NCBI GenBank assembly: GCA_025980435.1
Contig: JAICXK010000012.1
Span: 1 to 42,361 of the forward strand
From: Bryobacteraceae bacterium
Lineage (GTDB): Bacteria > Acidobacteriota > Terriglobia > Bryobacterales > Bryobacteraceae
Direction: 5' to 3'
Length of the DNA stretch: 42,361 nt
Shown: piece after piece, positions 1 through 42,361 of the stretch
How positions within the stretch are numbered: position 1 is the stretch's first letter
How the letters are laid out: every line of letters begins with the position of its first letter
Made by a program: the position numbers and the translations under genes
The notes under the pieces: generated by a model
Seen by the model: the letters and a program-made list of their open reading frames with translations, nothing else
Told to the model about the DNA's origin: nothing
The model's database searches: none

Positions 1-165
1 GAGCAGCGGCGATCCCGTCAAGGCCGTCATGAGCCAGGTTCCGGCGGTATCCTGCATCCAGGTGCCGAGGTTGGATACCACCGACGCGATGGTGCGATTC
101 CGGAATAACGGGTGGCGTAGTGGCGCCCACCCGGAAGGGGTTACGGTCTGCGTTGCCGAACTCAA
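1..165 (-). CDS. MFS transporter, N-terminal fragment (runs off the left edge)
   Basis: The minus-strand frame opens with a TTG codon at 165-163, just after an in-frame TGA, and stays open to the window edge (55 residues). It reads a short polar N-terminus, then LRHPLFRNRTIAS and VVSNLGTWMQDTAGTWLM, followed by ALTGSPLL. This is the usual start of the first helix and loop of major facilitator exporters of the EntS/MFS_3 type (family knowledge), so a 12-helix inner-membrane exporter is expected. It lies downstream of the molybdenum oxidoreductase operon on the same strand, with a 93-base gap holding a hairpin. No clear Shine-Dalgarno precedes the TTG, so the exact start is uncertain. The substrate cannot be told. 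Confidence 0.72.
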   Translation of the reverse strand, partial: MSSATQTVTPSGWAPLRHPLFRNRTIASVVSNLGTWMQDTAGTWLMTALTGSPLL

Positions 166-205
166 AGTTCAATGATGGCATTTGAACGGCTCTACGGGTC
201 AGATT

Positions 206-241
206 TCTCAAACCGAGCCGCGCGCGCGAGCAAGCGGGTTT
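206..241. repeat. GC-rich hairpin between paoC-like gene and MFS gene
   Basis: AAACC (210-214) and CCGC (218-221) pair with GCGG (234-237) and GTTT (238-241) around a GCGCGC-rich loop. It sits just after the stop of the molybdenum subunit, so it may end that transcript. It also resembles a second intergenic element at 18869-18897 (shared CCGAGCC and GAGC blocks), suggesting an interspersed repeat. The rest of 166-258 shows nothing else. Confidence 0.35.
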
Positions 242-258
242 AATTCACTGGAAAACAA

Positions 259-2481
259 TCACAACATCACCTTGTCCAAGGTGATCGGCAGATCTCTCAC
301 GCGCTTTCCGGTGGCGTGAAACACTGCGTTTGCAATGGCCGCGGCCGCTCCTGTAATTCCGATTTCGCCGATGCCTTTTGCGCCGATCGGATTTACATGA
401 TCGTCTTTCTCATCCACCCAGATCGCTTCGATCTTGCCGATATCCGCGTTCACCGGCACGTGATATTCGGCCAGGTTGTTATTGACCCACCGGCCCAGGC
501 GCTTGTCTACCGCGGCGTATTCATACAGCGCCATGCTGATCCCCCAGATCATGCCGCCCAGGAACTGGCTGCGAGCGGTTTTGGCATTCAAAATCCTGCC
601 CGCGCCGAAGCAGCCCACCATGCGTGACACTTTGATCTGGCCGAGATCCGCATCCACCCGAGCTTCTGCGAACTGCGCGCCGAATGCGTACATCGAGTAG
701 TGGTCTTTTTCGGCTCCGGGTTTCGCCTCGGCCTTGGCCTCTACGTGCGGCTGCCCGCTGCGCAGAATCAACTCACGGAACGTTTCGCCCCTGGCCGGAT
801 TGCTGCGTGCATACAGGCGCCCCTTGTTTAGAATCACGTCTTGCGCTCCCAGGCCCGATAAGGGAGACCGCGCGTCGCGAATCGCCATTTGGATCAGCTT
901 CTCTCGCAGCGCCTGCGACGCCAGGTGGACCGCGGACCCCGTGCTGGCCGCCGTCTGAGATCCTCCCGAAACCGGCGTCTGCGGAAGGATCGTGTCCCCT
1001 AATCGGAACCTCACCTGCTTCGCATCCACGCCGAATGCTTCGGCCGCTACCTGGGTCATGATCGTATAGGTTCCGGTGCCCAGGTCTTGTGTCCCCGCAT
1101 CGACCGAAAATGTGCCGTCAACGTTCAGTCGCGCCGATGCGTTAGAAACGCTTCGCCGGGTCGGATAGACGGACGTTGCCATGCCCCAGCCGATGAGCGC
1201 GTTACCATCCTGCATGGAACGCGGTTCCAGCGGCCGCTTGCTCCATCCAAAATGTTTCGCACCCTGCAGGTAACATTCCCGCAGCGATTTACTGGACCAG
1301 GGCTTGTTCTCTTCCGGATCGGTCTCGGCGTAATTTTTCAACCGGAATTCGACCGGGTCCATTTTGAGCGCGTACGCCATTTCGTCCATCGCCGCTTCCA
1401 GTCCATACGTTCCCGAAGCCTCGCCGGGCGCGCGCATGTATGACGGCTGGCCGATATTCGAGCGAACCAGACGCTGCGAAGTGCTGTTGTTTGGCGATTG
1501 ATATAACATGCGAGCCGGCAGGCTGGCCGCTTCGACAAACTCGCCGAACATCGAGGTGTGGGAGACAGTATCGTCTCGCAGCGCCGTGATTGCGCCGTCG
1601 CTCTTTGCTCCCATCGCGATCGCCTGCCGCGTTTCCGACCGGCACCCCAGCATTCCGAACATCTGCGGCCTCGTCACTGCCAGTTTCACCGGTCGTTTCG
1701 CCTGTTTAGCGGCCATGGCCGCCAGAATGACGTGCGACCATACGGGTCCCTTGCTCCCGAACCCGCCGCCCAGATACGGCGAAATCACGCGCACGTTTTC
1801 CGGCGGTAATCCGAATACCGAAGCCACGCGCCCGCGATCCGAAAATACGCCTTGCGTTGCATCGTAAATGGTCAACCGATCGGGCGCGTTCCAGACTGCG
1901 ATGGTGGCGTGCGGCTCCATCGGGTTGTGTACTTCAAACGGCGTCCGATAGACGTAATCAATGCTCTTCTTGGCCTCAGCCATGCCGGCCTGCACATCTC
2001 CCCGATGGCTCGCCGCCGGATCACCGCCGCCTCCCGCTTTGTCTGGCGCATATGCATCCGCGAGGCGACTCTCAAGGTCCATCTGAGGAGGTTGCGGCGC
2101 GTAAGTGACTTGCACCAGTTGCGCTCCTGCAATCGCATCCGCGAATGTCTCGGCAACAACAACGCCGATGGGCTGGTTCGCATAATAAACCACATCGTCC
2201 TGCAGGGCTTGCACGGCATGGCCGGGCGGCGATGTCTTGCTCTGATTCTGCGCTCCCGGAACTTTGAGCGAATTCTGATGCGTAATCACCAGCAGCACGC
2301 CTTGAGCTTGTTCCGCTGCGCGCGTGTCCATGGAAGCAATGCGGCCGTTGGCGATGCTGCTGACGACCATCACCGCGTACGCCGCGTTCGGCACGTCATG
2401 CTCGTAAGCATACACCGCGCGGCCCGTCACTTTTACGCGTCCATCTATCCGGTCGAGAGGCTGTCCAATCAGATCATCCAT
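259..2481 (-). CDS. Molybdenum-binding subunit of periplasmic aldehyde/xanthine oxidoreductase (PaoC-like)
   Basis: The 740-residue product matches the molybdopterin-cytosine-dinucleotide subunit of the xanthine oxidase family, closest in arrangement and length to E. coli PaoC (YagR). The N-terminus (IGQPLDRIDGRVKVTGRA) is the small domain that opens these subunits, GGGFGSKG is the molybdopterin contact region, and GAKGIGEIGITGAA near the C-terminus carries the catalytic base Glu (about residue 706). It should hydroxylate aldehydes or N-heterocycles and pass electrons to the iron-sulfur and FAD subunits. The ATG at 2481 overlaps the FAD gene by 8 bases and has a perfect AGGAGG nine bases upstream, which fixes the start. 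It has no signal peptide, so export would ride on the Tat signal of the small subunit. The true substrate is unknown. Confidence 0.9.
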   Translation of the reverse strand: MDDLIGQPLDRIDGRVKVTGRAVYAYEHDVPNAAYAVMVVSSIANGRIASMDTRAAEQAQGVLLVITHQNSLKVPGAQNQSKTSPPGHAVQALQDDVVYYANQPIGVVVAETFADAIAGAQLVQVTYAPQPPQMDLESRLADAYAPDKAGGGGDPAASHRGDVQAGMAEAKKSIDYVYRTPFEVHNPMEPHATIAVWNAPDRLTIYDATQGVFSDRGRVASVFGLPPENVRVISPYLGGGFGSKGPVWSHVILAAMAAKQAKRPVKLAVTRPQMFGMLGCRSETRQAIAMGAKSDGAITALRDDTVSHTSMFGEFVEAASLPARMLYQSPNNSTSQRLVRSNIGQPSYMRAPGEASGTYGLEAAMDEMAYALKMDPVEFRLKNYAETDPEENKPWSSKSLRECYLQGAKHFGWSKRPLEPRSMQDGNALIGWGMATSVYPTRRSVSNASARLNVDGTFSVDAGTQDLGTGTYTIMTQVAAEAFGVDAKQVRFRLGDTILPQTPVSGGSQTAASTGSAVHLASQALREKLIQMAIRDARSPLSGLGAQDVILNKGRLYARSNPARGETFRELILRSGQPHVEAKAEAKPGAEKDHYSMYAFGAQFAEARVDADLGQIKVSRMVGCFGAGRILNAKTARSQFLGGMIWGISMALYEYAAVDKRLGRWVNNNLAEYHVPVNADIGKIEAIWVDEKDDHVNPIGAKGIGEIGITGAAAAIANAVFHATGKRVRDLPITLDKVML

Positions 2482-3472
2482 TTTGCTGACCTCCTACGAC
2501 AGTTGTGACCGCGCGTACAATGGCCCGCTTCGCCAGCTCGATCTTGAAGGAGTTGTGCTCATACCCGTGCGCATCCGCCAGTTCCTCCTCAGCAGCAGCG
2601 CGCAACGTTTTTTTGTCGGCCTTTTCTCCTGTGAGCGCCTTCTCCGCCTTCGTCGCGCGCCAGGGCTTATGCGCCACACCGCCAAGCGCGATCCGGACAT
2701 GGCGCATGGTGCCATCTTCGTCCGCATCCAGGACTACCGCTACCGAGACAAGCGCGAAAGCGTACGAATGCCGGTCGCGAATTTTCAAATAGTGCGACTG
2801 CTTTCCGTACGGAATCGACGGCAGATCGATGGCAGTGATCAATTCGCCGGATTGCAGATTGGTTTCAACTTGCGGTGTGTCGCCTGGTAGTCGGTGGAAC
2901 TCCGTCATGTTAATGGAGCGCTCGCCATGCGGTCCTTTCACCTGGACCACAGCATCCAGAGCGGTCAGCGCGACACACATATCGCTGGGATGAACGGCGA
3001 TGCACTGCGGGCTCTGGCCTAAAACGGCATGGATGCGATTGTAACCGTCGATCGCCGCGCACCCGCTTCCTGGCGTGCGCTTGTTGCATTCCTGATAGCT
3101 CGGGTCGTAAAAGTAATAGCAGCGCGTCCTCTGCAGCAGGTTTCCGCCCATGGTCGCCATGTTGCGCAACTGTGGGGATGCCCCCGCCAGAATTGCTTCG
3201 GTCAATACCGGGTAGCGGGTCCGGATCAACTCGTGATTTGCAGCATCCGTATTACTTATCAGGGCGCCGATCCGGACTCCATCCCCGTGCGGGGAGATTT
3301 TCATCAAGGGAAGACGGCCGATGTCGATGAGGTGCGCCGGCCGCTCCACGCCCATTTTCATCAGGTCGAGCAGATTTGTCCCGCCGCCTATGAAACGTGT
3401 TTCCTGCGCCTCACCGTAACCCTGAATGGCCTCATCTACGGTCGCCGGACAGAAGTAGCTGAACGGTTTCAT
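2474..3472 (-). CDS. FAD subunit of the same oxidoreductase, with extra Fe-S cysteines (PaoB-like)
   Basis: This 332-residue protein is the FAD-binding middle subunit. The motif FIGGGTNLLDLMK (27-39) and the TMGGNLLQRTRC region bind FAD in this family. Four cysteines (C118, C129, C138, C157) lie in a loop reading RCYYFYDPSYQECNKRTPG and onward; the same insertion in E. coli PaoB holds an additional [4Fe-4S] cluster, so one is predicted here. The open frame extends upstream to 3694, but the family start (MKPFSYF) is at 3472, where ATGA overlaps the stop of the 2Fe-2S gene. It relays electrons from the 2Fe-2S subunit to an unknown acceptor. Confidence 0.88.
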   Translation of the reverse strand: MKPFSYFCPATVDEAIQGYGEAQETRFIGGGTNLLDLMKMGVERPAHLIDIGRLPLMKISPHGDGVRIGALISNTDAANHELIRTRYPVLTEAILAGASPQLRNMATMGGNLLQRTRCYYFYDPSYQECNKRTPGSGCAAIDGYNRIHAVLGQSPQCIAVHPSDMCVALTALDAVVQVKGPHGERSINMTEFHRLPGDTPQVETNLQSGELITAIDLPSIPYGKQSHYLKIRDRHSYAFALVSVAVVLDADEDGTMRHVRIALGGVAHKPWRATKAEKALTGEKADKKTLRAAAEEELADAHGYEHNSFKIELAKRAIVRAVTTVVGGQQNG

Positions 3473-4113
3473 ACGCGCCTCCGGCCTGCAGCTTCGCGAA
3501 CCGCCGCGACAATCCCCTCGTAAGCTCCGCAGCGGCAGATATTGCCGCTCATGCGCTCGCGAATTTCGTCGTCGCTTAGTTCGATGGGCCTGATCTCCCC
3601 CATCCGGGGCGTCACGGCGCTGGGCGCGCCTGCCTTCACTTCGTCCAGCAGGGCCACGGCCGAACAGACCTGCCCGGGAGTGCAATAGCCGCATTGGAAA
3701 CCATCGTGCTCGATGAAGGCCGTCTGCATCGGATGCAATTGACTGCCCGCTGCGAGCCCTTCGATCGTGGTGATCTCGCGCCCGTTTTGCATGATCGCCA
3801 ACGTCAGGCAGGAGTTAATGCGGCGGCCGTCCACCAGCACGGTGCAGGCGCCGCATTGGCCATGATCGCAACCTTTCTTTGTGCCGGTCAGCTTCAGGTG
3901 CTCGCGCAACAGGTCCAGCAGGGTCACGCGTGGATCTATCTGTAATTCCTGCTTCTGCTTGTTGATCGTGAACGTGCAGTTCACTATCCTCGGCTTGATC
4001 TCCGGCGTTTGCGCGGCAGCCGGCACTCCGGCGGCGAGGCCGCTAACGACAGCAACTTCGACGAACTCCCGTCTGCTGACCTGTAGCGCCGGCTTCGATT
4101 CCTGATCGTCCAT
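3469..4113 (-). CDS. 2Fe-2S subunit with Tat signal (PaoA-like)
   Basis: The 214-residue product begins with a twin-arginine signal ([17 protein letters not shown], about residues 13-29, then PAAAQ), so the whole folded complex is probably exported to the periplasm. The plant-type ferredoxin domain has C82, C87, C90 and C102, and the helical second-cluster domain has C141, C144, C193 and C195: two complete [2Fe-2S] sites. The start at 4113 is chosen because GGGGAA sits a few bases upstream and the Tat motif follows; the frame itself is open to 4188. It is the first gene of the operon (2Fe-2S, FAD, Mo), the same order as E. coli paoABC. No paoD/xdhC-type maturation gene is seen in the window. 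Confidence 0.9.
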
Positions 4114-4209
4114 TTCGTTCCCCGCTGGGCACTTGGTTAGATCGAAGTGGAGATAGATCGTGACACAGGACCGACAGCACGGGTGCAATCCTTGTCATAC
4201 TCTGGTGGT

Positions 4210-4737
4210 GTGACGGCCTTGGAGGCTTACGATCTGACAACCAAGGGCGGAGGCGCCGATTTCGCTCGCATCATAGCGGCCTGCGAGTCGTTTGGCCCCT
4301 ACTGCCTCATCGAAGGTCTCGCGGTAAACTGCTACGTCGAGCCTGTATACACCCTTGATGCGGATTTCGTAGTCGTTTCAGAGCCGCTCCCGCAGCTTTC
4401 CGCTTTCTTGGAGCGTGAGGGATTCACCATTCGTAGTTTCAGCAATTCGGTGAACGCGGAAACCCCCTCCAGCGAGCTTCGCATTCAATTTACAACCGAC
4501 CCGCATTATCAGTCGTTCCCCTCGCGCGCTCTGCAGCGCGAAGTCCTGGGAGTGCGAGCATGTGTTGCCTGTCTCGAAGATGTTGCCCGCGGGAAACTAC
4601 GGGCGTTTGCCGATCCGCGGCGCCGCTTGAGCAAGCGCAAAAAGGATGAGCTCGACTTGATCCGGCTCGCCGAAACTTACCCGGAGCTTCGCACGCTCTA
4701 CCCGAAGGTACTTCTTGACCAACTTGCGGCACTTTAA
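4210..4737 (+). CDS. AbiEii-like nucleotidyltransferase protein
   Basis: About 175 residues. The segment YCLIEGLAVNCYVEPVYTLD followed by ADFVV has the form of the nucleotidyltransferase fold (Gly-x-x-x, then DxD), and LRIQFTTDPHYQSF plus RRRLSKRKKDELDLIRLAE is typical of short bacterial proteins annotated as AbiEii/AbiGii-type toxins. In those families the enzyme adds nucleotides to a target RNA or protein. No antitoxin-sized gene sits next to it, so it may be an orphan. The frame is open from 4147 (ATG), but GTG 4210 or TTG 4219 are better placed; none has a clear Shine-Dalgarno, and the start is uncertain. It diverges from the PaoABC-like operon, and a GH16 gene follows after 4 bases. Confidence 0.6.
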   Translation: MTALEAYDLTTKGGGADFARIIAACESFGPYCLIEGLAVNCYVEPVYTLDADFVVVSEPLPQLSAFLEREGFTIRSFSNSVNAETPSSELRIQFTTDPHYQSFPSRALQREVLGVRACVACLEDVARGKLRAFADPRRRLSKRKKDELDLIRLAETYPELRTLYPKVLLDQLAAL

Positions 4738-4741
4738 TCCA

Positions 4742-5524
4742 ATGCCGGCCCGTATCCTGACGCTGCTCCTTCTCGCCCTTCCCGCCATGGCTGCAACCAA
4801 TTGGAAGCTGACCTGGAGCGACGAATTCAACGGCGCGGCCAACACGTTGCCCGACGCGGGCAAGTGGACGTATGACCTGGGCGCAGGCGGTTGGGGTAAT
4901 CAGGAACTGGAGACCTATACGAACGCCATCGAGAACGTCTCACAGGACGGAAAGGGCCATCTCCTCATCCGCGCTGTCAAAACTCCTGAAGGCTACACGT
5001 CGGCCCGCCTCAAGACGCAAGGCAAGTTCACGGTCCAGTATGGCAAGGTCGCGGTGCGCATGAAGATCCCGCATGGCCAAGGCATGTGGCCGGCGTTCTG
5101 GATGCTGGGCGCGGATATCAAAACCGCCGGCTGGCCGGGCTGTGGCGAGATCGATGTTATGGAAAACATCGGGAAGGAGCCGTCCATTGTCCACGGCACC
5201 ATTCACGGACCCGGCTATTCCGGCGGCAAAGGGATCAGTCATCAATACTCGCTTCCTGGCGGCGAACCGTTATCCGGCGATTTCCATATCTACGCTGTCG
5301 AGTGGTCGCCCGCTTCCATCACCTTCTCACTCGATGGCAAACCTTATGGAACCGCCACGCCCGCCGATCTTCCCGCCGGCACGCATTGGGTATACAATCA
5401 TCCATTCTTTCTGCTGCTCAATCTGGCCGTCGGCGGCGACTGGCCCGGCAATCCGGACGGCGCCACTCAGTTTCCACAGACGCTGCTCGTTGATTGGGTG
5501 CGGGTGTGGCAGAAAAACAGGTAG
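4742..5524 (+). CDS. Secreted GH16 endo-beta-glucanase (laminarinase-like)
   Basis: The 260-residue protein starts with a Sec signal (MPARILTLLLLALPAMAA) and then shows the single GH16 jelly-roll domain: WSDEFNG, WGNQELETYT, GKVAVRMKIPHGQGMWPAFW and the catalytic signature GEIDVMEN, with nucleophile E136, D138 and acid/base E141. WDVRVWQ-type ending (LLVDWVRVWQKNR) is also typical. GH16 members with this form of motif cleave beta-1,3 or mixed beta-1,3-1,4 glucans; laminarin or fungal wall glucan is the likeliest substrate, but specificity cannot be fixed by reading. The gene has no carbohydrate-binding module. It follows the nucleotidyltransferase stop by 4 bases and converges with the glycosidase gene ending at 5529. 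Confidence 0.92.
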   Translation: MPARILTLLLLALPAMAATNWKLTWSDEFNGAANTLPDAGKWTYDLGAGGWGNQELETYTNAIENVSQDGKGHLLIRAVKTPEGYTSARLKTQGKFTVQYGKVAVRMKIPHGQGMWPAFWMLGADIKTAGWPGCGEIDVMENIGKEPSIVHGTIHGPGYSGGKGISHQYSLPGGEPLSGDFHIYAVEWSPASITFSLDGKPYGTATPADLPAGTHWVYNHPFFLLLNLAVGGDWPGNPDGATQFPQTLLVDWVRVWQKNR

Positions 5525-5528
5525 CCGC

Positions 5529-7658
5529 TCAAACCAGCGCAGCCACTTCGTAGTCGACGACGCTCGGAACGGTGAATGTCACTGTGTTCCCATCTTTTGA
5601 GAACGGAACATTCTTTCCCGCGCGCAACAACCTTACTTGTGACGCGTCGGCGCCGGAGGGCAGTGTCATCCGGACCTTCTGCGCGCCCAGCGGATAAGCT
5701 TTCCTGAACCAGCCCCGCTGCATGTCGGGGTTGTTGTAGTTGAGTACGTGGACAGCGAAGCCCGGCTGCGTTTTCCATGCGAAGATCTCCGCCATTCCCT
5801 CGCCCACCACGGAAATCGGTGCGGGTTCGCTCATCATCCAGCGGATCGAATTCACCAAGAGCCGGCTGAGATCGGGATTCTCCGATCTCCAGTAAGCCCG
5901 GTCGATATCGCCCGGAAAATAAACCGTTCGGCTTGCACCCTGTTGCCGCAAGACAATCGCCGGTTGATCGGTGCGTTCGACGCGCGGATAGACCATTTCG
6001 GGAGGAAACGCCGGAAATGGCGGCAGGACGGTCAGGATAGCATCCGAAACCGGCTTTAAGGGAACATAGTATTCGGCAAACGGCAGAAGTTTTGTGTCTT
6101 GGAAGCCCTGGAGAATCGGGTGATCGCGTTCCAGGCGAGCATAGGCGGCGTTCCCATTCGGCCCCACCAGCTTCGCCGCGACTCTTGCCCCAAAGAGATC
6201 CGATAACGGCCACTCCGCCGGGTTCTTCGCGTTTTCATCGTAGAATCCGGTCTCGAATGTCGCAAGAAGCGATCCGCCGCGCCGAACGTAATCGCGGAGC
6301 TGATCGCATTGCGCTGAACGCAACAACGCTGCATTAGAAAGAATGAGGCCCTTATAGCGGGCCAGCGTTTCGGGTCCAAGATCGTCCTCGTGAACAAAGT
6401 CAAAAACGAACCGCCCGTCCAGCAGGGCCTTATACATCCCCTGCAAAAATTCAGTTACGTCATGTCCTCCGGGCGGTCGGTAAAACGCGTTCGTCCGCTG
6501 CGAAAACACAATGCCCAGGTTTGCCAACGAATGCTGATTGACGAAATGCGGTTCGTTCGCGGCGAGCCATTGATAGAAATCGCGCCCCGTCTTCTCCCAT
6601 CGATGATCTTCGGGTTTGCCGCCCAGCCAGTGATACCACGGTGTCATACCACTCGCGGCAGTTTGCGCCATCCACATAGTGGCTTCGAGCGGAGCTTTCG
6701 ATGCGTGGCGCCACAACGGAGAAGTATTTGCGTACGAGCCGGTCACGTTCGTGATCGTGCGACCCTTCATGACGGCCTGTGCAACGCGCCCTTGCTGCGC
6801 GCAATCCCAAATGGGAGTTACTCCGGAGCGCCCCTGGTGATCGGCATTGAACCACCCGGCCACACTCGCAATCCGGTTCAGATTCGTAACCGCGCGGATG
6901 CCGCCGCCCAGATTGCCAACGTACACGCTATCCCACTTCTTTTCTTTTGCGGTGCTATCCCATAATTTCCAGATATCGAGGACTTTATCGAGATGCTGCT
7001 GATAACCCTCCGGACTTGCCGGATCGGCCAGCTTGTTACATGCTTCGCAATGACATTCCGGCGGCCGGCCCGTGCTCGGCCATCCGTTCGTGAAAAAGCC
7101 ATCCACATCGTAAAGAGAATTCACCTCACGGATAATCGCCGGCATCTGCTCTGTAAAGTAGGTCGAGTACATGCATGTCTTGTAAAGCCAGGGCGATTCC
7201 GCGTTCACCACCGGCTTTCCATCCCCGGTCCGCTCAATCCACTCCGGATGCGCCTTAAACGCTTCTTCGTATACGTAATTGCAGTCCATCCGGGCAACCA
7301 CCCGGATACCCGCGGTTTTCGCGGCTTTCGCGAAATCTCCGAAAAGGTCGCGATTGCCCAGGAACTGGCTGCGATGATGATACGGGATCTTGGTCGGATA
7401 GAATGCCATGATGCCGCCGGCGTTCAACAGTAAGGCATCCAGCTTGAGGCTCGACCAGTACTGAATCCACCAGTCGATATCGAGCTCGATCGGATCGCGT
7501 TCGTTGAAGTTTGTCTGCCCGCAGCGCCGCATCGTCGCATACCAGGGCCGGCGCTCCGGATTTTGCGGCTCTGCTCCAAAAAGATGAGGTGTAATGGCTG
7601 CTCCCGAAATGATGCCGATGGCATCGCGTCGCGTGATCGTATCCCCAAAATCTGTCAT
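5529..7658 (-). CDS. Exported TIM-barrel glycosidase, GHL6/GH42-like with trimerization-type domain
   Basis: This 709-residue protein has a short Tat-like leader (ITRRDAIGIISGAAITPHLF). Residues about 40-400 read as a TIM barrel of the hypothetical glycosidase group GHL6: WWIQYWSSLKLDALLLNAGG, RVVARMDCNYVYEEAFKAHP, DVDGFFTNGW and a cysteine motif ECHCEACNKL. Residues about 400-600 resemble the beta-galactosidase trimerization/glutaminase-like domain (LARYKGLILSNAALLRSAQ, DYVRRGGSLLATFETG), and a beta domain ends the chain. Related proteins are annotated as beta-galactosidase or alpha-fucosidase-like, but activity is mostly untested. It lies 41 bases after the GH95 gene on the same strand, so the pair is probably one transcript acting on a fucosylated or galactosylated glycan. 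Confidence 0.72.
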   Translation of the reverse strand: MTDFGDTITRRDAIGIISGAAITPHLFGAEPQNPERRPWYATMRRCGQTNFNERDPIELDIDWWIQYWSSLKLDALLLNAGGIMAFYPTKIPYHHRSQFLGNRDLFGDFAKAAKTAGIRVVARMDCNYVYEEAFKAHPEWIERTGDGKPVVNAESPWLYKTCMYSTYFTEQMPAIIREVNSLYDVDGFFTNGWPSTGRPPECHCEACNKLADPASPEGYQQHLDKVLDIWKLWDSTAKEKKWDSVYVGNLGGGIRAVTNLNRIASVAGWFNADHQGRSGVTPIWDCAQQGRVAQAVMKGRTITNVTGSYANTSPLWRHASKAPLEATMWMAQTAASGMTPWYHWLGGKPEDHRWEKTGRDFYQWLAANEPHFVNQHSLANLGIVFSQRTNAFYRPPGGHDVTEFLQGMYKALLDGRFVFDFVHEDDLGPETLARYKGLILSNAALLRSAQCDQLRDYVRRGGSLLATFETGFYDENAKNPAEWPLSDLFGARVAAKLVGPNGNAAYARLERDHPILQGFQDTKLLPFAEYYVPLKPVSDAILTVLPPFPAFPPEMVYPRVERTDQPAIVLRQQGASRTVYFPGDIDRAYWRSENPDLSRLLVNSIRWMMSEPAPISVVGEGMAEIFAWKTQPGFAVHVLNYNNPDMQRGWFRKAYPLGAQKVRMTLPSGADASQVRLLRAGKNVPFSKDGNTVTFTVPSVVDYEVAALV

Positions 7659-7699
7659 CGTTTTCTACAACAGATTATGCGCCCTGGCGCGTATGCGGA

Positions 7700-10069
7700 C
7701 TACCGGCCCGGCAGGCCAATCTGAACCGGTCCGAGGCGTTTTGTAGAATTCGCCGGCTTCCCGCTCACCGGAGCGAAGCGCGTTACCGGCGTGCTCGATT
7801 TCTCGATTAAATAGGAGGTTCCGGCGGTGGCCGGAAACGTAATGAGTGCGCCAGCCACGCGGCTCTTGATCTTCGCACGGGTCATGTCTTGAACAACATC
7901 GACCGGCTGCCCTGGCCAGGGATTGCGCAAGCTCAACTCGTGATTCGATCCGGCCTTGACGGCTACGGCCGTGGGCACGCCGCCTCTCGTCTGTACAAAA
8001 ACTTGTGTTCTCGCACGCACCGCGACAACGCCGTCAAAGTCCCATCCGGGCGGGATGGCGGGAGCTATCCGGATCACCCCGTCGTAATCCTGAACGAGCG
8101 CCTCCTGAAGAGCCGCGGCAACCACGCCCGACTGCTCAATATAGAACTCCCCCGAAGTGCCGCCCCAGTTGGCAAAACCGTTCACAAACGTCTGGTATCG
8201 CATTGTCAGTTTGACTAGGGTGGCCTTGACTTCGCTCCCGAGTCCCAGCCGGGCAGCCTGAATCGGATCGAAGCTCCAGTCCTGATTTGTAGGATACGGG
8301 CGATACCGATAGGTTCGCTTCGCCAGCGCGAAGAGCGGCGAAGTATCACCGATCAGGTTGTAAGGCCATACCGGTTCGAGGCCGATATTTTCAAAGTTAT
8401 GCTTCGGCGCCCCGGGAAAATAGGAATCTGCAATGACGCCTTCCCCCTGATCCGCAGAGGGAGGCAAGAGTGAGAGCGGGCCGCTCCTCTGGGTACGCGG
8501 CAGCGCTGGGATCTCATGCATCGCGGACTCCAATCTCCGGACGAGATCCGCATCTCGGCCCAGGAGCTTCGCAGCCTGCATCGTTGCCGGATAGAGAGCC
8601 ATCCGCGCGGCAATATCGGTTGTGGGGTCCGTCGTGTCCCACTGGGTTTCGTGCGCATTCGATGGGTTGGTGTGCTGCAGGCCATCTTTTCCTGGCTTCT
8701 GGTAAGCGAGGAGAAAGCGCGCGGACGCGGCCATTAGTGGATAATTATCCGCGAGAAACTTCAAATCGTTAGTTGCCAGATATTGCTGCCATACCCACAG
8801 TGAAACCTCTGCGCCGGTCGAGAGCGTTCGGGCATTGTAATAAGGCTTTGAATTTGCGTCGCAGTTTAGGCCCGTAACCGGAGGCCCGGACCCGAATCCG
8901 GTTTCGTACTCGATGCCTTGCCCGTTGAAGCGCATGGTCTCAGGAACGCAGGCGCCGGGCCGCCCGTCCATATGTTGCAGCGTCCAATTCTCAACGTTCT
9001 TCAGGTTTTCGCGATACAGGCGGAAGTACGGCGCATTCAGTTCCGGCAACCCCGCGCCGAGATTCGCCGCAACCTGCATTCTCAAGTTCCAATGCCAGAA
9101 GGCAGCCGGATCCCAATGGTGCGTGTCCTGGACCGAAGAGAACATATCCGCCACGCCGGCCTGCGAGCCTGGATATTCGCCGGCGCTGCTCGCCGCCGCG
9201 CTGAACAAGTAGATGTTCCGCAGATTCTCCAGGTACTCGCCCGAGCCATCTGGAGAGCTGATTTTGATGAGACCCGCTCGACGCCAGAACGCATTCCACC
9301 AGCTTTTGTGAGATAGGGGCGATGTGTCCTGGAACATGCGCGCTGTAATCGTCTGCGCATCCTCTTTGCCGTCATAGTGAGGTGCGGCGATCAGAATGCG
9401 AAAGCGGCCGCCGTCATCCGGCGTGACTGTGACGGTCACAGTCAATGGAGCGGTCACGGCGACGGAAACGTTCCGTCCTTGCGCGGTGATCGCCGCAAGC
9501 GCGCCAAACGTCCGGCCGGACGCGCCGGGATCGCGGTCGTCCTTCCAGGTCTGCGAGAGCATGGCGACCTTGCCTGCTACGCTCGCGCGCGGAGTACGAG
9601 GGGCCCAAAGCTTCAACTGCGCGGTCTGAGGAGCCGCCGGGTTTGCGCCCGTAACTTCAATGATCAGCGTGTCCGTTTCCGGCTGAACATAAGCCGTAGC
9701 GGTCATTCCGCCGCCGTGTTCCTGAAAGGCTCCATCGTATAGATTCAGCCGGCCTGCGTAGTCCTTCGCTGATGTGAGCACAGACAGCCCGGGAATGACG
9801 ACCTGCCCGGGCGAATCGCGCGCGGGCAATGTATCCACGCGGTTGAGCTGGGCCGTGAGGCCGTTGGCCGACCAGACCGCCACGCCGAGCCGGCCGTTCC
9901 CCAACGGCATAGCCTGATCGGCGCGCACGTTTGGTTGGCCGAGATAAATATCCGACCGGCCCACGACACCCGGCACATCAAGGTGAAATGCCTGTCCGGA
10001 TGCTGCGCCGGAGGTGCCAAGGATCAGGGACACGCAGGTAAGCACAACTGAGAAGCAGTCTTGGGGCAC
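7700..10069 (-). CDS. Secreted GH95-type alpha-L-fucosidase/galactosidase
   Basis: The 789-residue product starts at a GTG with a Sec signal (hydrophobic LTCVSLILGTSGAASG, cleavage near SGQA). MPLGNGRLGVAVW near residue 54 is the hallmark opening of the GH95 N-terminal beta domain. The central (alpha/alpha)6 barrel shows NPSNAHE, DIAARMALYPATMQAAKLLG and the GEFYIEQSG and AALQEALVQ segments of the family. GH95 enzymes use an inverting mechanism on alpha-1,2-fucosyl or related L-galactosyl residues. The exact catalytic Glu was not assigned by eye. It is the first gene of a two-gene glycosidase operon with the GHL6-like enzyme and diverges from the higBA pair. Confidence 0.8.
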   Translation of the reverse strand: MPQDCFSVVLTCVSLILGTSGAASGQAFHLDVPGVVGRSDIYLGQPNVRADQAMPLGNGRLGVAVWSANGLTAQLNRVDTLPARDSPGQVVIPGLSVLTSAKDYAGRLNLYDGAFQEHGGGMTATAYVQPETDTLIIEVTGANPAAPQTAQLKLWAPRTPRASVAGKVAMLSQTWKDDRDPGASGRTFGALAAITAQGRNVSVAVTAPLTVTVTVTPDDGGRFRILIAAPHYDGKEDAQTITARMFQDTSPLSHKSWWNAFWRRAGLIKISSPDGSGEYLENLRNIYLFSAAASSAGEYPGSQAGVADMFSSVQDTHHWDPAAFWHWNLRMQVAANLGAGLPELNAPYFRLYRENLKNVENWTLQHMDGRPGACVPETMRFNGQGIEYETGFGSGPPVTGLNCDANSKPYYNARTLSTGAEVSLWVWQQYLATNDLKFLADNYPLMAASARFLLAYQKPGKDGLQHTNPSNAHETQWDTTDPTTDIAARMALYPATMQAAKLLGRDADLVRRLESAMHEIPALPRTQRSGPLSLLPPSADQGEGVIADSYFPGAPKHNFENIGLEPVWPYNLIGDTSPLFALAKRTYRYRPYPTNQDWSFDPIQAARLGLGSEVKATLVKLTMRYQTFVNGFANWGGTSGEFYIEQSGVVAAALQEALVQDYDGVIRIAPAIPPGWDFDGVVAVRARTQVFVQTRGGVPTAVAVKAGSNHELSLRNPWPGQPVDVVQDMTRAKIKSRVAGALITFPATAGTSYLIEKSSTPVTRFAPVSGKPANSTKRLGPVQIGLPGR

Positions 10070-10117
10070 GGGTAAGATCCTACACTGCGGCCCGCGCTGG
10101 AGATGCCGTCCGCTTTG

Positions 10118-10153
10118 TTACGCTTGACGTAAAGCATAACTGACCGTTATGTT
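10118..10153 (+). promoter_or_regulatory. higBA promoter with two overlapping inverted-repeat operators
   Basis: A -35 box TTGACG (10125-10130) and a -10 box TATGTT (10148-10153) are separated by 17 bases. Two inverted repeats with the same 5-base spacer overlap them: TTACG-N5-CGTAA (10118-10132) covers the -35, and CATAAC-N5-GTTATG (10135-10151) covers the -10 region. HigA-type antitoxins bind such sites to repress their own operon (family knowledge). The predicted transcription start (about 10160) falls on the ATG of the toxin gene (10159), implying a leaderless mRNA. Confidence 0.6.
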
Positions 10154-10158
10154 TATTA

Positions 10159-10443
10159 ATGATCGTCGGCTATCGAGATAAGCGCACCAGGGATTTCGCC
10201 GTTGGCAGGCGAGTTAAGGCTTTCTCCGGAATTGAGCGCGCTGCACGTTTGAAGCTGGACAGGTTAGATGCCGCTACAGGACTCAAGGACCTTGGTGCTC
10301 TACCCGGTAATCGTATGGAATCGCCGGCAGGTGATCGGAAAGGACAGCACAGTATTCGCATCAACGACCAATGGCGGATTTGCTTTGAATGGCCGGACAA
10401 CGCGCCGGGACCGTCAAACGTTGAGATTGTTGATTACCATTAG
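10159..10443 (+). CDS. higB: HigB-family mRNA-interferase toxin
   Basis: The 94-residue protein is a full-length RelE/HigB-type toxin: it opens with IVGYRDKRTRDF, has the LDRLDAATGLKDLGALPGNR core, and ends with HSIRINDQWRICFEW followed by VEIVDYH, the characteristic C-terminal strand pair holding the catalytic-type Arg and His. Such toxins cleave mRNA at the ribosome. Toxin-first order followed by an HTH antitoxin is typical of the hig type. The ATG at 10159 sits at the predicted transcription start, with no room for a ribosome binding site. Six bases separate it from the antitoxin gene. Confidence 0.88.
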   Translation: MIVGYRDKRTRDFAVGRRVKAFSGIERAARLKLDRLDAATGLKDLGALPGNRMESPAGDRKGQHSIRINDQWRICFEWPDNAPGPSNVEIVDYH

Positions 10444-10449
10444 GATTTT

Positions 10450-10752
10450 ATGGCGATTACCGCAATACATCCGGGCGAACACTTGGCAGAAGAACTTAGC
10501 GAACTCGGGATGAGCGCAGCCCAGTTAGCGCGTAAACTAGATGTGCCGACGAATCGCATTACGAGTATTTTAAACGGACAGCGTGCTATCACGGGCGACA
10601 CCGCATTGCGGCTTGCGCATTTCTTCGGTACGCGCCCTGAGTTTTGGCTTAACCTCCAGAGCCTTTACGAGTTGCGTCTCGCGCAAAAGAAAGCCGGCAA
10701 ATCGATCAGCGGGCTTCCAAAGTTAAAGCGCCAGGACCGCATTCCCGTCTGA
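10450..10752 (+). CDS. higA: HigA-family antitoxin, HTH_XRE
   Basis: The 100-residue protein begins IHPGEHLAEELSELGMSAAQ, the standard opening of the HigA addiction-module antidote family, and carries an XRE-type helix-turn-helix at about 22-60 (LARKLDVPTNRITSILNGQR, GDTALRLAHFFG). FWLNLQSLYELRLA follows as in other HigA proteins. It should neutralise HigB and repress the promoter at 10118-10153 through the paired inverted repeats. It is co-transcribed with the toxin and has a normal ATG. An 80-base gap separates it from the copper/heme enzyme operon. Confidence 0.9.
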   Translation: MAITAIHPGEHLAEELSELGMSAAQLARKLDVPTNRITSILNGQRAITGDTALRLAHFFGTRPEFWLNLQSLYELRLAQKKAGKSISGLPKLKRQDRIPV

Positions 10753-10832
10753 CCGAGACTTGGATGAAGGTAAACTTACAGACGGATAGCGGTTCGAGGG
10801 CTCCGAACTCCCTTACCGTTGAAGGCCAATCG

Positions 10833-12221
10833 ATGAGGCGCTGCGTAGCTGCTCTTCTGTTTTTCGCCTGGTGCGGCGTGACGTGCCACGCGCAAACTCC
10901 CGTCGCGGATGACAGCGTTACGTTCAATAAAAATATCGCGCCGATCCTCTATAAGAACTGCGCCGTCTGCCACCATCCCAACGACATCGCGCCGATGTCG
11001 CTCATTACCTACAAAGAAGTCCGGCCCTGGGCGGCGGCCATTCGAGAAGCCGTTGTGCAAAGGATCATGCCGCCCTGGCATGCGGACCCGCACGTTGGCG
11101 ATTTCTTGAACAATCCCAGGCTATCGGACGCAGAAATCGCCAGTATCGTGAAGTGGGTCAAGAGCGGCGGGCCTGAAGGCGATCCGAAGGACCTTCCGGC
11201 AGCACCCGCCTTTGAGACCGGATGGCACATCAAGCCTGACGTCATCATCACGATTCCCCGGATGACGGTTAAAGCCGGGAACCAGGACGACTACGAATAC
11301 ATCTACGTGCCCACCCATTTCACGGAAGACAAGTGGATTCATGCTGCCGAGGTCGTGCCCGGGGATCGGCGCGTTGTGCACCACGCAACGGTCAGCGTCG
11401 TCGACGCGAATTCCGTTCCCAAACTTCGCGCGGAACATGGCGACGTGGAGAAAGTAGATCAATACCACTTCCGAACCGGCAAGGTGAATCACATGAAACC
11501 CGATGCGCCTGTCTCGGATGATGGTTGCGTCTCCATCGGAAACGGCCCGCTGAAAGATCCGTCATCGGGAGGCGTAAATCACGTTCCGGCCATCTATCTG
11601 CCCGGGCATCTGGCCGAGGTGCGGCCCGCCGGATACGATCTCAAGATTCCCGCAGGTTCCTATCTGCAGTTTCAGATACACTACAGCAACCGCTTGGGCC
11701 AAGCCGTGACGGATCGCACGAGCATTGGCCTCGTCTTTGCGAAGAATCCCGTCACGCATGAAGTGGCTCAGTATGAAATCTGGAACAATTGGTTCCTGAT
11801 TCCGCCCAAAGACGGCAACCACAAAGTAACGTCTTGTTACACCTTGCCGAAGGACGTTCTGGCGGTTGCCTATACCGCTCACATGCATTTCCGGGGCAAA
11901 AGCATGACAACGGAGGCCGTCTATCCGGACGGCCATCACGAAGTGCTCTTCAATGTTCCCAAGTACGATTTCCGCTGGCAGGAGACTTACTTTCTGAAGC
12001 GCCAGTTCATACTGCCCAAAGGCACGAAACTCGTAACAACGGCTTACTTCGATAATTCCGCCAATAACCCGCTGAACCCCGATCCATCGAAATCGATTCG
12101 CTGGGGAGAGCCGAGCACCGAAGAAATGATGGGCTTTTGGCTGGCTTATGCGGATGTGCAGCCAATCTCGGAACATATGGAAACAGCCGCATCGCAATCA
12201 CCAGGAAAGGGGCGTAAATGA
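10833..12221 (+). CDS. Heme-c / PHM-DBH-type copper monooxygenase fusion
   Basis: A 462-residue exported protein with Sec signal (MRRCVAALLFFAWCGVTCHA). Residues about 30-112 form a c-type cytochrome domain with heme motif CAVCH (43-47). Residues about 130-445 align by eye with the ascorbate-dependent type II copper monooxygenases PHM and DBH: H183-H184 (VVHHATVSVVD) and H283 (LQFQIHYSN) correspond to the CuH ligands; H350, H352 (AHMHFRGK) and M432 (STEEMMGF, versus SSDEMC in PHM) correspond to the CuM ligands. All six copper positions are therefore present. Family members hydroxylate a C-H bond; the substrate here is unknown. The heme domain suggests electron delivery by cytochrome instead of ascorbate (inference). 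The start at 10833 is chosen for the signal peptide and GAAGG upstream; the frame is open from 10764. ATGA overlap with the next gene. Confidence 0.85.
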   Translation: MRRCVAALLFFAWCGVTCHAQTPVADDSVTFNKNIAPILYKNCAVCHHPNDIAPMSLITYKEVRPWAAAIREAVVQRIMPPWHADPHVGDFLNNPRLSDAEIASIVKWVKSGGPEGDPKDLPAAPAFETGWHIKPDVIITIPRMTVKAGNQDDYEYIYVPTHFTEDKWIHAAEVVPGDRRVVHHATVSVVDANSVPKLRAEHGDVEKVDQYHFRTGKVNHMKPDAPVSDDGCVSIGNGPLKDPSSGGVNHVPAIYLPGHLAEVRPAGYDLKIPAGSYLQFQIHYSNRLGQAVTDRTSIGLVFAKNPVTHEVAQYEIWNNWFLIPPKDGNHKVTSCYTLPKDVLAVAYTAHMHFRGKSMTTEAVYPDGHHEVLFNVPKYDFRWQETYFLKRQFILPKGTKLVTTAYFDNSANNPLNPDPSKSIRWGEPSTEEMMGFWLAYADVQPISEHMETAASQSPGKGRK

Positions 12222-13264
12222 CACCGGCATCCCGTCGCGGATTTCTTACTCGCTTTGCCACTGGATTGAGCGCGCCGCTCATTCTTGGAGCAGCCAATAA
12301 ATCAGGCAGCCGGAAGCCGATCCTCGGCTCGGGTGAGCACACCTACGAGGTCACGCACGACTGGGGCGAATTGCCGCGCGATATTCAATACGGCAACACG
12401 CATGGCGTTTGTGAAGATTCCCGCGGCCGGATCTACATCCATCACACCGTTTATGCCACCAGCGAGAAGCAGGACAGCATGGTGGTTTTTGATCATAAAG
12501 GCAAGTTTGTCAAAAGCTGGGGCCGCGAATTCAAGGGCGGAGCGCACGGTCTTTACATCCGCCGCGAAGGCAAAAACGAGTTTCTCTATCTCTGCGATAT
12601 CAAGCGGGGCGTCGTCGTGAAAACGACCCTGGACGGCGAAGAGGTGTTCACCCTCGGCTACCCCAAGGAAGCGGAACCATATTCGAAGCCGGGTCCCGAC
12701 GGCAAACAGCTGAAGTACAGCCCTACTAACCTGGCCGTCGCTCCGAACGGTGATTTCTACGTCGGCGATGGTTACGGTTCCAGTTACATCAATCAATACA
12801 ACAGCAACGGAGAGTACATCCGCACCTTCGGCGGTCCGGGCAACGCGGCGGGACAACTCCTTTGCCCTCATGGCATCATCGTAGACGCGCGCGGCAGGCA
12901 GCCGGTTCTGGTTGTAGCTGATCGCACAAACAAGAGAATCCAGCGTTTCACGCTACAGGGCGAACACATCGATTTCTTGTATGGCACGCTTGCGCCTTGC
13001 CATTTCAACATCTACAAGAATGGCGACATGGTTGTGCCCGATCTTTTCGCCCGAGTCACGCTCATGGATTCGGAAAACAAAATCATCACGAACCTGGGAG
13101 ATGATTCGCACAGCCAGTACATGGAGACGCGCAAACTGACACGGGATCACTTCAAGCCGGGCAAATTCGTCTGCCCGCATGGCGCGTGTTTCGATCACGC
13201 CGGCAACATTTTCGTCGTGGAATGGGTAGAGGTGGGCCGCGTGAGTAAACTTCGCAAGGTATAG
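12218..13264 (+). CDS. PAL-like NHL beta-propeller protein, Tat-exported
   Basis: The 348-residue protein has a Tat signal (ASRRGFLTRFATGLSAPLIL) and then a six-bladed NHL-type propeller. It resembles the peptidyl-alpha-hydroxyglycine alpha-amidating lyase (PAL) half of animal PAM: PTNLAVAPNGDFYVGDGYG, QLLCPHGIIVDARG, VVADRTNKRIQRF and KFVCPHGACFDHAGNIFV each line up with PAL segments. By that alignment H110 (GGAHGL), H218 and H321 match the zinc ligands, Y186 and R236 match the catalytic Tyr and Arg. PAL cleaves a hydroxyglycine to an amide and glyoxylate; whether this protein does so is unproven. Its ATG overlaps the stop of the PHM-like gene by 4 bases, so the two are translationally coupled. 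Alternative: a structural NHL protein with no enzyme activity. Confidence 0.8.
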   Translation: MTPASRRGFLTRFATGLSAPLILGAANKSGSRKPILGSGEHTYEVTHDWGELPRDIQYGNTHGVCEDSRGRIYIHHTVYATSEKQDSMVVFDHKGKFVKSWGREFKGGAHGLYIRREGKNEFLYLCDIKRGVVVKTTLDGEEVFTLGYPKEAEPYSKPGPDGKQLKYSPTNLAVAPNGDFYVGDGYGSSYINQYNSNGEYIRTFGGPGNAAGQLLCPHGIIVDARGRQPVLVVADRTNKRIQRFTLQGEHIDFLYGTLAPCHFNIYKNGDMVVPDLFARVTLMDSENKIITNLGDDSHSQYMETRKLTRDHFKPGKFVCPHGACFDHAGNIFVVEWVEVGRVSKLRKV

Positions 13265-14137
13265 ATGTCTGTTCGCGCGTTCAGCCGTCGCGCCTGCATC
13301 CAGATACTGGCCGGCTGCGCTTCCGCTTTTGCGCTTCAAAAGCCCCAGGACGCGCCCGCTCCTAAGGATTGGGTTTGTCCGATGGATCCCGATTACCGCT
13401 CCAGCAATCCGGGCGTGTGCCCGCGCTGCGGCATGACGCTGGTCCTCCGGGTTCCGGAGCGAATTGAATATCCGCTCCAGGTTTCGCAGTCTCCCGAGTT
13501 GCTGAAACCCGGCGACACCGTAACCCTACTGTTTCGCGTTCTGAATCCGGCGACCGGCCACACAGTCAGGCATTTCGAGCTTGTACACGAAAAGCTGATG
13601 CACCTGTTTCTGGTAAACGAAAACCTGCAATTTTTCGCGCATGTACATCCGGTCCTTCAAGCCAACGGCACGTTCGTTCTGAGTGTACGGCTGCCATATG
13701 GAGGCATGTACCGCATGCTGGCCGATTACTATCCTTCCGGCTCCGTCCCCCAACTCGCGGTCAACACGCTCTTCGTTTCGGGCGTTTGCGATCACCCTAA
13801 AATTAGTCCTTCTCTTGCTCCCTTTGCCGCGGAAAATCTCACGGCCTCACTCCGGCTCGACCCACAGGCGCCGATTGCCGGTCTGGAAACGAAACTCTTC
13901 TTCACGCTCGATCCCGCGGCCGGCTTGCAGCCCTATCTCGGCGCGTGGGGACACATGCTGGCGGTCAGCGATGATTTGATAGACCTGCTGCACTTGCATC
14001 CGTTTCTCGCCAGTGGCGGGGCGATCCAGTTCAACATCATCTTCCCGCGCAGCGGCATTTATCGAATCTGGACGCAGTTCCAGCGCGAGGGAGTGGTCAA
14101 CACCGTGATCTTCACCGTGCCTGTCAAATCGCTATAG
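13265..14137 (+). CDS. Heavy-metal-binding domain protein, probable copper handling
   Basis: The 290-residue product starts directly after the TAG of the PAL-like gene (ATG 13265). An N-terminal SRRACIQILAGC combines a twin-arginine pair with a possible lipobox (LAGC, C18), so a membrane-anchored periplasmic protein is likely. Residues 36-60 are a heavy-metal-binding domain: WVCPMDPDYRSSNPG then VCPRCGMTLV, with C38, C52, C55 and M57. The rest is beta-rich with His/Met clusters (LVHEKLMHLFLVNEN, FFAHVHP, LLHLHPF). This domain is common in copper efflux and copper chaperone proteins. The position after a six-ligand copper enzyme suggests it loads or buffers copper for it (inference). Confidence 0.75.
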   Translation: MSVRAFSRRACIQILAGCASAFALQKPQDAPAPKDWVCPMDPDYRSSNPGVCPRCGMTLVLRVPERIEYPLQVSQSPELLKPGDTVTLLFRVLNPATGHTVRHFELVHEKLMHLFLVNENLQFFAHVHPVLQANGTFVLSVRLPYGGMYRMLADYYPSGSVPQLAVNTLFVSGVCDHPKISPSLAPFAAENLTASLRLDPQAPIAGLETKLFFTLDPAAGLQPYLGAWGHMLAVSDDLIDLLHLHPFLASGGAIQFNIIFPRSGIYRIWTQFQREGVVNTVIFTVPVKSL

Positions 14138-14182
14138 AGCAGTTTCTTCCATAACTTTGTCACATGCTTTGAATGAACTGCT
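14138..14182. terminator. Inverted repeat between convergent genes, possible terminator
   Basis: AGCAGTT (14138-14144) pairs exactly with AACTGCT (14176-14182), followed by TTTAGG, with a long 31-base loop. It lies between the convergent copper-protein and TetR genes. The long loop makes it weak as an intrinsic terminator; the location is the main support. Confidence 0.25.
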
Positions 14183-14195
14183 TTAGGTTCCTGCC

Positions 14196-14768
14196 TCAGA
14201 AGCTGTTCAATAGAAATTGTTTTGTGCTCGCCAGCATTCTTTTTCTTCCGAGTGGATCGGGTATCATTCGAGCAATTTCAACTGCGCCGATCATTGTGGA
14301 AAAGATCACAAAGAAGGCGCGTTCCTTGTCCGCTGCGCGCCTGCCAGGCATGAATGGGAACATCTGGTCTTTGTAGCTGGCCATCTCCGCCAGAATCTGG
14401 CCTTTCATCTCTTGATCAACTCGCGCCAATTCGGGAGCGAGCGCCGCTAAAGGACAGCCCCGCTCCGGATGATCGCAGTGTTCTGGACTCAAATATGTCC
14501 GTACAATCGTCTTCCACGCGGCCGATCGCGATTTCCCTGTCGCCCGGACCAGACAGTCCTTTATTTCGCTAAATGCTGCGCGGAGCGACTCCAGCAACAA
14601 ATCGTCCTTGCTATGGAAATGCTTATAAAAGCCGCCGTGAGTCAAGCCCGTATCCCGCATAACGGCTGCAACCGCTGCGCCGTTTAATCCTTCGGCGCGA
14701 ACACGCCGCGAGGCATCCTGCACAATCTTTCGATGAACCTCCGCCTTGTGCTGTGGTTTGTAACGCAT
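14196..14768 (-). CDS. TetR/AcrR-family transcriptional regulator
   Basis: The 190-residue protein has the N-terminal TetR DNA-binding domain (about residues 8-56): KIVQDASRRVRAEGLNGAAV, then MRDTGLTHGGFYKHFHSKDDLLLESL, where GGFYKHF is the recognition-helix signature. The C-terminal ligand domain includes ERGCPLAALAPELARVD, typical of regulators close to the NemR/AcuR-like group. It diverges from a small membrane protein gene with 109 bases between them; regulation of that gene and itself is the simplest reading. The inducer is unknown. Confidence 0.88.
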   Translation of the reverse strand: MRYKPQHKAEVHRKIVQDASRRVRAEGLNGAAVAAVMRDTGLTHGGFYKHFHSKDDLLLESLRAAFSEIKDCLVRATGKSRSAAWKTIVRTYLSPEHCDHPERGCPLAALAPELARVDQEMKGQILAEMASYKDQMFPFMPGRRAADKERAFFVIFSTMIGAVEIARMIPDPLGRKRMLASTKQFLLNSF

Positions 14769-14833
14769 GGCTGCTTATAGGATGCCGGAAATCATCCCAA
14801 AGCGCAAACGCGAACAGAAAAGTTGCACCCATT

Positions 14834-14851
14834 GGATGATGTAGGCCATCC
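14834..14851. promoter_or_regulatory. Possible operator in the TetR/membrane-protein intergenic region
   Basis: GGATG (14834-14838) and CATCC (14847-14851) form a perfect 5-base inverted repeat with an 8-base spacer in the divergent gap 14769-14877, a plausible size for a TetR site. The gap also holds TTGCAC (14823-14828) as a possible -35. Short repeat, so low confidence. Confidence 0.25.
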
Positions 14852-14877
14852 CATTCTCAGAAAAGGAGACACTCACA

Positions 14878-15396
14878 ATGTCACAACTCTACTTTTTCGT
14901 GAGTATCGCATTCAGTTTCATCGCATGGGGGATCGTGGCCGCCCGATACATCTGGCCGGAACTCCGCTCGCGACAACGGGCCGAAGCGTTGCGGCCGCTG
15001 CTTATCCTGCACAGCTTCCGCTTTATGGGGTTGGCATTCCTGGTCCCAGGCGTCGTGTCGCCCGATCTGCCGGCTTCCTTCGCGCATTCGGCCGCCTACG
15101 GGGATATCGTTGCGGCGGCGCTCGCGTTGCTTTCCCTGGTGTTGCTGCCGCGCGCGGCCGGCCTTGTCCTCGTATGGATCTTCAATGTCTGGGGCTCAAT
15201 CGATCTCCTGAACGCCTTCTACCAGGGCAATAACGCCGGGCTCTTGGCGGGGCAGTTAGGAGCCACCTACGTCATTCCGACTCTCATTGTGCCGCTACTG
15301 CTAATCACGCACGGACTCGCTTTCCGGATTCTTCTGCAACACCAAAATGAACCCGCAATGCAGGAAAGCCGGCAGATGCTTACGCCAACCTTGTAG
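14878..15396 (+). CDS. Small integral membrane protein, function unknown
   Basis: The 172-residue protein has about four to five hydrophobic segments: residues 5-24 (FFVSIAFSFIAWGIVAARYI), 40-60, 72-92, 94-112 and 130-152. I do not recognise an enzyme motif; similar proteins are annotated only as hypothetical or as integral membrane proteins. AAAAGGAGA eight bases upstream of the ATG is a strong ribosome binding site and fixes the start. It diverges from the TetR gene, so it is probably the regulated target, for example in solvent or xenobiotic response (inference from context only). Confidence 0.72.
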   Translation: MSQLYFFVSIAFSFIAWGIVAARYIWPELRSRQRAEALRPLLILHSFRFMGLAFLVPGVVSPDLPASFAHSAAYGDIVAAALALLSLVLLPRAAGLVLVWIFNVWGSIDLLNAFYQGNNAGLLAGQLGATYVIPTLIVPLLLITHGLAFRILLQHQNEPAMQESRQMLTPTL

Positions 15397-15397
15397 A

Positions 15398-16084
15398 CTA
15401 GTTTCGCGAGTTTCTCGGCACTTCCAGCGCGAACCGCACTGGCGCCGAGGATTCAATCGTCGTGCCCTTCGGCAGGGCGAGCGGTTCGCGGAAGAAGAAT
15501 ACACGGTTCCATTTCGCGTTGAATTGGTACAGCCAGACCAGCGGCTGGATTCTGCCGTCCGGCAGATGCGCCGTGATTCGAGCCGAATTTATCGTGCCTT
15601 CTGGCAGCGGCCGAAGACCGGCAAGCGCAATCGGTCTGTCGAGTGTCGCGGGCGTTGAGACCGTTTGGAAATCCCGCACCTCCGGGTCGGTCGCAGAAGT
15701 GGTTTTCGCGGCCGCTCCAGGTGGGGGGGCCGGATTGCCCTGCGGCGCTCCCCCAATCACCCAGGCGGAAATGATGATGATCTCCTCCTGTGTCAAGGCG
15801 TGATCCGGCTTCAAATCTCCAAAGCCTTTTACCGCGCCCCACGGCGGCATAGCGCGTGAAAGGACCTGCTCCTTGATATCGACCGCCCAGGGACGCACTT
15901 CCTCATACCGGGTGAGCGGAATGGACGCATCGGAACCGTGGCACGCAAGACACCGACGAACCAGGATGCCGGAGATATCGTGCGCGTACGTCAGGTTGGT
16001 GGTGATGATGTCGTGCGCGGCAGCCGAGACAGCGCAGCCCGCCGCGGCGATCATCAGGATCGCCAGTTTTACGTTCAGGACCAA
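15398..16084 (-). CDS. Exported mono-heme cytochrome c-like protein, solo copy of the fusion's heme module
   Basis: The 228-residue protein has a Sec signal (VKLAILMIAAAGCAVSAAAH) and one heme-c site, RRCLACHGSD. From there the sequence follows the heme domain of the PHM-like fusion at 10833 closely: YEEVRPWAVDIKEQVLSRAM plus PPWGAVKGFGDL here against YKEVRPWAAAIREAVVQRIM plus PPWHADPHVGDF there, then an I.I.AWV..G.PQG.P block against IVKWVKSGGPEGDP. The copper monooxygenase domain is absent; a short beta-type domain (about 140-228) replaces it. It may be an electron carrier related to the fusion. It converges with the membrane-protein gene (1-base gap) and lies just after the adenylate kinase gene. 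Confidence 0.72.
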   Translation of the reverse strand: MVLNVKLAILMIAAAGCAVSAAAHDIITTNLTYAHDISGILVRRCLACHGSDASIPLTRYEEVRPWAVDIKEQVLSRAMPPWGAVKGFGDLKPDHALTQEEIIIISAWVIGGAPQGNPAPPPGAAAKTTSATDPEVRDFQTVSTPATLDRPIALAGLRPLPEGTINSARITAHLPDGRIQPLVWLYQFNAKWNRVFFFREPLALPKGTTIESSAPVRFALEVPRNSRN

Positions 16085-16093
16085 AAACCAGTT

Positions 16094-16801
16094 TTAGCAG
16101 GCTGCGCGTGTGGCGAAGGCGGCATGCCTGCGCGTAACGGGTGCAGCCCAGTGCAGTCGGAGTGCCGAGAAGATGTCCCTGGAGACTTCGTCCGGTGTGC
16201 GGCTCGCTCGTATACGATGGTAGCCCCTGGGGCGGTAAAACCGGACCAGTTCCCGGGCATTCTGCTTGTACGCCAGCAGCCGCTCGCGTATCGCTACCGC
16301 ATGATCGTCGGCCCGCTTCACAAGAGCCGCGCCATCTACCTCGCAAACCAGTTGCCCGTGCCATCCGGTTTCCACACTGAAAATCCGGCCGCAGTGCGTA
16401 CACTGAAGCCTCCGCTCAAGCCGCGCGACAACGTCTCGCGCCGGAATGGAAAAGTCGATCACGGTTGGCCCAGGCATACCGAGCTTTGCGAGTAACTGGT
16501 CCAGGCACCGCGCTTGCGTGACGGTGCGGGGATAGCCGTCCAGAATGTAGCCCGCGCTACAATCTGCGGCTTGAATCCTTCGCCCCACGATTTGATTCAT
16601 TAAATTGTCGCCAACTAATTGGCCGGAGGAAAGCGCTGCGGAGAGCGCGCGCCCGAGTTCGGATCCCGATTCGCACTCGTGCCGCAGAATCTCGCCCGTC
16701 GAAACGGCCGGAATTCCAAGTGCCGCAGACAGCCGGCTTGCTTGCGTTCCTTTGCCTGAGCCGGGCGGCCCCAAGAAGATTAGAACCGTGCGGGTATCCA
16801 T
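16094..16801 (-). CDS. adk: Adenylate kinase
   Basis: The 235-residue protein has the P-loop GPPGSGKGTQ (11-20), the AMP-binding STGEILRHE region, LDGYPRTVTQA (88-97) and KRADDHAVAIRERLLAY after the lid. It catalyses ATP + AMP to 2 ADP in the cytoplasm. The lid has C134, C137, C153 and D156, the Cys-Cys-Cys-Asp zinc pattern known from Bacillus subtilis Adk, so a metal site is still likely. The C-terminus carries an unusual Arg/Ala-rich tail. The start at 16801 (MDTRTVLIFLG) is chosen from the family; the frame is open to 16987. It is away from the usual secY-adk ribosomal-protein context, so it may be a second copy. Confidence 0.88.
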   Translation of the reverse strand: MDTRTVLIFLGPPGSGKGTQASRLSAALGIPAVSTGEILRHECESGSELGRALSAALSSGQLVGDNLMNQIVGRRIQAADCSAGYILDGYPRTVTQARCLDQLLAKLGMPGPTVIDFSIPARDVVARLERRLQCTHCGRIFSVETGWHGQLVCEVDGAALVKRADDHAVAIRERLLAYKQNARELVRFYRPRGYHRIRASRTPDEVSRDIFSALRLHWAAPVTRRHAAFATRAAC

Positions 16802-16858
16802 AAAGGCCGTTAATCCCCCCGATTCAGTTTGCGCGATCAGGCGTAAGCTTTTCAAACT

Positions 16859-16881
16859 AGGTAGTCCGCCGCGGACCACCT
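16859..16881. repeat. Near-perfect palindrome upstream of adk
   Basis: AGGTAGTCCGC (16859-16869) and GCGGACCACCT (16871-16881) pair at 10 of 11 positions around a single base. It lies 58-80 bases before the adk start in the adk/hfq divergent gap. It could be an operator or a cruciform/REP-like element. Confidence 0.4.
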
Positions 16882-16937
16882 GTCCGCGATGCGTAGCCCT
16901 ATCTCTCTTCCCGGTGCACAAATTTTTACAATGGCGT

Positions 16938-16969
16938 GTTTCTCGCACGGGGCTAAACCCCTTTGAAAC
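16938..16969. repeat. Nested hairpin in the adk/hfq gap
   Basis: GTTTC (16938-16942) and GGGG (16949-16952) pair with CCCC (16958-16961) and GAAAC (16965-16969) around a CTAAA loop. With the palindrome at 16859 it makes the 332-base gap between adk and hfq rich in structure; no gene was found there. Confidence 0.35.
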
Positions 16970-17016
16970 AACATCTTCGCTCTTCAAATCCAGTTACTAT
17001 AGGAATGGCACGTACA

Positions 17017-17065
17017 CCTGCCTTAGCAGGAGGTGCAACAGCGGGACAGGTGGGATCTTTATAAT
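17017..17065 (+). promoter_or_regulatory. Possible hfq promoter region with TATAAT
   Basis: A perfect -10 hexamer TATAAT is at 17060-17065, about 70 bases before the hfq start. No convincing -35 lies 16-18 bases upstream. A small hairpin CCTGC-CTTA-GCAGG (17017-17030) precedes it. Assigned mainly on the -10 match. Confidence 0.3.
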
Positions 17066-17133
17066 CAGAATCGCAGGACCGGCCTCATGCCCCCGTTCTG
17101 TTATCGCGCTGCGAAAGAAAAAGGGAAAACCAC

Positions 17134-17430
17134 GTGGAAAAGCTTGCGCAGAACATTCAGGAGGCGTTTCTCAACAACGCCAGGAAAGAGAAGACGTTTC
17201 TCACCATTTACTTGATGAGCGGAGTTAAACTGTCAGGCCGGATCAAAAGTTTCGATAAATATTCGGTGATTCTGGAAACCAACAACCAGGAACAGCTCAT
17301 TTTCAAGCACGCCATTTCCACAGTGGTCGTATCCAAGCCGCTTCACGCCGCTGCCGCCGGACATGGCGCGTTGGGCGGCAGTGCGCCCGGCACGCCGGTT
17401 CCTTCTGAGCCTCTCGAAAGCACGCATTAG
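17134..17430 (+). CDS. hfq: RNA chaperone Hfq
   Basis: The 98-residue protein is Hfq: [17 protein letters not shown] (with Q8-type residue), then the Sm1 block [18 protein letters not shown] and the Sm2 block [12 protein letters not shown] with the KHAIST signature. It forms hexameric rings that pair sRNAs with mRNAs. The tail after residue 72 is short, Ala/Gly/Pro-rich and unstructured. Translation begins at GTG 17134 with a modest AAGGG upstream. It sits directly before hflX, with stop and start sharing one base (TAGTG), the usual hfq-hflX order of many bacteria. Confidence 0.95.
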
Positions 17431-18782
17431 TGGAGCAGCCGCGGGAGCGTACGCTGATCGTCGGGATCGAACTCACCAGCCGTTCGCATGTCAGACCGGC
17501 CGGCGTCGACGGGGAAGCCACTACCGAAGAGTCGCTTGAGGAACTCGCGACCCTGGCTGAAAGCGCCGGAGCCATTGTTATCGATCGCGTTATACAAGCC
17601 CGGCCCGCCATTGATCCGGCCACACTGCTTGGTTCCGGCAAAGTCGATGAAATCCAGAACCGCATCGGAGCCGACGCCATCGATACGGTCGTCTTCGATC
17701 ATGAGCTCACTCCCACACAGTTGCGAAACCTGGAACGGCGGTTAAAGGTCAAGACGCTGGACCGGACCCAGCTCATCCTGGATATTTTTGCCCGGCGCGC
17801 GCGCACCCGGGAAGGGCAGTTGCAGGTCGAACTGGCGCAGCTCAATTATCTTCTTCCTCGCCTGGCCGGGCGGGGCACGCAGATGTCGAGACTCGGCGGC
17901 GGAATCGGGACCCGCGGTCCCGGCGAAACACAGCTTGAAACAGACCGGCGGCGCATCGGACAACGCATCGCGAAGCTCAGAACAGAGATCGAACGGGTCC
18001 GCTCCAGCCGCGGCGTGCAGCGTTCGCAGCGGCAGGCTGTCCCGCTTTCAACCATCAGCCTGGTGGGATATACGAACGCCGGGAAATCCACCCTCTTCAA
18101 CCGGCTGACGGGCGCCGACGTTTTGGCCGACGCGAAAATGTTCGCAACGCTCGATCCGATCGTGCGCCAGATCCGGCTTCCTTCCCAGCGCCGGGTTTTG
18201 TTGAGCGATACGGTTGGCTTCATACGCAATCTGCCGACCACGCTGGTGGATGCCTTCCGCGCCACGCTCGAGGAGGTCACCGCAGCCGCGCTGCTGCTGC
18301 ACGTGGTAGATGTTGCCTCTCCCAACGCCGCGGAACAGACCGCTCACGTAATGAAAGTGCTTACCGAAATCGGCGCCGAAACTACTCCGCAGATACTCGT
18401 TTTGAACAAGAGCGACCGGCTTGCCGAAGCCGATCGTCTACTGGACCTCGCGACCCTGACGCATCGGCTGCTCGGCGAAACTGCGCGTCAGAACGCCACC
18501 CAGGCCGCCCTGGTTTCCGCCCATACCGGAGCGGGAATCGACGCTCTCTTGGAAGTTATCGACAAGCAGTTGACCCACGACCCCGTAGCGCGCCAGCGCT
18601 TCCGGTTACCGCTGGGCGAAGGCCGCGCACTGCATCTGCTCCATGACCGTGCCGCTATCGTGTCGAAGCACTACGGAGAGAATTACTGCGAAGTGGTGGC
18701 CGACGCGCCTCAATCCATTCGCCATAAGTTGTCGGAGTTTGCAGTGCAGGACGGCAAGCCGGATGTGCACCGCCAAAGTTGA
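17430..18782 (+). CDS. hflX: Ribosome-associated GTPase HflX
   Basis: The 450-residue protein has the HflX N-terminal domain (GSGKVDEIQ, VVFDHELTPTQLRNLE, VKTLDRTQLILDIFARRA), the linker GGGIGTRGPGETQLE (156-170) and a G domain with G1 GYTNAGKST (213-221), DTVGF as G3 and NKSD as G4. HflX binds 50S or 70S ribosomes and splits stalled ones under heat stress. It starts at GTG 17430, overlapping the hfq stop by one base, so translation is coupled. Length and motifs are intact. Confidence 0.95.
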   Translation: MEQPRERTLIVGIELTSRSHVRPAGVDGEATTEESLEELATLAESAGAIVIDRVIQARPAIDPATLLGSGKVDEIQNRIGADAIDTVVFDHELTPTQLRNLERRLKVKTLDRTQLILDIFARRARTREGQLQVELAQLNYLLPRLAGRGTQMSRLGGGIGTRGPGETQLETDRRRIGQRIAKLRTEIERVRSSRGVQRSQRQAVPLSTISLVGYTNAGKSTLFNRLTGADVLADAKMFATLDPIVRQIRLPSQRRVLLSDTVGFIRNLPTTLVDAFRATLEEVTAAALLLHVVDVASPNAAEQTAHVMKVLTEIGAETTPQILVLNKSDRLAEADRLLDLATLTHRLLGETARQNATQAALVSAHTGAGIDALLEVIDKQLTHDPVARQRFRLPLGEGRALHLLHDRAAIVSKHYGENYCEVVADAPQSIRHKLSEFAVQDGKPDVHRQS

Positions 18783-18970
18783 CACACCGGAGTCGGAAGC
18801 ATGGGCCTAATGCCATTTACTTAAGCAAAAGTTGGGAATACCGCGTCATCTTCCGTTTCTGCAAAGCGCTGAATCCGAGCCCGGAGCGTGAGCGACCATG
18901 ACCAGGCGCAAGATGGCAGCAACGCAATCTCGATCGCTCCCCCAAGCGGTTGTGATACTGTAACGCCCGA
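18783..18970. other. Intergenic region after hflX
   Basis: No gene found in these 188 bases. The part 18869-18897 reads as a GC-rich element with CCGAGCC and GAGCGTGAGCG, resembling the hairpin element at 206-241. TGTGATACT at 18951-18959 could be an extended -10 for the next gene, placing transcription start about five bases before its ATG. Confidence 0.35.
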
Positions 18971-20269
18971 ATGCCTGGAAACTTGCAAGCGGGAACACGC
19001 GAAAGGACCACCAGCCGACGGACGTTCTTCCAGAGCGTAGCCGCGCCGGTTGCCGGTGTCTTTGCGCTGCCTGCGCTATCGGCCGCCGTTCAGGAAAGAA
19101 GCACCGTTTACAATCGCCCGAAGCTGAAGATTACCGATATCAGCACCGCGGAGGTGATGGTCCACGGGCTTCAGACTCATGTCCGCGTCTACACCGACCA
19201 GGGCCTTGTGGGGCAGGGCGAATCGACCGATGCGGCGGTCGGCACTGCTGCTCTCGTCCGCTCCTTCCGGCGCTTTCTCATCGGTAAAGATCCGCTCAAT
19301 ATCGATGCTCTCTGGGAATCCATCCGAACCGGCGGCATTTTCGCCGGGGCGCAGGGCGGCCAGTACATCACAGCTCTGACAGGCGTCGAGATTGCCCTCT
19401 GGGATTTAGCCGGCAAGGCCCTGAATCTGCCGATCTATCAGCTCATGGGCGGAAAATTCCGCGACCGCATACGCATGTACTGCGATTCGGACATGCAGGA
19501 TCCGATGGGCGCCGAAGCGGACAAAAAGCTTCCCTGGATTCAATCGGCCGGATTTACGGCAATGAAAATAGATATCGATGACGCCCGTGATCCCGCCCGC
19601 TTCGATCGCGTGAACTGGACCGCCAGCAACGGCGAAATCGACCGCATGGTCACTTGGGTAAAGCGCACTCGCGAATCGATCCCGAAAGAGATGGACCTGG
19701 CGGTCGATATGCATGGCCGCTACGATGCCACAACCGGCAAGCGCGTTGCCATTGCCGTCGAACCGTACAGGCTGCTCTGGCTCGAAGAGCCCGTGCCGCC
19801 CGACAACATCGACGCCATGGCCGACATCCGCCACTCCACCAAGACACCGATTTGCTGCGGCGAGAATCTTTACATGCGCTGGGGCTTCCGCGAGCTGCTG
19901 GAGAAGCGGGCCGCGGATATCGTCATGCCCGATATTCAGAAAGTGGGAGGGCTATCGGAGGCGCGCAAGGTCGCGAACCTGGCCCAAACGTACTTTGTTC
20001 CCTTTGCGCCCCACTGCGTCGTATCTCCCATCGGAACCATGGCTTCGGCTCACGTATGCGCGTCGGTTCCAAACTTTCTGGTCTGCGAGTGGCACTGGAT
20101 CAATCACCGCGAGCTTTGGGCGAGCTGGGTAAAGGAAGGCGAGATCATCGTCAGGGGATATGTCACCGTTCCGGACAAGCCCGGCATCGGCGTCGAGATG
20201 AACGAAGAAACCGCGCGGAAGGCGCAGGTACCCGGGACTCCCTGGTTCGAAGGGAATACCCGGTCATGA
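18971..20269 (+). CDS. Tat-exported enolase-superfamily sugar-acid dehydratase (galactonate dehydratase-like)
   Basis: The 432-residue protein starts with a Tat signal (TSRRTFFQSVAAPVAGVFAL, cleavage near LSAA), unusual for this normally cytoplasmic family. The barrel carries the mandelate-racemase subgroup metal ligands: D246 (LAVDMHGRYD), E272/E273 (WLEEPVPPDN) and E298 (CCGENL), with D321 (MPDIQKVGG) and H348 (FAPHCVVSPIG) as the acid/base dyad. The DMHGR and PHCVVSPIG forms are closest to galactonate and mannonate dehydratases, which turn aldonic acids into 2-keto-3-deoxy acids. Substrate is not certain. It begins a three-gene overlapping operon with an RraA-like aldolase and an esterase. 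Confidence 0.85.
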   Translation: MPGNLQAGTRERTTSRRTFFQSVAAPVAGVFALPALSAAVQERSTVYNRPKLKITDISTAEVMVHGLQTHVRVYTDQGLVGQGESTDAAVGTAALVRSFRRFLIGKDPLNIDALWESIRTGGIFAGAQGGQYITALTGVEIALWDLAGKALNLPIYQLMGGKFRDRIRMYCDSDMQDPMGAEADKKLPWIQSAGFTAMKIDIDDARDPARFDRVNWTASNGEIDRMVTWVKRTRESIPKEMDLAVDMHGRYDATTGKRVAIAVEPYRLLWLEEPVPPDNIDAMADIRHSTKTPICCGENLYMRWGFRELLEKRAADIVMPDIQKVGGLSEARKVANLAQTYFVPFAPHCVVSPIGTMASAHVCASVPNFLVCEWHWINHRELWASWVKEGEIIVRGYVTVPDKPGIGVEMNEETARKAQVPGTPWFEGNTRS

Positions 20270-21231
20270 ATTCTGCTCTAAAGTCCGCAATCATCTGCAT
20301 CGGTATTGTATTTACTGTCTCCGCCCAGGAGGGATTCTTCAATCGGCAAGAAGTGATGAAGTATACGCCGGAATGGAAGGGCCAGCGTTTCGCGGATGGC
20401 CGGCCGAAAGTACCCGACACGATTCTGGACAGGATGAAAGCTGTAACTCTGGAAGAAGCTTGGGCCACGCTCCGGGAGGCGGGCTACAACCACCAGTATG
20501 AGGACGGCTGGCTCGCCATTCATCCGGATAAGGTGCTTGTGGGGCGGGCGCTGACGGCGGAGTGGATGCCGGGCCGTCCGGACGTGCAGCGGGTCGTCGA
20601 AGAGCAGGGCCGGAACGATCAGCGCATCGGCGGTCAGAATGCCTGGCCCGTCGATATGCTGCAGCCGAGGGATGTGTATGTTTGCGACCACTTCCGGCTG
20701 AAGAAGGACGGACCATCTATCGGCGATAACGTAGGAAACGCTATCTACGCGCGAACCGGCAATGGGATCGTCTACAACGGCGCAGTTCGGGACATCGAAG
20801 GCCTTGAGGAGTTGCCTAATTTTATTTCGTACGTCAGGTCGTACGATCCTTCTCATCACTTCGGTTCGCTGGCATCCGGACCCAGATTGAACTCCACTAT
20901 GGTTGGCATTAATTGTCCGATCCGCATGGGAGGCGTCATGGTGATGCCCGGAGACGTGGTGCTCGGCAAAGACGGCGGAGTGATTTTTATCCCGCCGCAG
21001 TTGGCGGAGAAAGTTGTAAAGGACTCTGAACTCACCCGTTTGCGCGACATTTTCGGGCACCAACGCCTGCGGGAGCGCAAGTACACGGCTGGGCAAATCG
21101 ACGCCCGCTGGTCGCCTGCTATCGAAACCGACTTCACGGATTGGCTCCGCCGGAACCAGGCACATCTGCCGGTTTCAAAGGAAGCGATTCAGGAAATCTT
21201 ACAGCAGCGATCGGCACAGATGGAGCACTGA
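20266..21231 (+). CDS. Exported RraA-like protein (HMG/CHA aldolase family)
   Basis: The 321-residue protein has a Sec signal (LKSAIICIGIVFTVSAQ) followed by an RraA/dimethylmenaquinone-methyltransferase-like fold: GNAIYARTGNGIVYNGAVRD, where RD is the substrate/metal Arg-Asp pair of class II pyruvate aldolases, then PIRMGGVMVMPGDVVLGKDG and GVIFIPPQLAEKVV. Family members are 4-hydroxy-4-methyl-2-oxoglutarate aldolases or sugar-acid aldolases; some (RraA) inhibit RNase E, which is excluded here if the protein is exported. The start is the ATG at 20266, overlapping the dehydratase stop (ATGA), with a signal peptide directly after it; the frame is open far upstream only because of a shadow. Pairing with a dehydratase suggests cleavage of its keto-acid product (inference). 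Confidence 0.8.
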   Translation: MNSALKSAIICIGIVFTVSAQEGFFNRQEVMKYTPEWKGQRFADGRPKVPDTILDRMKAVTLEEAWATLREAGYNHQYEDGWLAIHPDKVLVGRALTAEWMPGRPDVQRVVEEQGRNDQRIGGQNAWPVDMLQPRDVYVCDHFRLKKDGPSIGDNVGNAIYARTGNGIVYNGAVRDIEGLEELPNFISYVRSYDPSHHFGSLASGPRLNSTMVGINCPIRMGGVMVMPGDVVLGKDGGVIFIPPQLAEKVVKDSELTRLRDIFGHQRLRERKYTAGQIDARWSPAIETDFTDWLRRNQAHLPVSKEAIQEILQQRSAQMEH

Positions 21232-21233
21232 CC

Positions 21234-23435
21234 TTGGCAAACGCTTCCTCTCCACTCTCGAGGCGAACGTTCATCCAGGCCAGCTCGGCGGTGCTGACCG
21301 CCGCCACTGCCGGAAGCGCCCCGGCTCGGCAAGGCGTAAGTGAACCGGCAGCGCGAATCACTGGCACGCGGGATTACTGGAACGATCTGCCCAATTCCCT
21401 GATCGCGAAGGTGAATGCGGCCCGTATTAAACGAAAATCCGATTTAGCCAAAGTGCGGTCCGCGTCCGACGTAGACGAACGGGCCTCATTCGTACGTACA
21501 AAGGTGTGGGAACTGATTGGCGGCGAACTTAAAAAGACGCCCCTAAACGCCAGGACAACGGGCATAATCCACCGGGCGGACTATCAGATTGAAAAGCTGA
21601 TTTTTGAAAGCCAGCCAGAGTTCTATGTAACCGCGAATCTGTACATTCCCAAGTCGGGCGCGAGGCCTTTGCCGGGAATCCTGGCTCCGCTCGGCCACAC
21701 ATCCGATGGCAAAGCATACCGAAGCTATCAAACCGCGTTCCAGAACCTGGCGCGACGCGGATTCGCCGTTCTCACGTGGGATCCACCCGGACAGGGCGAG
21801 CGCCTTCAGTACGTAGATCCCGCCACTAACCGCTCTCCCTATGGCCCGACCGGCGAACATGATCGTTTTGGCTGGCCGGCGCTGCTGGCCGGATCGACAA
21901 CCACTCAGTTCGAGGTCTGGGACGGCATACGGGCGCTTGACTACTTGCTCAGCCGGCCGGATATCGACGCGAAGCGAATCGGCTGCTGCGGCCATTCAGG
22001 TGGCGGTACACAGACCATGTTTCTTTGCGCGCTGGAGCCGCGCATCAGCGCCGCTGTGGTGGTGGAAGGGAACACAGAGAATCTCGCCGGGGCCGATTAT
22101 CAGCCACCCGGCGCCTTCGCCGATGCGGAGCAGAATCTCATAGGAAGCCTGAAAGTGCCGCTCGACAGGGGAGACCTGCTGTGCGCGTTTGCGCCAAAAC
22201 CGCTGCTGGTTTGTTACACGCCAATCGACGCGGGGACAACGTATTCTCCTACCTATATAGAGGGCGCCACCGAGATCTTCGATGAGTTGTCCGCTGCATA
22301 CAACGCGTGTGGCGCTCGGAATAACGTTGCGCTCTTCAGCTCGGCTCTTCCGCACGATTACGACTATTTCCAGCGCCGGGAAACGTACCGCTGGTTTGGC
22401 AAATGGCTTCTTAACGAGCAGGCGGATACGGAGGAAGCGGAATTCGATGATGCACCGGAATCGAGCCTCTGGTGCACTCCCACCGGGCAGGTTCTGACAT
22501 CGCTCGGCGGCCGCGCGGCCTTCCAGGTGAGCTTCGATCGTCTTCGCGCTACAAAGCCCAATGCCGCACTCGATAAACAACAGGTTGAGCAAGGCCTTCG
22601 CGAAGTTCTCGCGCTTCCGGACGTCTCGCATCCGGTCCACGCGGCCGTACTGTCGAGCAAGACGCAGCGCGCGCTGCGAATCGAAGAGATTGAATACCGA
22701 TCGGAGCCTGACATCCGCGTACCTGGCTGGTTTCTCAGTGCGGCGCAGGGCGGCTCCAAATCGCCTGTCGTTGTAGCGATTCAGGACGGCGGGCGAGATG
22801 CCATATTTAACGACTGGCCGCTTGTCGAGCGGCTTGTTCGTGGCGGCGTTTCCATCTGTTCCGTCGACCTTCGAACATGCGGCGTCACAAGACCTCGTCT
22901 GCCATCCGGGGGACCGTTGTTCTACGGTTACGGAGTCGATCTCGCTTACTCGATTGTGAACCTGAGTGCGGGTTCGCCCATACTCGGCCAGCAGACATGG
23001 GATCTTCTCAAGTGTCTTGACTATCTGGAAAGCCGCGGCGATGTCGATGCCGCCCGCATCGGAGCGTTCGGCTCTAAAGTGACAGGCTTAGCGTGCCTTC
23101 TGGGAACGGCCCTCGATCGGCGCATCCGGACGGTACTGCTGGATGAAACTCTGATCGATTTTGAATCCGTCGTCGCTTCCGAGAATTACGAACTGCCGCT
23201 TTCGGCCGTTGCATTTGGTTTCCTGCGAAAGTTCGACCTGCCGGAGATTTGCGCAACCATCGCACCGCGTCCGGTCTGGCTGCTGAATAGCGTTGGGCCC
23301 CAGGGAAACAAACTTCCGCTCAGTGCCGTTCGCGAGAGGTACAAAGCTCTTGAAACGAAATCACTCGTATTCCGTGTCGAGCCGAACCCGATCGATAACG
23401 TCGTGAGCGAGTGGATGCAGAAGGCGCTTATCTAA
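21234..23435 (+). CDS. Tat-exported tandem alpha/beta-hydrolase (acetyl xylan esterase-like)
   Basis: About 733 residues with a Tat signal (LSRRTFIQASSAVLTAAT). The first alpha/beta-hydrolase domain has TWDPPGQGERLQY, DGIRALDYLLSRPDID and the nucleophile elbow CCGHSGGGTQ (S255), with a late HDYDYFQR His. The second domain (about 420-733) repeats the pattern (DLLKCLDYLESRGDVDAARI) but its elbow reads GAFGSKVTG, lacking the Gly after the Ser, so it is probably inactive. Such proteins are annotated as acetyl xylan esterases or abhydrolases. The TTG at 21234, two bases after the previous stop and with GGAG upstream, is the likely start; the only upstream ATG lies inside the aldolase gene. Third gene of the sugar-acid operon. 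Confidence 0.8.
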   Translation: MANASSPLSRRTFIQASSAVLTAATAGSAPARQGVSEPAARITGTRDYWNDLPNSLIAKVNAARIKRKSDLAKVRSASDVDERASFVRTKVWELIGGELKKTPLNARTTGIIHRADYQIEKLIFESQPEFYVTANLYIPKSGARPLPGILAPLGHTSDGKAYRSYQTAFQNLARRGFAVLTWDPPGQGERLQYVDPATNRSPYGPTGEHDRFGWPALLAGSTTTQFEVWDGIRALDYLLSRPDIDAKRIGCCGHSGGGTQTMFLCALEPRISAAVVVEGNTENLAGADYQPPGAFADAEQNLIGSLKVPLDRGDLLCAFAPKPLLVCYTPIDAGTTYSPTYIEGATEIFDELSAAYNACGARNNVALFSSALPHDYDYFQRRETYRWFGKWLLNEQADTEEAEFDDAPESSLWCTPTGQVLTSLGGRAAFQVSFDRLRATKPNAALDKQQVEQGLREVLALPDVSHPVHAAVLSSKTQRALRIEEIEYRSEPDIRVPGWFLSAAQGGSKSPVVVAIQDGGRDAIFNDWPLVERLVRGGVSICSVDLRTCGVTRPRLPSGGPLFYGYGVDLAYSIVNLSAGSPILGQQTWDLLKCLDYLESRGDVDAARIGAFGSKVTGLACLLGTALDRRIRTVLLDETLIDFESVVASENYELPLSAVAFGFLRKFDLPEICATIAPRPVWLLNSVGPQGNKLPLSAVRERYKALETKSLVFRVEPNPIDNVVSEWMQKALI

Positions 23436-23438
23436 AAT

Positions 23439-23461
23439 TGCTAATCGCAGGTGCTAATCGC
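23439..23461. repeat. Short direct repeat between convergent genes
   Basis: TGCTAATCGC occurs at 23439-23448 and again at 23452-23461, in the 18-base gap between convergent genes; the second copy includes the stop of the minus-strand gene. Possibly a small duplication. No function seen. Confidence 0.4.
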
Positions 23462-25178
23462 GCCAAACGACCATGGCCCGTTTGAAAGGCGGAATCTTAG
23501 CCACCAATTTGCCGCCCGTTCGTTCGACGGGAACCTCGGAAACCGTGCTAAGAAACGGCAGCATATGGACGCGGGAGCCGGCGTCCGCTGGAAACTCAAC
23601 AGTGGCGCCGCTTTCGACACTGCCGAAATTATCCAGAAAGGCATGGATCTTGCCGTTAACTCTGGCGATCTGGGCGATCGTGAGGGGAGGCGCGGAAACC
23701 GCTACTTTTTGTGGTGACACTGCCGGAACAGAGCCGTTAGCCGCAGCAAGATACAACTGAAAATGCCGGGGCGACTGCGAGCGCAGAGTCGCCATTTCCC
23801 TGTCGGCGATCTGTTGCGAAGCGGGAACGATGAGCACGCGGCCACGAAAGCTCGAGAGAGTCCGTGGCGTTACAATCTGAAATTCGCGATGCGATGCCAG
23901 CAGGAGATTCATCGTGCCTTTGAACGATTTCATGAACTCCTTCGGATAATAGTCACGAGTCTGCGGGGAAAAGTAGACCCCGATCGGGTCCACCGGCGTG
24001 CGGGGATCGTAAAAAATATGCTCATACTGCTTGATCCAGCCGAAAACTTCCCTACGTGTTTGTATGTCGTTTGACCCCGACATGACGTGGCCCTTCGCAT
24101 CCCACGAGTTCGCGCCCGCGGTTAGCTGCGCCGCAAAGAGCGTTTTCATAGCGGCGGGAATGCTCACGCCCTTTTCGCCATCCCAGGAATAATTCAACAT
24201 CCAGGTCGGTTTGTCTCCTGCAAAGGCCCGGAACGCGAACATCCCGATCATCTGGTCGAACCAATCGGAGGGTGACTTCGCTGCGGCCATCGAATCGGCC
24301 ATGCCGTGGTATTCGTGCGCGACGGCGTCAACCACGGTATAGAGTTGGTACACGTCGGCGCCCACGCGCGCGACCGGCTCCTCGATTCCCGGATAGATCT
24401 CGGCAATCGTAATGCAGCGGGGGTTCGCCGCCTTCACATTGGAGTCGATCTCTTTCATGAAATCAGTAATGGCCCGTATGCGGAAATCGATCCAGCGTCG
24501 GAAATGCGGATCGGAGATGTCGCCGATCCGGACGTCGTGGCGAGCATCCAGGCCCGTTTCGCGTCGAAACGCGGCAACGGTGTAGTCGTCGAAACTCGCC
24601 CAGCTCTTCTCCCAACCTGTGAAGTGCGTCATCCAGTACGGGATGTCCACATAAACGCCGTCGATACCGGTTGCGGCAATCTGGCGGACGAGGTTCATGT
24701 ACCGCTTGCGCCATTCGGGAGCGAACGGCGAAATCCAGACATCCTCGTCGCCGTGTTTGATCCAGAAGGCAGTACCGCCGCCGAACACCGCCGGAGTTCC
24801 GTCCAGTTTCCGCTGCACCCAATCCGGGTGGTCTTTGAAAAAAGAATGCGGAACATTCGCCGCATTCGCGGTGATGCATTCAAGTCCGGCGATGTAGACG
24901 AACGCCTTGTTGCCTGCACGATGTGCAGCGGCGGCAACCTTACGGATGGCCGCTAGCTTGGCCGAAGGATCCAGGAAGCTTTCGTAGCGGCCAGGAATGT
25001 CGTTGTCCACCTCGATGCCGAATACGTTACTGCTTTCCGACTCAGCTACGATGGCTGCTGCATTGTCCGCTTGGAGCCCGTGTCCGGCAATGCGGACGTA
25101 GTGAGCCCAACTCTGGGCCGCCATGGCTGCCTGCGCGGCGAGGAAGCCAGCGGCCAGGAAAGTGAGACGGAGCCGCAT
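23454..25178 (-). CDS. Secreted TIM-barrel glycosidase-like protein
   Basis: The 574-residue protein has a Sec signal (RLRLTFLAAGFLAAQAAMAA). The barrel region (about 25-380) reads like hypothetical glycosidases (GHL10/DUF4015-like): SNVFGIEVDNDIPGRYES, HRAGNKAFVYIAG, TGIDGVYVDIPYWMTHFTGW, RCITIAEIYPGIEEPVAR, and WMLNYSWDG. D in GVYVDIPY and E in IAEIYPG are candidate catalytic acids by barrel position (inference). A beta-rich C-terminal domain follows. The ATG at 25178 lies just past the receptor's stop (TAGAATG); an in-frame TTG at 25190 is the alternative. It is co-directional with the TonB-dependent receptor, so it may act on the glycan that receptor binds. Confidence 0.68.
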   Translation of the reverse strand: MRLRLTFLAAGFLAAQAAMAAQSWAHYVRIAGHGLQADNAAAIVAESESSNVFGIEVDNDIPGRYESFLDPSAKLAAIRKVAAAAHRAGNKAFVYIAGLECITANAANVPHSFFKDHPDWVQRKLDGTPAVFGGGTAFWIKHGDEDVWISPFAPEWRKRYMNLVRQIAATGIDGVYVDIPYWMTHFTGWEKSWASFDDYTVAAFRRETGLDARHDVRIGDISDPHFRRWIDFRIRAITDFMKEIDSNVKAANPRCITIAEIYPGIEEPVARVGADVYQLYTVVDAVAHEYHGMADSMAAAKSPSDWFDQMIGMFAFRAFAGDKPTWMLNYSWDGEKGVSIPAAMKTLFAAQLTAGANSWDAKGHVMSGSNDIQTRREVFGWIKQYEHIFYDPRTPVDPIGVYFSPQTRDYYPKEFMKSFKGTMNLLLASHREFQIVTPRTLSSFRGRVLIVPASQQIADREMATLRSQSPRHFQLYLAAANGSVPAVSPQKVAVSAPPLTIAQIARVNGKIHAFLDNFGSVESGATVEFPADAGSRVHMLPFLSTVSEVPVERTGGKLVAKIPPFKRAMVVWRD

Positions 25179-25179
25179 T

Positions 25180-28100
25180 CTAGAATTCAACCCGCGCCAC
25201 TACCTGGATCCGCCGTGGCGTGAACCCGCCCGCGAGTGTAGCAACGTTGCCGAATAACGGATCTCCATACGCGATGTTGGGCAGCCCGAAACGAGTGCTG
25301 TTGAACACATTAAATGCTTCAAAACGCACCTGCAATACAAGCGGTTCGCGTATGCTGAACTGTTTCCGCATCGCTGCGTCCATGGTCCGGATGCCGTCCA
25401 CGCGGAGATTCGAAAAATAGCGCGGGGCGTTGCCCAATTGTTGATCGCCCGGATCGGCAAAGCAGGTGACATTGAAATAAGGAGCGCCAGTGGCGGCCGC
25501 CGTGTGATAGCTGATCCCGCTCGCGGGATTCGGGCAAGTCACGTTCGGGCGCTGGTTGCCGTCAGCCAGGCGTGGAATGCTCATACCGATCGGGATCGGC
25601 TGGCCCGATTGGATAGTGAACGTTGAGGACACGGACCATCCTCCGATGACCGCGTCGATCCAGCGGTTCATGTTGCGCCCGACCACGAGCCCTCGTCCGA
25701 CGGGCACCGCGGCGGTAAAGATGCCGGTCAGCCGCTGCGGCGTGTCATTGGCGCTCACGCCGTACTCGCCCTTTAAGCGATCCAACGCCTGGGGTGCTCC
25801 GTAGGTGTAGTAGCCGATCCAGCTGTTTGCGCCGGAGGAGCTGTCGTCCGTGTTGCGCGAGAACGTGTAGTTTCCCTGAAAGGTAAAGTATTTCCCGGCA
25901 TTCTTCTCGAAACGTAACTGGAGGGAATCGTAACGCGAATTGGCGGCGAGTTTCGGAAGGCCGTCGAATTCTCCATCGAATTGCGGATATGGCCGCAGGA
26001 GATTTAGCAACGGGATGGTGGAGCTGTTATAGATAGAATCCGGCTCATGAAAAATCGCCTTTGGCCCCGCAAACAGCGGCTGAAACGGATTTGGCACCAG
26101 TGAAGAAAGATCGTCGCTCGTGAGCTGGCTGCGTATATCGGTGGAAATGAAATTGCGGTTACGCGTGAAACCCCAACTGCCCCATGGCAGATGCGTGCTC
26201 CGGTTGGCGGAATAATCTGCCGCGACCACGATATTGCCGGGAAGAGAATGTTCAATTCCCACGCTCCACTGATAAATCTCCGCGTTTCGGTCATCCTCAT
26301 AGCTCAAGTCGCTTGGATTCGAAAAACCCCACAGCGCGAGCGGCCCGTATCTTGTGCCTTGTGCGGCAGGAAGCCCCGTCGGAAACGGATTGGCCAGGCT
26401 CGCGTACTGGGTCTGATAACCGTCCAGCGAGAAGCGAATCGGCTCAGACTTCGAGAAAGCCGGACCGGCGTATTGAAAGTTCGTTGCGATGTTGTTGCCG
26501 TAGTAGACGCCGCCTCCGGCGCGAATTACGGTTTTCGGCGTCAATGCGAATGCAACTCCCAGCCGCGGAGCGAAATTGTTCAGATCGAGAGGAATCGATC
26601 GCAGCGACGAATTAGGAAAAATGGTCGTGCCTGGCAGCGGACCCGAAGTCAGCGGCAAGCCCGGAACCGTGATGCCGCTGTTGCCTGTGAAATCGGAAAA
26701 CTGAACGCGGTTGTATCGCTCGGTGTATGGATTGCTCCATTCATAGCGCAGGCCGATATTCAGCGTCAGCCTCGGGCTGATCTTCCAGTCATCCTGGATA
26801 TAAAAGGCCGTTTCGGTGGACTTGTCTGCGACTCTCGGGCGAACCGTAATATACGAATTGTTATCGCCATAACCGGTCAGCAATCCCGCGATTGGATTGC
26901 CCTGGGTGATGTCCCCCGCCAAAGGATCGTTCGCCGTAGTGATTTGCGAAAAACCGAACGTGCCTGTAGCGGAGTCCGGCTGCCAGAAGTTGTTGTAGAA
27001 GAGGCGCTGTTCCGCGCCCGCCTTAATCGAGTGGGGGCCGCGGACCCAGTTGATCGATCCGGCGTATGTGAGTAACGTGTGCGCGAAGTCCGTATCGACG
27101 CAGCACTGCGTGTAGAGGCCCGTGTAAGGCCCATCATCCATGTCGATCATCGGCATGCGGTTCAGGCCGTTGGCCGCGAGTACGGACGGGAAGCCTGCGG
27201 ATTGCAAAGTCGGATAATTCGTGAACCCGGGCGCGGACACGCGGTCGAGCCCGGCGCGGAGATCCATCAAAAGATTTGGCTTCATGGTCCAGACATAGTC
27301 GATCGCGGCGTTATGAACCACCGTTTTGTAGTTTGTTCCGTCATTGAAATCGCCGCTGCCGAGAACGGTCGGCGTGGTTGAGTCATTTCCCAGATGGCTG
27401 TACCGCACCGAGAAACGCTGATTGGCAGTGATCTGATGATCCACCTTGGCATCCAGCTGATATCCGTGAACAGCGCTGAGCACATTCGTCCGAAAATTAT
27501 TTGTCTGGAGCAGCGGGTCTCCCGGCAGATTCGGCGCGGGATAGAGAGCGGCAACCGCTGCGCCAATCGGGCTGATCTGCGAGGCGGGAATAATATTGCC
27601 TTGGAACGGAGTGCGCGACCCGGGCGGCCCGGAAAGCGGGTCGAAAATGATGTTCGGCACCGGGTCGCCATTTTCGTCCGCGTAATACGCTTGTGAAAAG
27701 TCTCCCGCGCGCTCGGCGAGCGTCGGAACCGTGGTCGCTATCTGCACGGGCGACGAATCCGTCAATCGTTCCAGATCGAATAAGAAGAACGTCTTCTCCT
27801 TCTTAATAGGCCCGCTCAGCATGCCGCCATACTGATTGTGCCGGTGAGCGGGGCGGGGAAGCCCGGCGGCATTACTGAAGAAATCGTTCGCATCCAGGCC
27901 GGAACGTTGTGCAAACCACCATCCGCTCCCGTGAAACCGGTTACCGCCTTGTTTCATGAGTACGTTGATCACCGTGCCGCCATTATTCCCGAACTCTGCG
28001 GAGAAGCTGTTGTTTTCAACTTTGAACTCCTGAATGACTTCGACGGAAGGCTGATAGTAGACGTTTGTATTGGCGCCTTCGCCCTGTTCGGGAGCGCTGG

Positions 28101-28704
28101 TGAGTGCTCCGTCTAATCGCACTTCGGCGCTTGCGTTCCGCTGGCCGTTCGAAATGAAATTGGTTCCAGACGGGTAATTGTCCGCGATTCCCGAGCCCGC
28201 CGATTCGGTTACTCCGCCGGCAAGAAAAACGAGCCCGAAATAGCTGCGCCCGTAGAGCGGAATGTTGCGCGTCGAAGCGCCGGAGATAGTGGTACCAATC
28301 GCCGCATTTCCTGTGTCCAGCAGCGGAGCCGCCTCATTTACTTCGACCGAGGAAGTGACCGTGCCGATCTCGAGTCCTACATTCACGACGCTCTTTTGGC
28401 TGACAGAGAGAACCAGGTTTCTCGCCTCGTAGCGTCGGAATCCGGTCTTTTCCACTTGCAGGTTAAACGTGCCAGGCCGCAGCCCGTTGAAGGTATATCC
28501 GCCGCCCGTGTCGGTCGTTTGGACGATTGGAATGTTCGTGGCAACATCGGTTAGCGTGACGGTCGCACCGGGGACCACTCCCCCGGCCGGATCCGTTACG
28601 GTCCCCCGCATCTGCGCCTCGTAACCGGCTTGCGCAAACGCTGCTTGTGCAAGCAAAAACGGAATGAGAAGTACCGGAATAGCAATCCGATTCAGCACTC
28701 GCAT
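25180..28704 (-). CDS. Oar-like TonB-dependent receptor
   Basis: The 1174-residue outer-membrane protein has a Sec signal (RIAIPVLLIPFLLAQAAFA), an N-terminal carboxypeptidase regulatory-like domain (MRGTVTDPAGGVVPGATVTL, DTGGGYTFNGLRPG), a plug region (VLSVSQKSVVNVGLEIGTVT, IPLYGRSYFGLVFLAGG), a YNR/DxxxxF-type beta-barrel and a terminal Phe (VVARVEF). This architecture is the very large Oar-like family that is expanded in Acidobacteriota, and probably takes up oligosaccharides, peptides or exports proteins. Ligand cannot be told. It is followed directly by a secreted glycosidase gene, and the 109-base gap to the DUF4019 gene holds its promoter. Confidence 0.93.
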   Translation of the reverse strand: MRVLNRIAIPVLLIPFLLAQAAFAQAGYEAQMRGTVTDPAGGVVPGATVTLTDVATNIPIVQTTDTGGGYTFNGLRPGTFNLQVEKTGFRRYEARNLVLSVSQKSVVNVGLEIGTVTSSVEVNEAAPLLDTGNAAIGTTISGASTRNIPLYGRSYFGLVFLAGGVTESAGSGIADNYPSGTNFISNGQRNASAEVRLDGALTSAPEQGEGANTNVYYQPSVEVIQEFKVENNSFSAEFGNNGGTVINVLMKQGGNRFHGSGWWFAQRSGLDANDFFSNAAGLPRPAHRHNQYGGMLSGPIKKEKTFFLFDLERLTDSSPVQIATTVPTLAERAGDFSQAYYADENGDPVPNIIFDPLSGPPGSRTPFQGNIIPASQISPIGAAVAALYPAPNLPGDPLLQTNNFRTNVLSAVHGYQLDAKVDHQITANQRFSVRYSHLGNDSTTPTVLGSGDFNDGTNYKTVVHNAAIDYVWTMKPNLLMDLRAGLDRVSAPGFTNYPTLQSAGFPSVLAANGLNRMPMIDMDDGPYTGLYTQCCVDTDFAHTLLTYAGSINWVRGPHSIKAGAEQRLFYNNFWQPDSATGTFGFSQITTANDPLAGDITQGNPIAGLLTGYGDNNSYITVRPRVADKSTETAFYIQDDWKISPRLTLNIGLRYEWSNPYTERYNRVQFSDFTGNSGITVPGLPLTSGPLPGTTIFPNSSLRSIPLDLNNFAPRLGVAFALTPKTVIRAGGGVYYGNNIATNFQYAGPAFSKSEPIRFSLDGYQTQYASLANPFPTGLPAAQGTRYGPLALWGFSNPSDLSYEDDRNAEIYQWSVGIEHSLPGNIVVAADYSANRSTHLPWGSWGFTRNRNFISTDIRSQLTSDDLSSLVPNPFQPLFAGPKAIFHEPDSIYNSSTIPLLNLLRPYPQFDGEFDGLPKLAANSRYDSLQLRFEKNAGKYFTFQGNYTFSRNTDDSSSGANSWIGYYTYGAPQALDRLKGEYGVSANDTPQRLTGIFTAAVPVGRGLVVGRNMNRWIDAVIGGWSVSSTFTIQSGQPIPIGMSIPRLADGNQRPNVTCPNPASGISYHTAAATGAPYFNVTCFADPGDQQLGNAPRYFSNLRVDGIRTMDAAMRKQFSIREPLVLQVRFEAFNVFNSTRFGLPNIAYGDPLFGNVATLAGGFTPRRIQVVARVEF

Positions 28705-28813
28705 GAGAACCTACCCCTGGCTGAGTCTAAGAAGGAAGCGCCGCCGTGTCAAATGTTTTTTGAAGTTCAGGCCTCCCGGCGGGCTGTCCGGAATCAATTA
28801 CCATGTCAGTGTC

Positions 28814-29248
28814 ATGACTTTCCGCGATATACGCGCACGCTGCCTTGTTGGTGCCCTGCTGCTGGCGTTGCCGTTGTTGTGTTCCGCCCAGGAGAAGCCG
28901 GAGAAGGCCGCCGAGAAGTCGGCTGAGCAATGGCTCGCTCTGGTCGATGCCGGCAAGTATGGCGAAAGCTGGGATCAAGCTTCCGAGTTCTTCAAATCCG
29001 CCGTTACAAAGGACGCCTGGAATCAGCAGGTCGCGTCGGCGCGTAGCCAAACCGGCAAATTCAAATCGCGCACGCTGAAGAGCTCGCAATATTCCGAATC
29101 TCTGCCGAACGCGCCCGCCGGGAAATACGTCGTGATCCAGTACGACTCGTCCTTTGCTACCGGCCCGTGGATTGAGACTGCCGTCATGATGCAGCAGAAG
29201 GACGGTAGCTGGAAAACCTCCGGCTATTTTGTGAAACCCGCCAAATAG
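28814..29248 (+). CDS. DUF4019-family secreted protein
   Basis: The 144-residue protein has a Sec signal (LVGALLLALPLLCSAQ), then a DUF4019 domain: AAEKSAEQWLALVDAGKYGE and SWDQASEFFKSAVTKDAWNQ, the VASARSQTGKFKSR block, YVVIQYDSSFA and the closing DGSWKTSGYFVKP. The fold is NTF2-like in related proteins; function is unknown. The start at 28814 is chosen because the signal peptide follows it; the frame is open from 28664. It is two bases before the phosphatase gene, and both are likely co-transcribed. Confidence 0.82.
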   Translation: MTFRDIRARCLVGALLLALPLLCSAQEKPEKAAEKSAEQWLALVDAGKYGESWDQASEFFKSAVTKDAWNQQVASARSQTGKFKSRTLKSSQYSESLPNAPAGKYVVIQYDSSFATGPWIETAVMMQQKDGSWKTSGYFVKPAK

Positions 29249-29250
29249 CG

Positions 29251-30381
29251 GTGAAACGGGACAAGCGCACCTTCTGGAGATCGCTGCCGCGAGCTTCGCT
29301 TTTCAAGCTATCGCTGGCTGTCTTTTTTACTTTTGCTTCGGTCGGCTTTATTGTCGATCTGTTCCATCCCGATAGCGATCCGCTCTCTTCGCTTATCATC
29401 TGGGCAATTTTCGACGGGATTTGCGCCGTAGCGTTTCTGTTGGTGGGCACGCGCCGTCCGGGACGGCTGGTCATTCTTGTTCCCGCTGTGATTGCCGGAG
29501 TAGTGATCCTCTTCTTCTTCCTGCCCTCGTATAAAGGAATGCCGTCGCTGACGGATGTGTTGCGCCGCCGCCTCATCCTGGACGCCGCTCTTATCCTGAG
29601 CCTGCTTTACGTAGGTTACAGCCTGTTCCTGATATTTATCGAAACCGAGGGTTTCCGGCATCTGCGCAATCAAGCCGAAGTGGAGTTGGCCGAACGGCTG
29701 CAAACGACTCTGGTTCCGCCGCTTTCGCTGCGGACAGCATGGCTGGAAGTGGAGGCGCGCTCTATCCCGAGTAGCGAAATGGGCGGTGATCTCGCGGATG
29801 CGCTGGAATCGGGCAACTCAGTGACTTGTTACGTCGTGGACGTTTCAGGACACGGGATTGCGGCCGGGGTGCTCATGGGAATGGTGAAGGTTGCGGTCCG
29901 TATGGCTCTGGCCCGCGGCGAATGCCTGGACGGTGTTCTGCGATCGCTCCACAACGTCCTGCCGGGTGTAAAGGAGCCGAGCGCCTATGTCACGGTGGCT
30001 GGCCTGCGGTTTCCCGGGCCAAATATTGTGGAGTATGCAACTGCCGGCCACTTGCCGATTCTGCATTACCGGAGCAGCACACGGACGATCGCGCGGCTGG
30101 CTGTCGAGCAGTTTCCCATCGGCATGTTTCCGGCTGCCGAATATCGTGCGGCAACCGCGGAGTGCGGCCACGAAGATCTTTTCGTAATGCTGACCGACGG
30201 GATCGTCGAAGTTGTGAATGCGCAAGACGAGGAGTTCGGACTGGAACGAGTGGAACATCTGTTCTTGGAGAATGCCGCCCGGCCGCTCGCCGAAATCGCG
30301 GACATGATCATCGGCGCATCGGCCGCACACGGGCGTCAAACGGATGATCAAACGATCCTGTTGGCGAGAATCAGCGTATGA
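29251..30381 (+). CDS. Membrane-anchored SpoIIE-type PP2C phosphatase
   Basis: The 376-residue protein has about four membrane segments in residues 17-130 (KLSLAVFFTFASVGFIVDLF, LIIWAIFDGICAVAFLLV, LVILVPAVIAGVVILFFFLP, and LILDAALILSLLYVGYSLFL), then a short coiled stretch (LRNQAEVELAERLQTTLVPP) and a PP2C/SpoIIE domain: SEMGGDLAD (GGD 178-180, D183), VVDVSGHG (D197), ATAGHLPILHY, LTDGIVEVV and QTDDQTILL. The metal-binding Asps of the family are all present. Such enzymes dephosphorylate anti-anti-sigma factors in partner-switching stress control. No partner kinase or STAS gene is adjacent. Start is GTG 29251, two bases after the DUF4019 stop. Confidence 0.9.
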   Translation: MKRDKRTFWRSLPRASLFKLSLAVFFTFASVGFIVDLFHPDSDPLSSLIIWAIFDGICAVAFLLVGTRRPGRLVILVPAVIAGVVILFFFLPSYKGMPSLTDVLRRRLILDAALILSLLYVGYSLFLIFIETEGFRHLRNQAEVELAERLQTTLVPPLSLRTAWLEVEARSIPSSEMGGDLADALESGNSVTCYVVDVSGHGIAAGVLMGMVKVAVRMALARGECLDGVLRSLHNVLPGVKEPSAYVTVAGLRFPGPNIVEYATAGHLPILHYRSSTRTIARLAVEQFPIGMFPAAEYRAATAECGHEDLFVMLTDGIVEVVNAQDEEFGLERVEHLFLENAARPLAEIADMIIGASAAHGRQTDDQTILLARISV

Positions 30382-30392
30382 GAGGCTTCTAC

Positions 30393-31241
30393 TCAGCGCG
30401 GCTTGGATTTCATCTCTTGCAAAAACCGCAGGCCCTCCACCGCTATATCTCCGGCCGTAGGGGCCAGATCCCGCCAGATGGATGCGGCCGCCGAGAGCGC
30501 GCCGAGTGAGAAACCGAAGCTTTCGATCGTGAGCCAGCCTTCGTAATTCACTTCCCGCAAAGCGCGGAAGACGCCCGGCCAATCGATATGGCCGGTTCCG
30601 GGGATCCCGCGATCGTTTTCACAGGAATGAAAATGCCGGAGGAGCGGCCCCGCTGCGCGGACCGCCATCGCGATATCCTTTTCTTCGATGTTGGCGTGAT
30701 ACGTGTCGAAAAGGATGCCAATGCGTGGATGCCCAATCTCCCGGCAGAGTCGAACGGCATCCGCGGCTGTATTCAAAAAGTACGTCTCGTATCGGTTCAG
30801 GGGTTCTATGGCGAGCGTCACGCCAAGTTCGTCCAGCGTTGGTCCAAGCTGCTGAAAGCACTCCACCGCTCGAGACCATTCATCGGTGCTCCGCCGGTGC
30901 CCGGAGAAGTATCCGACCGGAGAATACAGCGGTCCGGCGATGATTCTGCTTCCCATTTCGGCTGTGGCCACAACGCATGCGCGCAGATGCTCAACTGTCC
31001 TCTTGCGAACCGCCGAATCGTCGCTGATTGTGCTGAATCCCGCGGGTAAAACCGAGCAGATGGTGCACTCCAGGCCATGCTCTTCAATAGCCAGCCGGAT
31101 CTCGGGATCTCGCGTTTGTTCCGGCTGAATCAGCGGAAGTTCGATTCCATCGAAGCCGGCACGCTTGATCGTCGCAAGCAGCGGAATCTGGTCGGGGCCG
31201 AAATGATCGGCCCAGATGAATGTGTTAGCGCCGAACTTCAC
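30393..31241 (-). CDS. Sugar (phosphate) isomerase/epimerase, D-tagatose-3-epimerase-like
   Basis: The 282-residue TIM barrel has the metal set of the xylose-isomerase-like superfamily: E146 (LAIEPLNRYE), D179 (ILFDTYHANIEE), H205 (RHFHSCENDRG) and E240 (WLTIESFG). This form is closest to D-tagatose/D-allulose 3-epimerases and keto-sugar processing enzymes. It would interconvert ketoses or act on 3-keto sugars. It starts at GTG 31241 with GGAGGGA upstream, overlaps the FG-GAP gene by 17 bases, and is the last gene of the GMC operon. No signal peptide: cytoplasmic. Confidence 0.85.
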   Translation of the reverse strand: MKFGANTFIWADHFGPDQIPLLATIKRAGFDGIELPLIQPEQTRDPEIRLAIEEHGLECTICSVLPAGFSTISDDSAVRKRTVEHLRACVVATAEMGSRIIAGPLYSPVGYFSGHRRSTDEWSRAVECFQQLGPTLDELGVTLAIEPLNRYETYFLNTAADAVRLCREIGHPRIGILFDTYHANIEEKDIAMAVRAAGPLLRHFHSCENDRGIPGTGHIDWPGVFRALREVNYEGWLTIESFGFSLGALSAAASIWRDLAPTAGDIAVEGLRFLQEMKSKPR

Positions 31242-32382
31242 GTTTCCCTCCGCTCCTGGTCAGATTTTCGAAAAGAAACAGGCCGGTCTTCCCAGGCGTG
31301 ACGAAATCCGAATCGCCATCGCCATCCAGGTCGGCTATGGGAATTTGCATGCCCCCGCCCGTGCGAGTGCTGTAGTCAATCACGTGCTTCACCCAGGCAA
31401 CCTTTCCATCATCGCCTTTAAGAAACTCGTACCAGTAAACTCCAAGCGGTTCGCGAGCGCCGGGGTCATGCTCGTGCGCCATGTACCGCTTGCCCGTCAG
31501 AAAATCCGGTTTGCCGTCGCGGTTGAGATCGATCATGGTCATTGCATGGCCCTGTGACCACGTATCGTCGATCACGTGTTTCGTCCAGTGGTGATCGGCT
31601 CTCTGTTCCATCCAGAACATGCCGTAATCGTGCGCCGCGGTGGTGACCAGATCATTGCGCCCGTCGCCGTTAATATCAAGCGCGTAGATAAATCCTGTTG
31701 TGCCGAGATCAAATTCAGGGTGCCAGGTCCATTTGCCGGAGCGCGGATCTTGCGGCGCTTCGAACCAACCTTTCGGCGTGATGATGTCCGTGCGCCCGTC
31801 TCCGTTTACGTCGCCCGCGCCTATGCCGTGGCCGTAGCTGGCGTTGCTGACCACATGCTTCATGAATTTGCCGCCGTTCGCCTCAAACCATGCCAGCGGC
31901 GCCTTCGGGTCGCCAAATTCCGGGAGAACCTCCCGCGCCTTGCCATCGTTATCCAGATCCACCAGAAACGCGAACTCTACGGGATAGCCTTCCTGGATAG
32001 AATGCTCCTGCCAGGTTCCCGACTGTCCGGGATTCTGCCACCAGCGAAGCGACTTGCGAAACCAGGAACAGCTCACGATATCCACCCGGCTATCCCCATT
32101 GACGTCGAGGGGCAGATCGCTAAAGTTGTCGATATAACCGTTCGAGTACGGCAACTCCCGAAAGGAATGTTTCTTCCAGTCCGGAGCCTGATACCAGTTC
32201 TCGCCCGAAACAATATCGAGTTTGCCGTCACCATTGACATCGGCGAGCGCGCAGGTTTCACTCGCACCGATATCGATCTCATGTTTTCGAAAAATAATAT
32301 CGCTGGGACGCCGGATTGCCCAGAGCGCGGAGGCCAGCAAGAGAAGTCCCCCCGCGAACAAAACCGTTCTAGATATTTGCAT
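31225..32382 (-). CDS. FG-GAP/VCBS seven-bladed repeat protein
   Basis: The 385-residue protein starts with a membrane anchor or signal (RTVLFAGGLLLLASALWAI), then shows seven FG-GAP calcium loops of the form D-x-N/D-x-D-G, such as ADVNGDGKLDIVSG, LDVNGDSRVDIV, GDVNGDGRTDII, LDINGDGRNDLV, LNRDGKPDFLTG and ADLDGDGDSDFVTPG, indicating an integrin-type beta-propeller. Likely a periplasmic or extracellular binding/scaffold protein. Its start overlaps the GMC stop by one base and its end overlaps the epimerase start by 17, so it belongs to the operon. Confidence 0.85.
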   Translation of the reverse strand: MQISRTVLFAGGLLLLASALWAIRRPSDIIFRKHEIDIGASETCALADVNGDGKLDIVSGENWYQAPDWKKHSFRELPYSNGYIDNFSDLPLDVNGDSRVDIVSCSWFRKSLRWWQNPGQSGTWQEHSIQEGYPVEFAFLVDLDNDGKAREVLPEFGDPKAPLAWFEANGGKFMKHVVSNASYGHGIGAGDVNGDGRTDIITPKGWFEAPQDPRSGKWTWHPEFDLGTTGFIYALDINGDGRNDLVTTAAHDYGMFWMEQRADHHWTKHVIDDTWSQGHAMTMIDLNRDGKPDFLTGKRYMAHEHDPGAREPLGVYWYEFLKGDDGKVAWVKHVIDYSTRTGGGMQIPIADLDGDGDSDFVTPGKTGLFLFENLTRSGGKREVRR

Positions 32383-34007
32383 CAGAGTTGGCTGTTGCTG
32401 AGACCCTTCGATTCATCTCTCATCTGTCGCGCCGCTCGCACCGCCAGCGCCATAATCGTCAGCGTCGGATTCTTTTCCGGGAAGGTCACGAAACAACTGC
32501 CGTCCACCACATACAGGTTTTTCACATCATGGGACTGGCAAAACCGATTCAGCACGGATGTCTTCGGATCGTTTCCCATGCGCGCGGTTCCTACCTCATG
32601 ACTCGCGAATCCGGTGGGCGCTGCGGCGGTATCCACCACCATGCGCGCCTTCGCGGCGTGCAGAATCTCCTGCGTTTTCACCTTCATGTCTTTCCAAAGA
32701 GCGATATCGTTTTCTCCGAAGCGAAAATGCACTACCGGAGTGGGAATGCCGTACGCATCGGGCCGGTTGCGATCGACGGTGACCCGATTATCGGGACGCG
32801 CCAGCACTTTTCCGAACACGCCGGTCTGGAAGAAGGCCGGTTGCAGGTCGCGAACCTGCTTCTTAAAATCTGCTCCGAAGCCCTTCAAATACCGGGCCTG
32901 GTAGGGATAACGAAAGCCATAAAACTGATTCTGAAACTGGAAACCGCCAACATACGGTTGGTTCTTGCGGTCCATATTGAAGCGCGGAATATACGTATGA
33001 TCCAGTGCGCCGTCATTGTTCACCGGCTTCGTGCCGATCAATTCATCCAGATAGGAGAGGAACTGAGCAACCACATGGCCGGTCAAATTACGTCCGACCA
33101 TGCCGCTTGAATTTGCCAGTCCGTTTGGGTGCTGAGGCGAACGTGAGTTCAGCAGCAGGCGGGCCGATTCCACGCTCGCGCAGCAAACGGCGAAGCGGCG
33201 CGCCCGAATCTCACGTTCCTGCCGCGTTACCGTGTCGATCACCGATACCGCGCGAGCGCGTCCTTCCTGATCCACCAAAATTTCGCGCGCCATCTGGTTC
33301 TCAAGGAGAGTGAAATTCCCGGTTTTTCGCGCTTTCGGCAGCATAGATGCAGGAACGCTGAAAATCGCATGGACATCGCAGCCTTCCATGCAATGCCCGC
33401 AATAATGGCACGGCGGCCGGTTGTCGTAAGGCTTGGTAAGCAGAGCCTTGCGCGTAACGATGAATGGAATGCCCAGTTTGTCGCACGCGCGCTTGACGAT
33501 CCGGTCCGAGCAGCGCATCTTCAGCGGCGGAAGAAACTCGCCATCCGGCAATACGGCGAGCCCGTCGCGGGATCCGCAAACGCCGATCATTTTTTCGACA
33601 TACGAGTAGTACGGTGCGATCTCCTGGTACGTGATCGGCCAGTCTTCTTCGACTCCGGCGACGCTGCGCTCTCGAAAATCCCATTCGGCGAACCGGAAGC
33701 ATCCGGCGTTCCAGTGAATGCTGCGGCCGCCGACCGCTCGAATCCGGTCAATGGTGACTGCGTCGCTATCTTCGTAGTGAATGGATTCGACCACTTCCTT
33801 CGGATATCCGGGGCTGGGCTTCACTCGTTTCGGAAAGTCGTAAGGCCACGCATGAAAATGAAAATCCTTATATGCGAGCTGGCGTCCGGCGTCCAGCAGG
33901 ACAACCTTTGCGCCGGATTCGGCAAGTTCCTTTGAGAGCACGCCGCCGGCGGGACCTGACCCGATCACGCACACATCGTAAATCTCGCTTGTGCCGTCCT
34001 GCCTCAC
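32382..34007 (-). CDS. GMC-family oxidoreductase with a four-cysteine (Fe-S type) motif
   Basis: The 541-residue flavoprotein has the GMC FAD Rossmann motif VIGSGPAGGVLSKELAE (14-30), GGRSIHWNAGCF (93-104), and the C-terminal active site with SHEVGTARMG (catalytic His) and PEKNPTLTIMA (Asn). It is of the gluconate-2-dehydrogenase / glucoside-3-dehydrogenase type. A cluster C200, C203, C206, C210 (PPCHYCGHCMEGCD) could hold an iron-sulfur cluster, as in other membrane GMC sugar dehydrogenases. It starts at GTG 34007 and overlaps the small-subunit stop by 4 bases (GTGA). It would oxidise a sugar at a secondary hydroxyl and pass electrons to a cytochrome. Confidence 0.88.
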   Translation of the reverse strand: MRQDGTSEIYDVCVIGSGPAGGVLSKELAESGAKVVLLDAGRQLAYKDFHFHAWPYDFPKRVKPSPGYPKEVVESIHYEDSDAVTIDRIRAVGGRSIHWNAGCFRFAEWDFRERSVAGVEEDWPITYQEIAPYYSYVEKMIGVCGSRDGLAVLPDGEFLPPLKMRCSDRIVKRACDKLGIPFIVTRKALLTKPYDNRPPCHYCGHCMEGCDVHAIFSVPASMLPKARKTGNFTLLENQMAREILVDQEGRARAVSVIDTVTRQEREIRARRFAVCCASVESARLLLNSRSPQHPNGLANSSGMVGRNLTGHVVAQFLSYLDELIGTKPVNNDGALDHTYIPRFNMDRKNQPYVGGFQFQNQFYGFRYPYQARYLKGFGADFKKQVRDLQPAFFQTGVFGKVLARPDNRVTVDRNRPDAYGIPTPVVHFRFGENDIALWKDMKVKTQEILHAAKARMVVDTAAAPTGFASHEVGTARMGNDPKTSVLNRFCQSHDVKNLYVVDGSCFVTFPEKNPTLTIMALAVRAARQMRDESKGLSNSQL

Positions 34008-34588
34008 GATGCCTCCGTGTGCTGGCAGCCGGGGAAATCGCGCATCGCCTCGTTGCCCTGATATTGCAAGTCCTGATGAATGCCGATTCTCGACGTGTAA
34101 TAGCCGTCGATGGTGGCGCGTTTGAGCGCGTGGAAGAATCGCTCCTGCATCGTTCCGTGCGGATCTTCGCTGCCTGCGAGTTCGCTCAGGATTGCCACTT
34201 GCCGCTCGGGCGAACAGTCCGCGTAGGGCTCCCCGAAGCTATTCGCGGCGAGTTCATTGGCCGCGGCGATCCCTTGTTTCCAGAGTGATTTCGTATCGGG
34301 CGCGGCGTCCGCAATGAGGATGTCGAGGTACTCGGATACACCGGCGGCCTTTGCCCCGGGGGAGTGCTCGTCGCTGGGAATAATCGTTTCGCCCAGCGCA
34401 TCCAGAGTTCTCACTTCTTCGGGATCGAAGCACCGGTATTGATGAGGGGCGGCCTCCTGTTTCGTGACCGGCGCCGAACTGTGGTGACTTTCCGGCGGTG
34501 GGTTCTGCCCGACCGGCAGCGCGGCGCTCGCGGCGGTACCCGCCAATCGCTTCAGCAGCGCGCGCCGGCTAGTACCTTCCAACTGCAT
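34004..34588 (-). CDS. Gluconate 2-dehydrogenase subunit 3-like protein, Tat-exported
   Basis: The 194-residue protein has a Tat signal (TSRRALLKRLAGTAASAALP) and then the subunit-3 family signature LDALGETIIPSDEHSPGAKA and later SEYLDILIA and FFHALKRATIDGYYTSRIG. In sugar dehydrogenases this small subunit carries the Tat signal and exports the GMC partner folded. Start at 34588 is supported by AGGAA close upstream; an ATG at 34600 (MQEHM) is also in frame. A perfect TATAAT on the minus strand at 34622-34617 gives its likely promoter, about 22 bases of leader. Confidence 0.85.
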   Translation of the reverse strand: MQLEGTSRRALLKRLAGTAASAALPVGQNPPPESHHSSAPVTKQEAAPHQYRCFDPEEVRTLDALGETIIPSDEHSPGAKAAGVSEYLDILIADAAPDTKSLWKQGIAAANELAANSFGEPYADCSPERQVAILSELAGSEDPHGTMQERFFHALKRATIDGYYTSRIGIHQDLQYQGNEAMRDFPGCQHTEAS

Positions 34589-34616
34589 ATGTTCCTGCAT
34601 AAGTAAAACAGTTGCG

Positions 34617-34622
34617 ATTATA
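34617..34622 (-). promoter_or_regulatory. -10 box for the GMC operon
   Basis: The minus strand reads TATAAT at 34622-34617, a perfect consensus, in the 94-base divergent gap between the GMC operon and the cytochrome gene. The -35 about 17 bases upstream is poor. An inverted repeat CCGC/GCGG (34628-34641) overlaps the spacer and might be an operator. Confidence 0.4.
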
Positions 34623-34682
34623 TTTCGCCGCAACGAAGCGGTTCTCAGTGAAGCTCGTAATACACTTTGTTTTAGCCCATAA

Positions 34683-35573
34683 ATGAAAAATTCGATGTAC
34701 TGCACCAGGTCTGTTTCGGCAGTCCTGACTCTCTTGCTTGGGGCATGCCTGCAGATACCCGCTCAAACACAGAAGGCCGGCACGGCGAACAATACCCAGG
34801 CACGCCCTCCGGCCCGCCGCGGATTGGCCGGCGGGAACGGCCAGTACAAACAATACCCTCCCGAGGTGCTTGAGAATGGCCACAAGATCTTCTCGCAGAA
34901 TTGCGCCTTCTGCCATGGAGCGAACGCCAAGGGCGGCGAGACCGGCCCCGATCTGCTGCGCTCCGTCATCGTTCTCGACGATGAGAACGGCGAGAAGATT
35001 GGCCAGGTAGTGCTGAATGGACGCCCTGACAAAGGCATGCCGAAGTTCAACATGACGCAGGACCAGATCTCTGAGATTGCTGCCTTTCTGCATGACCGTA
35101 TCCGCGCTGCCGCGCTGCGCGGGACGTACCAGATCCTGAATATCGTGGTGGGCGATGCCAAAGCGGGCGAGGCTTACTTCAATGGCGCGGGCGGTTGCAC
35201 CAGCTGCCATTCCGTTTCAGGCGATCTCGCCCATATCGGCTCCAAATACGACCCGGTAACCATTCAGCAGAAGATCGTTATGCCGCGCGAGCAACGTTAT
35301 CGTCGCGGCGTCGCCCCTGCGCCCGAAACGGCGCCGGTCACGGTGACTGTCTCGATGCCCTCGGGCGAGACGTTCTCCGGAAAACTGGACCACATCGACG
35401 ACTTTACGGTGGCTCTCACCGATGCCAACGGCGATTATCATTCCTTTCCTCGCGATGGAGATGTTCCAAAGATCGAGACGAAGGATCCGCTCAAGGCGCA
35501 TACCGAGATGCTGACGAAGTACACGGATTCTGACATTCACAACCTCACGGCTTATCTGATTACGTTGAAATGA
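34683..35573 (+). CDS. Di-heme cytochrome c lipoprotein with an LSm-like insertion
   Basis: The 296-residue product has a signal with a lipobox (LTLLLGAC, C22). Two cytochrome c domains follow: heme CAFCH (C74-H78) with GMPKFNM as axial Met region, and heme CTSCH (C172-H176) with its axial Met probably in HTEMLTKYTDSD (residue 276). Between the second heme and that Met, residues about 218-262 (VTVTVSMPSGETFSGKLDHI and the TVALTDANGDYHSFP block) read like a small LSm/beta-barrel domain. It should carry electrons from the PQQ dehydrogenase encoded next (ATGA overlap) and perhaps from the divergent GMC enzyme. The N-terminal Met might also be residue 5. Confidence 0.82.
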   Translation: MKNSMYCTRSVSAVLTLLLGACLQIPAQTQKAGTANNTQARPPARRGLAGGNGQYKQYPPEVLENGHKIFSQNCAFCHGANAKGGETGPDLLRSVIVLDDENGEKIGQVVLNGRPDKGMPKFNMTQDQISEIAAFLHDRIRAAALRGTYQILNIVVGDAKAGEAYFNGAGGCTSCHSVSGDLAHIGSKYDPVTIQQKIVMPREQRYRRGVAPAPETAPVTVTVSMPSGETFSGKLDHIDDFTVALTDANGDYHSFPRDGDVPKIETKDPLKAHTEMLTKYTDSDIHNLTAYLITLK

Positions 35574-37222
35574 ACATCCGCCGAATTCTCCTCTTCTTTT
35601 GCTTTGTTGTTCTTCCGGCCGCGCTGGCCGCCCAGATGCTGGATCCGGCGCTGCTCCTTAAACCTCCTAAAGACGCCTGGCCCACTTATAACGGCGATTA
35701 TTCGGGCCGCCGCTTCAGCCCGCTGACGCAGATCAATCAATCGACGATTAAGACCTTGAATCTCGCGTGGGTCTATCACGCGATCGGCGGCGAGACTCCG
35801 CGATCCGTCGTAGGCGGTGAAGGACCGGAGCCCACGGAAGGCGCGGGGGCACGGAATCCTTTTGGCGCATCCATCAAATCAACCCCGCTGATGGTGAATG
35901 GAATTCTTTACTTCACCACTCCCGACAACACCTGGGCTGTCGATGCACGCTCCGGCCGCGAACTCTGGCACTACTTTTGGCGCACGAAAGGCGGCATTCA
36001 CATAGGCAACCGCGGCGTCGGCATGTACGGCAACTGGCTGTTCTTCGAAACGCCGGACAACTATTTGGTTTCGCTCGACGCAAAGACCGGTAAGGAGCGC
36101 TGGCATGTCGAGATCGCGGATGTGAAGCAGGAGTATTTCTCGACGCCCGCTCCAATTGTGGTCGGTAATCATGTGATCGTCGGAACCGGCGGCGACTCGC
36201 TGGATGTTCCCGGCTTTCTCGAAGCGCACGATCCTGAAACCGGAGCGGTCCAGTGGAAATGGTGGAGCGAGCCTCTGAAGAAGGGCGATCCAGGTTCGGA
36301 AACATGGCCGGATGCATACGCCATGCGGCACGGCGGCGGCATGACCTGGATTCCGGGAACTTACGATCCCGAGCTGCACCTGTACTACATCGGCACGGGC
36401 AACCCGAACCCGGTCATGGCCGGACAGAGCCGCAAAGGAAATGATCTCTTCACCTGCTCGATCGTGGCTTTGAACGTGGATACCGGCAAAATGGCCTGGT
36501 ACTTCCAGGCCTCGCCGCACGATACGCACGATTGGGATTCCGCGCAAACCCCGGTTCTCTTCGACGGAGAAATCGAAGGCAAGCCGCGTAAGCTTCTGGC
36601 GCAGGCGGACCGCAATGGCTACTTCTTCGTGCTGGATCGAACCACGGGTAAAAACATACTCACGAAATCGTACTTGCCGACTTTGAACTGGTCGAAGGGC
36701 GTGAATTCAAATGGCAATCCGATTCCGAATCCCGAGAAGGAACCGCAAGTCGCAGGCGTCCTGGTTTCTCCGCCCTCGGGTGGCGCAACGAACTGGCCGC
36801 CTCCCAGCTTCGATCCGGAAACCGGCTTGTTCTATGTGAACTCGTCGGATGCTTTTAGCATGTTTTATCTGACCGATACCGATCCGCATCCGGAAGGCTA
36901 CGGCGCAGCGGAACGAGGCGCGGGCTCGCTGGGCCGTGCGCTCCAGGCCATTGATTACAAGACCGGCAATACCGTCTGGAAGCACGAGTATCCGGGTGGA
37001 GGCGGGGGCGGAGGTCTTCTATCCACCGCCGGAAAACTGCTTTTCTCCGGCGATGGTTCCGATCATCTCATCGCCTTCGATCCCGCCAACGGAAAGATTG
37101 TTTGGCACGCCGGTCTCGGCGGAAATGTCAGCAACGGCCCCGCGACCTACATGCTCGACGGCAAACAGTATCTGGTTGTCGGGGCAGGGGATTCGCTGTA
37201 CTCGTTCGCGTTGGCCGAGTAG
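35570..37222 (+). CDS. PQQ-dependent dehydrogenase (alcohol/sugar type)
   Basis: The 550-residue protein has a Sec signal (ILLFFCFVVLPAALAAQ) and the eight-bladed quinoprotein propeller: WPTYNGDYSGRRFSPLTQIN, RSGRELWHYFWR, YLVSLDAKTGKERWHVEI, YYIGTGNPNPVMAG and SPHDTHDWDSAQTPVL, where D323 matches the catalytic Asp of methanol dehydrogenase. The vicinal Cys-Cys ring is missing: the segment reads GGIHIGNRGVGMYGN where CC is expected, and the Glu of the metal site appears replaced in GGDSLDVPGFLEAHD. The residue two after D323 is Ala, so it is not a lanthanide (XoxF)-type site. It overlaps the di-heme cytochrome gene by 4 bases and ends before a hairpin terminator. Confidence 0.88.
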   Translation: MNIRRILLFFCFVVLPAALAAQMLDPALLLKPPKDAWPTYNGDYSGRRFSPLTQINQSTIKTLNLAWVYHAIGGETPRSVVGGEGPEPTEGAGARNPFGASIKSTPLMVNGILYFTTPDNTWAVDARSGRELWHYFWRTKGGIHIGNRGVGMYGNWLFFETPDNYLVSLDAKTGKERWHVEIADVKQEYFSTPAPIVVGNHVIVGTGGDSLDVPGFLEAHDPETGAVQWKWWSEPLKKGDPGSETWPDAYAMRHGGGMTWIPGTYDPELHLYYIGTGNPNPVMAGQSRKGNDLFTCSIVALNVDTGKMAWYFQASPHDTHDWDSAQTPVLFDGEIEGKPRKLLAQADRNGYFFVLDRTTGKNILTKSYLPTLNWSKGVNSNGNPIPNPEKEPQVAGVLVSPPSGGATNWPPPSFDPETGLFYVNSSDAFSMFYLTDTDPHPEGYGAAERGAGSLGRALQAIDYKTGNTVWKHEYPGGGGGGGLLSTAGKLLFSGDGSDHLIAFDPANGKIVWHAGLGGNVSNGPATYMLDGKQYLVVGAGDSLYSFALAE

Positions 37223-37253
37223 GGGTCGGGCCTGCCCGATCCTGTTGTTATTA
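37223..37253 (+). terminator. Intrinsic terminator after the PQQ dehydrogenase
   Basis: GGGTCGGGC (37223-37231) pairs with GCCCGATCC (37234-37242) with one wobble around CT, and TGTTGTTATTA follows. The stem starts directly after the dehydrogenase stop and extends up to the end of the convergent GH9 gene. Confidence 0.55.
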
Positions 37254-39002
37254 CGGAAGCATGGCAGCCAGCACGAACACCAGCGGCGCGTTCCAGTTAA
37301 TCGCAACCTCGTTGCACGCGTACGCGCCGGTTTCGTCCACGTATGCTTTCGCTGGAAGCACGCCGGGGCCGACAAGTCTCTTCATAACCGGATCCTGGCG
37401 GCCGGGATTCGGACCTCCGGAAAGCAGCCCAGGCCACGGCAGATCCAGACCATCGGCCGCGCTTGGCCGGTGATGCGGATGCCGGAATGCGTTTCCGCCC
37501 ACCTGCGTGACCCAAGACAATGAAAAGGTGTTCCTGCCGAGCAGATAGTGCAGATTGTCCATCGCGGCATTCACGAAGCGGTGATCGGGATGAAGCCGAT
37601 TCGCAATCAGCAACTGCATACTGTAATTCGCAGCTACTCCGTTCGATCCCCAGACGTAATCGCGTTTCGTCAGCGTGATCCGGTAGCCGTTGCGGTTGGC
37701 GCGGTCCACAATCTGATTGGCCGCTTCGATGGATTGCTGGCGGATCGCGTTCACTGCTTCCTCATTCTTGCCGCCTCCGAGCGCGTAGGTCCACAGCGCA
37801 AGCGGCGCAACCATAGACCAGCTCTGCGGTCCGGACGGCCGGATCGTATCGAGATACTCGCGGTAGTGCTGCAGAAAATAGCGCGTGTAGGAATCTTTGC
37901 GCGCCGTCCTCGATAGTTCCGCCGCGGCCCACAAGCGTTCGTCGCCGCAGTGCGGGTCCCCATATTCTCCGGTTGTAATGCCGTCAGGATTTTGAAATAC
38001 CACATCCGGATGCTGATCGAGCCATCCCCACGCCTTTTCAGCAGCCCGCCGGCAGCGCTTCGCGTATCGCGTATCGAAAGGATGATATGCGCGTGCGGCA
38101 ATTGCCATCACGGCCGCAAAATCGGCCGTAGCGCAGGAGCTCTTGAAAGGCGCTTGCCCGGTGCCGATCACATAGCTGACCAGCGCATCCTTCTCCGGCA
38201 TGACGAAGCGGGCGAAGTGACTGCTCGTCTGTTTATGCCACACGCCGCCATCGCGATCCTGCATTGTGAGCATCCAGTCCAGGTTCCAGCGGATCTCGTT
38301 CAGGATGTCCGGCACACCGTTTCCCGATTCCGGTAGATGCAGAGAGATGTTCTTCAGGCGATCGGCATAGAACTCCCAGGTCCAGAGCAGCGTGCCGGTG
38401 CTAATGCCGGAGTTTACGATGTACCGGCCATAATCGCCGGCATCGTGCCAGCCGTGCGTCGACATGCGCGGGCCGCTCTTGCCGGAAGAGAGATGCCACG
38501 CGCCATTCAGATGACAGGTCGCATGCTTGTATTGCAGAAATTCTGCGCCGAGATCGACGGCCGTTCCACAACGCTGCCCATAATACGAGCGCATCGCGAG
38601 ATAGTAAACGCGCCGGAAGACATCCGGGGCAATGCGGAAATGCCAGCTCGTTCCGACGCCTGGCACGTCGAGATAAAACTGGCCGGCTTTGTCGAGTTTG
38701 CTGAAGTCTGCTGTCCGGACGTTGTCACCCGAATCGGCATCGAACGCAGCCGGGGCCAGAGTGCCCTGAAACGCCGCCGATCCATCCTCGACGCGGCGGA
38801 CAGTAAAGCGTCCCGCGCTTGATCCGCTCTGTTCGACAACCATTGCGACCTTCGGCGCGCCGGGCAAATAACCGGCCTGGTCCACCTTGATTGCGACGGT
38901 TGCCGCGCTTGCGTGGCTTTCAATTCCGGCAATTGCCAGGAACAGCGCACCAATCAGCCTTTTCGTGCAAACCCTCCCACCATGAGAGGAGCGGGGCAGC
39001 AA
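37251..39002 (-). CDS. Secreted GH9 endoglucanase with N-terminal Ig-like domain
   Basis: About 583 residues. After a Sec signal (RLIGALFLAIAGIESHASA) comes the CelD-type Ig-like domain (VAIKVDQAGYLPGAPKVAMV) and the GH9 (alpha/alpha)6 barrel: HGWHDAGDYGRYIVNSG with D187 and D190, NGVPDILNEIRWNLDWML, HRPSAADG and the C-terminal ACNEVAINWNAPLVF with catalytic E565. It cleaves cellulose or beta-glucan. No ATG or GTG exists near the signal peptide: the codon at the natural spot is GTT, so TTG at 39002 (MLPRSSHGG...) is the best start, overlapping the methyltransferase gene by 49 bases. The open frame runs to 39128. Confidence 0.85.
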   Translation of the reverse strand: MLPRSSHGGRVCTKRLIGALFLAIAGIESHASAATVAIKVDQAGYLPGAPKVAMVVEQSGSSAGRFTVRRVEDGSAAFQGTLAPAAFDADSGDNVRTADFSKLDKAGQFYLDVPGVGTSWHFRIAPDVFRRVYYLAMRSYYGQRCGTAVDLGAEFLQYKHATCHLNGAWHLSSGKSGPRMSTHGWHDAGDYGRYIVNSGISTGTLLWTWEFYADRLKNISLHLPESGNGVPDILNEIRWNLDWMLTMQDRDGGVWHKQTSSHFARFVMPEKDALVSYVIGTGQAPFKSSCATADFAAVMAIAARAYHPFDTRYAKRCRRAAEKAWGWLDQHPDVVFQNPDGITTGEYGDPHCGDERLWAAAELSRTARKDSYTRYFLQHYREYLDTIRPSGPQSWSMVAPLALWTYALGGGKNEEAVNAIRQQSIEAANQIVDRANRNGYRITLTKRDYVWGSNGVAANYSMQLLIANRLHPDHRFVNAAMDNLHYLLGRNTFSLSWVTQVGGNAFRHPHHRPSAADGLDLPWPGLLSGGPNPGRQDPVMKRLVGPGVLPAKAYVDETGAYACNEVAINWNAPLVFVLAAMLP

Positions 39003-39778
39003 GCGTTGAGGGAAACAGCCTCTTCCCGGAGGCGCTGAGCAAGAGTTTCGCAATCCAGGTTCAGTCCATCTACGATGCCCAGCGCCTTCGCGCGCGGAAG
39101 GATGCTCCTCAAAGCTTCGGCAATCCATTCATAGAACGGACTGTCAGGACCACCATCAATGGGATATTCCACCCGGCAATCGGGCGTTGCGAATCCTGCC
39201 TCGACGAACAAGTGAAACAGCCTGGTCCCAATGTCGCCATGAGTCGCGCTGCAGAAGAAGTCCCGGCACAATCGAACTAATTGTTCTCTCAGTGGCCATG
39301 CCGGAAAGGCGGGCTGAATCACAGAGAAGTCATACTCCTGAAACATCGCAACACCTCCTTTCCGCAGAATCTGAAGCGTGTTTTGAAGGATGCTGAGCGG
39401 CTTAGGCGTGTGGATCAGGATATGGCGGCCGATCACCGCGTCGAACGCTTCGTCCGGCCGGTATTCGTCGACGTTACTCTGAAGGAAGATGATGTTAGCA
39501 AGGCCTTCCTCGCGGGTCCTTTCCCGCGCAATCGCAAGTGCTGCTTCATCGATGTCAATCGCCCATATTTTTCCGTGGCGGCCCACCAGCCGCGCGGCAA
39601 TCATGGAAAGGTCCCCAACACCGCAGCCCAGATCGAGAACACGCATTCCGCCTGCAATACCTGCCCGTCGCATGAGCTGCTCGGTAAACGGGTTCAGGAT
39701 CGATCCTTGAAGGATAAGGCGGCGGCGCTCGCGGTCGTCATGACCCATGACATAGTGGGTGCCGGCGGCTTCGGACAT
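38954..39778 (-). CDS. Class I SAM-dependent methyltransferase
   Basis: The 274-residue protein has the Rossmann motifs VLDLGCGVGDLSMIAARLVG (motif I), KIWAIDIDEAALAIARER (motif II) and FDAVIGRHILIHTPKPL (motif IV-V), with a ubiquinone/menaquinone-type overall look. The opening EAAGTHYVMGHDDRERRRLI is seen in many methyltransferases with unknown small-molecule substrates. Start at 39778 is chosen because the domain begins there; the frame is open to 40054. It precedes the GH9 gene, overlapping its start, and diverges from the GNAT gene; no functional link is apparent. Confidence 0.85.
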   Translation of the reverse strand: MSEAAGTHYVMGHDDRERRRLILQGSILNPFTEQLMRRAGIAGGMRVLDLGCGVGDLSMIAARLVGRHGKIWAIDIDEAALAIARERTREEGLANIIFLQSNVDEYRPDEAFDAVIGRHILIHTPKPLSILQNTLQILRKGGVAMFQEYDFSVIQPAFPAWPLREQLVRLCRDFFCSATHGDIGTRLFHLFVEAGFATPDCRVEYPIDGGPDSPFYEWIAEALRSILPRAKALGIVDGLNLDCETLAQRLREEAVSLNACCPAPLMVGGFARKG

Positions 39779-39916
39779 GGGGACGAGTATATCCGATGAG
39801 AATGAATACAGATCTGGGCCGGTGGCGCGGACGATCGCGGAGCGTCGTCTGCGAGGCTTTCGCACTGCGGTGGAGACGAACCGCCCGCGATTGCTAACAT
39901 TCACTCGAAACCGGCT
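39779..39916. other. Divergent gap between methyltransferase and GNAT genes
   Basis: 138 bases without a gene. No clear promoter pair, repeat or terminator was recognised. Confidence 0.4.
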
Positions 39917-40447
39917 ATGACCCTGGTGAGAACGGCAACTGAACTGGATCTCTCCTCGATAACAGAGATCTACGCGCATTATGTCCGGCATAGTGCCGCC
40001 ACGTTCGAAATCGAGGCTCCTGATTGCGTCGAGATGGAACGTCGTAAGGCTCAAATCCTATCGCAGCGGCTCCCCTATCTCGTCGCTGAGATCAATGGCC
40101 GTGTGACCGGATATGCGTACGCGGGTCGCTATCGGATGAGGCCGGCGTATCGCTTTACAGTTGAGGATTCCGTCTACGTCCATCCTGATTTCCTTGGCCG
40201 GGGCTTGGGCCGCCTGCTGCTCTCCAGGCTGATCGAAGCGTGCGCCGCTAACGGTTGCCGCCAGATGATCGCCATAATCGGCGATTCGAGCAACACCGGC
40301 TCCATTCGTCTGCATGAGAGTCTCGGGTTCCGGAGAGCCGGCACTCTTGAAGCGGTTGGCCGCAAATTCGGGCGCTGGATCGACACGGTGATTATGCAGC
40401 GCCCCCTCGACGGAGTTAACCCAGAGTTTGGAACGGAGTTAACTTAG
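39917..40447 (+). CDS. GNAT acetyltransferase, phosphinothricin/methionine-sulfone acetyltransferase-like
   Basis: The 176-residue protein has the PAT-like GNAT pattern: LVRTATELDLSSITEIYAHY then VRHSAATFE at the N-terminus, SVYVHPDFLGRGLGRLLLSRL as the acetyl-CoA motif A (Q/RxxGxG/A as LGRGLG), and IGDSSNTGSIRLHESLGFRR. Members acetylate phosphinothricin, methionine sulfone or sulfoximine, giving resistance to glutamine-synthetase inhibitors. Substrate not certain. It is complete, cytoplasmic and monocistronic in appearance. Confidence 0.85.
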   Translation: MTLVRTATELDLSSITEIYAHYVRHSAATFEIEAPDCVEMERRKAQILSQRLPYLVAEINGRVTGYAYAGRYRMRPAYRFTVEDSVYVHPDFLGRGLGRLLLSRLIEACAANGCRQMIAIIGDSSNTGSIRLHESLGFRRAGTLEAVGRKFGRWIDTVIMQRPLDGVNPEFGTELT

Positions 40448-40488
40448 GTGAAGCGAATGTTGAACTCCGGTGGAACCCGGGACGAGTC

Positions 40489-41226
40489 TTACGGCCCTCC
40501 AAACCCGAACTGCGTGAAAACCGCCTGTCCATCCGGGCTGACCAGGAAATCCAGGAATTTGCGCGCGGCCTCGACATTCTTAGATCCAGCCACAATCCCC
40601 GCTTTCTGAGTGATGGGCTGGTGCCACGCGGCCGGTATCAGTTGCGGGTTCTTACCCTGCAGCAGCGAATCGGATGTGATTGCCGCGTCCGCATTTCCGC
40701 TTTCGAAAAGCTGCAGCGTTTGACGGACGTTCTCCCCGTAAACCACTTTAGGCTGAACCTGTTTCCAGATGCCGGCGTGTTCCAGGGCCTGCTGGGCGGC
40801 CACTCCGTAGGGTGCCAGCTTGGGGTTGGGAAGCGCTACGAAACGAACGGTGTTCTGCGCTAAGTCATTGATGGGATGATGTTTGCCGTCGCGCCAGAGG
40901 ATCGCGACCCGGCCGGTCGCATACGTCCGGATGGAGTCGGAGGCCAATTTCCCGGACGAACTCAGCCGGTCCACGTACTGCGCGTTCGCGGAGAGAAATA
41001 CGTCGTAGGGAGCGCCGTTTGCGATCTGCTGCGCCAGGATGGCGCTCGAGGCTGTAACGAACCGCAGCCGGTTGCCCGGGTGGATTTTACCGAACGAACT
41101 CGAAAGCAGCGGCTCCAGGTCGGTCAGATCGGACGCGGCGGCAACAGTGAGAGTAGTCTGTCCCACACAAAGACCCGGAAAGAGTGCAATTCCGATCGCC
41201 AAACAACTTGACAGTCGGAGACTCAT
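40489..41226 (-). CDS. modA: Molybdate ABC transporter substrate-binding protein
   Basis: The 245-residue protein has a Sec signal (CLAIGIALFPGLCVGQ) then the ModA fold: LTVAAASDLTDLEPLL (anion contact), FVTASSAILAQQIANGAPYD followed by VFLSA, and the hinge LPNPKLAPYGVAAQQALEHAG, VVYGENVRQTLQLFESGNAD. It captures molybdate or tungstate in the periplasm. Partners modB and modC are not next to it. The ATG at 41226 is chosen for the signal peptide; the frame runs to 41292. The window has a molybdenum enzyme at its other end (259-4113), which this uptake system could serve. Confidence 0.9.
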   Translation of the reverse strand: MSLRLSSCLAIGIALFPGLCVGQTTLTVAAASDLTDLEPLLSSSFGKIHPGNRLRFVTASSAILAQQIANGAPYDVFLSANAQYVDRLSSSGKLASDSIRTYATGRVAILWRDGKHHPINDLAQNTVRFVALPNPKLAPYGVAAQQALEHAGIWKQVQPKVVYGENVRQTLQLFESGNADAAITSDSLLQGKNPQLIPAAWHQPITQKAGIVAGSKNVEAARKFLDFLVSPDGQAVFTQFGFGGP

Positions 41227-41236
41227 ATTCGATACT
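41208..41236 (+). promoter_or_regulatory. dnaK promoter
   Basis: A perfect -35 TTGACA (41208-41213) is followed after exactly 17 bases by -10 GATACT (41231-41236), on the + strand. It overlaps the start of the divergent modA gene. Predicted transcription start is about 41243, giving a leader of about 55 bases. A half-like GAGTGTGCTAA (41239-41249) follows but is not a complete CIRCE element. Confidence 0.6.
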
Positions 41237-41297
41237 GAGAGTGTGCTAAGGCAGCCCAGTCGCCGCGGGCGGTGGGCGGAGGAATGGAACAATACAC

Positions 41298-42361
41298 ATG
41301 AGTAAGATTATCGGAATTGATCTGGGAACCACAAATTCCGTGGTGGCCGTCATGGAAGGCGGTCAACCTGCGGTGATTCCCAACCAGGAGGGCGGACGCA
41401 CAACCCCGTCCGTGGTTGGTTTTACGAAGAACGGCGAGCGCCTGGTCGGCCAGGTGGCCAAACGCCAGGCGGTCACCAACCCCGAAAACACCATCTATTC
41501 GATTAAGCGCTTCATGGGCCGCCGCCTGAATGAGGTCGGCGAAGAGATGAAGCTGGTGCCTTATAAGGTGGTGGCCGGCGAGAACGGCGATGCGCGCGTC
41601 GAGATCCAGGGCAAAAAGTATTCCCCGCCCGAAATCTCCGCCATGATTCTTACCAAGTTGAAAGAAGCCGCCGAGGCTTACCTGGGCGAGAAGGTCACCA
41701 AGGCAGTGATCACGGTTCCGGCTTATTTCAACGACTCGCAGCGTCAGGCCACGAAAGATGCCGGACAGGTTGCAGGGCTCGAAGTCATGCGCATCATCAA
41801 CGAGCCCACGGCCGCGGCTCTCGCCTACGGTCTCGATAAGAAGAAGGACGAGACCATCGCGGTCTACGATTTCGGCGGCGGCACGTTCGACATTTCGATT
41901 CTGGAAGTGGGCGACGGCGTGGTCGAGGTGAAATCGACCAACGGCGATACGCACCTCGGCGGCGACAATATCGACCAGCGCATTATCGACTGGCTGGTTC
42001 AAGACTTTCAGAAGACCGAGGGAGTGGATCTTTCCAAGGACCAGATGGCCTTGCAACGCCTGAAAGAAGCGGCGGAAAAGGCAAAGATCGAGCTCTCGAC
42101 TCTGCTCGAAACCGAAATCAACCTGCCCTTCATCACGGCCACGCAGACCGGCCCTAAACACCTGACGGTGAAACTGACGCGGGCACGGCTGGAGCAGATG
42201 GTAGACGATATCCTGCAGCGCGCTGTCGGGCCGTGCAAACAGGCCTTGCAGGACGCCGGTGTAACGCCCCAGAACATCGATGAAGTTGTTCTGGTGGGCG
42301 GTTCCACTCGTATGCCCAAGGTGCAGCAGATGGTTCGCGAGCTCTTCGGCAAAGAGCCGAA
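41298..42361 (+). CDS. dnaK: Molecular chaperone DnaK (Hsp70), N-terminal part, cut by the right edge
   Basis: About 354 residues are present. [19 protein letters not shown] is the phosphate-1 motif, [50 protein letters not shown] (phosphate 2) and [17 protein letters not shown] follow, giving a nearly complete ATPase domain. DnaK folds proteins with DnaJ and GrpE. The ATG at 41298 has GGAGGA 14 bases upstream, wider than usual. In between lies a five-codon ATG frame (41284-41301) that ends in ATGA overlapping the dnaK start. The substrate-binding domain lies beyond the window. Confidence 0.97.

Follow-up and report, generated by a model that had tools for sequence, protein, structure and literature searches.

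A 42,361-nucleotide stretch of DNA from a soil bacterium of the Bryobacteraceae, called here the window at its full length, carries an operon in which two metalloenzyme units appear to stand together. The reading that we favour, with a probability of about 0.55, is that a copper monooxygenase fed by a c-type haem domain forms one unit with its copper protein, and that in some members of a single genus its operon recruited, or kept, a distinct metallo-propeller. The monooxygenase (ORF1) has the fold of PHM and the propeller (ORF2) is PAL-like; PHM and PAL are the first and second halves of the animal peptide-amidating enzyme (PAM). The pairing is rare and confined to a few close relatives, and the window pair is therefore probably not a system for bacterial peptide amidation.

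Table 1. Features of the operon and its flank (positions in the window; n=12 for ORF1 and n=79 for ORF2 alignments).
Feature	Position	Strand	Details
ORF1 (P0001)	10833..12221	+	462 aa; putative signal peptide (by eye), N-terminal c-type haem domain, PHM/DBH-fold copper type II monooxygenase
ORF1 haem-c motif C43-A-V-C46-H47	10959..10973	+	C43, C46, H47 invariant 12/12
ORF1 H183-H184, Cu ligand positions	11379..11384	+	12/12; aligned to human DBH His-His in a weak 4.9-bit stretch
ORF1 H283, Cu ligand position	11679..11681	+	12/12; DBH His aligned
ORF1 H350-M-H352, Cu ligand positions	11880..11888	+	both His 12/12; aligned to DBH His-Thr-His
ORF1 M432, Cu ligand position (Met)	12126..12128	+	12/12
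ATGA overlap, ORF1 stop / ORF2 start	12218..12221	+	from the sequence; AGGAAAGGGG upstream
ORF2 (P0002)	12218..13264	+	348 aa; twin-arginine signal (by eye), six-bladed NHL propeller, PAL-like; Pfam NHL 1.5e-09
ORF2 H62, fourth invariant His	12401..12403	+	His 79/79; Ser518 in rat PAL
ORF2 T77, PAL Arg533 position, not Arg	12446..12448	+	alignment to 5wm0 and hhalign against set A5
ORF2 H110 (rat PAL H585)	12545..12547	+	79/79
ORF2 Y186 (rat PAL Y654)	12773..12775	+	79/79
ORF2 H218 (rat PAL H690)	12869..12871	+	79/79
ORF2 R236 (rat PAL R706)	12923..12925	+	79/79
ORF2 H321 (rat PAL H786)	13178..13180	+	79/79; equivalence via blade position and aligned end of 3fvz
ORF3 (P0003)	13265..14137	+	290 aa; twin-arginine signal (by eye), HMBD heavy-metal-binding domain, two His-rich (HxHP) segments
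Short c-type cytochrome-like protein	15398..16084	-	related to ORF1 N-terminus, 38% to residues 8-129

The layout described in an earlier note on this DNA holds: three plus-strand ORFs lie in a row at the positions it gave, the first two are coupled by the overlap of stop and start, and the third encodes a heavy-metal-binding protein, matching Pfam HMBD (PF19335) at 4.5e-09 (36.5 bits; cutoff 23.6). Its call that the proteins are exported agrees with the signals, which were judged by eye. The mechanical ORF start of ORF1 is 10764, and ORF3 starts on the very next base after the ORF2 stop. By a crude estimate for the window's genome, ORF1 and ORF2 would be adjacent by chance with a probability of about 7e-5. 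A promoter scan found 0, and the count of terminators was no higher than in shuffles. The short cytochrome-like gene recurs on the opposite strand in seven related loci (L119, L120, L121, L123, L256, L257 and L258).

The PHM/DBH double-domain fold of ORF1 was recovered by a fold search with the predicted model, with a clear margin over the next fold; the model draws on 7 sequences, with low confidence for the haem part. PHM and DBH, whose hydroxylation depends on ascorbate, bind copper through five His and one Met, and the six ORF1 ligands named in the earlier note occupy the positions it gave and are invariant among ORF1 and 11 relatives. Five of the six align to DBH in the ORF1-family profile, two of these five in a weak stretch, and M432 we take, from the fold and the PHM numbering, to be the equivalent of PHM Met314. 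Compared with PHM and DBH (Pfam PF03712), ORF1 shares the fold and all six copper ligand positions, at a structural-alignment identity of 15-19%, but has a haem-c motif fused at its N-terminus. This motif is absent from the earlier note. Haem-c chains are also among the weak matches of the ORF1-family profile (E 0.0076 and 0.016). The peptide-carboxylate anchors of PHM, Arg240, Asn316 and Tyr318, presumably fall at T348, G434 and W436 of ORF1, in a register counted from H350 and M432; these columns hold no Arg, no Asn and one Tyr (n=12).

For ORF2 the AF2 model had a mean pLDDT of 92.5, and the fold search scored VIA Thin at 30.7, PAL (3fvz) at 29.9 (268 aligned, 2.6 A) and TRIM2 at 29.9. The fold searches bore out a PHM/DBH fold for ORF1 and a PAL-like propeller for ORF2, but the six-bladed NHL propeller is not specific to PAL, which was tied with the TRIM and Thin NHL domains. 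In PAL, which cleaves alpha-hydroxyglycine in a Zn-dependent reaction, H585, H690, H786, Y654 and R706 are functional residues and Arg533 is important. The five ORF2 residues that had been matched to the first of these groups are found where they were reported, and they are invariant among ORF2 and 78 relatives (rat PAL numbering from the 5wm0 alignment). ORF2 differs from PAL in being a stand-alone protein with a Tat-type signal (by eye), in having an invariant His in place of S518, and in having Thr, variable in the family, in place of R533: this column holds Thr in 49 sequences, a gap in 22, Arg in 3, Gln in 3 and Glu in 2, and any Arg within segment 72-90 is found in 13/79. The missing Arg533 equivalent and the extra invariant H62 are additions to the earlier note. 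From their strand positions, the four His (H62, H110, H218, H321) may converge on one site. That ORF2 is a generic NHL scaffold only was considered and set aside as the less likely function, since these His, Y186 and R236, six channel-type residues, never vary in the 79 sequences.

Another set of bacterial NHL proteins, A5, does keep the Arg533 residue (7/7) and has His at the H62 position in 0/7. A profile comparison (hhalign probability 100, E 3e-51) places it in the same fold family as ORF2, and it forms a separate branch from the ORF2 family (SH-aLRT 99). One member is encoded in the window's own genome, on contig C311. A PHM lay in the 1.5 kb flank of 1/30 A5 loci (L281, in full L305), and a divergent pair of PHM and an A5-type gene was seen at L302, a locus picked because matches to both shared a contig. 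Because either family is multi-copy within a genome, chance could plausibly account for both neighbourhoods.

Whether the genes stand together was surveyed from both sides. Among 237 genomes of the bacterial family, with at most 7 or 8 candidates scored per genome, close ORF1 orthologues were found in 13, ORF2 matches at E 1e-130 or better in 92 and both in 7. The propeller adjoins the ORF1 orthologue in 3 of the 13. The order PHM-propeller-HMBD was seen in the window, L119 and L120, that is, in three genomes of one genus only. An HMBD protein follows PHM, directly or past the propeller, in 6/13, and in L256, L257 and L258 it follows directly with the propeller absent between. From the propeller side, a full-length PHM stood within 3 kb at 3/80 loci of ORF2 relatives (2 co-directional, 1 divergent); these loci were found by short peptide patterns, 80 being kept of 163 places, and at five of them (L139, L154, L176, L187, L195) the propeller ORF has less than 1.5 kb of DNA in front of it. 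Set A3 consists of 78 of the 80 loci and the window, without L146 and L161, which are cut by contig ends; L049, which carries an insert, was left out of A1, and A4 holds trimmed ORFs and half of the 868-aa ORF of L128.

Further afield, 20 propeller neighbourhoods of the phylum survey (L042-L061), of which eight contain close ORF2 relatives and the others more distant ones, some being cut short by contig ends, contained no PHM homologue at E 1e-10 by phmmer, and tblastn at E 1 gave short stretches only (best E 0.007, 32.7 bits). Conversely, 26 PHM neighbourhoods, 20 from relatives and 6 on contigs with paralogues in the window's genome, held no ORF2 relative at E 1e-10 and no A5-type relative. 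On these two surveys we reject a PHM-PAL pair conserved across the phylum, and the counts of 3/13 genomes and 3/80 loci largely contradict the expectation that the pair would be conserved in relatives. Literature searches yielded no description of a bacterial PHM-PAL pair that we recognised, and in the main text of PMC6529398 the strings 'bacteria' and 'prokaryot' occur 0 times.

The propeller family, with members in Acidobacteriota, Planctomycetota, Verrucomicrobiota and Armatimonadota, keeps other company as well. PSCyt/DUF1501-type genes lie within 3 kb of the propeller at 17/80 loci, by profiles made from three loci each, two of which (L121, L123) belong to the 80; PSCyt2/PSD1- and DUF1501-type genes also stand beside it at L269 (G342) and at L268, which belongs to the same genome as L258 (G341), and the PSCyt/PSD1/DUF1501 names were confirmed by Pfam for L121 and L045. 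When the genes lying within 5 kb at the 80 loci were clustered without supervision, the families obtained were PSD1-type genes at 14, DUF1501-type at 12, and PHM or short haem proteins, sulfatase-like, TonB-type and oxidoreductase-like genes at 5 each (the last three named by eye), besides smaller groups. Through PSCyt1, the PSCyt1/PSCyt2/PSD1 and DUF1501 gene group known from Acidobacteriota and Planctomycetota likewise includes a haem-c domain. These genes are not part of the window's operon, and PSCyt2, PSD1 and DUF1501 are of unknown function in Pfam.

Trees were used to ask whether the operon had a single origin. The ORF1 tree was unresolved, the three paired copies being united in 0/200 bootstrap trees, and forcing them into one clade was not rejected (p-AU 0.066); in the propeller tree the PHM label was no more clustered than in shuffles (87/500 as low). 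The propeller may have been inserted into a PHM-HMBD operon or lost from it.

Under the reading that we favour, ORF1 and ORF3 would form the first and probably older unit. ORF1 would be an exported dicopper monooxygenase that hydroxylates C-H bonds of an exported or environmental substrate with O2, its electrons coming from its own N-terminal c-type haem domain and not from ascorbate alone, and ORF3, to judge from its family and the gene order, would handle copper for it. ORF2 would be a Tat-exported, distant relative of PAL with the three PAL His, a fourth His, the Tyr and the Arg, lacking Arg533; most likely it depends on a metal for catalysis and works on ORF1's substrate or a related one, and is not a peptide-amidating PAL. 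Several points count against this reading. The gene order is kept in three genomes in which the other two paired ORF1 copies are 78% and 73% identical to that of the window, which makes selection for the pair plausible. The unresolved ORF1 tree, the low confidence of the haem part of the ORF1 model and the 60/80 propeller loci with neither a PHM nor PSCyt/DUF1501-type genes weigh against it too.

A rival reading is that the two enzymes carry out a two-step oxidative cleavage of a non-peptide substrate in the few pairing genomes, ORF1 hydroxylating a carbon beside N or O and ORF2 cleaving the hemiaminal or hemiacetal as PAL does. The coupled genes, the order kept in L119 and L120 and the retention of PAL's three His, Tyr654 and Arg706 positions in 79/79 speak for this possibility, which we nevertheless consider rather unlikely: at 77/80 propeller loci a full-length PHM is missing within 3 kb, adjacency is absent in 10/13 ORF1-orthologue genomes, an ORF2 match at E 1e-130 is lacking in 6/13 (some of them incomplete assemblies), and ORF2 has lost Arg533 and gained a His. 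A bolder reading, doubtful in our estimate, makes ORF2 the founder of a class of its own, propeller metalloenzymes that are exported by Tat and have a site of four His, a Tyr and an Arg; in this genus ORF2 would take the product of the c-type-haem-fed PHM-fold monooxygenase. The two would then make up a periplasmic hydroxylase-lyase pair that needs no ascorbate and that arose from the two folds of animal PAM, but independently of it.

The genes might instead be neighbours with no joint function. ORF2 would then be a secreted enzyme in its own right, or a binding propeller, that was brought into the PHM-HMBD operon. Neither partner type is found at 60/80 propeller loci, PHM-HMBD occurs without the propeller in three genomes and genome co-occurrence of ORF1 and ORF2 is not significant (one-sided Fisher p 0.20), but the ATGA overlap in the window and the order kept across three diverged genomes make this improbable. 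The earlier note, which also allowed other substrates, pointed to a bacterial counterpart of PAM. As for a true split bacterial PAM amidating peptides with C-terminal glycine, both proteins do resemble PAM in fold and metal ligands; with Thr77 at the Arg533 position of ORF2, the PHM carboxylate anchors apparently lacking in ORF1 and the pairing rare, we regard it as very improbable.

Copper monooxygenases of the PHM fold and propellers resembling PAL are known chiefly for their part in peptide-hormone maturation, in animals and some algae. Bacterial relatives such as ORF1, in which a haem-c domain is built in, and the PAL-like family, whose active site has changed, would show what these folds did before or besides peptide amidation. 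They would also supply enzymes from soil bacteria on which C-H hydroxylation can be tested.

Three coupled genes, ORF1 to ORF3, form the operon of the window. By Pfam, ORF1 carries Cu2_monoox_C, ORF2 carries NHL repeats and ORF3 carries HMBD; NCBIfam gave no above-cutoff name for any of the three, the ScyF match of ORF2 remaining below threshold at 61 bits against a cutoff of 350. Judged by eye, the signal at the N-terminus of ORF1 is of the Sec type, and ORF2 and ORF3 each begin with a twin-arginine stretch; both arginines of the ORF2 stretch were invariant in 8 aligned sequences. HigB-like toxin and HTH antitoxin-type genes are found immediately 5' of the operon.

The structure of ORF2, modelled from 79 sequences with a mean pLDDT of 92.5, was predicted to be a six-bladed propeller, and its best fold matches were tied (Thin 30.7, PAL 29.9, TRIM2 29.9). 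Using rat PAL numbering from the 5wm0 alignment, H110, Y186, H218 and R236 of ORF2 correspond to H585, Y654, H690 and R706, and H321 is equivalent to H786 by blade position. The three histidines, the tyrosine and the arginine of the PAL site, which an earlier note had recognized in ORF2, were confirmed, being invariant in 79 of 79 sequences. The position of rat PAL R533 is occupied by T77, in a column holding Thr in 49 sequences, a gap in 22, Arg in 3, Gln in 3 and Glu in 2. The position of rat PAL S518 is H62, and histidine is found there in 79/79. In the model, H62, H110, H218 and H321 are each the second residue of the first strand of their blade, and because they share this position, the symmetry of the propeller suggests that the four should together face the central channel. 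ORF2 therefore represents a sister family of PAL-like propellers, and is not a shown PAL.

Arginine at the R533 position does exist in bacterial propellers. Seven NHL proteins of Acidobacteriota, taken as a comparison set, differ from the ORF2 family: all seven keep this arginine, and the position of H62 holds Pro, Ser or Thr in them; hhalign agreed with the register of this comparison. One of the seven is a PAL-like propeller (L068) that the genome of the window encodes in addition to ORF2; its 5.7 kb contig yielded no PHM. Genome G259 holds a locus with two PAL-like propellers (L305), at least one of them with the FSRG motif of the Arg533 type, and a PHM lies 0.9 kb past them on the same strand; this proximity could be due to chance, since both the PHM and the PAL-like families are many-copied.

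Coordinates and gene arrangements of the features described
Feature	Locus	Position	Detail
HigB-like toxin and HTH antitoxin-type genes	window	10159-10752	
Operon ORF1-ORF3	window	10833-14137	+ strand
First strands of ORF2 blades holding the four His	window	61-66, 109-117, 217-223, 320-325	residues, model
PHM-like gene run	L100	3793-12798	
PHM-like gene run	L106	3216-11524	
PHM-like gene run	L098	6012-13124	
PHM-like gene run	L102	6666-13760	
868-aa ORF	L128	12213-14819	
PAL-like propeller	L068	517-1587	contig C311
Two PAL-like propellers and the PHM after them	L305	5631-10093	
PHM and propeller	L119		PHM immediately upstream of propeller, HMBD downstream, as in window
PHM and propeller	L120		PHM immediately upstream of propeller, HMBD downstream, as in window
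PHM and propeller	L128		PHM near propeller, divergent

Scanning genome contigs with the ORF2 profile gave 163 places encoding relatives. Among the best 80 of these, a full-length PHM was located within 3 kb of the propeller at 3, PSCyt/PSD1- or DUF1501-type genes at 17 (names borne out by Pfam for L121 and L045), and neither kind of partner at 60. The propeller tree places ORF2 and its counterparts from L119 and L120 in one group of nine rows (SH-aLRT 100), together with three PSCyt/DUF1501-linked loci and three others, and the PHM label showed no clustering beyond that of shuffles (87/500 as low). Two ORF2 relatives, in L129 (74% identity) and L165 (66% identity), come from entries labelled Nevskia soli (Pseudomonadota) and Acidimicrobiia, respectively, which mis-binning or horizontal transfer could explain.

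Across 237 genomes of the bacterial family of the window, close ORF1 orthologues (68% or more) were present in 13, the window included, and ORF2 (E 1e-130 or better) in 92; both occurred in 7, where 5.0 were expected, a co-occurrence without significance (Fisher p 0.20 one-sided, 0.26 two-sided; n=237). Among these 13, propeller and PHM adjoin only in the window, G350 (L119) and G344 (L120), all belonging to the genus of the window, of which 17 genomes were searched. In three further genomes, G472, G473 and G341 (L256-L258), HMBD adjoins PHM but the pair lacks a propeller; here too the short cytochrome gene is on the opposite strand. The propeller of G341, like that of G342, is located with PSCyt/PSD1- and DUF1501-type genes, and those of G472 and G473 with neither. 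From these gene orders, HMBD follows the close ORF1 orthologue in 6 of the 13 genomes and 3 of the 13 have the propeller next to it. The other 7 showed no HMBD next to PHM, although the sequence available downstream measured 2.6 kb or more in each.

PHM-like genes also occur in runs of four to six in other Acidobacteriota genomes (L100, L106, L098, L102), and the 868-aa ORF of L128, which scored 1091 bits with the PHM profile, about twice the usual score, is perhaps a tandem PHM fusion.

The bacterial PAM-like system proposed in the earlier note was not borne out, given a pairing limited to 3/80 loci and 3/13 genomes and a threonine in place of R533, and peptide amidation by the ORF1-ORF2 pair is unlikely. 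A joint two-step chemistry is possible in the genomes that pair both proteins, because the gene order survives even though ORF1 has diverged, its identity to the copy of the window being only 78% in L119 and 73% in L120. The best-supported reading is that a haem-c-fed copper monooxygenase and its copper protein would constitute one unit, which a four-His PAL-like propeller would have joined in a few genomes. ORF1 and ORF2 show differences from the related animal proteins that are defined and open to test.
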